NCBI GenBank assembly: GCA_903837495.1
Contig: CAILUT010000063.1
Span: 1 to 64,000 of the forward strand
DNA: 64,000 bases
Direction of reading: 5' to 3'
From: an uncultured Flavobacteriales bacterium
GTDB lineage: Bacteria > Bacteroidota > Bacteroidia > CAIKAF01
In this document: piece after piece, positions 1-64,000 of the stretch
How the letters are laid out: every line of letters starts with the position of its first letter
Position numbering within the stretch: position 1 is the stretch's first letter
Position numbers and translations under genes: made by a program
The notes under the pieces: model-generated
What the model saw: only the letters and a program-made list of their open reading frames with translations
Database searches by the model: none
What the model was told of the DNA's origin: nothing

Positions 1-430
1 CTTTGGTGCCATTCTGCTAAGCTACCCGCGGCTTAAATTCCTTACGCCAATCTATCCCCAAAAACACCCCATTCGTGCATTCGTGGCTTTTTAGTGGGTA
101 GTTATTAGTGGGTAGTGGGTAGTTGGTAGTTCTTTGGTGCCATTCTGCTAAGCTACCCGCGGCTTAAATTCCTTACGCCAATCTATCCCCAAAAACACCC
201 CATTCGTGCATTCGTGGCTTTTTAGTGGGTAGTTATTAGTGGGTAGTTGGTAGTTCTTTGGTGCCATTCTGCTAAGCTCCCCGCGGCTTAAATTCCTTAC
301 GCCAATCTAGCCCCAAAAACATACCATTCGTGCATTCGTGCCTAAGCTACCCGCGGCTTCACAAACACAGAACAAAGGTGGTTTTTTTCAAAATCATCAC
401 CCAAGCCCAAATTTATTCTCAGTAAAATAG
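1..430. repeat. Tandem array of three ~125-131 bp units plus a conserved tail
   Basis: Three head-to-tail units begin at 1, 132 and 256 with ctttggtgccattctgct. Each unit carries a gtgggtagt-rich stretch and a 19-bp motif (cattcgtgcattcgtggct, last copy altered) at 70-88, 201-219 and 325-343. The tail at ~361-430 (aacaaaggtgg... then cccaaatttattctcagt) recurs at 42970-43035. No open frame of interest is seen. The same units return in diverged form at 42660-43060, so this is a dispersed family and not a local slip. The array continues off the left edge. Confidence 0.85.
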
Positions 431-479
431 GTGCCCTAGGTTACCCCTGTGTAGGTTCAGAAACCCGTACTTTGGCACC

Positions 480-1271
480 ATGGTTGAACTTTTGGGTTGG
501 TTCTCGGCTCTGCTCATCGGAATTTCCTTGGGACTTATTGGCGGCGGCGGCAGCATACTTACCCTTCCTGTTTTGGTGTATTTGCTGGGCTTCGACATGC
601 TCAGCGCCACCTCGTACAGCTTGTTTGTTGTAGGCAGCAGCAGCTTGGTCGGCGGCAGCCTGGCCTTGAAAAAAAAGCAGGCCGACCTGCGCATTGCGCT
701 TGCCTTCGGCGCACCGTCCATCGTTTCGGTTTTTTTAACGCGCTATTGGTTGCTGCCCCTGCTGCCCGACTCCGTTCTGGGCATCGCCAAAGGCGCTTGG
801 CTCTTGGGCCTGTTCGCCCTGCTTATGGTGCTGGCTTCCCGGTCCATGATCCGCGGAAGCACGGTCGATTTAGCCCAAAACACCGGACCGTTCAACCTAA
901 AAAAAGGACTTCTTGTCGCTGGGCAAGGCTTAGCTGTGGGACTAATAACCGGACTTTTGGGGGCGGGCGGAGGCTTTATCATCATTCCCGTTTTGGTTCA
1001 GGTTACGGGCTTACCCATGAAAAAAGCCATCGGCACCACATTGATTATCATTGCGGCCAACAGCTTGATTGGCTTCGGCGGAGACCTGGCAAATTTCAGC
1101 CCCAATTGGTCGTTCTTATTGCCCTTCAGCGGAGTATCCATCGTAGGCATCTTCATTGGCATCGGCCTAAGCCAGCGCATTCCCGGCGCAAAACTCAAAC
1201 GCGCATTCGGCTGGTTTGTCCTCATAATGGGCTTAGGAATGCTCGTAAAACAGGGCTTGGAACTTTTTTAA
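480..1271 (+). CDS. TauE/SafE (TSUP) family membrane permease
   Basis: This 263-residue protein is predicted to sit in the inner membrane and move sulfur-containing or other small organic anions, as the TauE/SafE (TSUP, formerly DUF81) family does. The sequence is almost entirely hydrophobic helices. The family's two glycine-rich repeats are visible: LIGGGGS near residues 19-25 and LLGAGGG near residues 160-166, each at the start of a half-domain. Length is normal. The start is the ATG at 480, and the protein begins directly with the first helix. No Shine-Dalgarno sequence is evident, as is usual in Bacteroidota. It stands alone, with repeats on both sides. The actual substrate (sulfite, sulfoacetate, other) cannot be told from sequence. 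Confidence 0.9.
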   Translation: MVELLGWFSALLIGISLGLIGGGGSILTLPVLVYLLGFDMLSATSYSLFVVGSSSLVGGSLALKKKQADLRIALAFGAPSIVSVFLTRYWLLPLLPDSVLGIAKGAWLLGLFALLMVLASRSMIRGSTVDLAQNTGPFNLKKGLLVAGQGLAVGLITGLLGAGGGFIIIPVLVQVTGLPMKKAIGTTLIIIAANSLIGFGGDLANFSPNWSFLLPFSGVSIVGIFIGIGLSQRIPGAKLKRAFGWFVLIMGLGMLVKQGLELF

Positions 1272-1289
1272 AACAGGGTGTTGATTTGG

Positions 1290-1435
1290 GCGGTTGCGGG
1301 CTTTCACAGGTTGTCCGCGGCTGTAGGCTTTATGCCCAGCGGCTTTGCGGTGGCTCCTAAAGTCGCCTCCGCAGCACGCGGGCATTAAAGCCCACAGCCT
1401 TGCGGGCAACCTTGTTCAATCCCTACCGCGGGCGG
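1290..1435 (+). repeat. MITE-like GC-rich inverted-repeat element, copy 1
   Basis: Begins gcgggctttcacaggttg, contains a variant of the central block (ggctcctaaagtcgcctccgc-like) and ends ttcaatccctaccgc. It lies just past the TauE/SafE stop codon. It is the most diverged full-length copy of the eight in the window. Confidence 0.75.
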
Positions 1436-1450
1436 CGGGGAGTCCGTATA

Positions 1451-1549
1451 TCATCTGGCTTTTGAAATGGCTTGCGCAGCGGCATCGACATGCTCATCCA
1501 GGCAATACATCTCCCACTGATTTCGGGGTTTTCCTTGGATGCATTTCAT
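1451..1549 (-). pseudogene. Remnant of a transposase start (IS1182-like), copy 1
   Basis: On the minus strand an ATG at 1549 opens a 32-codon frame whose first ~25 residues contain IQGKPRNQWEMYCLDEHVD. It then runs into unrelated sequence and stops at 1451. This resembles the N-terminus of IS1182-like DDE transposases (family assignment from memory). A second, better-preserved copy is at 2991-3128. Only the 5' end of the gene survives, so it cannot be active. Confidence 0.6.
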
Positions 1550-1690
1550 AAATAAAAACACCGATTTTAGGGGGAACCATCAATAAACTGCCTGAAATTT
1601 ATCAACAATTGAAATGTTTAAATGGGGGGGGGTATTAAACGGTCTGGCGGTTGGTATAGGCAAAGTAGGCGATTACGGGCTTCAAACGTA
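1479..1690. repeat. ~210 bp imperfect direct repeat, left copy
   Basis: This stretch matches 3059-3265 with scattered mismatches, including gattfcggg-free core segments such as ctcccactgatttcggggtt and acaattgaaatgtttaaatg. It covers the transposase start, its upstream region and the first arm of a hairpin. The two copies flank the Fic gene in direct orientation. Confidence 0.75.
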
Positions 1691-1755
1691 TCAAACCATT
1701 ACAATGTTAAGCTGGGCTACAACCTTTGAATTTACTGCCGTTTCGCCTATTTTTC
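1663..1755. other. Possible attC-like hairpin at the 3' end of the Fic gene
   Basis: taggcga at 1666-1672 and tcgccta at 1743-1749 are inverted copies about 70 bp apart. The second arm overlaps the Fic stop codon. The first arm aligns with the first arm of the stronger hairpin at 3237-3340. The layout is like an integron recombination site, but the arms are short and no integrase is in the window, so this is tentative. Confidence 0.3.
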
Positions 1756-2880
1756 ATATACATTCTTGCCGCCTGGCATTTCTCTTAGTTCATAATTTGT
1801 ACTTCGTCCACCACTTGCTTCTTTTTGCAATACATCCTTCTTAATCAAATCTTGAATATCTCGAAGAGCAGTATCTTGAGAGCACTTATTGATTTTGCCC
1901 CATTTCGAGGTTGTTAACTTTCCATCAAATCCATCCAGAAGCCTATTTATTATTTTTTGTTGCCGATCATTGAGAATTGTGGTGGAATGTATTTTCCAAA
2001 ATTCTGCTTTATGAAGTGTTTTCGATAAAGTCCCCTCTGTGGAGTCAATAGCATTTATTAAACATTGCAAAAACCACAAAATCCATTCTGTTATATCTGA
2101 ATTTCCTTTTTGTGTTTTTTCAAGTTTTTCATAATACTGTTTCCTTTCCACTTTAATTTGCGCCGACATACTGTAGAATCGCCTGATGCTTTTGTCAGAA
2201 CGGGCCAATGTCATATCTGTAATTGCTCTTGTAATTCGCCCGTTTCCATCGTCAAATGGATGAATTGTAACGAACCATAAATGAGCAATAGCGGCTTTTA
2301 GAACCAAATCTGTTTCTTTCTCGTTTTCAAACCATTCGAAGAATTTTTTCATTTCTAGTTCTATCCTGTCTGAGCTTGGAGCTTGATAGTGAACTTTTTC
2401 TTTTCCCATAGGTCCAGATACAACTTGCATTGGACCAATCGTGTCTTTTCTCCAGTCTGCAACTGTTAATTTATTTAGATTGCTCCAACCGGATGGGAAC
2501 AACGCTGCATGCCAACCAAACAATCTGTCTTTAGTTAAAGGCAATTCATACCTCTGTGTAGCATCAAGCATCATTTCAACGATTCCGTCAACATGGCGTT
2601 CCGATTCCACTGCCCCGGCAATATCAATTCCTAGTCGACGAGCGATGGAGGAACGTACTTGTTCAATTTCTAAAAACTCACCTTCAATTTCAGATGATTT
2701 TATAACATCCAAAGTAAGCGTATTCAAAACCGCTTCATTCTGCAAATCAAAACCCAGTGATTCCATTTTACCAAGAATTCTGCCCTGTTTATTTCTAGCT
2801 TCACCAAGTTTTGTCATCACTTTTTTATTATCCCAAGTGAAGTCGGTCCAATTCTCTTTTTCGTGGATATAAATTTTCAT
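1747..2880 (-). CDS. Fic family protein with N-terminal DUF4172 domain
   Basis: The protein is predicted to be an AMP- or nucleotidyl-transferase of the Fic family, modifying a protein hydroxyl. Residues ~1-80 look like DUF4172 (starting MKIYIHEKENWTDFTWD). The Fic core carries HPFDDGNGR near residues 207-215, matching HPFxDGNGR with the catalytic His. The C-terminal ~70 residues look like a winged helix. The family inhibitory motif was not identified with certainty. I chose the ATG at 2880 because GGAG lies just before it and it matches the family start; the frame also stays open to a TTG at 2901. The gene is AT-rich compared with its neighbours and lies between direct repeats and transposase remnants, which suggests transfer. 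Targets are unknown; stand-alone Fic proteins often act in self-regulation or toxin-antitoxin-like roles. Confidence 0.88.
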   Translation of the reverse strand: MKIYIHEKENWTDFTWDNKKVMTKLGEARNKQGRILGKMESLGFDLQNEAVLNTLTLDVIKSSEIEGEFLEIEQVRSSIARRLGIDIAGAVESERHVDGIVEMMLDATQRYELPLTKDRLFGWHAALFPSGWSNLNKLTVADWRKDTIGPMQVVSGPMGKEKVHYQAPSSDRIELEMKKFFEWFENEKETDLVLKAAIAHLWFVTIHPFDDGNGRITRAITDMTLARSDKSIRRFYSMSAQIKVERKQYYEKLEKTQKGNSDITEWILWFLQCLINAIDSTEGTLSKTLHKAEFWKIHSTTILNDRQQKIINRLLDGFDGKLTTSKWGKINKCSQDTALRDIQDLIKKDVLQKEASGGRSTNYELREMPGGKNVYEK

Positions 2881-2974
2881 TCTCCGCAATTTATGCGTCA
2901 AATATACCCCTTATTCTCCGCAAATAAAACTTTCTCCGCATAATATGCTTAGATTAAAGCGGTTAATCTCCGCA
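2881..2974 (-). promoter_or_regulatory. Four TGCGGAGA direct repeats upstream of the Fic gene
   Basis: Read on the minus strand, TGCGGAGA occurs at 2881-2888, 2915-2922, 2933-2940 and 2967-2974. The starts are spaced 34, 18 and 34 bp, a symmetric pattern. The copy nearest the gene also supplies the ribosome-binding GGAG. The regular array suggests an operator; the Fic protein's own C-terminal winged helix is one candidate binder (inference). Confidence 0.5.
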
Positions 2975-2990
2975 CTGTCGTTTTTTTAGC

Positions 2991-3128
2991 TTAGAGGTAA
3001 ATGGTGTCCCGATGCGACAATGTTTCCCCGAATAGGTCAATCCGACGAACCTCATTATCGGCATCGACATGCGCATCCAGGCAATACAACTCCCACTGAT
3101 TTCGGGGTTTTCCTTGGATAAATTTCAT
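2991..3128 (-). pseudogene. Remnant of a transposase start (IS1182-like), copy 2
   Basis: An ATG at 3128 on the minus strand opens a 45-residue frame beginning MKFIQGKPRNQWELYCLD and continuing with DADNEVRRIDLF, a good match to the N-terminus of IS1182-like transposases. It stops at 2991, after only about a tenth of a full transposase. The sequence beyond is the Fic promoter region. It pairs with the copy at 1451-1549. Confidence 0.65.
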
Positions 3129-3265
3129 AAATAAAAATACCGATTTTTAGGGAGAAATAGGCAATAAACAGGCCAAAATTTATTAACAATTGAAATGTTT
3201 AAATGGGAGGTTATTAGACAGTCTGACGTTTTGCGGCTACAAGAAGTTGGCGATTTCGGAATCGA
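3059..3265. repeat. ~210 bp imperfect direct repeat, right copy
   Basis: Matches 1479-1690. It includes the transposase start, ~110 bp upstream of it, and the first arm of the hairpin at 3237-3340. Fic and its promoter lie between the two copies. Confidence 0.75.
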
Positions 3266-3340
3266 AAACTATCTGCCACCACTGGAATTGATACGAAGCA
3301 CAAATGTTCATTTAACCACTGAACCGCCAATTTCTTGTAG
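3237..3340. other. Large attC-like hairpin
   Basis: ctacaagaagttggcg at 3237-3252 and cgccaatttcttgtag at 3325-3340 are inverted copies (15 of 16 positions pair) separated by 72 bp. The outer flank, gtgctgttatagg, resembles sequence seen again upstream of the next gene (3876-3882). Paired arms around a variable centre just past a gene's 3' end are how integron attC sites look. The canonical GTTRRRY core was not found, so this is a candidate only. Confidence 0.4.
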
Positions 3341-3362
3341 GTGCTGTTATAGGAAGATGCCA

Positions 3363-3830
3363 CTATATCCTATTTAGTAAATTAATATATGGTTCGTTGT
3401 CTGTGTCGTTTAAATCTAATTCCCATCTCTCCCAAAGCCTAAGCAAAATATATTTCGCAGCTTCCTTAGAATTACTTCTATAACCACTTAGTCTTGCGTC
3501 AAAACTCCAATTCCATGTTCCCCAATTATCGTCCCAACTTATTCTAAATAACGCCCAATCGTACTTTTCATCATTTAGAGGGATAATATAATACTCATTT
3601 TGAATACTCCAAGTTGTCCAATTGTCAACTTCAGAGTCAATTCCGCCAATAAAAATTGCCTCTTTTGGAATACTCGATTCCATATTTTCTTTTACTTCAG
3701 AAGCGTCCAACTCTTCATCATCTTCCATCTCAGAATCTGATTCCGAAGTTTCTTCATTGTCTTCTACTTCTGTCAATTTAGATGAAAATGGTAGTGTAAA
3801 TTCATCAAAATTAATTATTGGGTTTACCAT
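3363..3830 (-). CDS. Acidic hypothetical protein in the accessory island
   Basis: A 155-residue protein of no family I recognise. Residues ~20-55 are very rich in Glu, Asp and Ser and probably disordered. The second half is rich in Trp and aromatic residues (DNWGTWNWSFDARLSGY) and looks folded. There is no signal peptide or membrane helix. The gene is AT-rich like the Fic gene and is bounded by hairpin-forming sequences on both sides (3237-3340 and 3864-3920), so it may be a single-gene cassette. Coding status is supported by length, an ATG start and composition, not by homology. Confidence 0.6.
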   Translation of the reverse strand: MVNPIINFDEFTLPFSSKLTEVEDNEETSESDSEMEDDEELDASEVKENMESSIPKEAIFIGGIDSEVDNWTTWSIQNEYYIIPLNDEKYDWALFRISWDDNWGTWNWSFDARLSGYRSNSKEAAKYILLRLWERWELDLNDTDNEPYINLLNRI

Positions 3831-4467
3831 TCTATTTGAGTTTATGTGTTACTAAGGCATTTTCCTATAACTCGCTTATAGGCGCTACAATCCTCCCCCA
3901 ATCCTCCCAATTTGGTTGTATAGGCGAACGTCCATCCAGCGTTGTCGCATTTTGGCCTCGGCCTTGCTTTTCCAGGGCGCTTGCCCCAAACCCGACTCCA
4001 AACGCAAAACTCCCGCCCCTTCCATGCCAGCAAACAATTGAACACAAAGGCAAACAATCAACCATAGTTCTTTCCATATTTTCCAGTTTAACTACCACCT
4101 ACAACCCCGCCGCCCAAGCAGCAAGAATTCCAAGTACATCCCCAAGCCGGGTTGGTTTAAGCGTTGTTCCACTATAAACATACAAGGCAAGGCTGAATTC
4201 TCCAAACTTTGGGTTGTTTTATAATCCTGGGTTGTTCAGCACTGCAGGGGTTTTTTGGTTTCATCTGCTCCGTTTTACGGGCCTTTGCGGAGTTTGACTG
4301 AAAGCTATTTTCAGTGGTATTTTTTGTTTGAGGACCTGTTTTTTATGCGGGACAGCGGCTTTCGCAACGCGGTTTTAAGCCGCATGGAATAGGGAGGGCG
4401 CTGAAAACTTGTTATTGTTTCGTTAAGTATTTTGCTCAAGGTTTTTTGACATCGTACATTCGTAGCT
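3831..4467. other. 637 bp intergenic region with small hairpins, no convincing gene
   Basis: Near the acidic gene there is a 7-bp stem (cctataa 3864-3870, ttatagg 3876-3882), followed by tacaa/ttgta arms at 3886-3890 and 3916-3920. These share sequence with the hairpin at 3237-3340. Short frames in 3842-4180 have no start context or recognisable product. At 4453-4467, immediately before the next ATG, cgtacattcgtagct matches part of the 19-bp motif of the 0-0.4 kb array (14 of 15 against the 55.4 kb copy). Confidence 0.45.
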
Positions 4468-5901
4468 ATGAAAATACTATTGTGGACCTCGCGCCTGATT
4501 GTAGGCACCATTTTCATTTTGTCGGGCTTGATAAAGGCCAACGATCCCTACGGGTTTTCGTACAAACTGGGGGAGTATTTTGAAGTTTTTGCCCACGACC
4601 TAACCCACAAAACCGATTTGGTTTTAACGGAAGACGGGGCAAAAATGAAAAACGAACCCTGCGCCGAGGCGTTTAAAGATGCCCTATATGCAAAAGAAGA
4701 GGTCCGCATGGAGGAATCAGAGTATGCCGCCGGAGTGCCATTTCTGTTGACGGTGTTTTCGCTGTTCGAGAAAAACGCGCTGGCCTTGGCCATTTTTATT
4801 TGTGTGCTCGAAATTGCCTTGGGCTTGGCCCTGCTGCATGGGGTGTATTTGCGGTGGAGCGCTTGGTTGCTTCTGCTGCTCACCGTTTTCTTCTCCTTCC
4901 TTACCTTTTATTCGGCGTACTTTGAAAAAGTAACCGATTGCGGCTGCTTTGGAGATGCCCTGAAACTGACGCCCTGGCAGTCCTTTTATAAGGACATCTT
5001 TTTGTTGGTCTTTATTTTACCCTTGTTTATTAAGCAGTCGGCTTTGGCCAAGGCAAAAGAAAGCAACGCCTCACGCCTTGCTATGCTGTCGGCCTCGGCC
5101 CTAGGAATGGCAGCCCTGTGCGGTTTGCAGTTCGATTGGTGGCTGCCCGCCGTTTTGTTGGGCGTATTTCATTTGCTGTTTGAAGCCAGCCGGGCCTGGA
5201 AACCCAAAAGCGGGGCGCACTGGGGTATGGTCGCGGCTTTGCTCCTTTCAACCGGATTTTCAGTGTATTGTTCTGCCTACGAACCCCTTAAAGATTACCG
5301 CGCTTGGGCCATTGGAAAAGACATTCGCGAAGGCGCTGTATTTACCCCCGACCGGGTGGCCGTTCAAATGGTGTACGTTCGCAAAAGCGATTGCCTTGAA
5401 GTGCGGCAACCCACCGAAAATTGGGATTGGCTTGATTCCACCTTCGAGGCCACCCATTTGTTTTGGAAGCAAGACCAAACGGTGCTTGAAAAAGGAAAAG
5501 AACCCGGAATTAAAGACATTACATTGCGCGACCCCTACACCGGCGAAGAATTCCGCGACAGCCTGTTTAATTCAAAAGGATTCGTGCTGCTGGGCGTGTT
5601 TAATCACCTAGAAGAGGCCTCTGAATCGGTTGTTGAGGCACAAAAAGCCTTGATTCCTGTGGCCCGAAACAGCGGGGTGCTGTATTTGTTGGCGGCTCCA
5701 GAATTTGACGAGGTGTTGAATGAGTATAAAAACGAGAATCAAATGGACATTCCTGTTTGCTTTAACGACGAAAAAGCCTTGAAAACCATTTTGCGCAGCA
5801 ACGGAGGATTGGTGTTGATTCAAAACGGCAAGGTGATTGGGAAATGGGCGGCCCGCAGCTTGCCCTCGCCCGAAGCCTTATCCAGTTTGCTGCAACGTTG
5901 A
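4468..5901 (+). CDS. BT_3928-type membrane protein: DoxX-like domain plus thioredoxin-like tail
   Basis: A 477-residue inner-membrane protein. The first ~190 residues hold four hydrophobic helices of DoxX/MauE type (start ILSGLIKANDPYGFSYKL). A long loop after helix 1 is typical of the Bacteroidota BT_3928 group. More helices follow (~200-270). The last ~200 residues are soluble and look like a thioredoxin fold (FVLLGVFNHLEEASE... with later LVLIQNGKVIGKWA), without a CxxC pair. Role is uncertain: DoxX/MauE proteins are linked to redox or thiol chemistry at the membrane. The 3' end overlaps the next gene, so the two are probably co-transcribed. Confidence 0.8.
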   Translation: MKILLWTSRLIVGTIFILSGLIKANDPYGFSYKLGEYFEVFAHDLTHKTDLVLTEDGAKMKNEPCAEAFKDALYAKEEVRMEESEYAAGVPFLLTVFSLFEKNALALAIFICVLEIALGLALLHGVYLRWSAWLLLLLTVFFSFLTFYSAYFEKVTDCGCFGDALKLTPWQSFYKDIFLLVFILPLFIKQSALAKAKESNASRLAMLSASALGMAALCGLQFDWWLPAVLLGVFHLLFEASRAWKPKSGAHWGMVAALLLSTGFSVYCSAYEPLKDYRAWAIGKDIREGAVFTPDRVAVQMVYVRKSDCLEVRQPTENWDWLDSTFEATHLFWKQDQTVLEKGKEPGIKDITLRDPYTGEEFRDSLFNSKGFVLLGVFNHLEEASESVVEAQKALIPVARNSGVLYLLAAPEFDEVLNEYKNENQMDIPVCFNDEKALKTILRSNGGLVLIQNGKVIGKWAARSLPSPEALSSLLQR

Positions 5902-6917
5902 AGCGCATCGCCGGCATATTCGGTAAAAGCATTTTGTATGCCTTAGGAAGCGCAACCTTGCTCTCCTTTTTGTTTTTTGGCTTGCTGAACAGCCGCGATC
6001 AAGCGGTGTATGAATTGGCAGGGCAGCAAACCGACTCGGCAACCATTGCCGCCCTTAAAACGGAATTGCGCATGGATTTGCCTTTGTGGCAGCAGGTGGC
6101 CTGGTACATGAACGACCTAAGCCCTTTGGGACTTAAGTGCGGCACGGACCGAGCCTGTGCTTGGGGACTAAAATGGCCTTCCTTAGGAAAAAGCTATCAA
6201 ACCGGCAGGCAGGTGGGCGATATTGTTGCTTCGGCCTTTCCCGCCACCCTAATCCTGGCATTGGCTTCGATGCTGATGGCGGGAATCTTTGGCATTTCAT
6301 TGGGCTTTGTAGCGGCTAAAAACGAAAACCGGTGGTGGGAAAAGGGATTGCTTGGCCTAAGTACGGCAGGCATGGCCTTGCCCAGTTTTTTTTCGGCCAT
6401 TCTTGTGGCCTGGCTGTTTGGGTATGTGCTCAGGGAGTTCACCGGCTTGCCCCCCTGGGGCAGTTTGTACAGCATTGACAACCTGACCGGAGAACGGCAT
6501 TTGGCCCTACCCCATTTGATTTTGCCGGCCCTTACCTTGGGCATTCGTCCCCTGTCGGTGATGCTGCAAATGACCAAAAACACCTTGCTATCAAACCGAT
6601 CGGTGTTGTTTATTCGCACCGCCGAAGCCAAGGGTTTAACTCAAGGTCGAGTTTGGTTTGTGCATTTGTTGCGGGCCTCGCTGGGGCCAGTTTGGACCTC
6701 GTTCACCGGTTGGTTTGGCAGTTTGCTGGCCGGGGCGGTGTTTGTGGAATACATTTTTGGCTGGAAAGGATTAGGAAGGGAATTGGTGGTGGGCATTCAA
6801 ACCATGGATTATCCGGTGGTGATGGGTTGCATTGTTACCACATCGGCTTTGTTTGCTTTGCTGAATGGCCTTACCGATTTGGGGCATGAATGGCTGGACC
6901 CGCAGCGGCGCCGGTAG
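5844..6917 (+). CDS. DppB/OppB-like ABC transporter permease
   Basis: An inner-membrane permease subunit of the peptide/nickel ABC importer family. Helices are spread over the whole length. The cytoplasmic coupling (EAA-like) loop is visible as RTAEAKGLTQGRVWFVHLLR, followed by the typical VFVEYIFGWKGLG. The ATG at 5844 overlaps the upstream gene by 58 bp. A TTG at 5898, overlapping the upstream stop by one codon, would give a protein beginning just before helix 1, as in most homologs, and may be the true start. No partner permease, ATPase or binding protein is adjacent, so it must work with subunits encoded elsewhere or be a relict. The stop codon sits at the edge of a palindrome array. Confidence 0.85.
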   Translation: MGGPQLALARSLIQFAATLKRIAGIFGKSILYALGSATLLSFLFFGLLNSRDQAVYELAGQQTDSATIAALKTELRMDLPLWQQVAWYMNDLSPLGLKCGTDRACAWGLKWPSLGKSYQTGRQVGDIVASAFPATLILALASMLMAGIFGISLGFVAAKNENRWWEKGLLGLSTAGMALPSFFSAILVAWLFGYVLREFTGLPPWGSLYSIDNLTGERHLALPHLILPALTLGIRPLSVMLQMTKNTLLSNRSVLFIRTAEAKGLTQGRVWFVHLLRASLGPVWTSFTGWFGSLLAGAVFVEYIFGWKGLGRELVVGIQTMDYPVVMGCIVTTSALFALLNGLTDLGHEWLDPQRRR

Positions 6918-6918
6918 A

Positions 6919-7133
6919 GACGCAATATTTTGCGTTGGTTTGGAGACGCAAGATATTGCGTCTCTACGTTGACGCCATGAAAAACGGCATCGGCGACGCA
7001 ATATTTTGCGTCTCTGCGTTGACGCCATGGGACACGCAGGATGTTGCGTCGGTTTGGAGACGCAAGATATTGCGTCTCTACGTTGAAACCATGAAAAACG
7101 GCAAACGGCATCGGAAACGCAATATTTTGCGTC
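6919..7133. repeat. Array of six GACGCAATATTTTGCGTC-type palindromes
   Basis: Palindromes of 18-22 bp lie at 6919-6934, 6943-6964, 6995-7012, 7031-7050, 7057-7078 and 7116-7133. Between them, gacgccatgaaaaacggc-like linkers repeat. The array fills the whole space between two convergent genes and abuts both stop codons. It could fold into successive hairpins and end transcription from either side. A diverged relative may be at 57996-58062. Confidence 0.85.
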
Positions 7134-7380
7134 ACCGGCCTTTTAAATTCCGAACCGCCGGCAAAAAAATGCCGTGCATGGCATCAAATTGGATTTTCAC
7201 CCTTTCTAAAAATTCGGGGCTGGCCAGGCGCTTTATTTCATCGGTGTCGGCAGCCATTTCGGTGGTGAATTTATACACCTGCTCGTAGGGCCCCGCCTCG
7301 ATGCGCAGCAGCCATTTGTCGTTCATTTTTAGAATGGAAATCCGAAATTCATCGTGGGGAATGGTGTCAACGATTCTCAT
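7132..7380 (-). CDS. Small conserved-type hypothetical protein after maf
   Basis: An 82-residue soluble protein with no signal peptide or membrane segment. I do not recognise a named family. Its start overlaps the stop of the Maf gene by 4 bp (ATGA), so the two are translated together. Its stop codon lies within the last palindrome of the neighbouring array. Tight coupling with maf supports that it is a real gene. Confidence 0.7.
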   Translation of the reverse strand: MRIVDTIPHDEFRISILKMNDKWLLRIEAGPYEQVYKFTTEMAADTDEIKRLASPEFLERVKIQFDAMHGIFLPAVRNLKGR

Positions 7381-7982
7381 ACAGCAGGGTTAAATTCAAG
7401 CAAGGCCCGGTACAGTTTGTTGGTGGGCAATCCCATTATGGTGTAAAAATCTCCTTCGATGCGTTCGATGCAAGCCATGCCAAACCATTCTTGAATGCCA
7501 TAGGCTCCGGCTTTGTCAAAGGGCTGGGCGGCATCCACATAGTATTCAATTTCGGACAGGTTCAAGCTGCGCACACGGACCTTTGCCGTATCGGTAAAGC
7601 TCTGCAGCCCACTTTTATGGCCCAAGCAAACGGCGGTACTTACCTGATGGGTTTGGCCTTGCAAGGCCATCAGCATGCCTATGGCCTGCTGCCGATCGGC
7701 AGGTTTCCCAAACAGGGTGTTGTCTTTCCAAACCACGGTATCGGCCGTTAAGACCAATAGCTTTGGATCGGCATCAAGCACATCTTGAAAAGCCTGGGCT
7801 TTGCTTCGGCACAGCCATTCTGCCACTTCGTTCACCGGCATAGCTGGCAGGTTTTCTTCGTCGATGGGGCGCACCAAAACCTGGAAGTCAAATCCCAATT
7901 GCTGCAGCAGTTCTTGGCGGCGGGGCGAGGCAGAACCCAAAACCAAGGAAAAGGGAAAGGCGGACAGGGCGGGGTTTTTCAT
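7377..7982 (-). CDS. maf: Maf family nucleoside triphosphate pyrophosphatase
   Basis: A 201-residue cytoplasmic enzyme expected to hydrolyse non-canonical or modified nucleoside triphosphates (m5UTP, dTTP, UTP class) to the monophosphate. The N-terminal signature LVLGSASPRRQELLQQLG is clear at residues ~13-30. Later conserved parts include LTADTVVW and the DKAGAYGIQ motif near residue 155. Length is normal. It is the middle gene of UbiA-maf-small protein on the minus strand. A TATCTTTG element at 8003-8010, inside the end of the UbiA gene, may give it its own promoter. Confidence 0.93.
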   Translation of the reverse strand: MKNPALSAFPFSLVLGSASPRRQELLQQLGFDFQVLVRPIDEENLPAMPVNEVAEWLCRSKAQAFQDVLDADPKLLVLTADTVVWKDNTLFGKPADRQQAIGMLMALQGQTHQVSTAVCLGHKSGLQSFTDTAKVRVRSLNLSEIEYYVDAAQPFDKAGAYGIQEWFGMACIERIEGDFYTIMGLPTNKLYRALLEFNPAV

Positions 7983-7986
7983 GGCA

Positions 7987-8784
7987 TTAAGGACGTAGAA
8001 AGCAAAGATAAAGGATCAGCAGCCCCAACAGCATAAAAGCCTTTAGCAGGAACGACAGCCGTTTGTAGTTCCGGTCAAACAAAACAAAGGGCAAAGGCAA
8101 AACAAAAGCCATTCCAATAAGGACGGGCGACCTTGCGCTGCGCCAAAGAAAATACGACAAGGCCGACAGGCCCAACAAAGAAAGAGCGGCCAACAGGCGG
8201 TACAACCAAGCCGGCGGCAGGGCATACCGAAGGGGTTTGTGCTGTGCATCGCCGGCTTGGTCTTGCAGGCTTTTTACCAACTCACGGGCAAAATGCACAA
8301 GGGCTACGGCGGTGTAGGCCCACATTTTTTGCTGAAGTTGAAGGGGGCCCGTGTGGATCAACAAAAACATGCAGAATGCCATGATGCTCGACAGCCAAGC
8401 ATTGCCAAGAATCGGGAAATATTGAAGCCAAGAATTGTACAGCCAAAGGGCCAGGGCCAAGGCCACCAAACCCAACACCTGGGGAGTTGAATCAACCATG
8501 CCCAGAAAAATCAGAAAAAGGGCAAAGCCCAAAAACAAAAGCAGAACGCCCAGGCGGCGGTTTTCTTTGCTTTGAAAGGGATTGGTGTTGGGGCGGTTTA
8601 GGGCGTCGGCCCGAAAATCGCGGAGGTCGTTGTGCAGGTTGCCCATGACCATTAACATCAGCAGGCAAGCAAACAAAGGGCTACCCAGCATGAACGGAGA
8701 AACGATCCAAGCGGCAAGGGCCAAAAAACCGAGGTTTAATGGACGAAGGGTGGAAATCCAGGGAAGTGGGGGAAATAATTTCAT
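7987..8784 (-). CDS. UbiA family prenyltransferase
   Basis: A polytopic inner-membrane protein of about 265 residues. The first Asp-rich motif NDLRDFRADALNRP (ND..D...D..NRP) and a second, weaker one (KSLQDQAGD) identify the UbiA superfamily, which transfers a prenyl chain to an aromatic or polar acceptor. In Bacteroidota such a gene next to maf is often annotated as geranylgeranylglycerol-phosphate geranylgeranyltransferase; the acceptor cannot be proved here. I chose the ATG at 8784; the frame is open to a GTG at 8799. It is first in the UbiA-maf-small protein operon, with a gap of only 4 bp to maf. Confidence 0.8.
   Translation of the reverse strand: MKLFPPLPWISTLRPLNLGFLALAAWIVSPFMLGSPLFACLLMLMVMGNLHNDLRDFRADALNRPNTNPFQSKENRRLGVLLLFLGFALFLIFLGMVDSTPQVLGLVALALALWLYNSWLQYFPILGNAWLSSIMAFCMFLLIHTGPLQLQQKMWAYTAVALVHFARELVKSLQDQAGDAQHKPLRYALPPAWLYRLLAALSLLGLSALSYFLWRSARSPVLIGMAFVLPLPFVLFDRNYKRLSFLLKAFMLLGLLILYLCFLRP
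8003..8010 (-). promoter_or_regulatory. Candidate -7 element for maf
   Basis: TATCTTTG on the minus strand, 20 nt before the maf ATG and inside the end of the UbiA gene. It fits the Bacteroidota TAnnTTTG consensus exactly. Confidence 0.45.
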
Positions 8785-8806
8785 GCGATAAGCCAACACA
8801 AAGAAA

Positions 8807-8814
8807 CAAAGATA
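8807..8814 (-). promoter_or_regulatory. Candidate -7 element for the UbiA-maf operon
   Basis: TATCTTTG on the minus strand, 22 nt before the ATG at 8784 and 7 nt before the alternative GTG at 8799. Confidence 0.5.
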
Positions 8815-8824
8815 AAGGACTTAT

Positions 8825-8976
8825 GCGGCCGCGGGCGGGATTGAAGAGGCTAGCCCGCAACGGCAAGGGGGCGGGCGGCGCGCGCAAAAAAGAGCGACCT
8901 TGGGAGCTCCTTTTTTGCCGCTGCCGCCGGGCCCCTTGCCGGCGGACTAGCCCTGAAAGCCCGGAACCCGCCCCCC
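8825..8976 (-). repeat. MITE-like GC-rich inverted-repeat element, copy 2
   Basis: Inverted orientation: starts gcgggcgggattgaag, has the core gcgaccttgggagct, ends ggcggactagccctgaaagc followed by ccgg. The centre holds an extra cgcaaaaaagag...ttttttgcc stretch. Unlike the other copies it lies between two divergent genes, so it could affect both promoters. Confidence 0.75.
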
Positions 8977-9043
8977 AAAAAACCAGAACCGTACACCTAA
9001 AGTAAATTCGCTATCTTGCACGGAAATTTAGACATCAACTACC

Positions 9044-10654
9044 ATGAACACTCGTTTTTCACAGCTTGGTCTTGCTCTGTTTTATGGCCTTTTGCTGGCC
9101 GTTTTGCCGCTTTCGGCACAGACCGACACGCCCCCCAAAGATTGGTTTCACTTGAACCAAGAAGCCGACGGATATGCCGGTGTAAGTTCGAAAAAAGCCT
9201 ATGAATTCTTAAAAAATAAAAAAAGCCGCACCGTTGTGGTGGCTGTAATCGACTCGGGCGTGGACATTGAACACGAAGATTTGAAAGAGGTGATTTGGGT
9301 GAATCCCGGCGAAATTCCAGGAAACGGAAAAGACGACGACAACAACGGCTATGTGGACGATGTGAACGGCTGGAATTTTATTGGCGGCAAAGACGGATCA
9401 CAAATCAACCAAGATGCCTTGGAAATGACCCGCATTGTGGCGGCTTATGGTCCTGCATTTGAAGGCAAAACCGAGAAAACCGTGGGCATAGCCGATTTGG
9501 CTAATTTTAAAAAATACAGCGCGGCCAAAGCCGCTTTAGACACCGATTTGGCGGAAGCTCAGGGCGGTTTAAAGCAATATCAAGGCATTGCCGATATGCT
9601 GGACAAAGTTTTGGCCGAGGCCAAAAGCCAAGGCATTGATGAAATTAAAGGTTCAAACCTAGAGTCGCTGAGCATTGCCGAAGGCAGCGAGGTGGCCGAG
9701 GCCATGGGCATGGTGAAAATGATTGCCGTACGAAATCCCGAGGTTCCCCTGGCCGATATTCGCCGCAGCTTAGACCGCGCCTTAGATTACTTTGGTTCGC
9801 AGGCAAACTTCCATTTAAACGTGAATTTTGACCCCCGTGCGATTGTGGGCGACAACTACGCCAACAGCGACGAACGCTTTTATGGAAACAACCTGGTGGA
9901 AGGCCCCGATGCATTCCATGGCACCCACGTGGCGGGCATTATTGCCGCCGTGCGGAACAACGGAATTGGCATGGACGGCATTGCCGACAACGTGCGCATT
10001 ATGGTTTTGCGCGCCGTACCCGATGGCGATGAGCGCGACAAAGACGTTGCCAACTCGATTCGCTATGCCGCCGACAACGGAGCAAACATCATCAACATGA
10101 GCTTTGGAAAAGGGTTTTCGTGGGACAAAAAAGTGGTGGACGATGCCGTGGCCTATGCCACCGCCAAAGGCGTTTTGCTGGTGCATGCCGCCGGCAACGA
10201 GTCCATCAACGTGGACAAAGAAGACCGCTTTCCAACCAAATACTATCAATCAGGCGGTTCCAGCAGCACCTGGTTCAACATTGGAGCCGGTTCTTGGAAA
10301 GAGAGTCCACAGCAAGTAGGCGGTTTTTCAAACTACGGCAAAAAGAACGTGGATTTGTTCTCGCCCGGGGTGGCCATTTACAGCACCGTTCCCGACAGCA
10401 AATACGACGATGCACAGGGCACCAGCATGGCGGCTCCCGCTGCGGCCGGTGTTGCGGCGGTGTTGATGAGCTATTATCCGAGCATGACTTCTCAAGACGT
10501 GATTTCGGTGCTGATGAAATCGGCCGTGAAATCCAAAGAAAAGGTGCTGCTTCCCGGCGATGAAAAAACAGTGAAATTCGGCAGCTTGTCGAAATCGGGC
10601 GGACGCATTGACCTATACCGGGCGGTGTTAATGGCCGACAAAAAATTCCAATAA
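9044..10654 (+). CDS. Secreted subtilisin-like serine protease (S8)
   Basis: A 536-residue peptidase of family S8, exported by an N-terminal signal peptide (about residues 1-25, ending LSAQ). The triad is complete: Asp70 in VIDSGVD, His292 in HGTHVAG and Ser461 in GTSMAAP. About 220 residues separate Asp and His, far more than the 30-40 of classical subtilisins. The insert (~140-265) is Ala/Glu/Lys-rich and looks helical. There is no T9SS sorting domain at the C-terminus, so it may stay periplasmic. The next gene starts 21 bp after the stop and is probably co-transcribed. Confidence 0.93.
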   Translation: MNTRFSQLGLALFYGLLLAVLPLSAQTDTPPKDWFHLNQEADGYAGVSSKKAYEFLKNKKSRTVVVAVIDSGVDIEHEDLKEVIWVNPGEIPGNGKDDDNNGYVDDVNGWNFIGGKDGSQINQDALEMTRIVAAYGPAFEGKTEKTVGIADLANFKKYSAAKAALDTDLAEAQGGLKQYQGIADMLDKVLAEAKSQGIDEIKGSNLESLSIAEGSEVAEAMGMVKMIAVRNPEVPLADIRRSLDRALDYFGSQANFHLNVNFDPRAIVGDNYANSDERFYGNNLVEGPDAFHGTHVAGIIAAVRNNGIGMDGIADNVRIMVLRAVPDGDERDKDVANSIRYAADNGANIINMSFGKGFSWDKKVVDDAVAYATAKGVLLVHAAGNESINVDKEDRFPTKYYQSGGSSSTWFNIGAGSWKESPQQVGGFSNYGKKNVDLFSPGVAIYSTVPDSKYDDAQGTSMAAPAAAGVAAVLMSYYPSMTSQDVISVLMKSAVKSKEKVLLPGDEKTVKFGSLSKSGGRIDLYRAVLMADKKFQ

Positions 10655-10675
10655 CCACGGCGATTGCCCTGAGGG

Positions 10676-13090
10676 ATGCAGGTGCGGACGAGCTGGTTTT
10701 TTCTCCTTCTTTTGGCCTTAATGTGCCATTTGGGCCTATTGAGCCAAGTGGTGGTTTCGGGCAAAATTGTGGACGAACGCACCTCAGCGCCCCTGCCTTT
10801 CGCCTCGGTGGTGATGCGTGGAAGCGGAAAAGGCGTGGCGGCCGATATGGATGGGCGGTTTCAACTAAACATGCCCAGCGGGAGCACACACCTGGTGTTT
10901 TCTTGCATTGGCTACATCAGCGATACCGTTCTGGTAGAGGGTGCTGCACCGTTGCGGGTAGCACTAAAGGCCTCGTCGGTGCGCTTAAACGAGGTAAAGT
11001 ACCTGGCCGAAATGTCGGAAGCCGAACGCTGGGTGCGCAAAATATTGGCCAAACGCGACAGCCTAAATCCCTTGTCGCTGCCCAAATGGAAAGCCACCGT
11101 ATATCAACGCATTAGTTTAAGCCCACAAGCCGACAGCCTGTTGGCCATGACCGACAGCCTGCGGATGAAAAAGCCCGACAGCGCCCTGCTTGAAGTAAAA
11201 AACATGGCCGAAAAGCAGTATTTCTTTTTAAATGAATCGGTGATAGAACGCCGGCATTTAAAGCCCGGCCGCTTTCAAGAAACCATCAAAGCCAGCCGCA
11301 CCTCGGGACTCCAAAATCCAATCATTTCTACCCTGACCACCCAAATGCAAAGCTTGTCTTTTTACGAAGACCGCTTTGAAATCTTGGGCGTATCGTACCA
11401 AAACCCCATCAGCAAAGAGGGCCTTGGCATGTATTATTACGACATTGCCGACACCTTGGTTCAGGGAATCGACACCCTGCTTTTGATTCAATATTATCCC
11501 TTAAAGTCCAAAAACCCCCGAGGCATTCAAGGGCAATTGTTCATCAATGCCAGTCGGGTGGCGCTGCAAAGCGCGGTGGCCTCGCCGGTCGATTCAACCG
11601 GAAATCGGGTGGCCATTGTTCAGCGCTACGAGCCTTGCGACAGCATGGCCTGGTTTCCGGTACAGCAGCAATTGGACTTGCATTTGCGCAGCGCCAGCAT
11701 CAACGGCGTTCCCATGGTGGTGCAGGCCAGAACCTATTTAAGAAACATAGAACGCAAGGAGCGGATTCGGCCTTCCGATTTTAGTGCCATGGCGGTGGAG
11801 CTGGATGAACAATGGGAAAAAAACAGCGAAGGATTGCTGAACACCTTTGGAGGAGAAGAGCGGGAGAGCAAGGATTCTCTGACCTACCACGTGATGGACA
11901 GCGTGGGCAAAGAAATGAAGTTAGACCAGCGTTTAAAGGGATTGGAGGCGCTGGTTACCGGAAGATTCAGGACGGGGATTGTTGATTGGAATTTGAATGA
12001 ATTGATGCGGGCAAACCAATACGAAGGATTTCGGCTGGGGCTGGGATTGCAAAGCAACGAACGGTTGATTTCGTGGTGGCAAGTGGGGGGCTATGTGGCC
12101 TGGGGGTTTAAAGACATGGCCTTGAAATGGGGCGTGTTTTCCGAATGGCCCTTGCACCGCAAATCGGCCACCAAACTTCGGCTGGGTTATCGGCAAGATG
12201 TAATTGAGCGGGCGGCCACCGAAATGGCCATTGTGCCGCCCCTGCAATTGAACGATTTAAACAGGCAGTTGGCGGTTTCGGTGTTCGACAGCATACAAGA
12301 AACGCGGATAAGTTTGGAAAGCAGCCCGGTGGCGAATGTGCAAATTCAGGTGTATGGTCAGCACCGCTGGCAAAACCCCACCGATGGATACCGGTATGCC
12401 CTAGGCACCGACAGCCTTAGGCGGTTTAATTTGACCGAAGTGGGTTTGAGTTTGCGTTGGGGTTTGGGCGAAAAGTACATCCCCTTTGGCGGAACCCGCT
12501 TGGCCTTGTCTACCGACAAGCCCGTATTGTGGTTTCAGGTGGGTCGGGGACTTTCTTGGCCGGCGGGCGGACAGGAATACACGCGGATTCAGCTGAAAGT
12601 CGAAGAAAGGTACAGTTGGAAAAAATGGGGCAGATCGCAGGCAACCTTAATGGCGGGTTGGGTTCCGGAGCGGGCTCCGGCCCAAGTATTGTTTAATGGG
12701 CGGGGAAGTTACACCGATTTTTCGTTGGTAAGCCGGAACGCCTTTGAAACCATGATGCCGGCTGAATTTATTGGGAATTACTATGTGTATGGGTTTATCA
12801 ACCATACCTTTCCGAATTGGGTAAAGTGGAGAAAAGTGTTTAGGCCGAATTTGTCTTTGTTCCACAACATGGGTTGGGGTGGTTGGTCAAACAGCGAGGG
12901 GCATGAAGGCCTATTGGGTTCGACCTTAGAGCGGGGGTATTTTGAATCGGGCTTAAGTGTTGACAACCTATTGGTGTTGAACAATTCGGGATTTGGGGTT
13001 GGGGTGTTTTATCGGTATGGACCGAATGCTTTGGTTGGGGGTCCGGGCAAGAACGTATTTTTGAAGATGAGTATTTCGTTTTTGTTTTAG
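10676..13090 (+). CDS. DUF5686 outer-membrane protein with carboxypeptidase-like regulatory domain
   Basis: An 804-residue exported protein. A signal peptide (residues ~1-24) precedes a carboxypeptidase-regulatory-like beta-sandwich (VVVSGKIVDERTSAPLPFASV to about residue 105), as in SusC-type proteins. The remaining ~690 residues match the DUF5686 type: a long periplasmic part and then alternating aromatic/charged strands ending in MSISFLF, as outer-membrane barrels do. There is no TonB plug domain. The ATG at 10676 is preceded by GAGGG. It follows the S8 protease closely on the same strand. Molecular function of DUF5686 is not established. Confidence 0.85.
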   Translation: MQVRTSWFFLLLLALMCHLGLLSQVVVSGKIVDERTSAPLPFASVVMRGSGKGVAADMDGRFQLNMPSGSTHLVFSCIGYISDTVLVEGAAPLRVALKASSVRLNEVKYLAEMSEAERWVRKILAKRDSLNPLSLPKWKATVYQRISLSPQADSLLAMTDSLRMKKPDSALLEVKNMAEKQYFFLNESVIERRHLKPGRFQETIKASRTSGLQNPIISTLTTQMQSLSFYEDRFEILGVSYQNPISKEGLGMYYYDIADTLVQGIDTLLLIQYYPLKSKNPRGIQGQLFINASRVALQSAVASPVDSTGNRVAIVQRYEPCDSMAWFPVQQQLDLHLRSASINGVPMVVQARTYLRNIERKERIRPSDFSAMAVELDEQWEKNSEGLLNTFGGEERESKDSLTYHVMDSVGKEMKLDQRLKGLEALVTGRFRTGIVDWNLNELMRANQYEGFRLGLGLQSNERLISWWQVGGYVAWGFKDMALKWGVFSEWPLHRKSATKLRLGYRQDVIERAATEMAIVPPLQLNDLNRQLAVSVFDSIQETRISLESSPVANVQIQVYGQHRWQNPTDGYRYALGTDSLRRFNLTEVGLSLRWGLGEKYIPFGGTRLALSTDKPVLWFQVGRGLSWPAGGQEYTRIQLKVEERYSWKKWGRSQATLMAGWVPERAPAQVLFNGRGSYTDFSLVSRNAFETMMPAEFIGNYYVYGFINHTFPNWVKWRKVFRPNLSLFHNMGWGGWSNSEGHEGLLGSTLERGYFESGLSVDNLLVLNNSGFGVGVFYRYGPNALVGGPGKNVFLKMSISFLF

Positions 13091-13242
13091 GGGCTTGGAT
13101 TGTGGGGGTGAACCCCTGGGGCGGGCGGGGGGATAATCCAGGGGGAAATCGATCGGACCTTTTCCAGAATTGGGGGTAAAAGGTACAGAATGGGGTGAGG
13201 CTCTGTGCTTTATTGAATAAATCAAGAGCTAAGCCTGGTGTC

Positions 13243-15393
13243 TTAATCGGGTAAAAGAACCCGAAATCCGATTGAATTGCTCTTTTCCTTAGGATTGGCT
13301 GAGTAGCGTGCGGCAGCCCTGCAGTTTCTGCCGCGAAAGTACCATCCCCCTCCTCTGAGTACTTTTTCAAATCCATCTTCAGGACCTTTTGGGTTTTCAG
13401 TTTCGCCAAAGGCATAATATCCCGAACCAAGCCAGTCTTCGCACCATTCATATACATTTCCAAAGCAATCAAATAGGCCCCATGGATTTGGAGGGTAAGA
13501 GCCAACCGGCTTTGTTTTGGCGGCCGACCGGCCTTTTGAGCATAGCAAATATGGAAAATTTGCGTCGTAATTGGCTTTGTTGGCATCAAGGCAAGAATCA
13601 ACTCCAAAGGGCAGGGTGCCGCCAGCTCGGCAGGCATATTCCCATTCTGCTTCGGTTGGCAGCCTCCCGCCAATCCAAGTTGCAAAGGCTTTTGCATCTT
13701 CCCAACTTACATTTATTACGGGAAGGTTGCCTCGTCCCCACCCAGCATCGCTGGGCAGTTCCCTGCCGGTTTCTAAACAAAAAAGATCGTATTGCTGAAA
13801 GGTCACCTCATATTTGCTTAAGTTAAATGAGGCGATGTTAACCTGTCGCTGGGGGCCTTCATTTGAGTTGCGTTGAGCCTCATGGGTTGGGCTGCCCATA
13901 AGAAAACTTCCCGCGGGAATGCGCACCCATTCCATCTCTAATTTCCCCTTTCCTTTGATTCCAGATTCTCTATTACCTTCTTTTGCCAACCACTTAAAGG
14001 AAGCAATAACGGAAAGGTCCCAGCCGTTTTCAGTTTGTTGTGGAAACAACCACACGGTATCAAGTTCGCGGAAATAATCGTGCCCTCGGCTTATTTGTTT
14101 ACTAAAAGATTCCGCGGTTTCACTTTGAATAAGCTGATTTACTTGGCTAAAGGAAATACCCTTTTCAAAATTATCTGTCATTTGCTGAACGACGGCGTAA
14201 GACTGGGATGCGAGTTCTTCAGGTAAGGATCTTTCCCCGCCTACTTTTATATGGTATCGGCCAAAATATTCTTTGGATTTAATCTCCAAATAAGCTGAAA
14301 ACAGATTGTCAAGGGATTGATTTAGCTTTTGGAATAAATTCTGAAGGTCTAACTCTAAATTATTTCTGGTGGCAATCTTTAACTTGCTTTGCAATGCGTT
14401 TAGCCGTTGCATTTTCCCGTCCCTTCTTTTTATAAGCACAGAAATTTCTTCTTCCAAAACATCGAGACTTTTTTTCGCGCTTTGGAACAACAGCAGCATC
14501 TTGGCCTCTTGATTTTTTAAGGACCCCAAAAACTCAGATTTGCTGTTGGAAAGAATCTGTTGTATGTCACTAGGCCAGGCGGCTTCATACTTGGCTAAGC
14601 TCTGCATCTGCTCGGTGTCAATTTTAAGTAAGTCTATTGAAACGGAATTAACCTGCGTTTGGGCTGCTTTGGCACCTTCCTCCTTCGGAATATCCTTAAA
14701 ATTTGGGGAAACTTCTAATTTTAAAACAGAAACGAATGCGGTTTTCGACTTGGATTGTTGAGAAAAAAGCACCTCCGATATCTTTAAATCTCCAGAAACT
14801 TGGTCTTTGATGTGGCTAACAATTGACTGCCCGTCTTCTGAGCTTGAAATTTTTTTTGCCGATTCAATAAGGTGGCCATTTAAATCTTCAATGGCTTTTG
14901 GAGCAATTGCATTATTGGCTAATGTCTGTAGATTTGAATTTGAAAACGAAAATGGATCTAAGTCATAAAGTACACACAAGTAAATTCCCTTTTTAGGGAT
15001 GGATTTCAAGTCTTGACTCAGTTTTTGGACAATGTCATTGACTTTTTTTTCAAGGCCTTCCAATTCCTTTTCTACAGAATGAACATCGCCTGCCTCCACC
15101 CAAGTATTCCACATTTCTTCCCATTCTATTTTTTGTTTCTGCCAGGCCTCTAATTCTTCTTCAACGATTGAATTGCTTTTGCTAATGCTTTTTTTAAGTT
15201 CGGCTATTTGTTCGCTGGAAAACAAATGCCGATTTTTCCGAATGAGTTCGGCAAATCGATATTCCGAGACTCCGCTCGCTGAAAGCACGAGTGGATTCTG
15301 TTCTAGAAATCTGTTCTGACACGACACGTCAGAAAAGAGCCAACTAAAAACAAGGCAAAAAACAAAAATCCAACCCAACTTGCTCTCATTCAT
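13243..15393 (-). CDS. Exported protein with coiled coil and SUMF1 (FGE-like) domain
   Basis: A 716-residue protein with an N-terminal signal ending near FSDVSC. Residues ~40-130 and ~290-360 are rich in Lys/Glu/Leu heptads and likely coiled coil. The last ~220 residues are a SUMF1/formylglycine-generating-enzyme fold (VRIPAGSFLMGSPTHEAQ, GGRLPTEAEWEYACRAG, final IGFRVLLPD). The two active-site cysteines of true FGE are not present: the region reads RGGGWYFRGRNCRAAAR. It is therefore more likely a binding or structural SUMF1 protein than a sulfatase activator. It stands alone and converges with the DUF5686 gene. Confidence 0.82.
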   Translation of the reverse strand: MNESKLGWIFVFCLVFSWLFSDVSCQNRFLEQNPLVLSASGVSEYRFAELIRKNRHLFSSEQIAELKKSISKSNSIVEEELEAWQKQKIEWEEMWNTWVEAGDVHSVEKELEGLEKKVNDIVQKLSQDLKSIPKKGIYLCVLYDLDPFSFSNSNLQTLANNAIAPKAIEDLNGHLIESAKKISSSEDGQSIVSHIKDQVSGDLKISEVLFSQQSKSKTAFVSVLKLEVSPNFKDIPKEEGAKAAQTQVNSVSIDLLKIDTEQMQSLAKYEAAWPSDIQQILSNSKSEFLGSLKNQEAKMLLLFQSAKKSLDVLEEEISVLIKRRDGKMQRLNALQSKLKIATRNNLELDLQNLFQKLNQSLDNLFSAYLEIKSKEYFGRYHIKVGGERSLPEELASQSYAVVQQMTDNFEKGISFSQVNQLIQSETAESFSKQISRGHDYFRELDTVWLFPQQTENGWDLSVIASFKWLAKEGNRESGIKGKGKLEMEWVRIPAGSFLMGSPTHEAQRNSNEGPQRQVNIASFNLSKYEVTFQQYDLFCLETGRELPSDAGWGRGNLPVINVSWEDAKAFATWIGGRLPTEAEWEYACRAGGTLPFGVDSCLDANKANYDANFPYLLCSKGRSAAKTKPVGSYPPNPWGLFDCFGNVYEWCEDWLGSGYYAFGETENPKGPEDGFEKVLRGGGWYFRGRNCRAAARYSANPKEKSNSIGFRVLLPD

Positions 15394-15703
15394 AATTTAA
15401 ACGGGTTCATTCAACTAAATTCGGTTGTAAGAATCATTAAAAATGGAAAATATTCGTTGTTCTAAATTTATAATTAAACACAAATCGACCCTTTTAATTT
15501 TAAGGCCTTAAAGCTACTTTACCACGAAATTACGGCAAAAAACAGAAGCTCTAATAAATTGGAGTGCTTGTATTTGTAAAATCAGCAATAATCCTCAAAC
15601 GGCAACTTGTTTACAAAGACGACGGGTTGTTTATCCAGACTGCCTTTCCGAAGGAGGCTTAAAACCGCGGGCATAACTCTCAAAACAACGAGAGCAAACA
15701 GGG
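15394..15703. other. 310 bp intergenic region, nothing recognised
   Basis: An AT-rich stretch between two minus-strand genes. It probably holds the promoter of the SUMF1 protein near 15394-15480. I see no repeat copy, RNA gene or open frame. Confidence 0.4.
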
Positions 15704-16474
15704 TCAAGGCAGCACATTAAATTCAATCACAGACAAAGCCTTTACGTTTCCTCCCGCTTGAAGGGTGGTGCCCGCCGGCAGCCACATGGGCAAAGAGCTG
15801 GATATTTGAGGGCGGGTTCGATCCATTCTGGAAAGGGCAACCGTGCTGCCCGAACTCCCTACAAGATTTGCCCAAGAATTATTCACAGAATAGCAGCAAC
15901 CACACCCAGCGCTAGCAGTATACGTTTCAACAATTTGAGCCCCGTTGGCCAAATTCACGACTACCCTGAATTCGGGAGTTCCCCCTGAAGTTTGATTTGC
16001 CACCGCCAACCAAAAATTCCAACGGTCAATCTCGTTGTTCCCCGGCGACGGCGGATTGAAGGTGGCCACCGTGGTAAATTGGTTGTAGGTGCTGTTTAAG
16101 GTGGCGCTGGAATTGTCTTGATCAATGGCCGAGCCGCCGCCGCTGCCCAAAAAGCGCATCCGAACTACGGTATTGCAAAGTTGCCCACGAACCTGCACCA
16201 CCACCGAGGTAACATTCTCCCACCTACTTACATTGTACGAATCGTAACCCAACACCACGGTATCGCCATTGATGTAAAAAGTAGGCGAAACCCGAATGCC
16301 CTGCGAAATGCCCAAGACCGCGCTTTCGACCTTCCATACCTTGTTCTGCGGCACAGAGTCAATGGCCTGAATCAGCTTGACCTGATTAAACTGCAAATTT
16401 CCCTGGGCATTCAATCCCAAAATCCACAAAAAGGGCACTCCGACCCACAAAAAACGCACAAACAAACTATTCAT
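15704..16474 (-). CDS. Secreted hypothetical protein
   Basis: A 256-residue protein with a clear signal peptide (MNSLFVRFLWVGVPFLWILGLNAQ). The mature part is Ser/Thr/Asn-rich and beta-type, with a CGCC cluster near residue 185 that may form disulfides. I recognise no family. I chose the ATG at 16474 because the signal peptide starts there; the frame is open to 16543 but the extra residues make no sense as a leader. It is divergent from the T9SS gene at 16595, with 120 bp between them. Confidence 0.7.
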   Translation of the reverse strand: MNSLFVRFLWVGVPFLWILGLNAQGNLQFNQVKLIQAIDSVPQNKVWKVESAVLGISQGIRVSPTFYINGDTVVLGYDSYNVSRWENVTSVVVQVRGQLCNTVVRMRFLGSGGGSAIDQDNSSATLNSTYNQFTTVATFNPPSPGNNEIDRWNFWLAVANQTSGGTPEFRVVVNLANGAQIVETYTASAGCGCCYSVNNSWANLVGSSGSTVALSRMDRTRPQISSSLPMWLPAGTTLQAGGNVKALSVIEFNVLP

Positions 16475-16594
16475 GTTCGAAATGTACAAAATAACACCCA
16501 ACTGAGATTCCAAGTCCAAGCTAAAAATAATGCGAATTAACATTTGGCTAATAAAAAGATTAATTCGTACCTTGCTCCAAATAACCGTTTAACC

Positions 16595-18664
16595 ATGCTA
16601 AAAAAGTACATTTTCCCCGCTGCTCTTTTTGCTGTTGCAGGACTAGCACAAGGCCAAAAGGTCAGCCCAGAGCGGACCATCGCAAGCCTGTATGAGTTGC
16701 CCTTTACTGGTGGAAACAATTCCACAGAAGGCGCTTCAAATTTTTTCTCTTCCGTTGTGTATTCTGAAACTTGGAGTTTCGGATTCGCCGGCGAAATGGG
16801 TCCTTGGACCAATCCGCTGAAGCAATCTACCGGCACCAATGGATTGGAAAACGACAACGATGCCGCTTGGGAATTCCGAGGCACTAGCACCGTGCCCGAC
16901 AATACCGTTGGTGGTCGTGGTGCTTGCGAGCCCTCCATTATTAACTCAACCACCGTTTCCAATGGATTCGTGATTTTTGACTCTAACTGGTTGGATGACC
17001 AAGGCCCTAACTGCGCCGGCGCACTTGGATCAGGACCAGCTCCTGCCCCACAACGCTCCATCTTGACCTCGCCCATTATCAACCTTTCGGCCAACCCGGT
17101 TGTAGGTTTAGCTTTTGAACACTATACCCGTGTGTTTCAAGGCAACCGCATCGTAGAAATTTCTACCAACAACGGCACCACTTGGACTCAGGTTTGGGCT
17201 GCAGGAACCACTCCCAACAGCATCGACTCAGGCACCGTGTACGTGCCCCTAACTGTAGGTGGATCTCCCAACTTCCAATTCCGTTTCGTTTGGGATTCCG
17301 ATTACTACTCTTGGATGATTGACGACATCTACATCGGCGTTCCATTGAACTATGAGATTTCTCAGGCCGATGCTCAATTCTCATTCGATTTCCTTAATTC
17401 AAGAGCCTTTCAAAGCGGCGATACCCTACACACCAAATTGTTCCAAACAACCCCAACCATCACAGCCGGTTTAGATTCCTTGTACTGGGGAACAACCGTT
17501 TCAAACATGGGTGGCATGAACCAAAACGTAACCGTTTCGGTGAAGTTGTTGGATATTGCAAATACGGTTGTAGGTCAAGATTCACGCACCTTTAATTTGG
17601 CTGCAGGTTCAACTCGGGTTGTTCGCGGATACGCAGGCATCGCTGCCCCAACCGCATTGGGAACCTACCGGGTAGTCATTGAATCTCAAGGTGCCAACGC
17701 CGACATGATCAACCCCAACGACAACGTATTCCAACACACGGTTGTAATCAACGATACCGTTTATGCTATGGAAGGATTGCCTGCCGCAAACCCCGTAGCC
17801 GGAACCGATTATCAGTATGTGTTCCACAATGCAACTGATGCATCAATCCCCAACGCTCCCAACGAGCAGAAGTACCACGTAATGACCAATTTTGAAGCCA
17901 GAGATCTAACACCAGTAAAGACGGTGTATTGGGTTGAAACCTATTTGATTGCGAACGCGGCTTCTCAAGCCGTTCCAGCTCGGGTATCTACTCCTGGAAC
18001 TCAGTTGTCAGGATTCTTAGCAAACCGCACCCAGTCTGGTCTTGATATCTTCGGCTTCCCCGACGACATCCATACCATTGCTCCTTGGAGCCAAGGTGAA
18101 ACCGGCCGCTACATCCGCATGAAGATTTTCCCAACTCAAATTCCTCCTACCGATAGCACGACCATGTTCTACGCAGGTGTTATGTTGGAGTCGGCTCAAA
18201 CTGCCACTACCGACCCAGTAGGAAAATTTGTGGTTCCAGGCATCGGAGGCGACCGCCACCAAGGTCAAACCACCTTGTATTGGTCTCCTGCCGACTACAC
18301 CTACTACATTTACGCTGGAAACGCAGTAGCCACCGTTCGCATGGGCTTGCAGCCCTTGGGCAGCAGCAACGCTATTCCTACCGAAATTGGTGATTTCAGC
18401 AGCTTCCTGTTGAGCGAAATGTACCCCAACCCTGCTCAAGACGTGTCGAACCTAGAGTTCACCCTGAACGAGCCCGGCATGGTTGAAATCTATACCCGCG
18501 ATTTGAACGGCCGCGACATCGCAGCACCTGTTCAAGGCATGATGCAGGTTGGAACACACCACCACGTTGTAAACACCTCCGCTTTGTCGGCCGGCGTTTA
18601 CCACATAACTTTCATTGCCCACGGCAAAACAGTTACCCGCAAACTGGTGGTAGCAGCGAAATAA
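16595..18664 (+). CDS. Secreted protein with T9SS type A sorting domain
   Basis: A ~689-residue exported protein. The signal peptide is MLKKYIFPAALFAVAGLAQGQ; the ATG at 16595 was chosen for this reason over an upstream in-frame ATG at 16544. Residues ~60-260 look like a jelly-roll/MAM-type beta domain (EISTNNGTTWTQVW, WMIDDIYIG). The middle is beta-rich and repeat-free. The last ~80 residues are a type A sorting domain (MYPNPAQDVSNLEF ... LSAGVYHITF ... TRKLVV), which sends the protein through the type IX system to the cell surface. No catalytic motif is seen. A strong terminator follows at 18687. Confidence 0.85.
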   Translation: MLKKYIFPAALFAVAGLAQGQKVSPERTIASLYELPFTGGNNSTEGASNFFSSVVYSETWSFGFAGEMGPWTNPLKQSTGTNGLENDNDAAWEFRGTSTVPDNTVGGRGACEPSIINSTTVSNGFVIFDSNWLDDQGPNCAGALGSGPAPAPQRSILTSPIINLSANPVVGLAFEHYTRVFQGNRIVEISTNNGTTWTQVWAAGTTPNSIDSGTVYVPLTVGGSPNFQFRFVWDSDYYSWMIDDIYIGVPLNYEISQADAQFSFDFLNSRAFQSGDTLHTKLFQTTPTITAGLDSLYWGTTVSNMGGMNQNVTVSVKLLDIANTVVGQDSRTFNLAAGSTRVVRGYAGIAAPTALGTYRVVIESQGANADMINPNDNVFQHTVVINDTVYAMEGLPAANPVAGTDYQYVFHNATDASIPNAPNEQKYHVMTNFEARDLTPVKTVYWVETYLIANAASQAVPARVSTPGTQLSGFLANRTQSGLDIFGFPDDIHTIAPWSQGETGRYIRMKIFPTQIPPTDSTTMFYAGVMLESAQTATTDPVGKFVVPGIGGDRHQGQTTLYWSPADYTYYIYAGNAVATVRMGLQPLGSSNAIPTEIGDFSSFLLSEMYPNPAQDVSNLEFTLNEPGMVEIYTRDLNGRDIAAPVQGMMQVGTHHHVVNTSALSAGVYHITFIAHGKTVTRKLVVAAK

Positions 18665-18686
18665 TTTTAAACCGAAGGGTTAAAAG

Positions 18687-18710
18687 AGGGGCTTCGGCCC
18701 CTTTTTTTTT
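18687..18710 (+). terminator. Rho-independent terminator after the T9SS gene
   Basis: Stem ggggc-ttcg-gcccc (18688-18701) followed by nine T residues. The UUCG tetraloop makes it stable. Confidence 0.9.
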
Positions 18711-18740
18711 GCTTTTTTCTGGCCTTAAAAGCACATTTTT

Positions 18741-18885
18741 GGGCGGCCGCCGGGCTTTCACCGGTAGTCCGCGTCCAGCAGCAGCGGGCCCAGCGGCTTT
18801 GCGGGGGCTCCCAAGGTCGCCTCCGCAGCTCGCGGGCCCCCTGCTGCCGGCCTTGCGTGCTACCGGGTTCAATCCCTGCCGCAGA
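18741..18885 (+). repeat. MITE-like GC-rich inverted-repeat element, copy 3
   Basis: A well-preserved copy: left end gccgccgggctttcaccgg, core ggctcccaaggtcgcctcc, right end gttcaatccctgccgc. The left end and the reverse complement of the right end match over ~27 bp with a few mismatches. It lies just after a terminator. Confidence 0.85.
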
Positions 18886-18926
18886 ACCCCCTCCAAAATA
18901 CCCATGCACAGCAATTTAGGATTTCG

Positions 18927-18934
18927 TATTTTTG
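18927..18934 (+). promoter_or_regulatory. Candidate -7 element for trhO, very near the start codon
   Basis: TATTTTTG, with only 9 nt between it and the ATG at 18944. A normal start site 5-8 nt downstream would leave almost no 5' leader. Confidence 0.5.
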
Positions 18935-18943
18935 CACCCGAGT

Positions 18944-20002
18944 ATGAAGGACTTTTCTACCCTGCCCGCCAACAAATACGACCGAGAAACCCTGCGCCAA
19001 AAATTGGAGTCAGAAGGGCTTGCCCGCATTACCCTTTCCTTTTATACCTACGCCCATATTTTAAACCCGGTTGAATTCCGCAACACCTTGTACCAACAAT
19101 GGAATGAACTTGGAATTTTGGGCCGAACCTATGTGGCCGCCGAAGGCATAAACGGACAAATCTCTGTGCCCGAAACCCAATTCGAAGCCTTCAAGCAACA
19201 GCTCTATGCCTTTGAGTTTTTAAAAGGAATACGCCTCAACATGGCGGTTGAATCCAATCCCAAAGCATTTTTTAAACTCATTGTACGGCTGCGCAATAAA
19301 ATCGTGGCCGACGGATTGCAAGACCTCAGCTTTGATGTAACCCAACCCGGGCCTCATTTAAATGCCAAGGAATTCAACGCCCTGTTGGAGCACCCCGATG
19401 CGGTGGTGGTCGATATGCGAAACCATTATGAATCGGAAGTTGGGCACTTTAAAGGAGCCATTTGCCCCGATGTCGATACGTTTCGAGACAGCTTGCCTGT
19501 GGTGGAAGAAATACTGAAAGGACAAGAACAAAAACCGGTTTTGCTCTATTGCACCGGGGGCATCCGCTGCGAAAAGGCCTCGGCCTATTTCCGCCACAAA
19601 GGGTTTCAACAGGTATATCAACTGGAAGGCGGAATTATTGAATACACGAGGCAGGCCAAGGCCGCGAACCTGCCCAATAAGTTTATCGGCAAAAATTTTG
19701 TTTTTGATGAGCGGCTGGGCGAACGCATCAGTTCCGATGTTATTGCCCAATGCCACCAATGCGGGCAGCCCAACGACGACCACACCAACTGCCGCAACGA
19801 AGCCTGTCATCTGCTCTTTATTCAATGTGGCTCTTGTGCCCAGGCCCATCAGGGGTGTTGCTCTGAGGAGTGCCAGAATGAGCTGAGCTTGCCCATAGCA
19901 GAACGAAGGGTTCGGCGCCGGGGAAAGGAAGCCAAGCGCACCTATCAAAAGGCGCGGTTGCGTCCACCGTTAAAAACCCCCGAAACCGGGAGCTCCGACT
20001 AA
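18944..20002 (+). CDS. trhO: tRNA uridine(34) hydroxylase TrhO (rhodanese family)
   Basis: A 352-residue cytoplasmic enzyme expected to hydroxylate U34 of certain tRNAs with O2 (YceA/TrhO family). The N-terminal domain (~1-110) contains the family stretch RTYVAAEGINGQIS. The rhodanese domain (~115-240) has the active-site loop CTGGIRCEK with Cys203. A Cys-rich C-terminal region (CHQCGQPNDDHTNCRNEAC) probably binds zinc. The length is usual. The ATG at 18944 starts MKDFSTLPANKYDRE; an upstream TTG in frame is less likely. Confidence 0.93.
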   Translation: MKDFSTLPANKYDRETLRQKLESEGLARITLSFYTYAHILNPVEFRNTLYQQWNELGILGRTYVAAEGINGQISVPETQFEAFKQQLYAFEFLKGIRLNMAVESNPKAFFKLIVRLRNKIVADGLQDLSFDVTQPGPHLNAKEFNALLEHPDAVVVDMRNHYESEVGHFKGAICPDVDTFRDSLPVVEEILKGQEQKPVLLYCTGGIRCEKASAYFRHKGFQQVYQLEGGIIEYTRQAKAANLPNKFIGKNFVFDERLGERISSDVIAQCHQCGQPNDDHTNCRNEACHLLFIQCGSCAQAHQGCCSEECQNELSLPIAERRVRRRGKEAKRTYQKARLRPPLKTPETGSSD

Positions 20003-20005
20003 AAC

Positions 20006-20659
20006 TTACAGGTGCTGCAGGCGTTCGCTGTCAAAATAATGCACCCCCGGTTCCAGAGGCATATCGGCCAGGCGAATAAAGCGCTGAAAATCGCTGGGGT
20101 TTTGAACAAAATCAACTCCACTGGCATCGACCAAAGCCACAGGCAAGGTATCTAGGCTTTTCAACAATCCAAAATATCCGTTTTGTATTTTTTCCAGGTA
20201 CTCATCTTGGATGTTTTGTTCGTAAGAACGCCCCCGTTGTTGAATGTTGGTTTTAAGCCGTTCGCGGTTGCTGTGCAAATAAATGATTTTATCGGGCAGC
20301 GGCAGGCTGTCGCGGATAATTTTAAACAAGCGGGAGAACAGCTCAAATTCATGTTGTTCAAGGGTAATCTGAGCAAAGATTAACGATTTAAGCACAAAAT
20401 AATCGGCTACAATTAAAGGGCGAAACAGGTCGGGGCGGCTCAATTCGTCTTTCAATTGCTGATAGCGTTCGGCCAAAAAAGACAATTCCAGGGGAAAAGC
20501 AAATTTATTGGGGTCTTGGTAAAATCCAGGCAGAAAAGGATTGTCGGAGAATTGCTCTAAGACCAATCGAGCGGTGAAATGTTCAGACAGCATGGTTGAC
20601 AGGGTTGTTTTTCCTGCCCCGATGTTGCCTTCAACCACCAAATATCGCCAGTGCTGCAT
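20006..20659 (-). CDS. Deoxynucleoside kinase
   Basis: A 217-residue salvage enzyme that phosphorylates a deoxynucleoside (dAdo/dGuo/dCyd class). The P-loop GNIGAGKTT is at residues ~11-19. The lid region YLHSNRERLKTNIQQRGRSYEQ matches the dNK family. The start overlaps the end of folK by 29 bp, so they form one operon, a common pairing in Bacteroidota. Substrate preference cannot be set from sequence alone. Confidence 0.9.
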   Translation of the reverse strand: MQHWRYLVVEGNIGAGKTTLSTMLSEHFTARLVLEQFSDNPFLPGFYQDPNKFAFPLELSFLAERYQQLKDELSRPDLFRPLIVADYFVLKSLIFAQITLEQHEFELFSRLFKIIRDSLPLPDKIIYLHSNRERLKTNIQQRGRSYEQNIQDEYLEKIQNGYFGLLKSLDTLPVALVDASGVDFVQNPSDFQRFIRLADMPLEPGVHYFDSERLQHL

Positions 20660-21161
20660 ATTGATTTGTCAACCGTTTTATTTCAGATGGGTCTGTGCAG
20701 CCGGCCAGCAGTTCCACAGTGGTTTTTCCGAAAATCGGGTGAACCCATTGTGGTGCAATTTGGCTGAACGGTTGCAGCACAAAGTTGCGTAAATGTAGGC
20801 GTGGGTGGGGCAGTATTATTGATTTTTTATTCACAATTTGTTCACCTATGGCCAACACGTCCAAATCGAGGATTCGGCTTTCGTATCTGCCATCGGTGTT
20901 GCGGGTTCTTCCTGCCTTATGCTCAATCTGCAGCAAGGTCTGCATCAGCTTTTCGGGGCTCAAATCGGTTTGAACGGACAGCACCGCGTTCAAGAACCGA
21001 TCGGGGCTGTTAAAACCCCAAGGTTCTGTTTCGTAGCAAGAAGAAAGTGCTTGTATTATGCCCCATTGGGGTATTTCTTCGGCAACACAGCGAAAAAACC
21101 AATCGGCAGTTCCAGGGGTATTGCCCCCCAATTGAATGTATGCTGTTTCCGCCTTAGGCAT
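20631..21161 (-). CDS. folK: 2-amino-4-hydroxy-6-hydroxymethyldihydropteridine diphosphokinase
   Basis: A 176-residue folate pathway enzyme that transfers pyrophosphate from ATP to hydroxymethyl-dihydropterin. The signature GRTRNTDGRYESRILDLDVL (residues ~93-112) carries the family Arg and Asp residues, and IILPHPRLHLRNFVLQPF matches the conserved PHP..R.FVL region. Length is normal for a single-domain FolK. It overlaps the downstream deoxynucleoside kinase gene by 29 bp. Confidence 0.95.
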   Translation of the reverse strand: MPKAETAYIQLGGNTPGTADWFFRCVAEEIPQWGIIQALSSCYETEPWGFNSPDRFLNAVLSVQTDLSPEKLMQTLLQIEHKAGRTRNTDGRYESRILDLDVLAIGEQIVNKKSIILPHPRLHLRNFVLQPFSQIAPQWVHPIFGKTTVELLAGCTDPSEIKRLTNQYAALAIFGG

Positions 21162-21199
21162 GTGGCCTTGTGGCTAGCCTAAGGGCTCGAAACGCCGAT

Positions 21200-21913
21200 T
21201 TAAAACGTAAATGTGAATTTTCCGCCCATTTGAAAGGCTTCGTGGCGCATGCTGTACATGGCAAAGCTGCCAAGGGTGCAAATGCCAAAGCGAAAATCAA
21301 AGGCACCGTAGGGCCCGTGGGTAAAGGGACCCACTCCGGCAAAATCGCTGCCAGGAGCAATGGCCATCATATATCCGCCGCCCAACCCAAGGCCCGCCCC
21401 GCGCACTCCCGCCAAGGCGTTGCGGCCTACATTTACGTTTAAGGTGACGGGGATAAATACACTGACGTCCATAGGACCGATGTCTTTTACTCGGGTAATG
21501 TACACGCTGCTGTTGGAAGTGCCCGTTGCGTCCGAAAGAATAGGAACACCTACATGCAAAGGCACATTTAAGCTTAAAGAGCTTTTATAACCGATGGGCA
21601 AAAAATTGTAACGGAATTCGTAATGCAGGTTTGCCATCAGAATGGTGCCGTTTACGTTGGCGGTAATATCGTTTACCACTAAGGTGAAGTCGTTCATGCA
21701 GTAGGTAGCACCCACTCCAAAACTGTGCATCATATCGGAGAAATAGCCTGTTTTTGACCTGCCGTTCGCAATCATATCGGAACTGCGGCTTGGCGTACCC
21801 AAGGTGGCTTTGCGGTAAACCTTGATTTTCTGAGCGTAATGGTAGCTGCAGGACGAAAGCCCTGTCAGCATAATTGCCATGGCTAGAAAGAATGGGATAT
21901 AGCGTTTTTGCAT
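21200..21913 (-). CDS. Hypothetical lipoprotein, outer-membrane beta type
   Basis: A 237-residue protein with a lipoprotein-type leader (TGLSSC, Cys ~22). The mature part is glycine-rich with alternating hydrophobic strands and ends KFTFTF, as small outer-membrane barrels do. I do not recognise a named family. It lies 38 bp upstream of folK on the same strand, possibly in the same transcript. Confidence 0.7.
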   Translation of the reverse strand: MQKRYIPFFLAMAIMLTGLSSCSYHYAQKIKVYRKATLGTPSRSSDMIANGRSKTGYFSDMMHSFGVGATYCMNDFTLVVNDITANVNGTILMANLHYEFRYNFLPIGYKSSLSLNVPLHVGVPILSDATGTSNSSVYITRVKDIGPMDVSVFIPVTLNVNVGRNALAGVRGAGLGLGGGYMMAIAPGSDFAGVGPFTHGPYGAFDFRFGICTLGSFAMYSMRHEAFQMGGKFTFTF

Positions 21914-21965
21914 ACGACAGGTAGATATACGGAGGGTAAATTTATGAAATTATTCTAATTTACAG

Positions 21966-22508
21966 CTATTCAAGATTAACTTTCCAATAAGGCCGGGTCC
22001 ATTCCCACATGGCCATGCCCACGGCAGTGGCAATATTTAAGGAATGTTTGCTGCCTTTTTGAGGTATTTCGACGGCTCCCTGGCACATTTGCAAAGCAAT
22101 TTCTGAAACCCCGTCCAACTCATGGCCGGCAATCAAAAGGGTTTTTTGAGGCCAAAGGCAAGGCCATTCATGCAAGGGTTTGCTGCCATGTACCTGCTCC
22201 AGCGCCCAAATTTGATAGCCCTGTTGGGCATAAAAATCCAAAGCCTGTTCAATTGATTCCCAATGTTTCCACGGAACGGTGGACTCGGCACCCAGCGATG
22301 CTTTAAGCAAATCTTTAGAGGGCGGGCAAGGGGTGTAGCCCACCAAATCGAGTCCTTCCATTCCCAACCCATCGGCGGTGCGAAACGCCGACCCAACGTT
22401 GTGGGCGCTGCGCACGTTTTCAAGCAGAAGCCGCAGGGGCAGCCGGGGGGCCGTTCTAGCCTCTTCGGGGCTCAACCGCATCAACTCCGTCATTGTTTTC
22501 TTTTGCAT
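21966..22508 (-). CDS. SpoU/TrmH family RNA methyltransferase
   Basis: A 180-residue cytoplasmic methylase with a SPOUT knot, expected to 2'-O-methylate RNA using S-adenosylmethionine. Motif 1 is seen as LLENVRSAHNVGSAFRTADGLG (Asn and Arg conserved), motif 2 as LIAGHELDGVS, and motif 3 as KGSKHSLNIATAVGMAMWEW. There is no N-terminal substrate-binding domain, so it is the minimal form; the target (tRNA Gm18 or rRNA) is not determined. A TATCTTTG element lies only 4 nt before the ATG. Confidence 0.9.
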   Translation of the reverse strand: MQKKTMTELMRLSPEEARTAPRLPLRLLLENVRSAHNVGSAFRTADGLGMEGLDLVGYTPCPPSKDLLKASLGAESTVPWKHWESIEQALDFYAQQGYQIWALEQVHGSKPLHEWPCLWPQKTLLIAGHELDGVSEIALQMCQGAVEIPQKGSKHSLNIATAVGMAMWEWTRPYWKVNLE

Positions 22509-22512
22509 GGTT

Positions 22513-22520
22513 CAAAGATA
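22513..22520 (-). promoter_or_regulatory. Candidate -7 element for the TrmH-type gene, 4 nt from the start
   Basis: TATCTTTG on the minus strand, then AACC, then ATG. It predicts an almost leaderless transcript. No clear TTG at the usual -33 spacing is seen. Confidence 0.5.
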
Positions 22521-22581
22521 GCTTGCTCCTCAGGTTTTTGTATCCGTGGCGGAATGTGTACCTTCGGAAAAATAAAAAGGG

Positions 22582-25200
22582 GTGGCAACAGCATCGCAGG
22601 AAACACCATTGATGAAGCAGTATTATGAGGTAAAGGCGACCCATCCGGATGCCCTTTTGCTGTTTAGGGTGGGGGATTTTTACGAAACCTTTAGTGAAGA
22701 TGCCATTGCAGCCTCGAAGATATTGGGCATTACCCTAACCCAGCGAAAAAATGGGGGTGCGGCCACTGTTGAGTTGGCGGGTTTTCCATATCATTCGCTA
22801 GACACCTACTTACCCCGCCTGGTTCGTGCGGGTTTGCGGGTAGCGATTTGCGAACAGCTTGAGGACCCGAAATCGGCGAAAGGCATTGTAAAAAGGGGTG
22901 TTACCGAGCTGGTAAGTCCAGGACTGACCTTAAACGAAAAAGTGTTGGATTCGGTCAGTGCCCACTATTTGGCCTGCATTGGAACCGAACAGCAAGGGGA
23001 TTCTGGATTGGCTTTTTTGGACATTTCGACCGGGGATTTTTTTGCAGGGCAGGGCGATGAATCCTTTTTAAAGCAAATGATATCGGCCTTTCAACCCCGA
23101 GAAATCCTTTTGCCGCGTGGCCGAATGGATTGGGGGCGAAGCCTGTGGGCCAGCACGTATTTGTACCCGCTCGAAGAGTATGTTTTTCAATCCGCGTTTT
23201 GCGAAGACCGGATTCAGCAGCAATTTGGAGTGGCGGGGATAAAAGGGTTTGGGCTGGAGAATTTGCCCTTGGCCAGCATATCGGCGGGGGCGGTGTTGCA
23301 TTATTTAGAGCAATCGCGGCACCGAAACCTGCCGCACATCAACACCATACAGCGGCTAAACCAGTCGGAATTTGTTTGGATGGACGATTTTACCATTCGC
23401 AACCTAGAGCTGGTGCACTCGGTGGCGCCCGGCGGCAGGTCTTTGTTTCAGGTAATGGACCGCTGCGTTAGTCCTATGGGCTCGCGTCTGCTGCAGCGCT
23501 GGTTGTTGATGCCCTTGCGCAACAAGGCCGGCATTGAACAGCGCTGGGATATGGTAGGGGCCTTGGTTGCCGAGCCCCAACGCATGGAAGTCTGGAAAAA
23601 CGAAATAAAGCAAGCGGGCGATTTGGAACGGATTGTGGGGCGTTTGGCCACGCTTCGGTTGTCGCCCCGTGAAATACCCAGGTTGGCACAGGCCTTAGAA
23701 ACCGCACAAGCCCTGGCCGACGACGTGCTCAGCAAAGGGCCAAAGGCCTTTGTGCATTGGGCAGAAAACCTGCCCGAAGTAGGTGCACTGGCCGAGCGGT
23801 TGCATCGGGATTTTGAAGACGAGCCGGCCGTTCAGCCGGGCAAAGGCCCTGTTTTTAGAGCCGGATTTAATGCCGAACTTGATGAATATCGGCAGCTGGC
23901 GTATTCGGGCAAAGACGTGCTTGTGAATATACAGCAGCGTGAAATTGAGGCCACAGGAATCGGCTCACTGAAAATAGGATTCAACCATGTGTTTGGATAC
24001 TACTTAGAGGTAACCCATGTTCACAAAGACAAAGTGCCCCAATCGTGGATGCGCAAGCAAACCTTGGTAAACGCGGAACGCTACATTACCCCCGAGCTCA
24101 AAACCTATGAAGAGAAGATTTTGGGTGCCGAGGAGAAGATTGTGGAATTGGAGACCCGGTTGTATGAAGCGTATTTAAGGGACTTGCACCCACTGATTCC
24201 GAAGCTGCAGCAGGTGGCTCAAGCCTTGGCAATGGCAGATGTGTTGTTGAACTTTGGCAGCTTGGCCTTGGATCGGGGTTATCGGCGTCCGGAATGGGCC
24301 GAAAACCACAGCATTACATTGATTGACGGGCGGCATCCTGTAATAGAAGAAGGGTTGCCCCCGGGCGAAAAATACATACCCAACAGCGTTCATTTGGACG
24401 GGGATCAGCAGCAAATATTGGTCATTACTGGGCCAAATATGGCGGGAAAAAGCGCCCTGCTAAGGCAAACGGCCTTAACGGTAATTTTGGCCCAGGCGGG
24501 TTCGTTTGTGCCGGCCGTGCAAGCCCGGTTGGGAATTACCGACCGCATTTTTACCCGGGTAGGCGCCAGCGACAACCTAAGCCAAGGGGAATCGACCTTT
24601 ATGGTTGAAATGAACGAAACCGCCGCCATTATGAACAACTTGAGCGACAGCAGTTTGGTCTTGTTGGATGAAATTGGCCGGGGCACCAGCACCTACGATG
24701 GCATTTCCATTGCCTGGAGCTTGGTGGAATATTTGCACAACCACTCTGGCGGAAGGGCCAAAACCTTGTTTGCCACCCATTACCATGAGCTGAATGAATT
24801 GCAAGGGCAGTTGCCGAGAGTAAAAAACTTTCATGTTTCCATACAAGAGAAAGAAGGGAAAGTGGTGTTTTTGCGCAAATTGCTGCCGGGGGGCAGCGAA
24901 CACAGCTTTGGCATTCATGTGGCGAAAATGGCCGGCATGCCCTTGACCGTAGTTCGAAGGGCAGAAAAAATACTGGCAGAATTGGAATCCAGCCGAAAAC
25001 AAGAGAAACCGAAGGACGGGTTGGAGGCGGGGAAAAACATGCAGCTCAGCTTTTTTCAGCTGGACGATCCCGCCTTAGAATCAATCCGAGATGAGCTAGA
25101 AACCCTAGATGTGGACAACCTGACACCGGTTCAGGCATTGCTAAAATTAAACGAAATAAAGCGAATGGTGGGTTTAGCAAAAAAAACAGGTCGAAAATAA
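22582..25200 (+). CDS. mutS: DNA mismatch repair protein MutS
   Basis: An 872-residue mismatch-recognition ATPase. The N-terminal domain carries the Phe-x-Glu mismatch probe (GDFYETF, residues ~31-37). The core and clamp follow. The ATPase has Walker A GPNMAGKS near residue 617, then STFMVEMNETA and Walker B LLDEIGRGTSTYDG, ending with a helix-turn-helix dimer region (AGMPLTVVRRAEKIL). Length is typical of MutS1. The start is a GTG at 22582 giving MATASQETPLMKQYYEV, which fits family alignments; the next ATG would remove the conserved TPLMKQY. It is followed by a tRNA gene. Confidence 0.97.
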   Translation: MATASQETPLMKQYYEVKATHPDALLLFRVGDFYETFSEDAIAASKILGITLTQRKNGGAATVELAGFPYHSLDTYLPRLVRAGLRVAICEQLEDPKSAKGIVKRGVTELVSPGLTLNEKVLDSVSAHYLACIGTEQQGDSGLAFLDISTGDFFAGQGDESFLKQMISAFQPREILLPRGRMDWGRSLWASTYLYPLEEYVFQSAFCEDRIQQQFGVAGIKGFGLENLPLASISAGAVLHYLEQSRHRNLPHINTIQRLNQSEFVWMDDFTIRNLELVHSVAPGGRSLFQVMDRCVSPMGSRLLQRWLLMPLRNKAGIEQRWDMVGALVAEPQRMEVWKNEIKQAGDLERIVGRLATLRLSPREIPRLAQALETAQALADDVLSKGPKAFVHWAENLPEVGALAERLHRDFEDEPAVQPGKGPVFRAGFNAELDEYRQLAYSGKDVLVNIQQREIEATGIGSLKIGFNHVFGYYLEVTHVHKDKVPQSWMRKQTLVNAERYITPELKTYEEKILGAEEKIVELETRLYEAYLRDLHPLIPKLQQVAQALAMADVLLNFGSLALDRGYRRPEWAENHSITLIDGRHPVIEEGLPPGEKYIPNSVHLDGDQQQILVITGPNMAGKSALLRQTALTVILAQAGSFVPAVQARLGITDRIFTRVGASDNLSQGESTFMVEMNETAAIMNNLSDSSLVLLDEIGRGTSTYDGISIAWSLVEYLHNHSGGRAKTLFATHYHELNELQGQLPRVKNFHVSIQEKEGKVVFLRKLLPGGSEHSFGIHVAKMAGMPLTVVRRAEKILAELESSRKQEKPKDGLEAGKNMQLSFFQLDDPALESIRDELETLDVDNLTPVQALLKLNEIKRMVGLAKKTGRK

Positions 25201-25242
25201 TTTGCGAAAACAGAAAATCAATGTAAATTTGCCTCCCAATCT

Positions 25243-25318
<76 letters not shown>

Positions 25319-25350
25319 AAGCCTCGACTTAGGTCGGGGCTTTTTTTTTG
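25319..25350 (+). terminator. Terminator after tRNA-Gly
   Basis: Inverted gcctcgac / gtcggggc around a short loop, followed by nine T residues. Confidence 0.85.
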
Positions 25351-25369
25351 TGCGTTTAATTTAAGAGTT

Positions 25370-25514
25370 GGCCGCGCCCCCGATTGAGGCGGCAGGCACG
25401 AACGCGGCGGCCCACAGGCCTGCGCTGAGGAGGCGACCTTGGGAGCCACCGCAAGCGCATAGGCCTTAAGGCCGCCGTGTTTGGGACTACAGCCGAAAGC
25501 GGGAATAGGCGCCC
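25370..25514 (-). repeat. MITE-like GC-rich inverted-repeat element, copy 4
   Basis: Inverted orientation: gattgaggcggcagg..., core ggaggcgaccttgggagcc, end ctacagccgaaagcggg. It sits between the tRNA-Gly terminator and the kynU stop codon. Confidence 0.8.
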
Positions 25515-25529
25515 AAAAAAAGAAAAAAA

Positions 25530-26816
25530 TCAAGCCCTAAGCCCTTGTCGGACCAAATCGAGGAAGGTCCAGACCTCTAGATGCGTGTTGTAGAGGGGCA
25601 CGGGGGCTATTCGCACCACGTTGGGCTCGCGCCAATCGGCTATGACTCCGGCGCGGCTAAGCCAATCGAAGAAACTTTTGCCCCGGCCTGGGAAAACCAA
25701 GCTGGACTGACAGCCGCGGTCGGGCAGGGATTCGGGGGTCAAACAATCTAAGCTGCCGGCCGGCAAATCCTGTTGCAGAGCGTGGTAAGCCTGCAGAAAA
25801 AACCGAACCAAACTCTCGCGCTTGGCCTGCAGGCGGTCTTGCCCTGCCTCGGCAAACAAAGCCAAAGAAGCGCGCTGAGCCGCCATATTCATAACGGGAG
25901 CGTTGCTGTGTTGCCAGGCTTCGGCGGTGTGGGCGGGCTGCATGTGCCTTCCCATCAAAAAGCGGGTATCGGGTTGGTGCCCCCACCAGCCTTCCAGCCT
26001 GGGAATGTCGGATTTTCCCAGATGTTTTTCGTGCACAAAAATGCCTGCCGCAGCTCCGGGCCCGCTGTTCAAGTATTTGTACGAGCACCAGGCGGCAAAA
26101 TCGATGTTCCAATCGTGCAGCGACAGCGGCACGTTGCCAATGGCATGGGCCAAATCGGTGCCCATGTTGGCCCCCACCCGATGGGCCGCCTTTGCGATGT
26201 TCTGCAGGTCAAAAAATTGGCCGGTCAGGTAATTTACTCCCCCCAACATAACCAAAGCCAGGGAAGCCCCCAGGGCTTCGATTTGCGCTAGGATATCATC
26301 GGTACGCAAGGTGTGCTCGCCGGGGCGGGGATGGATTTCTACAACGGCTTGAGCGGGGTCAAAGCCGTGCCAACGCGCCTGAGAGTCGAGCGCATAAAAG
26401 TCGCTGGGAAAGCTGCTGCCTTCGCATAGAATTTTGAATCGGGTAGAACTGGGCCGATAAAAAGAAGCCAAGAGAAAATGAAGGTTTGCTGTGAGGCTGC
26501 CCATGGCTACCACTTCTTGGGGCTGAGCGCCGAGCAAAGGGGCCAGCCAATCCGAGAAAGGTTGGTGGAAAGACACCCAGGGCTGAGGGCCTTGAAAATG
26601 TCCTTCAACCCCATATTGGCTCCAGGTATCGAGTTCTTGCGTTAAGCTATCGCGGGCGGCCAAAGGCATAAGGCCCAAGGAATTCCCGGTAAAATAGATG
26701 GAATTGGAATCGTGCAGCTTTGGGTAAGCAAAGCGGGCGCGAAAAGAGGCAAGCGGGTCGGCCAGGTCTTGGCTCAGGGCTACCTGTTTTAGGCGTGCAA
26801 AGGGAGATGGAATCAT
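25530..26816 (-). CDS. kynU: Kynureninase
   Basis: A 428-residue PLP-dependent hydrolase that splits kynurenine to anthranilate and alanine, or 3-hydroxykynurenine to 3-hydroxyanthranilate. The PLP lysine is Lys247 in CSYKYLNSGPG. Asp221 (GTDLAHAIGN) should bind the pyridine nitrogen. YFTGNSLGLMP near residue 41 is the family's N-terminal signature. No other kynurenine-pathway gene is in the window, so its role (NAD synthesis or tryptophan breakdown) is open. It overlaps the upstream gene by 4 bp and is translationally coupled to it. Confidence 0.96.
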   Translation of the reverse strand: MIPSPFARLKQVALSQDLADPLASFRARFAYPKLHDSNSIYFTGNSLGLMPLAARDSLTQELDTWSQYGVEGHFQGPQPWVSFHQPFSDWLAPLLGAQPQEVVAMGSLTANLHFLLASFYRPSSTRFKILCEGSSFPSDFYALDSQARWHGFDPAQAVVEIHPRPGEHTLRTDDILAQIEALGASLALVMLGGVNYLTGQFFDLQNIAKAAHRVGANMGTDLAHAIGNVPLSLHDWNIDFAAWCSYKYLNSGPGAAAGIFVHEKHLGKSDIPRLEGWWGHQPDTRFLMGRHMQPAHTAEAWQHSNAPVMNMAAQRASLALFAEAGQDRLQAKRESLVRFFLQAYHALQQDLPAGSLDCLTPESLPDRGCQSSLVFPGRGKSFFDWLSRAGVIADWREPNVVRIAPVPLYNTHLEVWTFLDLVRQGLRA

Positions 26817-27496
26817 TGAATAAAATAATAACGTACCACCATGCCGGCGGCGATGGCGGGAACGGCGGTCATTAGGGCATTTCTGAGTTTTCGTTTTCCG
26901 GCTTGCAGGCGGTAGCCTTCTTGAAACAGGGGGTCGTTAACAAAAGGAGTATCGGTTGGGCTTATGGCTTGAATTCCCGGCGGCAGGGTGTCGGCGGCAT
27001 AGGGGCCAAACATATTGCCTGGGCCGTGTTCTAAGACGCGTTCGGCCTTTGGAGGCATGTAGGCCTGGCCAACCATGAACAAGAGGGCCGGGCCGGGGGC
27101 CCAGAAGTAATTTAAGACAAGGGACGCGGAACCAAACAAGCCACCACCGATGTAGGAATATACGGATTCGTAGTTTTTTCGGGCAGACCGTCGTCCGAAC
27201 ACAAAAGCACGGGCTTCGTTTTCAGTGAGTTCAAAATTTCGGAGGGTGCTGTCTTGCCGGTACAAAACGGATTCGCCGTTTGAGTCGGTGAATGAAAAAA
27301 CAGAATAGGCAGGAATGGCTTTAATGGGGCCTTTTCCCGCCTTTTTTTGGTAATAGACCACCCCGGCGGCGGGTTTAAAGTCCAAGAACCCGGCTTGGAT
27401 TTCGCGGCCGTTCATGCATAGAATCTGGCCCTGTGCCAGCAGCAAAGGGTTGAGGCCGAAACCGAGAAAGAATAGAAAGAGAAAGACTGTTCGCAT
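26813..27496 (-). CDS. Exported hypothetical protein coupled to kynU
   Basis: A 227-residue protein with a signal peptide (ends LLLAQGQ). The first half looks like a small beta domain (QILCMNGREIQAGFLDFK), followed by one or two hydrophobic segments (IGGGLFGSASLVLNYFWAPGPALLFMVGQAY and a C-terminal helix). I recognise no named family. The 4-bp overlap with kynU shows they share a transcript, but this gives no clear functional link. Confidence 0.65.
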   Translation of the reverse strand: MRTVFLFLFFLGFGLNPLLLAQGQILCMNGREIQAGFLDFKPAAGVVYYQKKAGKGPIKAIPAYSVFSFTDSNGESVLYRQDSTLRNFELTENEARAFVFGRRSARKNYESVYSYIGGGLFGSASLVLNYFWAPGPALLFMVGQAYMPPKAERVLEHGPGNMFGPYAADTLPPGIQAISPTDTPFVNDPLFQEGYRLQAGKRKLRNALMTAVPAIAAGMVVRYYFIQ

Positions 27497-27553
27497 GAGA
27501 TAAAAAGGTTAAGGCTAAGACGCAGAACCGCGCTTTCCACCAACAAATATGTT

Positions 27554-27561
27554 TAATTTTG
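27554..27561 (+). promoter_or_regulatory. Candidate -7 element for gcvP
   Basis: TAATTTTG, 29 nt before the gcvP start, at a normal Bacteroidota spacing. Confidence 0.45.
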
Positions 27562-27590
27562 CGTTGACTTAAAAACCCATTGTCAATTGT

Positions 27591-30464
27591 ATGCCGCACG
27601 CCACCTTTGTTGACCGACATTTAGGCCCCGATTCGGGGGAATTGCAACGCATGTTAAAAGCCGTTCAATCGGCTGATTTGGAGGGCCTTGTCTCTGAGGT
27701 TGTGCCCCCCGCCATCCGCTTAAAAAAGAAATTAGAATTGGATGTTCCAATGACCGAGGCAGCCTACCTTTCGCATGCCAAAGAATTGGCAAGCCAAAAT
27801 GTAGTGGCAAAGAATTTCTTGGGGCAGGGTTACTACAACAGCTACACTCCTTCGCCTATTTTGCGCAATATTTTTGAAAATCCGGGATGGTACACAGCGT
27901 ACACTCCGTATCAAGCGGAAATTGCCCAGGGTCGGATGCAAGCCATTTTGAACTATCAAACCATGGTCATGGATTTAACCGGCATGGATTTGGCGAATGC
28001 TTCGTTGTTGGATGAGGCTACGGCCGCGGCCGAGGCCATGTCGATGGTGTTGGGATTGCGCAACCGGGAGCAAGTAAAGGCAGACGCCATGAAGTTTTTT
28101 GTGAGCGACACGGTATATGCCCAGACCTACGATGTATTGTTGACTCGGAGTCAGCCTCTAGGCATAGAATTGGAGGTAGGTCCGATATCGGATTTCAAGC
28201 CGGGGCCAGCGTATTTTGGGGCTTTAGTATGCTATCCAGACTGCTGGGGCAGCGTAGGTCGTTTTTCGGAATTGGCAAGTGCCTGTGCCGCGCAATCGGT
28301 CAAGGTAGTGGTAAGCACCGATTTGTTGGCTTTAACCTTGCTTACACCTCCGGGTGAATGGGGTGCCGATGTGGTGGTGGGAAATTCCCAGCGCTTTGGC
28401 GTACCTATGGGATTTGGGGGTCCGCATGCTGCGTTTTTTGCTTGCCGCAAAGAATATTCGCGTCAAATTCCAGGGCGCATTATTGGTGTAACGGTAGATG
28501 CCCAAGGCAAACCGGCACTGCGTATGGCCTTGCAAACGCGAGAACAGCATATACGCCGCGACAAAGCCACCTCAAATATTTGTACGGCTCAGGCCCTGCT
28601 GGCCATCATGGCAGGAATGTATGCGGTGTACCATGGGGCCGAGGGGCTTCGGTCTATTGCCCTTGACACCGCAAGCAAAGCAGAGGTTTTAAGCAACGCC
28701 CTACAAGGGTTGGGCTACAGCCTAATGGGCGGAGCGCGGTTTGATACGTTGGCGGTGGTTGCCGACTCGAAAACAGAACGCGTGCTGACACAATGTCGAG
28801 AGCAGGCCATCAATATTTATCGGCACGACAACGGCTACCTTACCATATCGGTAGATGAAACAACCGGCACCGAAGATTTAAATGCCCTAATACATGTATT
28901 TGCAGAAGTAGCCGGCTTGGCGGCACCGGTTTTAACCACCCAGTCGTTGGAGGGGGTTTCGGTGTCTATACCTGAGGATTTGCGAAGAACATCGGCCTTC
29001 TTAACCCATCCTGTTTTCAATCAACATCGGTCTGAAACCGAATTGATGCGGTACATCAAGCAGCTGGAAAGAAAGGACATTGCGTTAAATTTCAGCATGA
29101 TTGCATTGGGTTCTTGCACCATGAAGTTGAATGCGGCTTCGGAATTGATGCCTTTAAGTTGGCCTGAATTTCAAGCCATTCACCCTTTTGCTCCTGCCGA
29201 GCAAACCCAAGGGTATCAGGCCATGATTGACAAATTGGCCACCGATTTGGCCGAGATTACAGGTTTTGATGAGGTGTCCTTGCAGCCCAACAGTGGAGCT
29301 CAGGGTGAATATGCGGGGTTGATGGTGATTCGGGCCTACCATTTGAGCCGGGGCGACCAGCAACGGAAGGTTGCCCTTATTCCATCGTCGGCGCACGGCA
29401 CCAACCCGGCCTCGGCCGTGATGGCCGGCATGAACGTGGTGGTAGTGGCTTGCGATGAAAAAGGCAACATTGACCTTGCCGATTTGCGTACCAAAGCCGA
29501 GAAGCACAGCCATGAATTGTCTTGCCTAATGATTACCTACCCTTCTACCCACGGGGTTTTTGAGGAAGGGGTTATAGAGGTAACCAAAATCATTCACGAG
29601 CACGGAGGGCAGGTGTACATGGATGGAGCCAACATGAATGCCCAGGTAGGTTTAACCTCGCCAGCAAACATTGGGGCCGATGTTTGCCATTTGAATTTGC
29701 ACAAGACTTTTGCCATTCCGCATGGCGGTGGCGGCCCTGGTATGGGGCCGATTGGAGTTAAGGCTCACTTAGCGCCCTTTTTGCCTGGCCACCATGAACG
29801 CCGCGTGGGCGGAGAACAAGCCATCCCGGCGGTTTCGGCGGCGCCTTGGGGCAGCACCCTGATTTTGTTGATTTCCTATGGCTACATTCGAATGCTAGGA
29901 GCCGAAGGGCTAACCCGCTCAACCCAAGTTGCCATATTGAATGCCAACTTTATGAAAGCCATGTTGGAGCCCCACTACCCGGTGCTGTATAGCGCTGAAA
30001 ACGGCAGGGTGGCCCACGAATTCATTTTGGATTGCCGCGGATTTAAAAAGGCTGGAATTGAAGTGGTTGACATTGCCAAGCGATTGATGGATTATGGCTT
30101 TCATGCGCCTACCGTAAGTTTTCCGGTGGCGGGCACCTTAATGATTGAGCCGACCGAGAGCGAAAGCATGGAAGAAATGCAGCGGTTTTGCGATGCTTTG
30201 ATTCAAATTCGCCAGGAAATCAAAGAAATTGAAATTGGATTGGCCGACCCACAAGACAATGTATTGAAGCATGCACCCCACACTTCGGTTGTGGCCACCC
30301 AAGACGATTGGACGCGCCCTTACAGCCGTAGAAAAGCCGTGTTCCCATTGCGGTATGTAGAAGAAAACAAATTTTGGCCCTCGGTAAGTCGGGTGGACGA
30401 TGCCCATGGCGACCGGAATTTGGTTTGTTCGTGTTTGCCTATGGAGGCGTATATGGAGCGGTAA
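27591..30464 (+). CDS. gcvP: Glycine dehydrogenase (decarboxylating), P protein
   Basis: A 957-residue single-chain P protein of the glycine cleavage system; it decarboxylates glycine with PLP and passes the aminomethyl group to GcvH. Both halves of the fused type are present. The N-terminal half begins FVDRHLGPD. The C-terminal half holds the PLP lysine, Lys705 in HLNLHKTFAIPHGGGGPG, and the SAHGTNPASA motif. Length matches E. coli GcvP. The H, T and L protein genes are not in the window. Confidence 0.97.
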   Translation: MPHATFVDRHLGPDSGELQRMLKAVQSADLEGLVSEVVPPAIRLKKKLELDVPMTEAAYLSHAKELASQNVVAKNFLGQGYYNSYTPSPILRNIFENPGWYTAYTPYQAEIAQGRMQAILNYQTMVMDLTGMDLANASLLDEATAAAEAMSMVLGLRNREQVKADAMKFFVSDTVYAQTYDVLLTRSQPLGIELEVGPISDFKPGPAYFGALVCYPDCWGSVGRFSELASACAAQSVKVVVSTDLLALTLLTPPGEWGADVVVGNSQRFGVPMGFGGPHAAFFACRKEYSRQIPGRIIGVTVDAQGKPALRMALQTREQHIRRDKATSNICTAQALLAIMAGMYAVYHGAEGLRSIALDTASKAEVLSNALQGLGYSLMGGARFDTLAVVADSKTERVLTQCREQAINIYRHDNGYLTISVDETTGTEDLNALIHVFAEVAGLAAPVLTTQSLEGVSVSIPEDLRRTSAFLTHPVFNQHRSETELMRYIKQLERKDIALNFSMIALGSCTMKLNAASELMPLSWPEFQAIHPFAPAEQTQGYQAMIDKLATDLAEITGFDEVSLQPNSGAQGEYAGLMVIRAYHLSRGDQQRKVALIPSSAHGTNPASAVMAGMNVVVVACDEKGNIDLADLRTKAEKHSHELSCLMITYPSTHGVFEEGVIEVTKIIHEHGGQVYMDGANMNAQVGLTSPANIGADVCHLNLHKTFAIPHGGGGPGMGPIGVKAHLAPFLPGHHERRVGGEQAIPAVSAAPWGSTLILLISYGYIRMLGAEGLTRSTQVAILNANFMKAMLEPHYPVLYSAENGRVAHEFILDCRGFKKAGIEVVDIAKRLMDYGFHAPTVSFPVAGTLMIEPTESESMEEMQRFCDALIQIRQEIKEIEIGLADPQDNVLKHAPHTSVVATQDDWTRPYSRRKAVFPLRYVEENKFWPSVSRVDDAHGDRNLVCSCLPMEAYMER

Positions 30465-30602
30465 CGGCGGCGCAGCGACGCAGCGACGTTCGAGGCCTTA
30501 GGTATTCCGCAGCGGCGCACCACGGTTGGACGCTGTAGCGAGGCCGTCGCTGTTCCGCAGCGGCGCAGCACGGTACGGCCCCGCAACGCCGCCGCCGCGG
30601 CG
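30465..30602. repeat. Short GC-rich repeats between convergent genes
   Basis: ttccgcagcggcgca followed by ccacggt or gcacggt occurs twice (about 30508 and 30550), with a cgcagcgacg repeat before it. It does not resemble the other repeat families here. It fills the gap between gcvP and the next gene and may fold to stop transcription. Confidence 0.5.
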
Positions 30603-31481
30603 TTAAATTTCAAAATTGAACTTGGCATAGGTTAGGGCGTTTCGCCCCTCAACGCGAACGCTGTATTGTCCAAGGGGCAGCTCTTCGGCAGCGAACTTCA
30701 GCGGCAAGGTGTATCTGCCGGGGGCCTGCCCGGGAATAAACACCAAGGTTTTTTGTATGCGGCCTTGTGCATCGATCACCTGAATCCGTATGTCGTCGGT
30801 CTGTGCCAGCTCGTACTTTAAATCGCCCTTAATTTCATCGGCAATTCCCGAAAATAAAATGGGGCTGCTTGGGTCGGCCGGGCGGTATTTTATTTGGTAC
30901 CAAGGCTCCGACTGCCCACTTTTTATTGTCATCAATCGCATTAGCTTCTGCCTAGATAGGGCATCAAGGCCCTCTACCTCCAAGCTGGCAATCGACATGT
31001 CGTTGGTAAAGGCCCAAACCAGGTTTTGCATGTTGATGTTTTGTTCCCAGCCCAATTCCTGTATTTGCTGCAACATGGCCGCCAAGGCGGAGCTTGCCCT
31101 TCCGCCCATCGTAAAGTCTGTGGTTCCGTCTGAGGCCGACATTTTGGGTTGATCGCCGCACAACGCATTCACATACACAGGCCGTTCTTCGCCCGGAGCC
31201 AGCCGTATGGTTTTTTGGCGGGTGGCAATCAAGGGCTGATAGGCGGCATTGGTCGGTGTAAATATTTGGCCTGGATCTACATGAAACACCACCGTGTCGC
31301 GGCTGCGGTTTTTAACCTCCAGCTTTAGCTTTTGGCCTGAGTACAGTTCTTCCACCGAACCTCGGCAAGTTATTAGCCTTCGCTTTACTGCGGTTTCAAT
31401 GGATTGGCTTTTTTGAGCTGGGAGGCTTCCCAGCAAGCATCCGGACAGCATCAGTACCGGTATGGCTGTTTTAATGTGCAT
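30603..31481 (-). CDS. Exported hypothetical protein, third gene of a secreted-protein operon
   Basis: A 292-residue protein with a signal peptide (MHIKTAIPVLMLSGCLLGSLPAQ). Residues ~45-110 look like an immunoglobulin-type fold (VKNRSRDTVVFHVDPGQIF, RLAPGEERPVYVNALCGDQP). The last ~90 residues resemble a FlgD/T9SS-like beta domain (IDAQGRIQKTL ... LPLGQYSVRVEGRNALTYAKF) but without the usual sorting signature. Not a family I can name. It follows the upstream gene by 7 bp. Confidence 0.65.
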   Translation of the reverse strand: MHIKTAIPVLMLSGCLLGSLPAQKSQSIETAVKRRLITCRGSVEELYSGQKLKLEVKNRSRDTVVFHVDPGQIFTPTNAAYQPLIATRQKTIRLAPGEERPVYVNALCGDQPKMSASDGTTDFTMGGRASSALAAMLQQIQELGWEQNINMQNLVWAFTNDMSIASLEVEGLDALSRQKLMRLMTIKSGQSEPWYQIKYRPADPSSPILFSGIADEIKGDLKYELAQTDDIRIQVIDAQGRIQKTLVFIPGQAPGRYTLPLKFAAEELPLGQYSVRVEGRNALTYAKFNFEI

Positions 31482-31488
31482 GGTTGAT

Positions 31489-32205
31489 TTATTTAAGGGT
31501 GATTAAATCTTTGGGTTGATTGGAAACGGGTTTTAGCATGTCCGCGCTGGCTTTTAGGGCCTTTGGTTCCGGCAAAAAGGGCAAAAAGGCGTTTCGGCGC
31601 ATTTCGCCCGCCGTGGCTTGCAATGCATACCGTTGCCCACGGGCATCGATTAGTGTTCCTTCAATGCGGGCCAAGGCCGAAACGCTGCCACAGGGTATGC
31701 GCAATTTGCCGGTTTTGGAGTCGGGCAAAATACGGGCCGCCATCTGAAGGTTGTCTTGCCACCAAATCAGGTTTTCGGCCTTGAATCCCCGCGGCAAATC
31801 CAAAAGGGTTTCCCCTTTTACTTCCGTTTCTTTCATCAAGGCATACAGCCCTCGGCATTGCACATAAAACACAAAGTACGCATGCGAACCCAGCACTTTA
31901 GGCTTTAGGTTGCCCGAGGTTTTTAACCAGCGGTCGGTGGGTACATCCCAGCGGTACAAGGCCGCTGTATGCTTTCGCCCCTTTTTGGTTTGTGGGCACA
32001 AAATCTGCTGGGGACTTTCCAAGCACAACAGGCTGTCAAGTTCAAAATTCAGGGCCGTTACCATGTGCAATAAGCTCCCCTTTTCGTCCATGGTATGCCG
32101 TCCCGCCGAAGCCTGTTCAAAGGTCAGGGTTTGGTAAGGAAAATCTTGGGCGCTCAACATGCCTAGGGCCGACAGGGCGAACAATAGAAAGGTGCGGGTT
32201 TTCAT
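31489..32205 (-). CDS. Exported hypothetical protein, second gene of the operon
   Basis: A 238-residue protein with a signal peptide (MKTRTFLLFALSALGMLSAQ). The mature region is mixed alpha/beta with no motif I recognise. It contains a ~40-residue basic stretch near residue 70 (CPQTKKGRKHTAALYRW). Only 3 bp separate it from the first gene and 7 bp from the third, so the three are almost certainly co-translated. Confidence 0.62.
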   Translation of the reverse strand: MKTRTFLLFALSALGMLSAQDFPYQTLTFEQASAGRHTMDEKGSLLHMVTALNFELDSLLCLESPQQILCPQTKKGRKHTAALYRWDVPTDRWLKTSGNLKPKVLGSHAYFVFYVQCRGLYALMKETEVKGETLLDLPRGFKAENLIWWQDNLQMAARILPDSKTGKLRIPCGSVSALARIEGTLIDARGQRYALQATAGEMRRNAFLPFLPEPKALKASADMLKPVSNQPKDLITLK

Positions 32206-32208
32206 GGC

Positions 32209-33294
32209 TTATTGGTTTTGGGTTGAAGGGGGTGCCGGACTCAGGCTTTTGCGGCCAATTTTAATGTTAAGGTCTTTGCTTTTGCGGCGGCTTTGCTTGC
32301 GCAGTTCTGACAGCAGCCAATCGGCATTCACAACCTGCACCTCGCCGTGAGAATCTACTGTTTCTAAGCTGCAGCCTTGAATAAGGGCCTGTTCGGGCAA
32401 ATAAAAGGCAATGCTGCGCTGGTCAAGACTGCACTGTCCGGCCTGCATGCCCATGGGGTTTTCCATCCACAGTCGGCCCGATAAAACCGCAAGGCGGGGG
32501 TCCATTTTCAGGTTGAGCTGCCTTGTATTTCCTTTCATGGGTGCCATTAAGGCCAGCAAGCCCTGTGCCGGCAAAGGGGTCCGCAAGAAGGATTGTTTCC
32601 CGATTTTTGCCTTTTGAAACGGACTTTTTTCCCAGGTGCCCATCAATTTGTCGTACACATAGGGCAGCATTTGGCCCCATTCCCGTTCGGCAGGCAGGGC
32701 CAGAAAAACCTCAACCTGAATTCCTTCGGGGTGCGAAATCACCTCGAATACCGAGGTCGAAACCATGTTTTTGCCCGCTTCGTTCACCAAAATGGGGGCT
32801 TGTTCGGGCTGGTCGATGCGCCGCAGTTCCACTTTGTCGGCCAAATGGCTTTCTTTGGTTTTCATGCGCAGCCTAAAGCCTGTTTTGGCCACCACATCGG
32901 TGTCGGCTTCTACCACATCAGGTTGGTCTTGTTTTACCTGGGTCAATTCCTTCAGCGATAAAAAGACGCCGGGGTTTTTGCTGGTTGCGCTTATGTGAAT
33001 TTCTATTTGCTGGTCGCTGAGGCCTTCTTCGTGCAGCCAACGCCGTACCGACTGTGCTTGGGCCTGGGCCAATCCGGGGCCTTTTTTGGGGTTTGAGGCG
33101 GTATATCTCCCTTCCACAAACACCTTCTCTGATAAGTAAAACCGCTGGTTAAGCCTGCCCAGCTGTTTGTAATGTTCTTCGGAAAGGCTTGTGTGACCTT
33201 GGGCAAATTCAATTTCCAGAATCAAGGTTGGGGATTGAGCCCTTAGCAGCGGGGCGGCGATCAAGCCCATAAACAGCACAAGGTACGGCTTCAT
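32209..33294 (-). CDS. Exported protein with OmpA-like N-terminal region, first gene of the operon
   Basis: A 361-residue protein with a signal peptide (ends LLRAQ). Residues ~25-100 resemble a divergent OmpA C-terminal fold (IEFAQGHTSLSEEHYKQL ... VFVEGRYTASNPKKG ... AQAQSVRRWLHEEGLSD), which in other proteins binds peptidoglycan; the classical Asp/Arg ligand pair is not clear. The rest has no recognised family and ends with a basic tail (RKQSRRKSKDL). It leads an operon with two further exported unknowns, suggesting an envelope complex. Confidence 0.62.
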   Translation of the reverse strand: MKPYLVLFMGLIAAPLLRAQSPTLILEIEFAQGHTSLSEEHYKQLGRLNQRFYLSEKVFVEGRYTASNPKKGPGLAQAQAQSVRRWLHEEGLSDQQIEIHISATSKNPGVFLSLKELTQVKQDQPDVVEADTDVVAKTGFRLRMKTKESHLADKVELRRIDQPEQAPILVNEAGKNMVSTSVFEVISHPEGIQVEVFLALPAEREWGQMLPYVYDKLMGTWEKSPFQKAKIGKQSFLRTPLPAQGLLALMAPMKGNTRQLNLKMDPRLAVLSGRLWMENPMGMQAGQCSLDQRSIAFYLPEQALIQGCSLETVDSHGEVQVVNADWLLSELRKQSRRKSKDLNIKIGRKSLSPAPPSTQNQ

Positions 33295-33435
33295 AGTTCA
33301 AGGATTGTAGAGGTTTGAAGCGTCGCGGTGTGTCGATAGGCAATGGGTTTTTATTCAATAACGCTAAAGAACGTTAAATTGATATGCAGGCCATTAAAAA
33401 TGCGGGTGGGGTGGGCCTTTGCGGCAGCGGGGGGC

Positions 33436-35568
33436 TTAATCTACCTTGAGCGACCAGTGCAATCGGCCACAGCTGAGCACGTACATTCCTGGGGGCAGAG
33501 CAGGTTCAATGTGGCTGCTGCGGTCGGCAAACAAGCGAATTTGCCGAAGGCGCCGACCATGTTGGTCATGCAATTCGGCCATTTTTCCTTCTGCTGGCCA
33601 ATCTTGGCTATTCATTTGAATCTTTCCTGAACTGGGGTTTGGGAAAACAAACACTTGGTTTCCGTGGCTGTTCAAAACCATATTGCTCAGATTGAGTGCT
33701 CGGTGTACCGCAGCAAGGGCATCTATTTTTCCGTGGCCCCATTGAACGTGTCCAGAATCGGGCAAATCGCCGGTGCGCAGGTCTTCTCGGGCGGTTTGCC
33801 GCAAAATGTCGCGGACTTCTTCGGCGCTTAAATTGGGATTGGCTTGCAGAACCAATGCCGCCACACCGGCAGCGGCAGGCGAAGCCATAGATGTGCCGCT
33901 GGCTTTGCCAAAGGGATAGTTTCGGCCGTTGAACGAAACCGAGGCCGCAAAGGTGTAGGAGGCGTTGGTGTAGGAATTTACGGCCGAGGTAATGTTTCCA
34001 CCGGGCGCCGAAACGTCGGGCTTCATTTTTCCGGTAATCAAGGGGCCTTTGCTGCTAAACAAAGACAAAAAACCATTGGCCATGGGGCTTCCGGGGGCCG
34101 GAAAAAATTCGGGAGTGTGCGAGGCCACCGACAGCACCGAGGCTCCCGCCGCCGGCTCTCCAATTCCATAATCGCGGTTGCCCGCGGCCCAACCGTTCAC
34201 CCAAGCGGAAAAAGGCATGCCCCAATTGCCTACTCCGTTGTTTAATTCGGTTACATTCCATGCATGCAAGGTACCCGAAGCCGCGGTGGCTACCATGTTC
34301 AGCTTTAGGTTTCCCGAAATCTGTTGAACCTTGATTTGAGCGTGGGGCCGCTGGTTTATTGGGTGGGCCGCTTCCAGCAACACCGAAATGCGTAGGCTGT
34401 CTCCGCCCGCATAAATTACCGTGTCTGGAAAAACCGCCGGTCCTTGGTTGCTTTGGTACCAAGTGCTGGAGGCCAAGTATTGGTTCGATGCATTGCGCAG
34501 CTCCAATTGAAGGGCAAAAGGTTTGTTGGGCTGGCCCCAAAAGCTCAAACATTGCCCCCACATGTTGGGGTGGGCAGAATACGGATACATTTCGATTCCG
34601 CTGCGCAGGGTGTCGCCCGTAAATTCATGGCTCAGGTGGAAATTCACATCGCCGTTGTTTCCGGCCGACGAAACAAATACTACTCCTTGGAGAGCTAGGG
34701 CGTCCATGGCTTGGCTCAACAGGGATTGCCCGTCAAGGGTTCCAAAATAATAGAGGCCCCAACTCATGTTTACCACCAAGCGTTTGTTGGCTTGATCGGC
34801 CTTTTGCTTCATCCATTGAAAGGCGTCCAAAACGGCTCCGGCGTCCACCAAAAAGGTAACCAAAAGGAGGTCGGCTTCGGGGGCCATTCCCACATGATTG
34901 GTTCCGGCTCCCGCGCCTGCGGCAATTCCGGCCACATGGGTTCCGTGGTAGTGAACGGCGTAAATGTTAGAGGTGTCGCTGCCGGCTTGCAGCAATTCGG
35001 CGGGGTTGCTGTATTCGGTGCCGTAGCCAAAACCGGGTGCGGGGCCCGATTGCTTGAACTGATCCCAAGCCGCCAGAATTCGGGTTTGCTGCAAGGCGCT
35101 GTCGTAAAAAGTAGGGTGGGTATAGTCAAACCCCCAATCGGTAATTCCAATTACAACGTCTTTTCCGCGCAGGGGAGCGGGCAAAGAAAGGCCTTGATGC
35201 ACGCTGTCGGCCCGGGTGTCTTTTCGGGCCCGTTCTAAGCTGGGTTGGGCTTTGGGTGCTGCCACGGCCAGATTGATTCCGGGCAAGTCCAGCAACAGAT
35301 CGGTCTTTCCAACTGGAATTTTAAGGGAAATCACGCCTCCGGCTTGTGCGCCGACCAAAATTCCGGCCTTTTGGGCTTGTTGTGCCGAAAACGCGGGGTT
35401 GACTTTGGCCAAAACCGACCAATAGGATTTACCTTGAATGGAAATTTCAGACAAGGCGGCAGGCCGCTGCCCTTTTAGGGTGCTTAGCAGCAAGGCATCT
35501 AAGGATTGAGCCGACAAATTTGGGCGCAGGGCCGCGGTTAAAAGCAAAAAAGAGAGAACAAAGCGCAT
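33436..35568 (-). CDS. Subtilisin-like serine protease with T9SS sorting domain
   Basis: A 710-residue surface or secreted S8 protease. After a signal peptide (ends NLSAQ) comes a ~110-residue pro-region. The triad is Asp144 (GITDWGFDYTHP), His208 (HGTHVAG) and Ser560 (GTSMASPAAAG). A beta domain is inserted before the Ser region (~330-450). The C-terminal ~75 residues are a type A sorting domain (VFVFPNPSSGKIQ ... LPPGMYVLSC), marking export by the type IX system. A TACTTTTG element is only 4 nt before the ATG. It is upstream of the three-gene operon on the same strand, with 141 bp between. Confidence 0.93.
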   Translation of the reverse strand: MRFVLSFLLLTAALRPNLSAQSLDALLLSTLKGQRPAALSEISIQGKSYWSVLAKVNPAFSAQQAQKAGILVGAQAGGVISLKIPVGKTDLLLDLPGINLAVAAPKAQPSLERARKDTRADSVHQGLSLPAPLRGKDVVIGITDWGFDYTHPTFYDSALQQTRILAAWDQFKQSGPAPGFGYGTEYSNPAELLQAGSDTSNIYAVHYHGTHVAGIAAGAGAGTNHVGMAPEADLLLVTFLVDAGAVLDAFQWMKQKADQANKRLVVNMSWGLYYFGTLDGQSLLSQAMDALALQGVVFVSSAGNNGDVNFHLSHEFTGDTLRSGIEMYPYSAHPNMWGQCLSFWGQPNKPFALQLELRNASNQYLASSTWYQSNQGPAVFPDTVIYAGGDSLRISVLLEAAHPINQRPHAQIKVQQISGNLKLNMVATAASGTLHAWNVTELNNGVGNWGMPFSAWVNGWAAGNRDYGIGEPAAGASVLSVASHTPEFFPAPGSPMANGFLSLFSSKGPLITGKMKPDVSAPGGNITSAVNSYTNASYTFAASVSFNGRNYPFGKASGTSMASPAAAGVAALVLQANPNLSAEEVRDILRQTAREDLRTGDLPDSGHVQWGHGKIDALAAVHRALNLSNMVLNSHGNQVFVFPNPSSGKIQMNSQDWPAEGKMAELHDQHGRRLRQIRLFADRSSHIEPALPPGMYVLSCGRLHWSLKVD

Positions 35569-35572
35569 GCTT

Positions 35573-35580
35573 CAAAAGTA
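35573..35580 (-). promoter_or_regulatory. Candidate -7 element for the T9SS subtilase, 4 nt from the start
   Basis: TACTTTTG on the minus strand, then AAGC, then ATG. It fits TAnnTTTG and predicts a nearly leaderless mRNA. Confidence 0.45.
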
Positions 35581-35640
35581 AGGCATTTTCTGGTTTAGGG
35601 ATGGGGTTTGGAGCTTGCCGAGGGGGTTTTTCGTTCGATT

Positions 35641-35789
35641 GGCCTGCGGCAGGGATTGAAGCGGGTAGCCCGCAATGGGTGCGGGGCCTGGCCCGCGAGG
35701 CGCGGAGGCGACCTTGGGAGCCCCCGCAAGCCCGCTGGGGCAGCCCCCGCAGCCGGCGGACTACCGCTGAAAGCCCGGCTGCCGCCCTA
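35641..35789 (-). repeat. MITE-like GC-rich inverted-repeat element, copy 5
   Basis: Inverted, well preserved: gcggcagggattgaagcggg, core ggaggcgaccttgggagcc, end ggactaccgctgaaagccc. The terminal repeats pair over ~27 bp. The stop codon of the neighbouring lipoprotein gene lies at its edge. Confidence 0.85.
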
Positions 35790-36223
35790 TCCACCGCGCC
35801 GAGCCCTTCGCAAATTCCTTTTCATCCGCTTTTGCGTGCCCTTGTCTTGCATGTCCATGTGCCGCTTCAAGGCCTCTTTCTTTTTTTTGGCCAAGGCCTT
35901 TTTTTGCTTCTGAGTCAGGGTTTTCTTTTCGGTTAAACCCGCTTCTTTTTCTTTTTGTTTTTGCTTTTCGGCCTTGTCTGTCGTGCGGGCTTTTTGCTTG
36001 CGCTGCCGCTGGTCCATGTTCGATTCGCCGCCCAAAAAATCTAGGCCTTGCAGTTCTGTTCGTTTTTTTGCACTGCTAACTTGGGGCTTGCTTTTTTTTG
36101 AACCCGGGCCTGTTTTCCGGTTTTTTGCACCCGATTTCCAAATCGGTTGTTTTTGGTGCTGCCACAAGAGGCCAAGAACAGCAAGGCCAAGAGCGCCCCG
36201 GCAATCCACTTTTTACCGAACAT
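35787..36223 (-). CDS. Basic lipoprotein whose reading frame is split at an A8 run
   Basis: The ATG at 36223 opens a clear lipoprotein leader (LLFLASC, Cys20), but that frame stops at 36041. A second frame, open to 35787, encodes a long Lys/Gln-rich tail. Joining them at the A8 run (36092-36099) by a -1 shift gives one protein of ~145 residues: leader, then SKPQVSSAKKRTELQGLDFLGG, then a highly basic coiled-coil-like tail. In the first frame the run reads CAA AAA AAA GCA, a fit to the slippery heptamer A AAA AAA. This may be programmed frameshifting, a base error in the run, or a true mutation. Its start overlaps the end of the upstream gene by 11 bp. Confidence 0.6.
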
Positions 36224-38321
36224 ATCCCCATTTGGCTTTTTTGTGCACCCGCATCTTGCCGCCCCGTTTTACTATGCTGCTTCCTGGGTGTAGCCTCAGC
36301 TCGGTTCCTGGGCCCAAGAACAGCTTGCTGCCCTTTTCCAGAATTAGGCTGCTGCCGGGCCTCAACTCGAAAACGGTAGGCTGCAGCAAGCTGGGTGGAT
36401 TTCCCCGGGCTTTTGCCAGCACGGGACTTTCTCCGTTTTCCAGCCGCAGGCGGCAGCCCTTTTTTAGGCGGAGTTTGGGTTGAGTTTCGCCGTGCAAAAC
36501 AATATGGCCGCACCAGCGTAGTGCGCCTTGAAGTTGGTAAAAACGGCGTTCTAAGACAATCCGAGCCTGTTTCTGTTTGGGGTCGTCTTCGATGCGAATG
36601 CGCAATCCATTCAGGTGAATGGTTCGGTTTTCGTGGGCGGCGTTGGGGTCGCCGGCCCAGGCCGATTCGTAATGGGTGGTTTGGGTGTACACTGGCACCG
36701 GTGCTGGATTGGTGGACAAGCTCAATTCGGTGTTGCCGCTGTAGGACCCAAACGCGTCAAAGCCGTCGCCGCCCTTGCGGTAGTTCCAGAGCACCGAATC
36801 GCCCTCGGCCTCGGCCAGTCCAGGCATCAAATCCTCTTTGCCCAGCAAACTGCCGTCGCCGTTGGCGTCGTAGGCCAAATATAAATCGTGCAAGCCAGTA
36901 AAGGGATTGGGCAGGCTTCGAGAACGGTCAATGGGAATGGCCGCATTGCCCCAGCTGCATGCACCGCCGTGGGGTTTTGGATTCAGGTCGCTGCGAAAGG
37001 CGAAATCCCAACGACCATCGGCGGGCAAAGGGAACAAAAAGGAACCTAGGCTGTTGGGCAGGTCGGCCCGTTCGGCATACAGCTCGCTGCCGCCCCAGCG
37101 CTGGTCTTTTCCAATTTGCAGGTAAGCGTACACGCCTGGGCTGCCTTGCTTTAGTTCGGCGTCGGGCCGAAAGGCACAATCGTGCTGAGGACTCAGGTAT
37201 TCTTCTGTTGGGTGGTCCATGCTGCGGTACTCCAGCCATAGGTATTGGTTTTTAACCTTGGCTTTTCCGCTGTCGCTGTTCAAATAGGGCAGGCGAATGC
37301 GCAAGGCATCGCCGGTGGTTCTGAAGTCGCGCAGCCAGAAGACCTGGCGATCTGGACCTTCTTCGGCCAGCAGGTCTTCGGTGTTGATTTCTTGGCCCAG
37401 GCTGTCGGGGGCCGAGATTAAGAATTCCTTTTGGGGCGATTTCCAGTTCATCATCCAGCGGTCCCAAGCGGCAAACGAAATCATGCTGGAGTTCATTTGC
37501 CCGGTAAGGCCGTAGTTGGCGGGGGGTATAGGCAGGCAATGGGTTCCGGCTCCCCCGCCAGAATGCCAATGGTTGCCGCCAAACAAGCCATGCAAATGTT
37601 CACAAACCAGCACATGAAGGCTATGTCCGAGGCCTTTTCCTTGGTTAAACGAAGCGGCGCTGTTTAATCCATCAAAGGGTCCAAAACCTGGGCTTCGGTA
37701 TGCGGTTACCCCGTATCCCGAATGGTCAAGGGTAGAAAGGCCATGCAGGTATCGGTTGTTTTTCCAGATGACATACAGCAGATCCACTTTTCCATCGCTG
37801 TCTTTGCGTTTGGGCTGCCCTGGGGCAGAGGTAGTCCATTGGTCAAAGGCCGAAGCCGGCAAGCCGTGTGCCGTTTGCCAACCCCGGTGGCCCAAAAATC
37901 GGTTTACTTGTTCAAGCACCGGCAAAATGCCGTAATCTCGGGGCGACAACCGGTGGCAGGGCACTCGAAACACCTCGGGCAGGTAATCGCCCAACAGCTG
38001 ATAGCGCCCAAAAGAAGCCTGCTCGTAAAACATGGTTACCAATCCTGGATTTTCTAGGTCGGGCGCCGAGCTAAACAGCTGTGGAGCCTGTGGTGGGGGC
38101 AGGGTTCCGCCGGGGCCTTGCACCCAATCTGAAATCCATGGCTCACCCAAATTCCCAGGACAGCGCTCTGAATAATCTACCTCGGCAAACACCACTAAGG
38201 CATACAAGGTGTCGTAGGGCGGCAATAAAAAGCCGTTTTCCATGGCAAGTTGAGCCCGAGCAGGAAAAACAGCTGCAAAAAGTCCGAAAATTCCACAAGC
38301 AATAAGCCGAAATCGAAGCAT
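36213..38321 (-). CDS. Large exported protein with a degenerate metalloprotease-like motif
   Basis: A ~702-residue exported protein; the ATG at 38321 begins a good signal peptide (ends FPARAQ), preferred over an upstream start at 38357. Residues ~60-330 recall M6-type peptidases in layout (VDLLYVIWKNN, a conserved SxxISFAAWDRWMMNW stretch). At the expected zinc site it reads VCEHLHGLFGGNHWH, so the first His of HExxH would be Cys. It may be inactive or use a different metal geometry. The last ~100 residues repeat short basic beta motifs (LELRPGSS, LRLHPGSS-like) as in a beta-helix. No sorting domain is seen. Function unknown. Confidence 0.65.
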   Translation of the reverse strand: MLRFRLIACGIFGLFAAVFPARAQLAMENGFLLPPYDTLYALVVFAEVDYSERCPGNLGEPWISDWVQGPGGTLPPPQAPQLFSSAPDLENPGLVTMFYEQASFGRYQLLGDYLPEVFRVPCHRLSPRDYGILPVLEQVNRFLGHRGWQTAHGLPASAFDQWTTSAPGQPKRKDSDGKVDLLYVIWKNNRYLHGLSTLDHSGYGVTAYRSPGFGPFDGLNSAASFNQGKGLGHSLHVLVCEHLHGLFGGNHWHSGGGAGTHCLPIPPANYGLTGQMNSSMISFAAWDRWMMNWKSPQKEFLISAPDSLGQEINTEDLLAEEGPDRQVFWLRDFRTTGDALRIRLPYLNSDSGKAKVKNQYLWLEYRSMDHPTEEYLSPQHDCAFRPDAELKQGSPGVYAYLQIGKDQRWGGSELYAERADLPNSLGSFLFPLPADGRWDFAFRSDLNPKPHGGACSWGNAAIPIDRSRSLPNPFTGLHDLYLAYDANGDGSLLGKEDLMPGLAEAEGDSVLWNYRKGGDGFDAFGSYSGNTELSLSTNPAPVPVYTQTTHYESAWAGDPNAAHENRTIHLNGLRIRIEDDPKQKQARIVLERRFYQLQGALRWCGHIVLHGETQPKLRLKKGCRLRLENGESPVLAKARGNPPSLLQPTVFELRPGSSLILEKGSKLFLGPGTELRLHPGSSIVKRGGKMRVHKKAKWGYVR

Positions 38322-38347
38322 ATTGCCGAAATTTACGCTTTTACACG

Positions 38348-38776
38348 ATGAAAACACTGCATTGGGGCTTGCTTTTCTTTGGATTGTTGGGCTGTACGCC
38401 CTCTTATCCCCCTGGAATTCCTAGAATTCCGGTCGAGGTGTCGCTCTATGTGTTCGACCCTCAATTTGTTGATCTTCAGGGCGTAGGTGGATATGCTTTC
38501 ATTCCCGGCGGCAGCAAAGGCATCTTGGTGTATCGGGTATCGATGGACCAGTTCAACGCCTATGAATTGCACTGCCCCGGCAACCATACGGGCGATTGCG
38601 GAAAGGTAAGCTTGGAGTCGAATGGATTTTATTTGACCGATGTAGATTGTCCGAACAACGGCTGCGGAAGCCGCTTTAATATCATCACCGGCGGACGGGA
38701 ATCGGGCACAAGCCAATACCCCCTAGTTCGGTACAACACCGCCTTTGATGGGGTGGTGCTGCGCGTGTTTGATTGA
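38348..38776 (+). CDS. Rieske-like lipoprotein lacking standard ligands
   Basis: A 142-residue lipoprotein (leader MKTLHWGLLFFGLLGC). The Rieske-like region reads LHCPGNHTGDCG ... DCPNNGCGSRFNIITG, with the spacing of the C-x-H ... C-x-x-H clusters but Cys/Asn/Gly at the usual His positions. It therefore probably does not hold a classical Rieske cluster, though another metal or a disulfide is possible. It is divergent from the gene at 38321 with 26 bp between, and its end abuts the DUF2723 gene. Confidence 0.65.
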   Translation: MKTLHWGLLFFGLLGCTPSYPPGIPRIPVEVSLYVFDPQFVDLQGVGGYAFIPGGSKGILVYRVSMDQFNAYELHCPGNHTGDCGKVSLESNGFYLTDVDCPNNGCGSRFNIITGGRESGTSQYPLVRYNTAFDGVVLRVFD

Positions 38777-38812
38777 GTGGCAGTCCAATACTGAAATCAA
38801 TCGCCGGAATCC

Positions 38813-38820
38813 TATCTTTG
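38813..38820 (+). promoter_or_regulatory. Candidate -7 element 3 nt from the DUF2723 start
   Basis: TATCTTTG, then ACC, then ATG at 38824. If it is used, the transcript would start at or after this ATG; the next in-frame ATG is at 38839. Confidence 0.45.
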
Positions 38821-38823
38821 ACC

Positions 38824-40653
38824 ATGACCTCTAAGCCCATGAAATCCCTTCAAAACTGGTTGCCCGCAGCGGCCCTTTCGGCCATTCTGTTTTTGGTGTA
38901 CGGCAGCACCATGTCGCTCAGCATTCAAGAGATTGACACGGGCGAACTGGCAACCGTACAATACCTTCCCGGCATAGCCCACCCTTCTGGCTATCCTTTG
39001 TTTACCTTTTTGGGCTTTGCGGTGGTGCGAACCTTGGGCTTTGCCGAACCTTTGTTGGTGAGCAATGCTTTAAACCTGCTTATGGTGGTGCTGGGGGCCT
39101 GTTTTTTCTTTGCCGCATTGCGCACCTTACACCACAAGGGGAATCCCTGGCTGATGCTGTTGGCGGTGCTTTCGGTCTTTTTTTCTTTGCGTGTTTGGTC
39201 GCAGGCTGTAAGTTTAGAAGTGTACGGCTACCACATTGGCCTGCTGGGATTGTGGACCTGGCTATTGATTCGGTACCAGCAAAAGGCCGGCATTAAAGCG
39301 TCCATTTGGCTGGGCCTAAGTACAGGTCTTTTGTTTTCAAACCATTTGATTTCAATCGTGGTTGTTCCTGGGCTGTTGTGGGCCTTGTGGAAGGCGCATT
39401 CAACCTGGAAAGCGCGGTTGTTGGAAGGTGGAATTATGACCGGCGCCGGCTTGGCCGCGGCCTTGCCGTTGTATGCCGGATTGCTTTTGCTGGCCAAACA
39501 AAACCCCGCTGCCTACTTTGGCGATTTAAGCAGCCTGAGCGGATTTTGGAACCACATAACAGGAGCTCAGTACCGAGTCTGGATGTTTCAGGGCTGGGAA
39601 TTCAGCAAAGAGAACATCGGCCTGTTTATTAAAGGGCTGCCGGTTGATTTGTACTGGACTCTGTTGCCCGCCGCCCTAGGCCTGTGGTTTGGTCGCAAAT
39701 CTTGGCCCTGGCTGTTCATACAGCTTTTGGTGTGCGTGTGGTACGCCTCCAACTACGACATCCCCGACATTGAGCCCTATTATTTATCGGCCACTCTGCT
39801 CCTGCTGTTTCCGGTGTATGCCTTTTTTCGCTACCTGTCTGAAACGGTAAAACCCGCATGGTTGATTTTGCTTCCGGCGGCATTGTTGCCGGTTTTGTTG
39901 CTGTTTAAGCATGGGGAGCGAGCCAACCGCCGCAGCGATGTGTTGGTAGAAAGGTATGCCCGCGCCGCCCTGCTTAGCCTGCCCGAAAACGCCTTGGTAA
40001 TCACCCGGCAATGGGATGTTTTTGTATCGCCAAGCATGTATCTGCAAACCGTCAAAAACCTGCGGCCCGACGTGGTTATTTTAGACAAAGAATTGTTTCG
40101 GCGGCCTTGGTATCTGCACCGCGGGCAACAGCGGCATCCGGAGGTTTGGAAAGGTACCGAACCGGCCTTAGACAGCTTGCTGCCAAAGTTAGAAGCCTTT
40201 GAGGCGGGCGACCCAAATCCACAAGGCATACAACAGGCCTTTGAAATTTGGATTCAGGAATTGATGCGGCAAAATGCGGGCCGTAGGCCGGTGTTGTTGG
40301 GCCCCGAGTTGGTGGACGAAGAGGTAGGGCGGCGCAGCGATGTAATCTTGCCCGAGGGCCTTCGCTTGGTGCCGCTGAGTTACTTTTACCAATTGCGCAG
40401 CGATACGGCTTACGTACCGGTTTCAGAATCTGGAGACGCCGTAGCCGACATGCCGCCTGGGGTATTGGAAACCGAAAGCCGCATCCACCGTATGGTTCGG
40501 CAGCTGCGGATCAGCATGATGGCCAACCGCTTTGGCTACGAAAACTACTATGGTCGAGTTGAAGAAGCCTCGCGTTGGCGGCAGCGGGCCGATCAAATGC
40601 GGGGGCGTAAATCGGCGCGCGGCCCGGTCGAACTTCCTCCTCAGCCCAAGTAA
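38824..40653 (+). CDS. DUF2723 family multi-pass membrane protein
   Basis: A ~609-residue inner-membrane protein with about ten helices in the first 380 residues and a soluble C-terminal part. The start of the DUF2723 domain is clear: YGSTMSLSIQEIDTGELATVQYLPGIAHPSGYPLF, where the Asp-Thr-Gly-Glu corresponds to the catalytic-type Asp of GT-C glycosyltransferases. The family is thought to transfer sugars from lipid carriers to proteins in Bacteroidota. The track of hydrophobicity fits an ATG at 38824 or 38839; the longer frame to 38773 would overlap the upstream stop. Confidence 0.85.
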   Translation: MTSKPMKSLQNWLPAAALSAILFLVYGSTMSLSIQEIDTGELATVQYLPGIAHPSGYPLFTFLGFAVVRTLGFAEPLLVSNALNLLMVVLGACFFFAALRTLHHKGNPWLMLLAVLSVFFSLRVWSQAVSLEVYGYHIGLLGLWTWLLIRYQQKAGIKASIWLGLSTGLLFSNHLISIVVVPGLLWALWKAHSTWKARLLEGGIMTGAGLAAALPLYAGLLLLAKQNPAAYFGDLSSLSGFWNHITGAQYRVWMFQGWEFSKENIGLFIKGLPVDLYWTLLPAALGLWFGRKSWPWLFIQLLVCVWYASNYDIPDIEPYYLSATLLLLFPVYAFFRYLSETVKPAWLILLPAALLPVLLLFKHGERANRRSDVLVERYARAALLSLPENALVITRQWDVFVSPSMYLQTVKNLRPDVVILDKELFRRPWYLHRGQQRHPEVWKGTEPALDSLLPKLEAFEAGDPNPQGIQQAFEIWIQELMRQNAGRRPVLLGPELVDEEVGRRSDVILPEGLRLVPLSYFYQLRSDTAYVPVSESGDAVADMPPGVLETESRIHRMVRQLRISMMANRFGYENYYGRVEEASRWRQRADQMRGRKSARGPVELPPQPK

Positions 40654-40720
40654 GGTTTTGGCGGCGATCTCCGCCCAACGAATAATTTTCAAAAAAACGC
40701 CAAAATCTTACATGGCTGTT

Positions 40721-40728
40721 TACCTTTG
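40721..40728 (+). promoter_or_regulatory. Candidate -7 element for purF
   Basis: TACCTTTG, 18 nt before the ATG at 40747; exact TAnnTTTG match. Confidence 0.5.
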
Positions 40729-40746
40729 TGGCTGGAATCCCCAAGC

Positions 40747-42564
40747 ATGAGCGACCCCTTAAAACACGAATGCGGCCTGGCCCTGATTCGCCTTAAAAAA
40801 CAAAGCAACAGTGCCGCGCGCCCTCCATTGGGACAAGCCCTACAGAAAATGTATCTGCTGCTCGAAAAAATGCACAACCGGGGGCAAGATGGTGCTGGAT
40901 TGGCCTGCTTGGCTTCCGATACTCCGGCCGGGTTTCCGCCCATTCTCCGGGCACGTTCGGTGGCGGCACAACCCATTCTTCAAATCATTCAACATATTGA
41001 AGAACAGCGAAGTAGGCCCAATGTCCCCCTGCGTTTTGAAGGCGATGTGTACCTGGGCCATGTGCGCTATGGAACCTATGGAACGTACGGCATCGAATCT
41101 TGCCACCCCTTTTTTCGCGACAGCCCTTGGAAAGAAAAGATGCTTTGTTTGGCCGGAAATTTTAACTTAACCAATACCGAAGACCTTTTTCAGCAGTTGG
41201 TCGAACTTGGGCAGCACCCCAGCCAAACGGCCGATACCGTAACGGTTATGGAGCGCATGGGCCATTTTTTAGACCAAGCATTGGGGGCAAAAGAAAGCGG
41301 AGGGCGGCCCAGCAATCTTCCCGATTTTGAATTGATTCTTCGAAAAACCTTTCAAAAATTGGACGGTGGATATGCCATTGGCGGCTTTACCGGAAATGGC
41401 CATGCCTTTGCGATTCGCGACCCCCAAGGCATTCGGCCTTGCTTTTGGTACGAAAACGACCAATTGATTGCTGTTGCCTCGGAACGTCCGGCGCTACAAA
41501 CCGTTTTCCATGCCGAATTAACCGAAATTCAGGAGCTGAACCCTGGACAAGCCCTTTTAATTTCGCCCGAAGGTCAAGGGCGTTTGGTGCAGGTTTTAGA
41601 ACCCGGGTTGGCAAGTGCCTGTTCTTTTGAGCGCATTTACTTTTCTAGAGGTACCGATGCCGATGTGTATGAGGAACGCAAAGGATTGGGCGAACAGTTG
41701 GCCGCCCCCGTGCTTGAAGCCCTACACGAGGGGCTTGAAAATGCGGTGTTTTCGTTTATACCAAATACGGCCGAGCTGGCATTTTATGGTTTGATCAAGG
41801 GCATTGAATCCCGCATTGAAGAGCAAACCGCCCGGCAGCTTTACGCCGAAATGCCCCAGTCTGAATCGGAAATTCTGGCCCTGCTGCGCCGAAAAGTACG
41901 GGTTGAAAAAGTCGCTGTAAAAGACGCCAAATTGCGCACATTTATTACCGACGACAGCCACCGCAGCGATTTGGTTCAACATGTGTACGACATTACCTAT
42001 GGTTCCCTGCGGCCTGGCATCGACAGCCTGGTGGTGGTTGACGACAGCATTGTGCGCGGAACTACGCTAAAAGAAAGCATTCTTAAAATGCTGGACCGGT
42101 TAAAGCCGGTGCGCATCTTGGTGGTAAGTTCTGCTCCCATCATCAAATACCCCGATTGCTACGGAATCGACATGGCGAGGTTGGGCGATTTGGCCGCCTT
42201 TCGGGCGCTTCTAGCCTTGCTCTCGGAAGCCGGCCTCAACTCCGAACTCAAGCAAACCGAGGCCAACATCTTAAGGGCCAGCGAACAAGGCTTGGACGGG
42301 GAACGCAACTGGGTGGCCAATCTGTATGCTCGATTTAGCGACGCAGAGCTGGCCCAAAAAATGGCCGAACAACTTTGCCCGGGGGGAGTACAAGCCCAAA
42401 TCAAACTCGTATTTCAATCCATCGAAGGCCTACACAAAGCTTGCCCCAAGCATACAGGCGATTGGTATTTTAGCGGAGAATACCCTACTCCTGGCGGTTT
42501 TCGGTTTGTAAATCAGGCCTTTTTAAAGTTTGTTCAGGGCGAAAACAGCCGAGTACATGGCTAA
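40747..42564 (+). CDS. purF: Amidophosphoribosyltransferase (Bacteroidota type)
   Basis: A 605-residue enzyme for the first step of purine synthesis, making phosphoribosylamine from PRPP and glutamine. The N-terminal glutaminase domain has its nucleophile as Cys9 after MSDPLKHE, so a short propeptide would need removal. HNRGQDGAG and the TVTVMERMGHF region follow. The phosphoribosyltransferase domain carries the PRPP loop VVVDDSIVRGTT near residue 430. It is longer than E. coli PurF (505) but usual for this phylum. The last ~46 codons are duplicated 650 bp downstream. Confidence 0.88.
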   Translation: MSDPLKHECGLALIRLKKQSNSAARPPLGQALQKMYLLLEKMHNRGQDGAGLACLASDTPAGFPPILRARSVAAQPILQIIQHIEEQRSRPNVPLRFEGDVYLGHVRYGTYGTYGIESCHPFFRDSPWKEKMLCLAGNFNLTNTEDLFQQLVELGQHPSQTADTVTVMERMGHFLDQALGAKESGGRPSNLPDFELILRKTFQKLDGGYAIGGFTGNGHAFAIRDPQGIRPCFWYENDQLIAVASERPALQTVFHAELTEIQELNPGQALLISPEGQGRLVQVLEPGLASACSFERIYFSRGTDADVYEERKGLGEQLAAPVLEALHEGLENAVFSFIPNTAELAFYGLIKGIESRIEEQTARQLYAEMPQSESEILALLRRKVRVEKVAVKDAKLRTFITDDSHRSDLVQHVYDITYGSLRPGIDSLVVVDDSIVRGTTLKESILKMLDRLKPVRILVVSSAPIIKYPDCYGIDMARLGDLAAFRALLALLSEAGLNSELKQTEANILRASEQGLDGERNWVANLYARFSDAELAQKMAEQLCPGGVQAQIKLVFQSIEGLHKACPKHTGDWYFSGEYPTPGGFRFVNQAFLKFVQGENSRVHG

Positions 42565-42643
42565 TTTCCTCAGCACGAAAAGTCCCAGCGCAAGGTAAAA
42601 CTCCGCGGGGCATTCATTGTTCCCGGCCGGTCGGCATATTCCA
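42424..42643. repeat. 220 bp direct repeat, left copy (purF end + TonB end fragment)
   Basis: Matches 43074-43293 at a constant offset of 650 bp, with about 15 differences by eye. It includes the intact end of purF, the short spacer, and a fragment of the end of the TonB receptor gene. Confidence 0.92.
42570..42643 (-). pseudogene. 3' fragment of the TonB receptor gene
   Basis: The last ~24 codons of the receptor, ending in Cys instead of the Trp of the intact copy, followed by a stop. It has no start and arose by the 650-bp-offset duplication. Confidence 0.85.
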
Positions 42644-42659
42644 CCTGACTTCCGCGTTT

Positions 42660-43060
42660 TAACACCCAATCCCAAATTTATTCTCAGGAAAATCAAGAGG
42701 GGCAGCAGGGCTTATGAAAAAACGGGAGTAATGGACAAATTTCATGCTGTAAATTGCTGTATCCGTTGCTGTGCATAGCTTTGAGGCACCCGAAAACAAA
42801 CCATTCGTGCATTCGTGGCTTTTTAGTGGGTAGTTGTTAGTGGGTAGTGGGTAGTGGGTAGTTCTTAGGTGCAATTCGGCTAAGCTCCCCGCCGCTCACC
42901 TTCCTTGCTCCAATCTAGCCCCAAAAACACCCCATTCGTGCATTCCTGGCTAAGCCCCCCGCGGCTTAACAAAGAACAAAGGTGGTTTTCTTCAAAATCA
43001 ACACCCAAGCCCAAATTTATTCCCAGTAAAATGAAGGGTTGCAAAAGAGCTTATGAAAAA
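42660..43060. repeat. Interspersed repeat block between the two duplicated gene ends
   Basis: Two ~60 bp direct repeats, each with cccaaatttattc near its start and cttatgaaaaaacg near its end, bracket the block (42661-42725 and 43001-43058). Between them are a gtgggtagt-rich stretch and the 19-bp motif at 42802-42820, with an imperfect second copy at 42933-42951. This is the same family as the array at 1-430. No gene is present. Confidence 0.85.
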
Positions 43061-43073
43061 ACGCGGAAGCCAA

Positions 43074-43213
43074 GAAGGCCTGCACAAAGCTTGCCCCAGG
43101 CATACAAGCGGGTGGTATTTTAGCGGAGAACACCCTACTCCTGGCGGTTTTCGGTTTGCAAATCAGGCCTTTTTAAAGTTTGTTCAGGGCGAAAACAGCC
43201 CGGTTCATGGCTA
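43074..43213 (+). pseudogene. 3' fragment of purF
   Basis: The last ~46 codons of purF (starting EGLHKACPRHTSGW, ending VHG) without any start codon. Several amino-acid changes compared with the intact copy show that it is not under the same constraint. Confidence 0.88.
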
Positions 43214-43293
43214 ATTCCCTCACCACGAAAAGTCCCAGCGCAGGGTAAAACTCCGCGGGGCATTCATTATTCCCGGCCGGTCGGCATATTCCA
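43074..43293. repeat. 220 bp direct repeat, right copy
   Basis: Partner of 42424-42643. Here the TonB receptor end is the intact one and purF is the fragment. Confidence 0.92.
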
Positions 43294-45601
43294 AACTGCC
43301 CATGTTTTTCACCAAAAACGACACCCGGCAATTCCATTTGGGGATGTGGTACTGCAATCGAACATCTACAATCCAATCTCCGTTCCTGTGTTTTCGATTC
43401 AACAAATAGCTTTCGGTGAAATCTGGAATGGCCAGTGAAATGACGCCAAAGTTCGGATCGTATTTTTCAATAAAAGATTGGTAGCGCACATTGACTCCAA
43501 AACCCCAGCGCTTCCAATCCCCCTGAAGATCTAGGCGAACCATGTGGCGGCTGCGCATGGGCAGCAGCAAATCGGCCTCGGGGCTGCCTTGTAAATTTTG
43601 GGAAAAAGTGCCGGCCATGCGTTCTAAAAACAGTCCTACATTGTGCATGTCTGGATTTTGGTCAAGGTTGGTTCCAAAGCTGTAGGTGTAGCCAAGCATG
43701 GGTTGAAGGCGAAGGGGGCCTTTTTTCCAGGAACCTTGAACAGACCATTCAAATCCGGCAATGCGCGCCCTGCCAGTATTCAGCGATTTCCAGCCCAGCC
43801 AAGAAAAGCTTGTGTCGGTTCCTGGGGGCGGGTAAAACCCTAGGCTGTATTCGGTCATGCGGTCAAATTCCATCCAAAACAAGGCGGCATCAAAACTGCC
43901 CGAGCCGTTTTTTCCTAGTTTGAATCCGGTCTTTATGCCCAGTTCGCTGTTGATTCCCGTTTCGGGCAGCAAATCAAAATTTGGGAAGATGTTAAGGCCC
44001 CCCACATTCCCCCTTAAAAAGCGTTCGGCCAAGCTGGGCATGCGGTAGGATTGGCCCAGCGAAAAACGCAAAAAGCTTTGTTCTGACACCCGATAATTGG
44101 CTCCCAGCCGAAGTACAGGAATTGACCCTTCGACCAACAAATCAGAGCCATTTATTTCATAGCGAATGCCCAACAGCACATTCAAGCGGTTAAAGCTGCC
44201 TTCAACCTGCCCAAAGACGGCGGCCGAGAACAATTCAAAGAAGCGGGCAGGATTGCCCAGGGAATCGAGCTGCAGTTCGGGCACGAACAAATTGCTTTGG
44301 GTCCAGCCATAGCTGCCGGTCATGCCCAGGGTGGCTACTATTTTTTTGTTCCAAAACCGCTGCTGAAATTGATAATCGGCCAAGGCAATGTTGGCAATGT
44401 CATCAATATCGGTTCCCGTTCCTACCCGAAGTTTCCGAAAAAACCGGGTTTTTAGTTGGTGGTTGGCTTTGCCGCGGTGCCAAGACCAGAAGGGGTCTAT
44501 GTTAAAAAAAGAATAGCGGTCGTCGCTGTAAGCAAAGGCACGGTACGCATTGGCGTCAGACCCCGACCAAAGCAAAAACCGGTTGCTGTTTTCGTACATG
44601 GCAGTGGCATTAAGCCCTACAACCATTCCGGGCTTTGAGGGGATTCGATACCGGGTTTTTAGGTTAAACCGCAGCCGCTGTTCGTCGTTAAACTGCCTAA
44701 AACTTCGTTCTATGTGGGCATTTCCGCCCAGCACCAGGTCGAAATTTTGACCTATTTGTTCGGAATGGCAAAAAAACAAGCCTTGGGCATGGGGCGTTTC
44801 GCCGCTTGAATACCAGCGTTGTTCTGGCGTGCGGGGCTGGTCCACCACATCGGAATACACTCCCAGCCTCGTTTCGGGCTCGGCCCCCGGCCAGGTTGTT
44901 AGTACATGTATAATCCCGTTCATGGAGCCCGAACCATACAGCACCGAACTGGCTCCTTTTATGATTTCAATTTGTTCGGTCATTTCTAAGGGCAGGTACT
45001 GCCATTCCGAATTCATTTGGTCGGCCGCCAAAATAGGCAGGCCGTCCAGCAAAACCGATACCCGGCTGCCCACCCCATAAGCATAGCCCGAACCCCCTCG
45101 AATGTTGGCTTGCCCGTCTGAAACCTGAACGCCTGGAACTCGATTCAGAATCTCAGCGGTTTCCACGGCCGAGGTGTTTTTGATGAGCTCTCGGCTTACT
45201 ACTTCAATGCTTACGGTTTCTTCGGCGGCCCTTTTTCCGTAGCGGCTGCCGGTAACCACCACCGCATTTAAAGCCGTTGCCGCGGGCCTTAAGCGAATCT
45301 CGGTTCCTGTATCCGACACGCGAAGCCGAACCTCCATCGGTGTATAGCCCACATACCGCACCAAAACCTCCGTTTCTGCTTGTTCCAATTCAAACCGAAA
45401 TTCTCCGGTCGGGGTGCACAGCCCCAAAACCTCTTTACCCTTTTGAAGCGTAGCTCCAGGCAAACCTTCTCCCGTTTCGGCATCCAAAACTTTCCCGAAA
45501 TAAACAAACCGGTCGGCTTGTGCATGAAGCCCAAGGCTTAAAACCCAAAAAACCAGCCAAATGAACCGGCTTTTAAGCTTTGCTCCCAAAGAAAATCCCA
45601 C
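43220..45601 (-). CDS. TonB-dependent outer-membrane receptor
   Basis: A 793-residue receptor. After a signal peptide (ends LGLHAQ) comes a carboxypeptidase-like beta domain (FGKVLDAETGEGLPGATL, residues ~35-115). The plug follows (VVVTGSRYGKRAAEETVSIEVV ... VPGVQVSDGQANIRGGSG ... EIIKGASSVLYGSGSMNG) and then a ~560-residue barrel ending SFTLRWDFSW, with the terminal aromatic residue needed for barrel insertion. The ligand is unknown; no siderophore or vitamin genes are adjacent. The start is a GTG at 45601, 9 bp after the upstream gene's stop. The 3' end is partly duplicated at 42570-42643. Confidence 0.93.
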   Translation of the reverse strand: MGFSLGAKLKSRFIWLVFWVLSLGLHAQADRFVYFGKVLDAETGEGLPGATLQKGKEVLGLCTPTGEFRFELEQAETEVLVRYVGYTPMEVRLRVSDTGTEIRLRPAATALNAVVVTGSRYGKRAAEETVSIEVVSRELIKNTSAVETAEILNRVPGVQVSDGQANIRGGSGYAYGVGSRVSVLLDGLPILAADQMNSEWQYLPLEMTEQIEIIKGASSVLYGSGSMNGIIHVLTTWPGAEPETRLGVYSDVVDQPRTPEQRWYSSGETPHAQGLFFCHSEQIGQNFDLVLGGNAHIERSFRQFNDEQRLRFNLKTRYRIPSKPGMVVGLNATAMYENSNRFLLWSGSDANAYRAFAYSDDRYSFFNIDPFWSWHRGKANHQLKTRFFRKLRVGTGTDIDDIANIALADYQFQQRFWNKKIVATLGMTGSYGWTQSNLFVPELQLDSLGNPARFFELFSAAVFGQVEGSFNRLNVLLGIRYEINGSDLLVEGSIPVLRLGANYRVSEQSFLRFSLGQSYRMPSLAERFLRGNVGGLNIFPNFDLLPETGINSELGIKTGFKLGKNGSGSFDAALFWMEFDRMTEYSLGFYPPPGTDTSFSWLGWKSLNTGRARIAGFEWSVQGSWKKGPLRLQPMLGYTYSFGTNLDQNPDMHNVGLFLERMAGTFSQNLQGSPEADLLLPMRSRHMVRLDLQGDWKRWGFGVNVRYQSFIEKYDPNFGVISLAIPDFTESYLLNRKHRNGDWIVDVRLQYHIPKWNCRVSFLVKNMGSLEYADRPGIMNAPRSFTLRWDFSW

Positions 45602-45610
45602 GGTTAAGGC

Positions 45611-47503
45611 TTAGTCAATTTTCAGAAAAGGCAAAGCCCGGCGGCCCATCGACCCCTCTACCACCGCCAAATAATATCCGCTTTGCCAACCAAACAAAGG
45701 AACATCTAGCTCAAAAACGCCCGACGTCCATTCTTGTTCCCACAAAATCCGTCCAGAAAAATCCAAAATGCTAACCCGGGTTAGCGCTGCTCCATCTACA
45801 CGGATGTTGATGCCTTCTTTGGCCGGATTCGGATACATCAGCAAACGGGCATCTAAAGATTCCATCGAGGTGCCGTTGTAATTAAAGAAAGCGGTGTCGG
45901 TACAGCCTTCCGGATTTGTTGCAATCAAACCATAATATCCCCCAATCGGAGGCACATAATTGGATTGCTGCCCTTGAGGCGCTGGAATCGCCACCCAGCT
46001 GCTGCCCGACTGAAAAATCCATTGAAACGAATAGAATCCTGAAATCGACGAGTTCAGGGTTCCGGGCGGGTTTTGCAAAACAGCGAAACTGCTGGGAATG
46101 CCCGGAGCAACAGTGATTAGGGTGTCGTGGCTAAACGAGTAGCAGCCCGTATTTAGGTCGTACACCCGAACTTTGTAGTTGCCCGTTTGACGGGCATAGG
46201 CTACTTCTGTGAGCGCCCCGGCCAGCAACATGGTGTCGTTGTAAAACCACTCATATCCAAACCCCGAATTTACCCGCATTTGAACCGAGTCGGGACTGCA
46301 CACCGAACTTCCAGGCTGCAAAACCAAACTCTGAACCGGCGGAACCGGAAACACCGTTACTGTATCGCTCACCTGTACCTGAAACACATTCTTGGTGTAT
46401 GTATAGTTGAAGGCCAAAGGCGTATTCCCACTAATATAATACTGGGTGGTGGCCCCCAACGCTCCCACCGGAGGCAAATTCATAGACACCGCCGGGTGCG
46501 GATTTTCCGTATTGTCGTAGCAATTGTCGTCGACCGTACCCAAAAACCCTGAATCGTCGTCCCACACTTCCAATCGGTAAGGCGGATTTGTGGCATTGAT
46601 GCTTAACGGTACATTAAAAGGCAAGCTTGTGGTTTGGTTGCTTTCGTTGTTGAAAATTTCCGCGTTCGACCCATCAAAAATCTTGATGTACACATCGGGG
46701 CTGCTTCCAAAATCCGTACAATTTACGGCAGTTACCGTTACGTTGCTCAGCTGAAACCCAAACGTATCGACGGTGGCCGTGTAATTTATAGGGTACTGCC
46801 CAGGGGCGAAAAAAGTAACCGCGGGCGGATTTTCGATGTTGGATTGCAATCCATTTCCAAAATCCCAATTGTACAAAAACCCCTGGGTTTGCCCCGACAC
46901 AGGCACATAGCCGTTGCTGGGAAAATTGTTGATAAAGTTCACGGTCAACGGCGCGCAGCCAATGCCTGGAGCCATTGAAAAACCTAAATTTGAAGCCGTA
47001 TCAGGCAGCAATACCAATACGTTCGGAAAGGATGTTTGGGCTTGCTGTGCTCCCAAAATACCCGCATCTACGGTGGCCGTTACAAAAATGGTAACGGCAT
47101 ACACCCCCGGATTTCCTACTGGAACTCCGCAAATTTTTACACAACCTAGGGTGTCGTTCGACGAGGGAAAATACGTGCAGTTGTTGCTGTTCATGTTGCA
47201 GCTCCAGTTTAGCCCAAAAGGCAGGCCCGAAATAGCATCAATGCGCAATTGCAGCAAATCTACAATGCCCAGTAGGCCGCCCGAAAATGGGCCGGCATCA
47301 ATCTGCTTTGGCAAATAAAAGGTAACGTCTTGAGCATAGCTCTGGGCTACTGTAGCCGCCGGCAAGGAATCCGGACAAAGCCCACCGCCAGGCACATAAC
47401 AGCTGTTGTTCACGGCGCAACCCGGACAAGCTTGGCCCGCCAATTCAGGGCCAAAAGTCAGGCCAGCAAACAAAACAACAAGAAAAGAAATCCCTATTTT
47501 CAT
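45611..47503 (-). CDS. Secreted PKD-domain protein with T9SS sorting domain
   Basis: A 630-residue surface protein. The start is the ATG at 47503 (MKIGISFLVVLFAGLTFGPELAGQ, a good signal peptide); the frame is open further upstream only through a repeat element. A PKD-type domain lies at ~190-265 (FLYNWDFGNGLQSNIENPPAVTFFAPGQYPINYTAT), and other beta domains follow. The last ~75 residues form a type A sorting domain (LLMYPNPAKEGINIRV ... WQSGYYLAVVEG). Probably an adhesin or cell-surface structural protein. It lies 9 bp upstream of the TonB receptor and may be in one operon with it. Confidence 0.85.
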   Translation of the reverse strand: MKIGISFLVVLFAGLTFGPELAGQACPGCAVNNSCYVPGGGLCPDSLPAATVAQSYAQDVTFYLPKQIDAGPFSGGLLGIVDLLQLRIDAISGLPFGLNWSCNMNSNNCTYFPSSNDTLGCVKICGVPVGNPGVYAVTIFVTATVDAGILGAQQAQTSFPNVLVLLPDTASNLGFSMAPGIGCAPLTVNFINNFPSNGYVPVSGQTQGFLYNWDFGNGLQSNIENPPAVTFFAPGQYPINYTATVDTFGFQLSNVTVTAVNCTDFGSSPDVYIKIFDGSNAEIFNNESNQTTSLPFNVPLSINATNPPYRLEVWDDDSGFLGTVDDNCYDNTENPHPAVSMNLPPVGALGATTQYYISGNTPLAFNYTYTKNVFQVQVSDTVTVFPVPPVQSLVLQPGSSVCSPDSVQMRVNSGFGYEWFYNDTMLLAGALTEVAYARQTGNYKVRVYDLNTGCYSFSHDTLITVAPGIPSSFAVLQNPPGTLNSSISGFYSFQWIFQSGSSWVAIPAPQGQQSNYVPPIGGYYGLIATNPEGCTDTAFFNYNGTSMESLDARLLMYPNPAKEGINIRVDGAALTRVSILDFSGRILWEQEWTSGVFELDVPLFGWQSGYYLAVVEGSMGRRALPFLKID

Positions 47504-47586
47504 ACTCAAGCAGGTTGGTAACAATAGGTTAAAGATACAGCAGAGATTTGTAATTTCAGTGCGGCCCAAGTCTTCCTTTTTTTGGC

Positions 47587-47737
47587 TGGGCGGCAGCCGG
47601 GCTTTCGGCGGTAGTCCGCAGCTGCCGGGGGCTGCCCCAGCGGGCTTGCGGGGGCTCCCAAGGTCGCCTCCGCGCCTCGCGGGCCAGTCCCCGCCATCTG
47701 TGCGGGCTACCTGCCTCAATCCCTGCCGCGGGCGGCC
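47587..47737 (+). repeat. MITE-like GC-rich inverted-repeat element, copy 6
   Basis: Well preserved: gcagccgggctttcggcgg, core ggctcccaaggtcgcctcc, right end ctcaatccctgccgcggg. The last codons and stop of menD lie inside its right end. Confidence 0.87.
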
Positions 47738-49359
47738 TGATTCCATGCTGCCCTCCGCTCCGAAAGCAGTCCCGCCCAAGCTTCGGTGTTTGCCTGGGCC
47801 TCCGTTTTTATTTCCAAAAGCCCCGCCACAATCCCTTTGCTCTGATGCAAAAACGCCCTCAATTCGCCCAAATCTTGAACGCAATGATAAGCCCAAGCAT
47901 TGCGCCGAGCCAACCATTCAAAATCACCTTCCCTACCGGCCACAAAATACGTCTCGGCATCCATCGACCTGCTTTTAGGCCCCGGCAAATTCCGAAAAAT
48001 CTGCCCGCCCCCGTTGTTGAGCACAACCACCCCTAGGTTGTTTGGCCTAGGTTGGCTCAGCATGGCGTTGCAATCGTAGTTTAAGGCCAAATCGCCCATT
48101 AAAACCACATGCCATTTGTTTGGCTGGGCCAATGCCTGCCCCACCGCCGTCGAGAGCGTCCCGTCAATGCCGCTAACCCCTCGGTTGCACCACAGTTCTA
48201 TTCCTTTCGGCAACAAATCCTGCAAGGCATGAACATACCGAACGCCCATGCTGTTGGCCAAATGAAACACAGAATCTCCCGGCAGGCCCCTCAGCAATTC
48301 GGCGGTGGCCGTTACGTCCGACCAACCGCTCCCCGGTTCTGCATTCCATGCAGGGCAGTTTAAGGCTTCCATTTCCTGGGGCAAGGACTCGAAAAAACCC
48401 GCGGGGCTGCCCGTCCAGCACCAGCCATCCGGCCGAAACCGGTAGCCTTTTTCACCAAAAAGATCCACATGCACTGTGGTTTGGTTTGGAAACCGTTCAA
48501 AATAGGCCTCCCAACGCCGGGGAATCACCGATCCGCCCATTGACACCAAAAGCTGGGGCCTGTTTTTTTCTTCGGTTTGCTCCCAAAGCCAATCGGGCAG
48601 TTGATCCTGCGAAGAATACGGCCATAGCTGAGAAGAAACATCCCCCCAAAAAAGGCCTCCCCGTTTCTTAAATTCAAGAATCCACGGAAGCAAGGCTTGG
48701 GCTTGCTGCGGCCCCATGTGCCCGGCCAGAACCACTACCTTTGGCCGCGCCGGCAAATCCAATGTTTTTAATGCGTCCAGGGGCCGCGTTTGTCCAAAAT
48801 CAAACCTCGAAAAAAGAGCTTGAGACAATGTGGGCTCTATGGGCTGCTCCAGGGCCCCGCTGTACAAGGGCTCTTCAAACCGCATGTTGATGTGCACCGG
48901 GCCGGGCATTCCTTGTGTTGAAAGGGCCCAGGCTTCCTTTGGATTTCCGGGATTGCTTTCGCAAACCACCATGCGGCCCTTAATAAAACCCGCATAAAAT
49001 TCCTCTTGCCACAGGGTTTGGCCTTCGTATGCCCCCACATACCGAAGCGGCCGGTCGGCGGTAATTGCCAACAAAGAAACCCCTTGTTGGTAGGCTTCGG
49101 CCAATGCCGGAGCGTAATTTAGGCCCGCCGAACCGCTGGTGCAAACCAAACCAACAGGGCGGCCCGCCTGCCGCGATAGGCCCAAGGCTAAAAATGCCGC
49201 CGAGCGTTCGTCGGGCTGCACGTACAAGGCGATTTTGGGCTCCGATTCCAAGGCCAAAATCAAGGGGGCCGACCTCGATCCTGGCGATACCACCACCTCG
49301 CGCAAGCCACAGGCACGAAGCTCCCGAATCCACCAATGTGCTAAGGCCAGGGATTTCAT
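47716..49359 (-). CDS. menD: 2-succinyl-5-enolpyruvyl-6-hydroxy-3-cyclohexene-1-carboxylate synthase
   Basis: A 547-residue thiamine-diphosphate enzyme of menaquinone synthesis, joining 2-oxoglutarate to isochorismate. The family start [17 protein letters not shown] is at residues ~19-35. The ThDP site is visible as [14 protein letters not shown] (GD ... N) near residue 430, followed by [12 protein letters not shown] chose the ATG at 49359. The final residues (about AARGRD) and the stop codon are supplied by a repeat element, so the C-terminus may have been altered by its insertion. No other men gene is nearby. Confidence 0.94.
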
Positions 49360-49449
49360 AGAACAAAGTAACGAAAAAGCCGTTTGTAGCCTAGCTTCAA
49401 TTTTCTTCTCCTTGTCCTTAAAACAGTCCAAACTTCAACTGCGAAGCCC

Positions 49450-49457
49450 TATCTTTG
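49450..49457 (+). promoter_or_regulatory. Candidate -7 element 5 nt from the metH start
   Basis: TATCTTTG, then TTGCT, then ATG at 49463. Exact consensus, predicting a very short or absent leader. I saw no cobalamin or SAM riboswitch in the 103 bp between menD and metH. Confidence 0.5.
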
Positions 49458-49462
49458 TTGCT

Positions 49463-52141
49463 ATGCCTGAATCCCTTTCGCCCCTTCAGCCCCTCTTGCG
49501 GCTATCTGGTCTCGAAGCCTTGGTAGCCACCTCTACCACCAATTTTATTAACATTGGTGAACGCTGCAACGTAACCGGTTCCCGGAAATTTTTGCGTTTG
49601 GTTCAAGACAACAACTACGACGAAGCTGTGGGCATCGCCTTGGAACAAGTCCGCGGCGGAGCTCAAATTTTGGACGTAAACATGGACGAAGGCATGCTGG
49701 ACGGAAAGCGCGCCATGGTGCGGTTTTTAAACCTCATCGCCGCCGAACCCGAAATTTCTCGCATCCCCATTATGATTGACAGCTCCCGCTGGGAAATCAT
49801 CCATGCTGGATTAAAATGCTTGCAAGGAAAAGGAATGGTTAACTCTATCTCTCTCAAAGCGGGCGAAGAAGAGTTCCTAAGCCAAGCCACCGAAATACGA
49901 AAGTTCGGCGCCGCCGTGGTTGTTATGGCCTTCGACGAACTAGGTCAGGCCGACACCCTTGAACGCCGCAAAGTCATTTGCCAAAGGGCCTACTCCCTTT
50001 TGGTTGAAAAGGTGGGATTTCCTGTTTGCGACATTGTTTTTGACCCCAATATTTTTCCCGTTGCCACCGGCATCGAAGAGCACAACAATTATGCCCTTGA
50101 CTTTTTTGAAGCCACCCACTGGATAAAGGCGAATTTGCCCTATGCCAAAGTATCGGGCGGGGTTTCAAATGTCTCTTTTTCTTTCCGAGGCAACGACCGG
50201 GTACGCGAAGCCATGCATTCCGCTTTTCTGTACCACGGCATTCGTGCGGGCATGGACATGGGCATTGTAAATCCTTCGCAATTGGAGGTGTACGACCAAA
50301 TTCCGGCCGATTTGCTGCTGCATGTGGAAGACGTGCTGCTAAACCGCCGGCCCGATGCCACAGAACGCCTGCTGATTTTGGCCGAAGATTTTAAAGAAGC
50401 CCGACACAAAGAAGTTCTAACCGAAGCCTGGCGCGAAGGAAGCGTTCAAGAACGCCTAAGCCACGCCTTGGTAAAAGGCATTGTAGATTACATCGATGCC
50501 GATGTGGAAGAGGCCAGACTCAGCTACGAACGCCCAATCCATGTGATTGAAGGCCCTTTAATGGATGGAATGAACCACGTTGGCGATTTGTTTGGCGCCG
50601 GAAAAATGTTCCTGCCCCAAGTGGTTAAATCGGCCCGTGTCATGAAAAAAGCCGTGGCTCAACTCATTCCATACATTGAAGAAGAAGCCCAAGGCGAGGT
50701 TCAGAAAAAGGGGAAAATCCTTATGGCCACCGTAAAAGGCGATGTACACGACATCGGAAAAAACATTGTAGGCGTGGTGCTGGGCTGCAACAATTACGAT
50801 ATTGTAGATTTGGGAGTTATGGTTCCGGCCGAAAAAATCCTAGCCCAAGCCCAGGCTCATCAGGTTGACATCATCGGCCTGAGTGGACTTATTACCCCAA
50901 GCTTAGAAGAAATGGTGTTTTTGGCTTCTGAAATGCAGCGCCAAGGATTTACCATTCCCCTGCTTATTGGCGGAGCCACCACATCAAAAGCCCATACAGC
51001 AGTAAAAATCGCTCCCGCCTACACCTCGGGGCCTGTGGTTCACGTCTTAGATGCCAGCCGGTCGGTCCCCGTTGCCGAAGCCCTGTTGGGCGACAAAAAA
51101 GAGGCGTTCTTGGAACAATGGAAGCAAGAATATGAAGAGGTGCGCAGCCGGTTTGAACGGCAACAGGAAGAAAAAAACCAGATTCCCCTGCGCACAGCAC
51201 GTGCCAATGCCGCCAAGCCCAACATGAATGCCCAAACCATTGCGCCGCCCGCACAGCTTGGCCTATTTCATCTAACAAACTACCCCCTCGAAAAGCTGGT
51301 TCCATACATCGATTGGACGCCTTTTTTCCAAACCTGGGAACTGGCCGGACGCTTTCCCGCCATTCTTGACGATGCCATTGTTGGCGAACAAGCACGCGAA
51401 TTGTACGCCGATGCGCTGTTGATGCTCAACCAACTGGTTCAGGAATCTTGGCTTACCGCCAATGCCAGTTTTGGATTGTTCCCCGCACAGCGCGAGGGCG
51501 ACAGCGTGCGGATTTTTAGCGACGAATCACGCAGCCAAGAGCTGACCCGCTTTCATTTTTTGCGGCAGCAAAACCAAAAACAAGCCGGGCAACCCAACTA
51601 CTGCCTGGCCGATTTTATTTCAGATTCCCATCCCGATTACATGGGTGCTTTTGCCGTAACCACCGGACATGGCATAGAAGCGCATGTGCTCCGGTTCGAA
51701 GCCGACCACGACGATTACCGAGCCATTTTGCTCAAGGCCCTGGCCGATCGCTTGGCCGAAGCCTTCGCCGAACACCTACATGCCCGGGTGCGGACGGAAT
51801 TCTGGGCCTACGAACCCCAAGAAAACCTCGACAACGAAGCTCTAATCAAAGAAAAATACCGAGGCATACGCCCCGCTCCTGGATATCCAGCATGCCCAGA
51901 CCACACCGAAAAACCAAGGCTGTTTGATTTGTTGCAGGCAACCCAAATGTCGGGAATTTCACTCACCGAATCCATGGCCATGGTGCCCGCCAGCAGCGTA
52001 AGTGGCTGGTACTTCGCCCACCCTGAAGCCAAGTATTTCGGACTTGGTAAAATTACCGAAGAACAAGGAAAAGACCTGGCAGAACGAAAAGGCCAAGCCT
52101 GGGAAGACCTGCGCCGTTGGCTTAGCCCCAACCTGGCCTAA
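49463..52141 (+). CDS. metH: Methionine synthase, split type without homocysteine domain
   Basis: An 892-residue cobalamin-dependent methyltransferase subunit. The pterin-binding domain comes first ([17 protein letters not shown], residues ~28-45). The B12 cap and Rossmann domains follow, with the cobalamin ligand His429 in [10 protein letters not shown]. The C-terminal activation domain reads [10 protein letters not shown] and ends near 880. The ~330-residue N-terminal homocysteine-binding domain of full MetH is missing. In many Bacteroidota it is a separate gene, but it is not in this window. The ATG at 49463 was chosen because the frame upstream runs through the menD region. Confidence 0.93.
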
Positions 52142-52199
52142 ACCCTACGCCTGTACTAAATGGCAATGATTTCTTTACATAGAACCCCTTTGCTCTTTG

Positions 52200-52207
52200 T
52201 AATTTTG
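52200..52207 (+). promoter_or_regulatory. Candidate -7 element for the first glycine-rich gene
   Basis: TAATTTTG, 24 nt before the ATG at 52232. It falls inside the longer frame starting at 52160, which argues for the later start. Confidence 0.4.
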
Positions 52208-52231
52208 CCCTGCACCCATTTGTTCGCCAAA

Positions 52232-53506
52232 ATGAGATTCCCCCTCTGTGTTGTTTTCGCTGCCGCCACCTGCTTAATCCAGGCACAAGGAATACACCTT
52301 GGCAGCAATACCCCTGCCGACTCCTCTGCTGTGGTTGAAATCAGTTCCACTACGGCGGGTTTTCTTCTTCCTAGAATGACAACTGCCCAGCGCAACGCCA
52401 TAGCAAATCCCGCTGCCGCACTTCAAATCTACAACACCAGCACCAACTGCCTTGAAATGTATTATTCCGGAGGTGGTTGGCGCAGCATTCATTGCGATTG
52501 CCAAGCCTATCCCAATGCCATTTTCTCCGTTCCATCGGGCTACATAAACCAAGGAGCCAACTTCTCTGCACCCCCCAACATGACTTACAGCTGGACCTTC
52601 CAAAGCGGAAGCCCTTCTACGTCGGTGGTTCAAAGCCCCCAAGTTGCCTGGACCAATGCCGGCACCTATGCCGTTTCGCTTACCCTGACCGATAGCGCCG
52701 GCTGTTCCTCTTCGCATACCGACTCCATTGCCGTTATCAATTGCGCCCCAGCAACGGGCGGCAGCGTCAGCACCTCGGGCCCTTGGACCATTCACACGTT
52801 TAGCAGCAATGCCACGTTTAATCCCGGTTGCGGGCGTACGGTACAATACTTGATTGTTGCCGGAGGCGGCGGCGGAAGCGATGGAAATGCCGGAGGCGGG
52901 GGCGGCGGCGCCGGGGGATTTGTAGAAGGAAGCATTCTGCTGAGTCCAGGAAACTACAGCGTAGTGGTAGGAAACGGGGGTGCCGGAAGTACCATTCAAG
53001 ACGGCGTAGGGCAAAATGGCGGCAATTCCAGTTTTGCCAACATTGTCGCTTTTGGTGGAGGCCGGGGCGGCGGTTATGTAAGCCCCAACGGAGCCAATGG
53101 CGGATCGGGCGGCGGCGGCGGCGGGCCGCAAGGGCCCGGCCAAGGAGGCAATGCCACCCAAACTTCTCCTCAAGGCGGAAACGGCTATGGATTTTCTGGG
53201 GCTGCATACAATGGTGATGGTGGCGGTGGTGGTGGCGCCGGAGGAGCCGCTACCAACCGCAATGGCGGACCGGGAAGAACCAGCACCATAACAGGAAGTT
53301 CGGTTACGTACGGCGGTGGCGGTGGTGGTGCAAGGTGGCAAGGATCTGTTGGTCTTGGTGGATTGGGTGGTGGTGGAAATGGAGCCAATTACCCTGGAAA
53401 TGGGCAAAATGGACAAGCCAACACCGGCGGAGGTGGTGGTGGGTCTAGCGACGGCCCCATTGGCGGGAACGGAGGGTCTGGAATCGTGGTTGTTCGCTAT
53501 CAATAA
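52232..53506 (+). CDS. Secreted PKD/glycine-rich surface protein, paralog 1
   Basis: A 424-residue exported protein (signal MRFPLCVVFAAATCLIQAQ). Residues ~20-80 carry the Bacteroidota surface-protein motif GFLLPRMTTAQRNAIANPA followed by LQIYNTST. A PKD domain is at ~85-170 (TYSWTFQSGSPSTSV). From ~205 the protein is a glycine-rich domain (YLIVAGGGGGSDGNAGGGGGGAGG ends before GIVVVRYQ), like domains in phage tail and adhesin proteins. There is no T9SS sorting domain, so how it reaches the surface is unclear. The start at 52232 fits the signal peptide and a promoter element; an in-frame ATG lies at 52160. Tandem with a paralog. Confidence 0.8.
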   Translation: MRFPLCVVFAAATCLIQAQGIHLGSNTPADSSAVVEISSTTAGFLLPRMTTAQRNAIANPAAALQIYNTSTNCLEMYYSGGGWRSIHCDCQAYPNAIFSVPSGYINQGANFSAPPNMTYSWTFQSGSPSTSVVQSPQVAWTNAGTYAVSLTLTDSAGCSSSHTDSIAVINCAPATGGSVSTSGPWTIHTFSSNATFNPGCGRTVQYLIVAGGGGGSDGNAGGGGGGAGGFVEGSILLSPGNYSVVVGNGGAGSTIQDGVGQNGGNSSFANIVAFGGGRGGGYVSPNGANGGSGGGGGGPQGPGQGGNATQTSPQGGNGYGFSGAAYNGDGGGGGGAGGAATNRNGGPGRTSTITGSSVTYGGGGGGARWQGSVGLGGLGGGGNGANYPGNGQNGQANTGGGGGGSSDGPIGGNGGSGIVVVRYQ

Positions 53507-53545
53507 TTCTTAATACCTTGATGTCAAAATCGCAGCCCAGCTCCT

Positions 53546-55117
53546 ATGAAACATCTGTTCCTTTTTTTAGGCCTCTTTTCATTGGCTTTTGTCCACTCCC
53601 AAGGAGTAAAAATTGGCAGTACAAATCCTGGAATCGCCGATAGCTCGGCCATTCTAGAACTGGAATCCACACAAAAAGGGTTTTTGCTGCCCCGATTAAC
53701 CACCGCCCAACGCAACGCCATCAACAACCCCGCAGTAGGGCTTCAAATTTACAACACCAACACCCGCTGCGTGGAAACCTTTTTCCCTGTAGGCTGGCGG
53801 CCAACAGGCTGCCAATGCACCCTTTTTCCCAATGCCGCTTTTACCTTTCAGCCGGCCTTTCCTTCCGCCGGCGCTCCCATTCAATTCCTAGCCACCGATA
53901 CCAGCAATTCCCTGTCTTGGTCCTTTCAAAACGGAAGCCCTGCTTCCGATACCATCGGAAATCCGGTGGTAACCTTTGCCAATCCCGATACCGTAACCGT
54001 AGTTCTTAGAGCCACCGACAGCCAAGGCTGCCAAGATTCAAGCAGCCAGATTCTGCTTATTCAAAACTGCCCTCCAAATTTTCCCAACCCCGGCTTTACC
54101 GTTTCGCCGGCAAGCCCTGGGCAAAACCAATCTGTAAGTTTTACCCCAGCCACCACCAACGGAGTGTCGCACATTTGGACCTTTGCCAGCGGAAATCCCG
54201 CCACCTCAACCTCGGCCTCGCCCAACTGCACTTGGTCAACCGCAGGAACCTACTCCGTTGTTCACCAACTGACCGATTCCAGCACCGGATGCACCCAATC
54301 CGACACGGCATCGGTGGTTGTTAGTTCCTGCATTACAGGAGGGAACGCCAATTTTATCTTTACCGGCAACATTCAATTGTGGACAGCCCCTGCGGGGGTT
54401 TGCACCATTCAAGTGGAAGGCTGGGGAGCCCGCGGTGGCGACGGCGGCGGTTACGGCGCCTATGTGGTGGGAACCTTTACCGCAACTCCGGGTCAACAAT
54501 ATAAAATATTGGTCGGCAGGAAAGGAAACAACGGCAATGGCGGCGGCGGGGGCGGCGGAACCTGGTTTACCGACGCAAACAACATTCCTTTGCTGGTGGC
54601 TGGCGGCGGCGGCGGCCGGGGATATGGAAACAACAACCTGCCATCAAGCATCAATGGAGGAGACTGTGGCGGGGGCGGTTGCTCGGGTACAGCAGGGTCT
54701 TGCGGCACTCCCGGAACCGGCGGAAGCAATGGAGCGGGCGGCCTTGGAGCTACCTGCACCCAAAACGGAACCGGCGGCGGCGGCGGCGGCGGGACTCAGA
54801 CCGGAGGAGGAACGGCCAACGGCTGCACCTATTCCCAAAGTACGGGCGGGGCAGCATTTGTAAATGGCGGAGCAGGCGGGTTGGGCGGATGTGGGGTTGC
54901 AGGCGGATTTGGCGGGGGTGGTGGCGGTGGTTGCAACGGCGGCGGCGGCGGCGGGGGCGGCGGTTATTCCGGCGGGGGCGGCGGAAACCCCTGGTGCAAC
55001 AACGGCGGAATTGGAGGACACGGCGGCGGGGGCGGTTGCTACAATACCGGAACCAATACCTCTTTGTCCGTAGGCGGAAACCTGAACGACGACGGACGCC
55101 TTTACATTACTTGGTAA
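53546..55117 (+). CDS. Secreted PKD/glycine-rich surface protein, paralog 2
   Basis: A 523-residue exported protein (signal MKHLFLFLGLFSLAFVHSQ). It has the same N-terminal motif as its neighbour (GFLLPRLTTAQRNAINNPA), then two PKD domains (~90-170 and ~190-262). Its glycine-rich domain (~270-523) has a different form: FTATPGQQYKILVGRKG and IPLLVAGGGGGRG recall the glycine-rich domain of animal ALK/LTK receptors (resemblance from memory). It ends DDGRLYITW. No T9SS sorting domain is present. It follows paralog 1 by 39 bp and is likely co-transcribed; the two share their N-terminal halves but differ in the glycine-rich fold type. Confidence 0.8.
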   Translation: MKHLFLFLGLFSLAFVHSQGVKIGSTNPGIADSSAILELESTQKGFLLPRLTTAQRNAINNPAVGLQIYNTNTRCVETFFPVGWRPTGCQCTLFPNAAFTFQPAFPSAGAPIQFLATDTSNSLSWSFQNGSPASDTIGNPVVTFANPDTVTVVLRATDSQGCQDSSSQILLIQNCPPNFPNPGFTVSPASPGQNQSVSFTPATTNGVSHIWTFASGNPATSTSASPNCTWSTAGTYSVVHQLTDSSTGCTQSDTASVVVSSCITGGNANFIFTGNIQLWTAPAGVCTIQVEGWGARGGDGGGYGAYVVGTFTATPGQQYKILVGRKGNNGNGGGGGGGTWFTDANNIPLLVAGGGGGRGYGNNNLPSSINGGDCGGGGCSGTAGSCGTPGTGGSNGAGGLGATCTQNGTGGGGGGGTQTGGGTANGCTYSQSTGGAAFVNGGAGGLGGCGVAGGFGGGGGGGCNGGGGGGGGGYSGGGGGNPWCNNGGIGGHGGGGGCYNTGTNTSLSVGGNLNDDGRLYITW

Positions 55118-55159
55118 AATTAAGAATACGCCCTTTTGTTTTTTGGGGGCTCAAGCCTT

Positions 55160-55310
55160 GAGCGGCCGCGGTAGGGATTGAGCCAGGTTGCCCGCAAGGG
55201 ACCGGCCTAGCTGCCCGCGAGGTGCGGAGGCGACCTTGGGAGCCACCGCAAACCCGCTGGGCAGCAAGGCTGGAACCGCGGACAACCGGCGAAAGCCCGG
55301 CCACCGCCCA
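55160..55310 (-). repeat. MITE-like GC-rich inverted-repeat element, copy 7
   Basis: Inverted: gcggtagggattgagccagg, core ggaggcgaccttgggagcc, end ggacaaccggcgaaagccc. It lies just after the second glycine-rich gene. Confidence 0.85.
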
Positions 55311-55329
55311 CATGTAAAACCCTTATATC

Positions 55330-55443
55330 TTACAGCAATTCGTTGGCCACATTCGCCAACTCGCTGCGCTCGCCTTTTTCCAAGGCAACATGGGCATGAA
55401 TGGGGTGGCTGTGCATGCGGTCAATCACATAGCTCAACCCATT
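55330..55443 (-). pseudogene. 3' fragment of the phoH-like gene
   Basis: The last ~37 codons of the phoH-like gene, with its stop at 55330. The surrounding 55325-55443 matches 56555-56673 with only two base differences by eye (one silent, one Thr to Ala). There is no start. The match ends inside the 19-bp motif cattcgtacattcgtggct at 55440-55458. Confidence 0.92.
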
Positions 55444-55456
55444 CGTACATTCGTGG

Positions 55457-56509
55457 CTAAAAACCATGCTGGGTTGAAGTGCTTCCTAACCGCATGAAAA
55501 CCCGCTCAAAATATCGATACACAAAGTAGCTAACTACCAAGGTCAAAACAATGGAAATCCCCGTTCTTGCGTATCCAGAAATTGGGTAAACCTGGAACCG
55601 GAATCGTCCCATTAAATCGTACACATGCGGGTGCAACAAATACACCGAATAGCTGATTTCACCCAAAAATGAAAAGCCTCGGCCAACCAACCTTGGCAAG
55701 GGCATGCTTATCTTGTAAAAACAAAAACAAATCACCAAACACAAGGAAGTAAAAACAAGCCGGTTAAAACCCGTTTTAACTGCAAATTGTGGCCCGAATA
55801 CAGGATAAAAAACAAATAAAAAAACGGAAGCCAACAATACTATGAACAATACCCCATTTTTATACCTCTGATTTTTAAAAAACAAGCCCACCAAAAATCC
55901 CCCTAGAAATAAAAAAACTTGATTTAATGGGTTTATGTAGTTTCTCCACTGTTCTGGCTCTGGGCAGCTTGGAAGAACTCCAAATGAAAAGTACAGGTAA
56001 AGGCCGAACAACGCGACGGAAAGAACAACCATAAACGCGATGTTTCGCTTTGAAAAAAAAACAAAAAAGGGGAAGAATACATAAAAAACAAGTTCGTTTC
56101 CAATCGACCAAACCCCTCCAGACAAATACGTGTCCCAAGAAAAAAAACCAAACAAGCCGGTTAGGTTTAACATCAAAATCTGGGGGTCGGGAGCCTTCCA
56201 CGACAACAGCACTGAAACTCCCGTAGCCAACCAAAGCAAAGGAAAAATACGCAGTATTCTTTTTTTAAAAAACGCCCGAACATCAACCCCAGAAGGCTTC
56301 ATCCGTTCATAATAAACATGGAACAAGGTCAGGCCGCTCAGCACATAAAAAACAGAAACCCCATACACCCCAATCCTTCCAAAAATGGTGTCTGCCGAAT
56401 ATTCACCATACATCCAAGTCAAATAATGGTAAACCATGATTCCAATCGCGGAAACGCCCCGCAATAAATCCAAATTGATGAGTCGCTTCACGCTGCTTGG
56501 CTCTTCCAA
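55457..56509 (-). CDS. Acyltransferase family 3 membrane protein
   Basis: A 350-residue inner-membrane O-acyltransferase of the OafA/acyltransferase-3 type with about ten helices. The start of the family is clear ([17 protein letters not shown], with the conserved Arg and His). These enzymes move acyl groups, often acetyl, onto surface glycans. The start is TTG at 56509 or GTG at 56491; no ATG fits. The gene is AT-richer than its neighbours and lies between two copies of the phoH 3' end, so it looks like an inserted gene. Its stop codon overlaps the 19-bp motif. Confidence 0.87.
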
Positions 56510-56559
56510 TCCTCCTGCTGCTTAGTTATGAACAATACCCAAAATTCTATGCAAATATC

Positions 56560-57891
56560 TTACAGCAATTCGTTGGCCACATTCGCCAACTCGCTGCGCT
56601 CGCCCTTTTCCAAGGTAACATGGGCATGAATGGGGTGGCTGTGCATGCGGTCAATCACATAGCTCAACCCATTGCTTTGCGTATCCAAATACGGCGTATC
56701 AATCTGATAAATATCGCCGGCAAACACCACTTTCGCCCGATCGCCCATGCGGGTTACAATGGTTTTTATTTCGTGGGGAGTCAAATTTTGCGCCTCGTCC
56801 ACAATAAAGAAAATCTGCGACAAGCTGCGCCCGCGGATGTAGGCCAAAGGGGTAACCACCAACTTTTCTTGTTCCAGCATTTCAGGAATTTTTTGCCCCT
56901 CTTTGTCGCGCTCGTCAAAGCTATTCTGAATAAACTTCAGGTTGTCGTACAAAGGCTCCATGTACGGATTCAGCTTGCTTTTTATGTCGCCCGGAAGAAA
57001 TCCAATGTCTTTGTTGCTCAGGGGCACCACCGGACGGGCCAAGTAAATTTGCTTGAAATCGCGGCGCTGCTCCAGTGCCGCAGCCAAAGCCAACAGCGTT
57101 TTTCCGGTACCCGCAACGCCCTGAATGCTTACCAATTTCACCTCGGGATTCAACAACGCGTGCAGGGCAAAGACCTGTTCGGCGTTTCGGGGTTTGATGT
57201 TGTAGCAGGGACGTTTTTCAACCCGTTCAATGCAGCGGCTTACCGGATTGAAAAAGCAGAGCACCGAGGTTTTGTTGTTTTTTAAAATAAAGTAGTGGTT
57301 GGGCAGGGGGTCTTTAGAAAACAAGGCTTTTCTCGGCACAAATCCTTCGTTGTACAGGGCATCGATGGTGTCTTGAGAAACGTCCTCAATTTGGCTTTTT
57401 CCACGGTACAGCTCATCGACGTTTTTCACCTTTCCTGTTTCAAAGTCTTCCGCCGAAATGTTGAGCGAACGGGCTTTGATGCGCAGGTTTACGTCTTTGC
57501 TTACCAGAATTACTTTGCGGTTGGGGTTTTGTTGCTGCATCCGCAGGGCCACGTTCAATATGCGGTGGTCGGCCTTATCGGAACCAAATATTTTGCGCGC
57601 ATCGGGTTCGGCGGTTTCTTCCATCATTACCCGAATGTTGCCCAAGCCTTTTCCGTTCAAAGGAATCCAGGTGTTCAGCGAAGAGCCTTTGGAATACTGG
57701 TCCATGATTCGAATAAACTCTCGGGCCTCGAAATTCTTGGTTTCATTCCCTTTTTTAAAGGTGTCTAACTCCTCAAGCACCGAAATGGGCACCACCACAT
57801 CGTGTTCGGCAAACGATTCGATGGAGGCGTGGTTAAACAATATCACAGAGGTGTCAAGCACAAAAATTTTGGTCGGCGCTTTTCTGGGCAT
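56560..57891 (-). CDS. PhoH family protein with N-terminal PIN domain
   Basis: A 443-residue cytoplasmic protein. The PIN nuclease-like domain is residues ~8-150 with acidic residues Asp13, Glu41 and Asp105/108 in place (FVLDTSVILFN, GSDKADHRIL). The PhoH ATPase follows, with Walker A GVAGTGKT at 258-265 and Walker B FFIVDEAQN near 345. Such PIN-PhoH (PhoH2-type) proteins act as RNA helicase/RNases. The start at 57891 gives MPRKAPTKIFVLD. Its 3' end is duplicated at 55325-55443. Confidence 0.93.
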   Translation of the reverse strand: MPRKAPTKIFVLDTSVILFNHASIESFAEHDVVVPISVLEELDTFKKGNETKNFEAREFIRIMDQYSKGSSLNTWIPLNGKGLGNIRVMMEETAEPDARKIFGSDKADHRILNVALRMQQQNPNRKVILVSKDVNLRIKARSLNISAEDFETGKVKNVDELYRGKSQIEDVSQDTIDALYNEGFVPRKALFSKDPLPNHYFILKNNKTSVLCFFNPVSRCIERVEKRPCYNIKPRNAEQVFALHALLNPEVKLVSIQGVAGTGKTLLALAAALEQRRDFKQIYLARPVVPLSNKDIGFLPGDIKSKLNPYMEPLYDNLKFIQNSFDERDKEGQKIPEMLEQEKLVVTPLAYIRGRSLSQIFFIVDEAQNLTPHEIKTIVTRMGDRAKVVFAGDIYQIDTPYLDTQSNGLSYVIDRMHSHPIHAHVTLEKGERSELANVANELL

Positions 57892-58348
57892 GTCGATCTA
57901 TTTGAGTTCTAAGGCAGAAATGTACGGAAATCTCTTTGGTCAAAAAAGGGGGATAGCGATGTTAACGTAGGGGTAATTAAGCCGGTTATGTAGGTGTGAA
58001 CCCAACATTTTGCGTCGCCCGTCTGCCCCAGCGTTAACGTGAAACCCGACATTTTGCGTTTCCCGATAAAGCCTTGCAGGCGGAAAGAACCACAGTCCTA
58101 TGCCCGATGCAACCCACAGTTTATACTGCCTGTTTAAGTCCGGCTGGCCAGGCGATATAGCCTACAACGTTGAAATTGAATTTCAGGGCCTTGGGCTTGG
58201 ACGGCTTTAGGGTACTGCAAAACCTTTGAACAAAGACGGTTTGATTGGGCTGTGTATAGCTCAGGCCCAAACCTCAATTTAATAGGGTCCTTGAAAAAGC
58301 GAATGGAATCTTTTCGTTAAGCGTCATTTATTTTTCTACTTTTACGGC
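57892..58348. other. 457 bp intergenic region between divergent genes
   Basis: Two copies of a ~22 bp sequence with acattttgcgt occur at 57996-58017 and 58039-58062 (first gtgaacccaacattttgcg, second gtgaaacccgacattttgc). They recall half of the palindromes at 6919-7133. The rest, including 58070-58300, shows no gene. TACTTTTA just before 58349 may be a weak -7 element. Confidence 0.5.
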
Positions 58349-58879
58349 ATGTTGGCAGAGAAAAATATTCACGCTGAAGATGTTGGAGTTTCAGCGTTGA
58401 AGGTTTGGGGTTTAGGAATTATTGCTCTTGGAATGATTGGAGTATGGTTTTATTTTGCCTACTATAAAGAGAATGTGCCGCTGGCTTCTGCCAATTTTGT
58501 AATGGGTGTTTTGGCCGCGTTTTTGGGGGTTGTGCTCCTTGTGGCCCTGGCCAAGGTTCAAATTCGTGTGCGCGAAAGCGGATTGTATGTGCGGCTGTTT
58601 CCGTTTCAAGTCAGGTTTAGGCACTTTGCCCCAGAAGATTTGGATTCGGTCGAAACTCAGGCGTTTGCCTTGGACCGCGAATTCTGGGGTTGGGGTCTAA
58701 AATTCAATTTTAAAACCGGCGACCGTGCCATTACCTTGTCGGGCGATCGAGGATTGCGCCTGTTTTTGAAAAACGAGCAGCAATGGTTTATCGGTTGCCG
58801 CGAAATCGAACAAATCGAATATGCGGTGCGCCAAATGATGCATCGGCCAAATCTTGGCAAAGGCATGGACCTTGATTGA
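58349..58879 (+). CDS. Two-helix membrane protein of unknown function
   Basis: A 176-residue inner-membrane protein with two helices (residues ~20-40 and ~50-70) and a soluble C-terminal beta domain (VQIRVRESGLYVRLFPFQ ... ITLSGDRGLRLFLKN), like small bacterial PH-domain proteins. I cannot name the family with certainty. It comes before the PASTA protein on the same strand with 82 bp between, possibly in the same operon. Confidence 0.65.
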   Translation: MLAEKNIHAEDVGVSALKVWGLGIIALGMIGVWFYFAYYKENVPLASANFVMGVLAAFLGVVLLVALAKVQIRVRESGLYVRLFPFQVRFRHFAPEDLDSVETQAFALDREFWGWGLKFNFKTGDRAITLSGDRGLRLFLKNEQQWFIGCREIEQIEYAVRQMMHRPNLGKGMDLD

Positions 58880-58961
58880 TGCGTGGGCGCATTCCTTCGG
58901 TACTCAAAATTCAGTCGGCAAATTTTCCCAGAAACCGTATCTTCGCTTATTCTCTCTTCAA

Positions 58962-59591
58962 ATGAAACCATCAGCAAAACCGGGTATGCCTGCCGTCGTT
59001 AAAAATGCCCTGGGAGCCGGAATTTTCCTGCTGCTTCTCGTTTTTTTAACCTTCGGTTTTTTTCGTTGGTTTACCCGGCATGGCGAAGAAATCACCGTGC
59101 CAAATGCGGTAGGTATGCCCATGCAAGAAGCCTTGGAATTGCTTGACGACGCTTCGCTTGAAGGCATTTTTGCCGATACCTTGTTCGATGTACCCGACAG
59201 CCTAAAGCACGTTGGCAAAGGCAGCGTGCTCGAGCAAATTCCACAAGCGGGAAGCCTAGCCAAAGGAGGTCGAAAAATCCGCCTGTTTATACGGGCCTTG
59301 GGCGAAGCCCGAATCAGTGTGCCCGACTACCATTCCATGAGCCTTAGAGCTCTGCAAGCCGATTTTAAAGAGCGCGGATTTCTAATTCAACAAATTTTAG
59401 CTTCCGACCGCAGTGCCCCAAAACTGGACATGAATCCGCCCGTCTTAGATGTATTGTTTAAGGGTAAAAAACTGCAGCCCGGCAGCCGAATTGAAAAAGG
59501 AAGCAAGTTGGTAGTCGTTGTAGATCCCCTCATAAATCAAACGTTAACCCCCGATTCAGCCGTCACCGATTTTGAAATCCCATTGGAATAG
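58962..59591 (+). CDS. PASTA domain membrane protein
   Basis: A 209-residue protein with one N-terminal membrane helix (~15-35) and two to three periplasmic PASTA domains (ITVPNAVGMPMQEALELL ... ISVPDYHSMSLRALQADF ...). PASTA repeats bind peptidoglycan precursors in kinases and penicillin-binding proteins, but no such catalytic domain is here. I chose the ATG at 58962, before the membrane helix; an upstream ATG at 58854 would overlap the previous gene. A short PASTA protein near an RluD-type gene is a common arrangement in Bacteroidota. Confidence 0.85.
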   Translation: MKPSAKPGMPAVVKNALGAGIFLLLLVFLTFGFFRWFTRHGEEITVPNAVGMPMQEALELLDDASLEGIFADTLFDVPDSLKHVGKGSVLEQIPQAGSLAKGGRKIRLFIRALGEARISVPDYHSMSLRALQADFKERGFLIQQILASDRSAPKLDMNPPVLDVLFKGKKLQPGSRIEKGSKLVVVVDPLINQTLTPDSAVTDFEIPLE

Positions 59592-59621
59592 TTTATCTTA
59601 ACTCTCTGAATTTACCTCGGC

Positions 59622-61901
59622 TTGAAACGCTTTTACTCTTCCTTGTTTTTGGTATTGGCACTCTTGCTTTTAGCAGGGGCATTGCCCGCCCAATTTATGA
59701 CAGGGCCTTTGGATTACAACCCCAGTAAGTGGAACCACTTGGCCACCCGCATGGCCCAAGGCATGGGCTCTCCCTTTTTTTCGTACACCTCCTCCAACAA
59801 CCATGTTTTTTATCGGCTCGATACCCTCAGTCTTCCCCTGAAAGACGATTTTAGTACGCATCGATTTATGCGGTACGAACCTTGGTTTTATGCCCCCCCA
59901 CTCGATACGATCCGCACCACCGTTCGGGTAGAACCAGCTCCCCAACAATGGCCTTTCCAATATACCGGCAGCCCCTCCTACACCTATGTGTTGAATCAGG
60001 GCAATCAAATTGACAGCTTTTTAAATGTCCCCCATAAAATTATTCAGTTTAACGATTCTTTAGACCCCTTTGCCGTTAAAGACACCCTGCTAGTTTGGGC
60101 CTATTCCCCCTTTCGAATTGTGTACGATACAGGAACCCTGAGCATTGATACTATTCCCCAACTGCCCGAAGGCTTGATTTCTGCCGACACCACCGACACG
60201 ATACGCATTTATTTTCCCAACGGCGATGGCAGCGTGTGGATTGAAAACCAAACCTACATCAACAATACCATGGCGGTAAATCCACCAACAGTAGGTGTGG
60301 TTACCTTTGATGGAACCGATGAGTTCGGCAATCCCTATGATTTTTCAGGCTCCGCTTATGGCCGTTGCGACAGGTTAAGTTCCAAACCCATCAACCTTCA
60401 GTATCCGGCCTCTGACAGTTTGTACCTTTCGTTCTGGGTTCAACCCCAAGGTCGAGGGTATGCGCCCGCAGCACAAGACTCCCTAATCTTGGAATTTAAG
60501 GACCCCGAACAAGGAAAATGGCATCACATCTGGAGCGCCCCGGGCGATTCCAACAGGGCTTTTCGCATTGTGCACATTCCCATTACCAATCCCCGATTCC
60601 TGAAAAAGGGTTTTCAGTTCCGCTGGGTAAATTATGCCAATCAAAGCGGAAACCAAGACCACTGGAATTTGGATTATGTGTATTTAGCCCGCTTCCGATC
60701 GCATGCCGACACCATTCACGATGACGTTGCTTTTGTGTCGGTTCAACCCCACTTTTTAAGGGAATACACCGCCATGCCTTGGACCCAGGTTACCATGCCC
60801 GACATTGAGCAAAAATGGGTCAACCAAATCAGCAACCTTGGCAGCCAGGCCCGGGCCATCAGCTATGGTTTTGATATCCTCGACCAAAACAACGGAGTTT
60901 TTAATGCCTATCCGGCCAACTACAACCCTTCTGCCCTTGATACCAGCGTGATTGGACCCTATGCCAACTCTGGGTATTCTACCTACAGCCGTTGGAGCAA
61001 TCCCGATTTTACCTACGATTTTGCCTTGGGTGGCTTTTTCCCATTGCAAGACAGCGCCACCTTTAAAATTAAACATTACCTGACTCAACTTAACAACGAT
61101 GCCCTGCTTGCCAACGATACGGTCGAGGTGGTTCAGCCTTTTCACAACTATTTTGCCTACGACGACGGAACTGCCGAGGTCGCTGCCTGGCTGGGCGTGC
61201 CCGGATACATGGCCATGAAGTTCAACAACAATTTTGCCGACACCCTGTATGGCATTAGCATCTATTTTAGCCCAGTCAAAGAAAACAACCTGTCGCGCAA
61301 CATCGATTTGCACGTGTGGAGAAACCTAGACGACGATCCGCTGTACACCGAAAAAGTACGGATTGGGGTTAGCCCGCTCGACCAAAACGCCCGCCGAATC
61401 TACCAGAACAACGGATTTACCACCTATATTTTAGAACAACCCCTGCCGCTTACCTCAGGGCCCTTCTACATTGGTTGGCTGCAAAACCAGATTTTTAAGG
61501 TGAACATTGGGTTCGACCGCAACAACGACGCCTCACAGCATTGTTTTTACCGCATAGGCCAGTCTTGGGAAACCCTTGATATTCCAGGCGCGCCTATGAT
61601 GCGACCTATGGTGGCCAACGATTTTAACCTAGATCAACTCAGCAATCCCACCCAAGCGCCCGAAACACCCCTCCTGGTTTATCCCAATCCAGCCCAGGAC
61701 AAATTTACCTTGGTTTCGCCTGCAGATTGGTCCAGCGCCATTTTGCTGGATGCCACAGGCCGCGAACTGTGCCGATACCCCTCAAACGGAGACCTTCGCC
61801 AAACCTTTTCCCTTCCCAATACGGCCATAGGAACCTATTTGTTAAAAGTGAATTTGAGCGAAGGCGGATTTTCAGTACAGCGCCTGCTGGTGCAACCTTA
61901 G
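59622..61901 (+). CDS. Secreted protein with T9SS type A sorting domain
   Basis: A 759-residue exported protein starting with a TTG at 59622 (KRFYSSLFLVLALLLLAGALPAQ is a strong signal peptide and no ATG is nearby). The body is beta-rich with aromatic clusters (WHHIWSAPGDSN ... WNLDYVYLARF). The last ~75 residues are a type A sorting domain (LLVYPNPAQDKFTLVS ... AIGTYLLKVNLSEG). No catalytic motif is seen. It lies between the PASTA gene (30 bp) and the RluD-type gene (5 bp), so the three are probably one operon. Confidence 0.87.
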   Translation: MKRFYSSLFLVLALLLLAGALPAQFMTGPLDYNPSKWNHLATRMAQGMGSPFFSYTSSNNHVFYRLDTLSLPLKDDFSTHRFMRYEPWFYAPPLDTIRTTVRVEPAPQQWPFQYTGSPSYTYVLNQGNQIDSFLNVPHKIIQFNDSLDPFAVKDTLLVWAYSPFRIVYDTGTLSIDTIPQLPEGLISADTTDTIRIYFPNGDGSVWIENQTYINNTMAVNPPTVGVVTFDGTDEFGNPYDFSGSAYGRCDRLSSKPINLQYPASDSLYLSFWVQPQGRGYAPAAQDSLILEFKDPEQGKWHHIWSAPGDSNRAFRIVHIPITNPRFLKKGFQFRWVNYANQSGNQDHWNLDYVYLARFRSHADTIHDDVAFVSVQPHFLREYTAMPWTQVTMPDIEQKWVNQISNLGSQARAISYGFDILDQNNGVFNAYPANYNPSALDTSVIGPYANSGYSTYSRWSNPDFTYDFALGGFFPLQDSATFKIKHYLTQLNNDALLANDTVEVVQPFHNYFAYDDGTAEVAAWLGVPGYMAMKFNNNFADTLYGISIYFSPVKENNLSRNIDLHVWRNLDDDPLYTEKVRIGVSPLDQNARRIYQNNGFTTYILEQPLPLTSGPFYIGWLQNQIFKVNIGFDRNNDASQHCFYRIGQSWETLDIPGAPMMRPMVANDFNLDQLSNPTQAPETPLLVYPNPAQDKFTLVSPADWSSAILLDATGRELCRYPSNGDLRQTFSLPNTAIGTYLLKVNLSEGGFSVQRLLVQP

Positions 61902-61906
61902 TAGGC

Positions 61907-62929
61907 ATGGAAGAAAGTTGGGACGAGGACGAACAGGAAACACTTTACGAACATCAGCGCTGGGTGGTTGACCCCGGCCAAGCCATTGTTCGCATCGATA
62001 AATTTCTGAGCAACCGGATGGAACAGACCAGCCGAAACCGCATTCAAAAGGCGGCCGATGCCGGATTCCTGTTCGCCAATGAAAAGCCCGTTAAAAGCAA
62101 CTACCGCATCAAGCCCGGCGACATCGTCTCCTTGTCTTTTCCAACCCCGCCCTTTTCGGGCCAGCTGCAAGCCGAAGACCTGCCCTTGCACATATTGTAT
62201 GAAGATGCACACCTGATGGTCATCAACAAGGCTGCGGGAATGGTGGTACACCCAGGAGTCGGCAACCATTCGGGCACCCTGGTCAATGCCCTGCTGCACC
62301 ATTTTCGTCAACTGCCCGGTCAGTCTGCCGAACGCCCTGGCCTGGTTCACCGGCTCGACAAAGACACCAGCGGAGTAATGGTCATTGCAAAAACCGAAGA
62401 GGCCATGACCCATTTGGCTCGGCAATTCTTTGAACGCAGCAGCCGCCGCCGGTATCTGGCTTTGGTTTGGGGAACTCCAAACCCGCCTCAGGGCAGCGTT
62501 CAGGGACACATTGGCCGCGACCCCAAAAATCGGCAACATTATACCGTTTTTGCAGACGGAAGCGAGGGCAAACATGCCCTGACGCATTATTCGGTGATCG
62601 AGCCTTTGGGTTACGTTTCGCTGATCCACTGCAGGCTCGAAACAGGCCGAACCCACCAAATTCGAGTGCACATGAAGCACATTGGCCACCCCTTATTTAA
62701 CGACCCGTTTTATGGCGGCAATGCCGTGCTGCGCGGCGAAAACAGCGGCAGCTACAAAAGCTATGTTCAAAACAGCTTCGCTTGCATTCCCGGGCAGGCC
62801 TTGCATGCTGAAATGCTTGGTTTTCAGCACCCAGAAAGCGGCGAAACAATGGAATTTACTGCAAATCCGCCTTCGGGCATGCAAGATTTGATTGAGCGCT
62901 GGAGGCAATTCGTAGGACGGCAGGGCTAA
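61907..62929 (+). CDS. RluA/RluD family 23S rRNA pseudouridine synthase
   Basis: A 340-residue enzyme converting uridine to pseudouridine in large-subunit rRNA or tRNA. The S4 RNA-binding domain is residues ~25-90 (VRIDKFLSNRMEQTSRNRIQKA). The catalytic domain has Asp151 in HRLDKDTSGVMVIAK, and the later GRTHQIRVHMKHIGHPL motif. This S4 + synthase form corresponds to RluD. I chose the ATG at 61907, just after the upstream stop; the longer frame from 61727 runs through the T9SS gene. A terminator follows directly. Confidence 0.95.
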   Translation: MEESWDEDEQETLYEHQRWVVDPGQAIVRIDKFLSNRMEQTSRNRIQKAADAGFLFANEKPVKSNYRIKPGDIVSLSFPTPPFSGQLQAEDLPLHILYEDAHLMVINKAAGMVVHPGVGNHSGTLVNALLHHFRQLPGQSAERPGLVHRLDKDTSGVMVIAKTEEAMTHLARQFFERSSRRRYLALVWGTPNPPQGSVQGHIGRDPKNRQHYTVFADGSEGKHALTHYSVIEPLGYVSLIHCRLETGRTHQIRVHMKHIGHPLFNDPFYGGNAVLRGENSGSYKSYVQNSFACIPGQALHAEMLGFQHPESGETMEFTANPPSGMQDLIERWRQFVGRQG

Positions 62930-62956
62930 AAAAAAATCCCCCTTAAAAGGGGGATT
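62928..62956. terminator. Bidirectional terminator between rluD-type gene and tRNA-Val
   Basis: Stem atccccc/gggggat (62936-62942, 62949-62955) with a ttaaaa loop. On the minus strand it is followed by nine T residues (62928-62936), so it ends the tRNA-Val transcript best. Confidence 0.85.
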
Positions 62957-62962
62957 AAAGGG

Positions 62963-63037
62963 TGGGAACAACAGGGTTCGAACCTGTGACCCCCTGCTTG
63001 TAAGGCAGGTGCTCTGAACCAGCTGAGCTATGCTCCC
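62963..63037 (-). tRNA. tRNA-Val (UAC)
   Basis: On the minus strand the cloverleaf is complete: acceptor GGGAGCA/TGTTCCC (one G-U pair), D arm AGCTCAGCTGG, anticodon arm CCTGCCTTACAAGCAGG with TAC, T arm ACAGGTTCGAACCCTGT. CCA is not encoded (CCC follows the discriminator A). Confidence 0.96.
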
Positions 63038-63124
63038 ATAAACTGGGTTGCAAATGTACCTTTTTTTTTTGTTATTCCAAATCTCGCCGCCCAAAATTGG
63101 CAGGGCTGTTTTGTTGTAATTTTT

Positions 63125-63222
63125 GGGGCGGTCGCGGGCTTTCGCCGGTAGTCCGCAGCAACTGGCCTTGGGCCCAGCGGGGTTGCGGGCAACTCGGTTC
63201 AATCCCTACCGCAGGCCACCTC
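63125..63222 (+). repeat. MITE-like GC-rich element, copy 8, internally deleted
   Basis: Both ends are present (gcgggctttcgccggtagtc and gttcaatccctaccgcagg), but the central ggctcccaaggtcgcctcc block is missing. It lies upstream of tRNA-Val and close to the end of the SprB-repeat gene. Confidence 0.8.
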
Positions 63223-63266
63223 GATAATTACTCCAACCACATTATTTATCGAAGCCCATTTTAAAG

Positions 63267-63298
63267 CAAAAAAAAGCCGGGCTCTACGAACCCGGCTC
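63267..63298 (-). terminator. Terminator of the SprB-repeat T9SS gene
   Basis: Stem agccggg/cccggct (63275-63297) with a ctctacgaa loop; on the minus strand it is followed by a run of eight T residues. Confidence 0.88.
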
Positions 63299-63323
63299 TC
63301 TTTTCAAATCTAGATTTAAAGCA

Positions 63324-64000
63324 TCAAGGACGCAAAATCAAACGCTGACGGTAGTTGTTCTCTCCGTTATGGATTTCAATCACATACACTCCAGCAGCAT
63401 AGCCCAACACATCTAGGCTGAGGCCTTGGCCGCCTTCGGCTTTAAGCTGGGTCAATGCCCGACCGCGCGAATCCAACAAACGCACTACACAACTTCCTTT
63501 TAAGCTGCTCAAGTCCAGCTGAACCTGAGTACTTGCGGGGTTTGGATATAGGCTAAACCCAGCGGTTTCAGGCTGAATAGACATGGATGAACCAATCGTA
63601 AAGGCGGTTGAATCTTTGCAGCCATTGGCATCGGTTACCACAACCGAATAGTTTCCTGGCAGCAAATTGCTGTTGCTTCCGCCCGACCAAGAATAGGTGT
63701 AAGGTGAAGTGCCTCCACTCGCCGAAGCTGTTGCGCTTCCATCGGGCGTGTTCGGGCCGCTGGCATCGGTTGTGCTAACCGAAATGGTTAGAGGGGCCGG
63801 TTCGGTAATGCTGTAAGGGCCTAAGTTCAAAATACAACCACTGGCATCGGTTACCACCAAAGTATAGGAACCGGCGGGAGCAGAAAGAACAGATAAACTG
63901 CTGCCGTTGGACCAGGCATAGCTGTACGGACTTTGGCCTCCGCTAATGGTGGTCGTAATGCTTCCGTTGTCGCCGCTGCAATTGGCATTCGATACTGTGG
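63324..64000 (-). CDS. SprB-repeat protein with T9SS sorting domain (3' part only)
   Basis: The frame is open through the right edge, so the start is outside the window. The visible ~225 residues hold two SprB-type repeats (YSYAWSNGSS ... AGSYTLVVTDASGC, and YTYSWSGGSNSNLLPGNYSVVVTDANGC), the kind found in the gliding adhesin SprB. The C-terminus is a type A sorting domain (FSLYPNPASTQVQLDLS ... AAGVYVIEIHNG ... RLILRP). It is a cell-surface protein exported by the type IX system; the full protein may be very long. A terminator follows at 63267. Confidence 0.92.
   Translation of the reverse strand, partial: TVSNANCSGDNGSITTTISGGQSPYSYAWSNGSSLSVLSAPAGSYTLVVTDASGCILNLGPYSITEPAPLTISVSTTDASGPNTPDGSATASASGGTSPYTYSWSGGSNSNLLPGNYSVVVTDANGCKDSTAFTIGSSMSIQPETAGFSLYPNPASTQVQLDLSSLKGSCVVRLLDSRGRALTQLKAEGGQGLSLDVLGYAAGVYVIEIHNGENNYRQRLILRP

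Follow-up and report, generated by a model that had tools for sequence, protein, structure and literature searches.

The window (the whole 64,000-nucleotide stretch analysed here, which begins at the first base of contig C63) carries a convergent pair of genes, one encoding a purF-like amidophosphoribosyltransferase and the other a TonB-dependent receptor, and the junction between their 3' ends is present twice (Table 1). A repeat search of the window returned 42424-42643 and 43074-43293 as a direct repeat of 220 nt with 94% identity and a spacing of 650. Once an inverted repeat fixes the ends of the intervening element, the duplication comes to 219 bp, with 205 of 219 positions identical, on either side of an insert of 431 bp. 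An earlier note on this DNA had described a junction segment of about 220 bp present twice at a 650-bp offset, with each gene kept intact by a different copy, and both statements agree with what is found here, the open reading frame list placing the purF end in copy 1 and the receptor end in copy 2. The inserted 430 bp of that note is real as an insert; its length is 431 bp, and the 17-bp inverted ends had gone unmentioned. The purF-like product matches the NCBIfam model TIGR01134 with an E value of 1.4e-36, which lies under that model's cut-off, and its counterpart in G005, a genome of the same genus, aligns at 89% over residues 4-612. The flush duplication scores 177, compared with a maximum of 3 among 72 mixed flank pairs and of 8 among 500 shuffles, and chance is therefore excluded as its origin.

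Table 1. Features of the purF/TonB junction (positions in the window).
Feature	Positions	Strand	Remarks
purF-like amidophosphoribosyltransferase gene	40726..42564	+	last 140 bp inside duplication copy 1
Target-site duplication, copy 1	42425..42643		holds the purF end; its TonB end is free
Non-autonomous IS1634-type element (MITE-like), 431 bp	42644..43074		each end carries an inverted repeat that abuts the duplication
Left terminal inverted repeat CCTGACTTCCGCGTTTT	42644..42660	+	core with 0 mismatches of 12
Subterminal 64-bp segment, first copy	42661..42724		repeated at the other end, 84% (repeat family D2)
Internal repeat array, CCATTCGTGCATTCGTGGC units and GTAGTGG heptamers	42725..42999		repeat families D3 and D4
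Subterminal 64-bp segment, second copy	43000..43063		repeat family D2
Right terminal inverted repeat	43058..43074	-	core with 2 mismatches of 12
Target-site duplication, copy 2	43075..43293		holds the TonB receptor end; its purF end is decaying
TonB-dependent receptor gene	43220..45601	-	stop inside copy 2; Pfam PF00593 E 1e-32, PF07715 E 2.2e-22

The inverted repeat at the ends of the insert is of the CCTGACTTCCGC type and spans 17 bp. No long frame lies between these ends, the longest stop-free stretch being 78 codons. The internal array belongs to a family found at many places in the window's own genome (G000), where an 870-bp query covering the region yields 90 matching stretches, often at contig ends. 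The insert shares its repeat family with window positions 1-430, as had been proposed, at 86-90% identity over 88-248 bp. The inner array also lies at the ends of many other G000 contigs (e.g., C13, C15, C40, C47, C52, C54, and C56). Repeats of the array probably broke the G000 assembly, and transposase-bearing copies may be missing from it.

The block was searched for in 60 genomes, that of the window among them, and six matched. Outside G000 the terminal segments of the block were matched only in G005 and G056, and three further genomes (G016, G027, and G037) match only 35-41 bp of the inner array. In G005 the convergent purF/TonB pair has one junction and no insert: window segments 42201-42641 and 43073-43999 align to overlapping stretches of a single G005 locus (2967-3407 and 3189-4115 of L083). 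The window duplication is therefore a target-site duplication. The purF end is also single in G002 and G003, so that the insert and the second copy are new in the window's lineage. The proposal that block and duplication arose in one event is supported by this empty site, as well as by other copies of the block that have flush duplications of their own (57 of 57 bp in L112 and 23 of 24 bp in L047). A plain tandem duplication of the junction, with the repeat array entering between the copies only later, would give the same final order. Such a history has a negligible probability, since no more than a base separates the element ends from either copy, neither duplication nor insert is present in G005, and the same coincidence would be needed again in L112, L047, L165, L171, and L153.

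The two copies of the duplication differ at 14 of 219 sites, and the changes can be polarised by G005. In the purF part eight changes fall in copy 2, seven of them altering an amino acid, and two in copy 1, both silent. The TonB part has two changes in copy 1 and one in copy 2, the latter silent (codon read by eye), while the single intergenic change lies in copy 2. Such a pattern would follow from the use of copy 1 by purF and of copy 2 by the receptor. Copies that have diverged and are unequally constrained cannot be a product of assembly. Although the same repeat family terminates many contigs of this assembly, an artefact is thus hardly conceivable, given 14 differing sites and the placement of eight of the ten purF-part changes in the copy that purF does not use.

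The terminus of the element was found in 24 stretches, all with Bacteroidota titles, including Thermaurantimonas, Lutibacter, and Salinimicrobium, names that we take to belong to the phylum Bacteroidota; viral contigs gave no match to it. Complete elements of 1641 and 1642 bp are present in L153, from a Bacteroidales metagenome-assembled genome, and L160, respectively. The transposase of L153 belongs to the IS1634 family (NF033559, E 8.8e-111, 371 bits against a cut-off of 100; Pfam DDE_Tnp_1, E 1.8e-14). The 26 bp from 42644, at the left end of the window element, match the transposase-gene end of the L153 element exactly and include what read as the last transposase codons, GGG TGT TAA. Flush direct repeats accompany transposase-bearing copies as well, with 39 of 39 bp in L153, 73 of 75 bp in L165 (G005), which has the same 12-bp ends, and 148 of 152 bp in L171 (G143), and the complete element of L160 and L174 has none. 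The transposase-bearing element of G005 and the window element have only 12 bp in common at each end. G005 has one transposase copy, with a TAG inside, and no match to an IS1634 transposase was found in G000. The transposase that served the window element may have been lost, may be unassembled, or may never have been resident. Two contigs of G056, which belongs to another family of the class, break off within an element that starts with the window element's terminus (L126 1-126 on C105 and L127 1-124 on C8) and whose sequence resembles the 3' end of an IS1634-type transposase gene.

Judged by its sequence features, the window element is a non-autonomous (MITE-like) derivative of the IS1634 family. 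It has terminal inverted repeats shared with the family, a partner element with an IS1634 transposase, no transposase of its own, a length below about 1 kb, and several copies. Availability of a transposase in the host, which is not a structural feature of the element, is not seen in G000. The IS1634 family in general makes AT-rich target duplications of 5-6 bp, and the window has 219 bp. A duplication of 5-6 bp does not define membership, since the review that states this length itself names exceptions with long repeats, IS1549 and IS1634 having variable ones of 8-514 bp in the passages concerned (PMC2266710).

G000 and G005 each match the left end of the gene-less element at ten places, of which some represent the second subterminal copy. 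Both ends are present in L112 of G005, whose 57-bp duplication is perfect, and L047 in G000 has a duplication of 23 of 24 bp. L037 has a damaged right end and at best 11 of 12 bp. In L113, L114, and L122 duplications of about 47, 37, and 37 bp are seen and the right end is absent. The expectation of the earlier note that the block would always come with a duplicated gene end is not supported: L117 has only 7 of 8 bp, a match attainable by chance, and some duplicated targets are intergenic. Blocks of the kind that the same note had set against its own reading do occur: at L116, L118, L119, and L049 no duplication was detected, and no intact right end was found there either. As judged by eye from their flanks, L047 and L119, and likewise L049 and L118, look like shared older insertions. 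A one-ended insertion of the retroelement type was considered for the copies with a precise left and a ragged right end (L113, L114, and L122). It was dropped because later deletion of the right end together with the start of the right copy always leaves the remainder looking flush, and because L047 retains the right end missing from its orthologue L119 (orthology being by eye, from the flanks).

Duplication lengths were then compared across complete copies of the family. The loci came from genomes of the class (12 of 395) and of the phylum (48 of 395), to which L153, L160, and L166 were added, for a total of 46; they represent the best matches first and a part of all matches, and were not sampled at random. 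The tests for ends and flanks left 30 loci, of which 29 were distinct; eight had been left out for want of an accepted pair of ends and eight for a flank shorter than 50 bp. L160 and L174, a repeat of it with identical flanks, were treated as one; L218 was excluded as a repeat of L183; and L215 and L243, whose end pairs are doubtful, were kept in the denominator. L165 is one of the eight loci without an accepted pair of ends, probably owing to a broken frame, and stands outside this count; its ends and its 73 of 75 bp were measured separately.

Duplications of at least 34 bp flank 19 of the 29 distinct complete Bacteroidota copies, with lengths of 34, 39, 45, 49, 53, 75, 88, 90, 93, 108, 125, 127, 131, 150, 152, 171, 325, 407, and 629 bp (median 108), the last of which extends to the end of a contig and is possibly artefactual. 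Fourteen of the 19 are perfect. The search for ends favoured long duplications among candidate ends, a bias gauged by a null of mixed pairs, which scored at most 5 in 100. No duplication was found at the other ten of the 29. Sister copies within one genome (G320) have 0 (L180), 131, and 325 bp. Direct repeats that are long and vary from copy to copy are thus found at both kinds of element, with 219, 57, and 24 bp at the MITE copies and 34-407 bp, and in one case 629 bp, at the complete ones. A 10-bp helical period was not detected among 16 of the lengths (statistic 1.1 against a null 95% value of 5.0). The 3' end of an open reading frame lies inside the duplication at four of 11 sites, a small number in which selection is a confounder.

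A T precedes the element at 18 of the 19 junctions on the left and at 15 of the 19 on the right (33 of 38, P 6e-14 against a background of 0.28), and the positions before it are T- and pyrimidine-rich. In the perfect cases this T lies inside the duplicated target, which places it outside the element. The cuts that DDE transposases make in the two strands of a target usually have a fixed spacing of a few bases. The same local taste at both ends, at very different distances, suggests separate strand joins, with each end choosing its own site. A T-rich site at each junction is also what two separate insertions would leave, and it could be that two nearby insertions in sister chromosomes, each with a short duplication, recombined through the element, the distance between the sites becoming the duplication; the ten of 29 copies lacking one could then be the reciprocal product. 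This is quite unlikely, as it requires two close insertions every time, while 14 of the 19 duplications, which come from many genomes, are perfect, and the G320 sisters stand at 131 and 325 bp.

The segment 42644-43074 is very probably a transposed non-autonomous element with IS1634-family ends, joined in trans at sites 219 bp apart on opposite strands. A transposase supplied in trans would join the two element ends to opposite target strands at this distance, and fill-in of both strands would then copy 219 bp on each side. The TonB receptor gene would be cut 74 bp from its end and purF about 140 bp from its own; the long copy would give back both gene ends, and the spare halves would then drift. 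For the Bacteroidota IS1634 family as a whole, the chances appear evenly balanced that a long variable target duplication is the normal product, with each end joining its own T-rich site without a fixed stagger and the distance between joins free over tens to hundreds of bp, perhaps on strands that are already opened. If the distance is indeed free, the elements and their gene-less derivatives can land in the coding ends of two genes and break neither. A long duplication can render an insertion into two gene ends harmless.

Long variable direct repeats were previously described for IS1634 of Mycoplasma mycoides and IS1549 of Mycobacterium smegmatis, which, as reviewed, resemble the window element in having inverted ends and in belonging to a DDE transposase family, and for which, according to the 2008 review, there was no mechanistic model (PMC2266710). 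The window element differs from both in lacking a transposase, in its 431-bp length, in its repeat array, and in its occurrence in Bacteroidota. Non-autonomous IS1634-family derivatives are also described from Methanosarcina, where MITEs related to ISMba11 and ISMac10 measure 247-249 bp (PMC3852290). The last column of the table in that paper, taken here as direct-repeat length, gives 6 and 0 for them, as against 219, 57, and 24 bp here (PMC3852290). BrickBuilt of Porphyromonas gingivalis is likewise a Bacteroidota MITE with an inner tandem-repeat array, having leader and tail ends; these are reported as closest to those of ISPg1 and ISPg9 and are not of the CCTGACTTCCGC type, and passages of the paper report no long duplication (PMC4596501). 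ISPfe2 (PMC3281130) and ISGka5 (PMC8024623) share the transposase family, but their observed insertions, in the passages concerned, have 6-bp duplications. Within the open-access literature no title or abstract was found that reports long duplications as a rule in Bacteroidota or in a MITE. With numerous complete copies whose ends are exact, duplications that are perfect at lengths of 34-407 bp, sister copies in one genome that differ in duplication length, and a T at both junctions, the present sample makes the mechanistic question workable.

A second gene end in the window, that of phoH, is also duplicated, with 119 bp (55325-55443 and 56555-56673, 98%) around a 1111-bp insert that carries an acyltransferase gene (Acyl_transf_3) and has a G+C content of 0.41 compared with 0.51 for the window. 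The target is single in G005. IS1634-type ends were not found on this insert (6 and 7 mismatches of 12). On one side its join with the target falls at CCCATT, a sequence shared with the array unit, and the boundary lies in the array-like CCCATTCGTACATTCGTGGCT; joining by short homology is possible. The suggestion that one mechanism made both the phoH and the purF/TonB cases is not supported, the 1111-bp insert being without the ends. A process yielding a long duplication without transposon ends may nevertheless act in this genome, and the purF/TonB duplication could in principle reflect such a repair event, in which the filling of a staggered break trapped a piece of resident repeat DNA, with no part played by a transposase. 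We consider this most improbable, for both copies of the duplication directly adjoin an inverted repeat of the purF insert, the same base marks the flush junction at other copies of the element, and complete transposase-bearing elements have the same ends and the same kind of duplication.

A survey of C31, C43, and the window for flanking duplications gave 22 pairs, and the purF pair alone among them carries the ends on either side. In L201 (4301-6800, corresponding to G000 C31 23301-25800) an 867-bp direct duplication of 93% identity with a 766-bp spacer is present, without IS1634-type ends. The pair 1480-1678 and 3059-3259 (83%), around a Fic-domain gene, is not taken for a target duplication, since the sequence of its right copy is dispersed (with copies in C50, C6, and C3 of G005 and C1 of G002) and G005 lacks window 1441-1779. 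These two segments represent a dispersed repeat of about 200 bp flanking the Fic/DUF4172 gene, and G005 has no counterpart of the stretch that holds the left one. An Rfam search of the window gave two tRNAs only. A further dispersed repeat of about 145 bp, without an Rfam match, occurs on both strands of the window (1275-1434, 18738-18884, 35641-35787, 47587-47736, 55163-55323, and 63120-63189); none is among the matches listed for G001 and G004, and G005, G002, and G003 have at least about 40 matches each.
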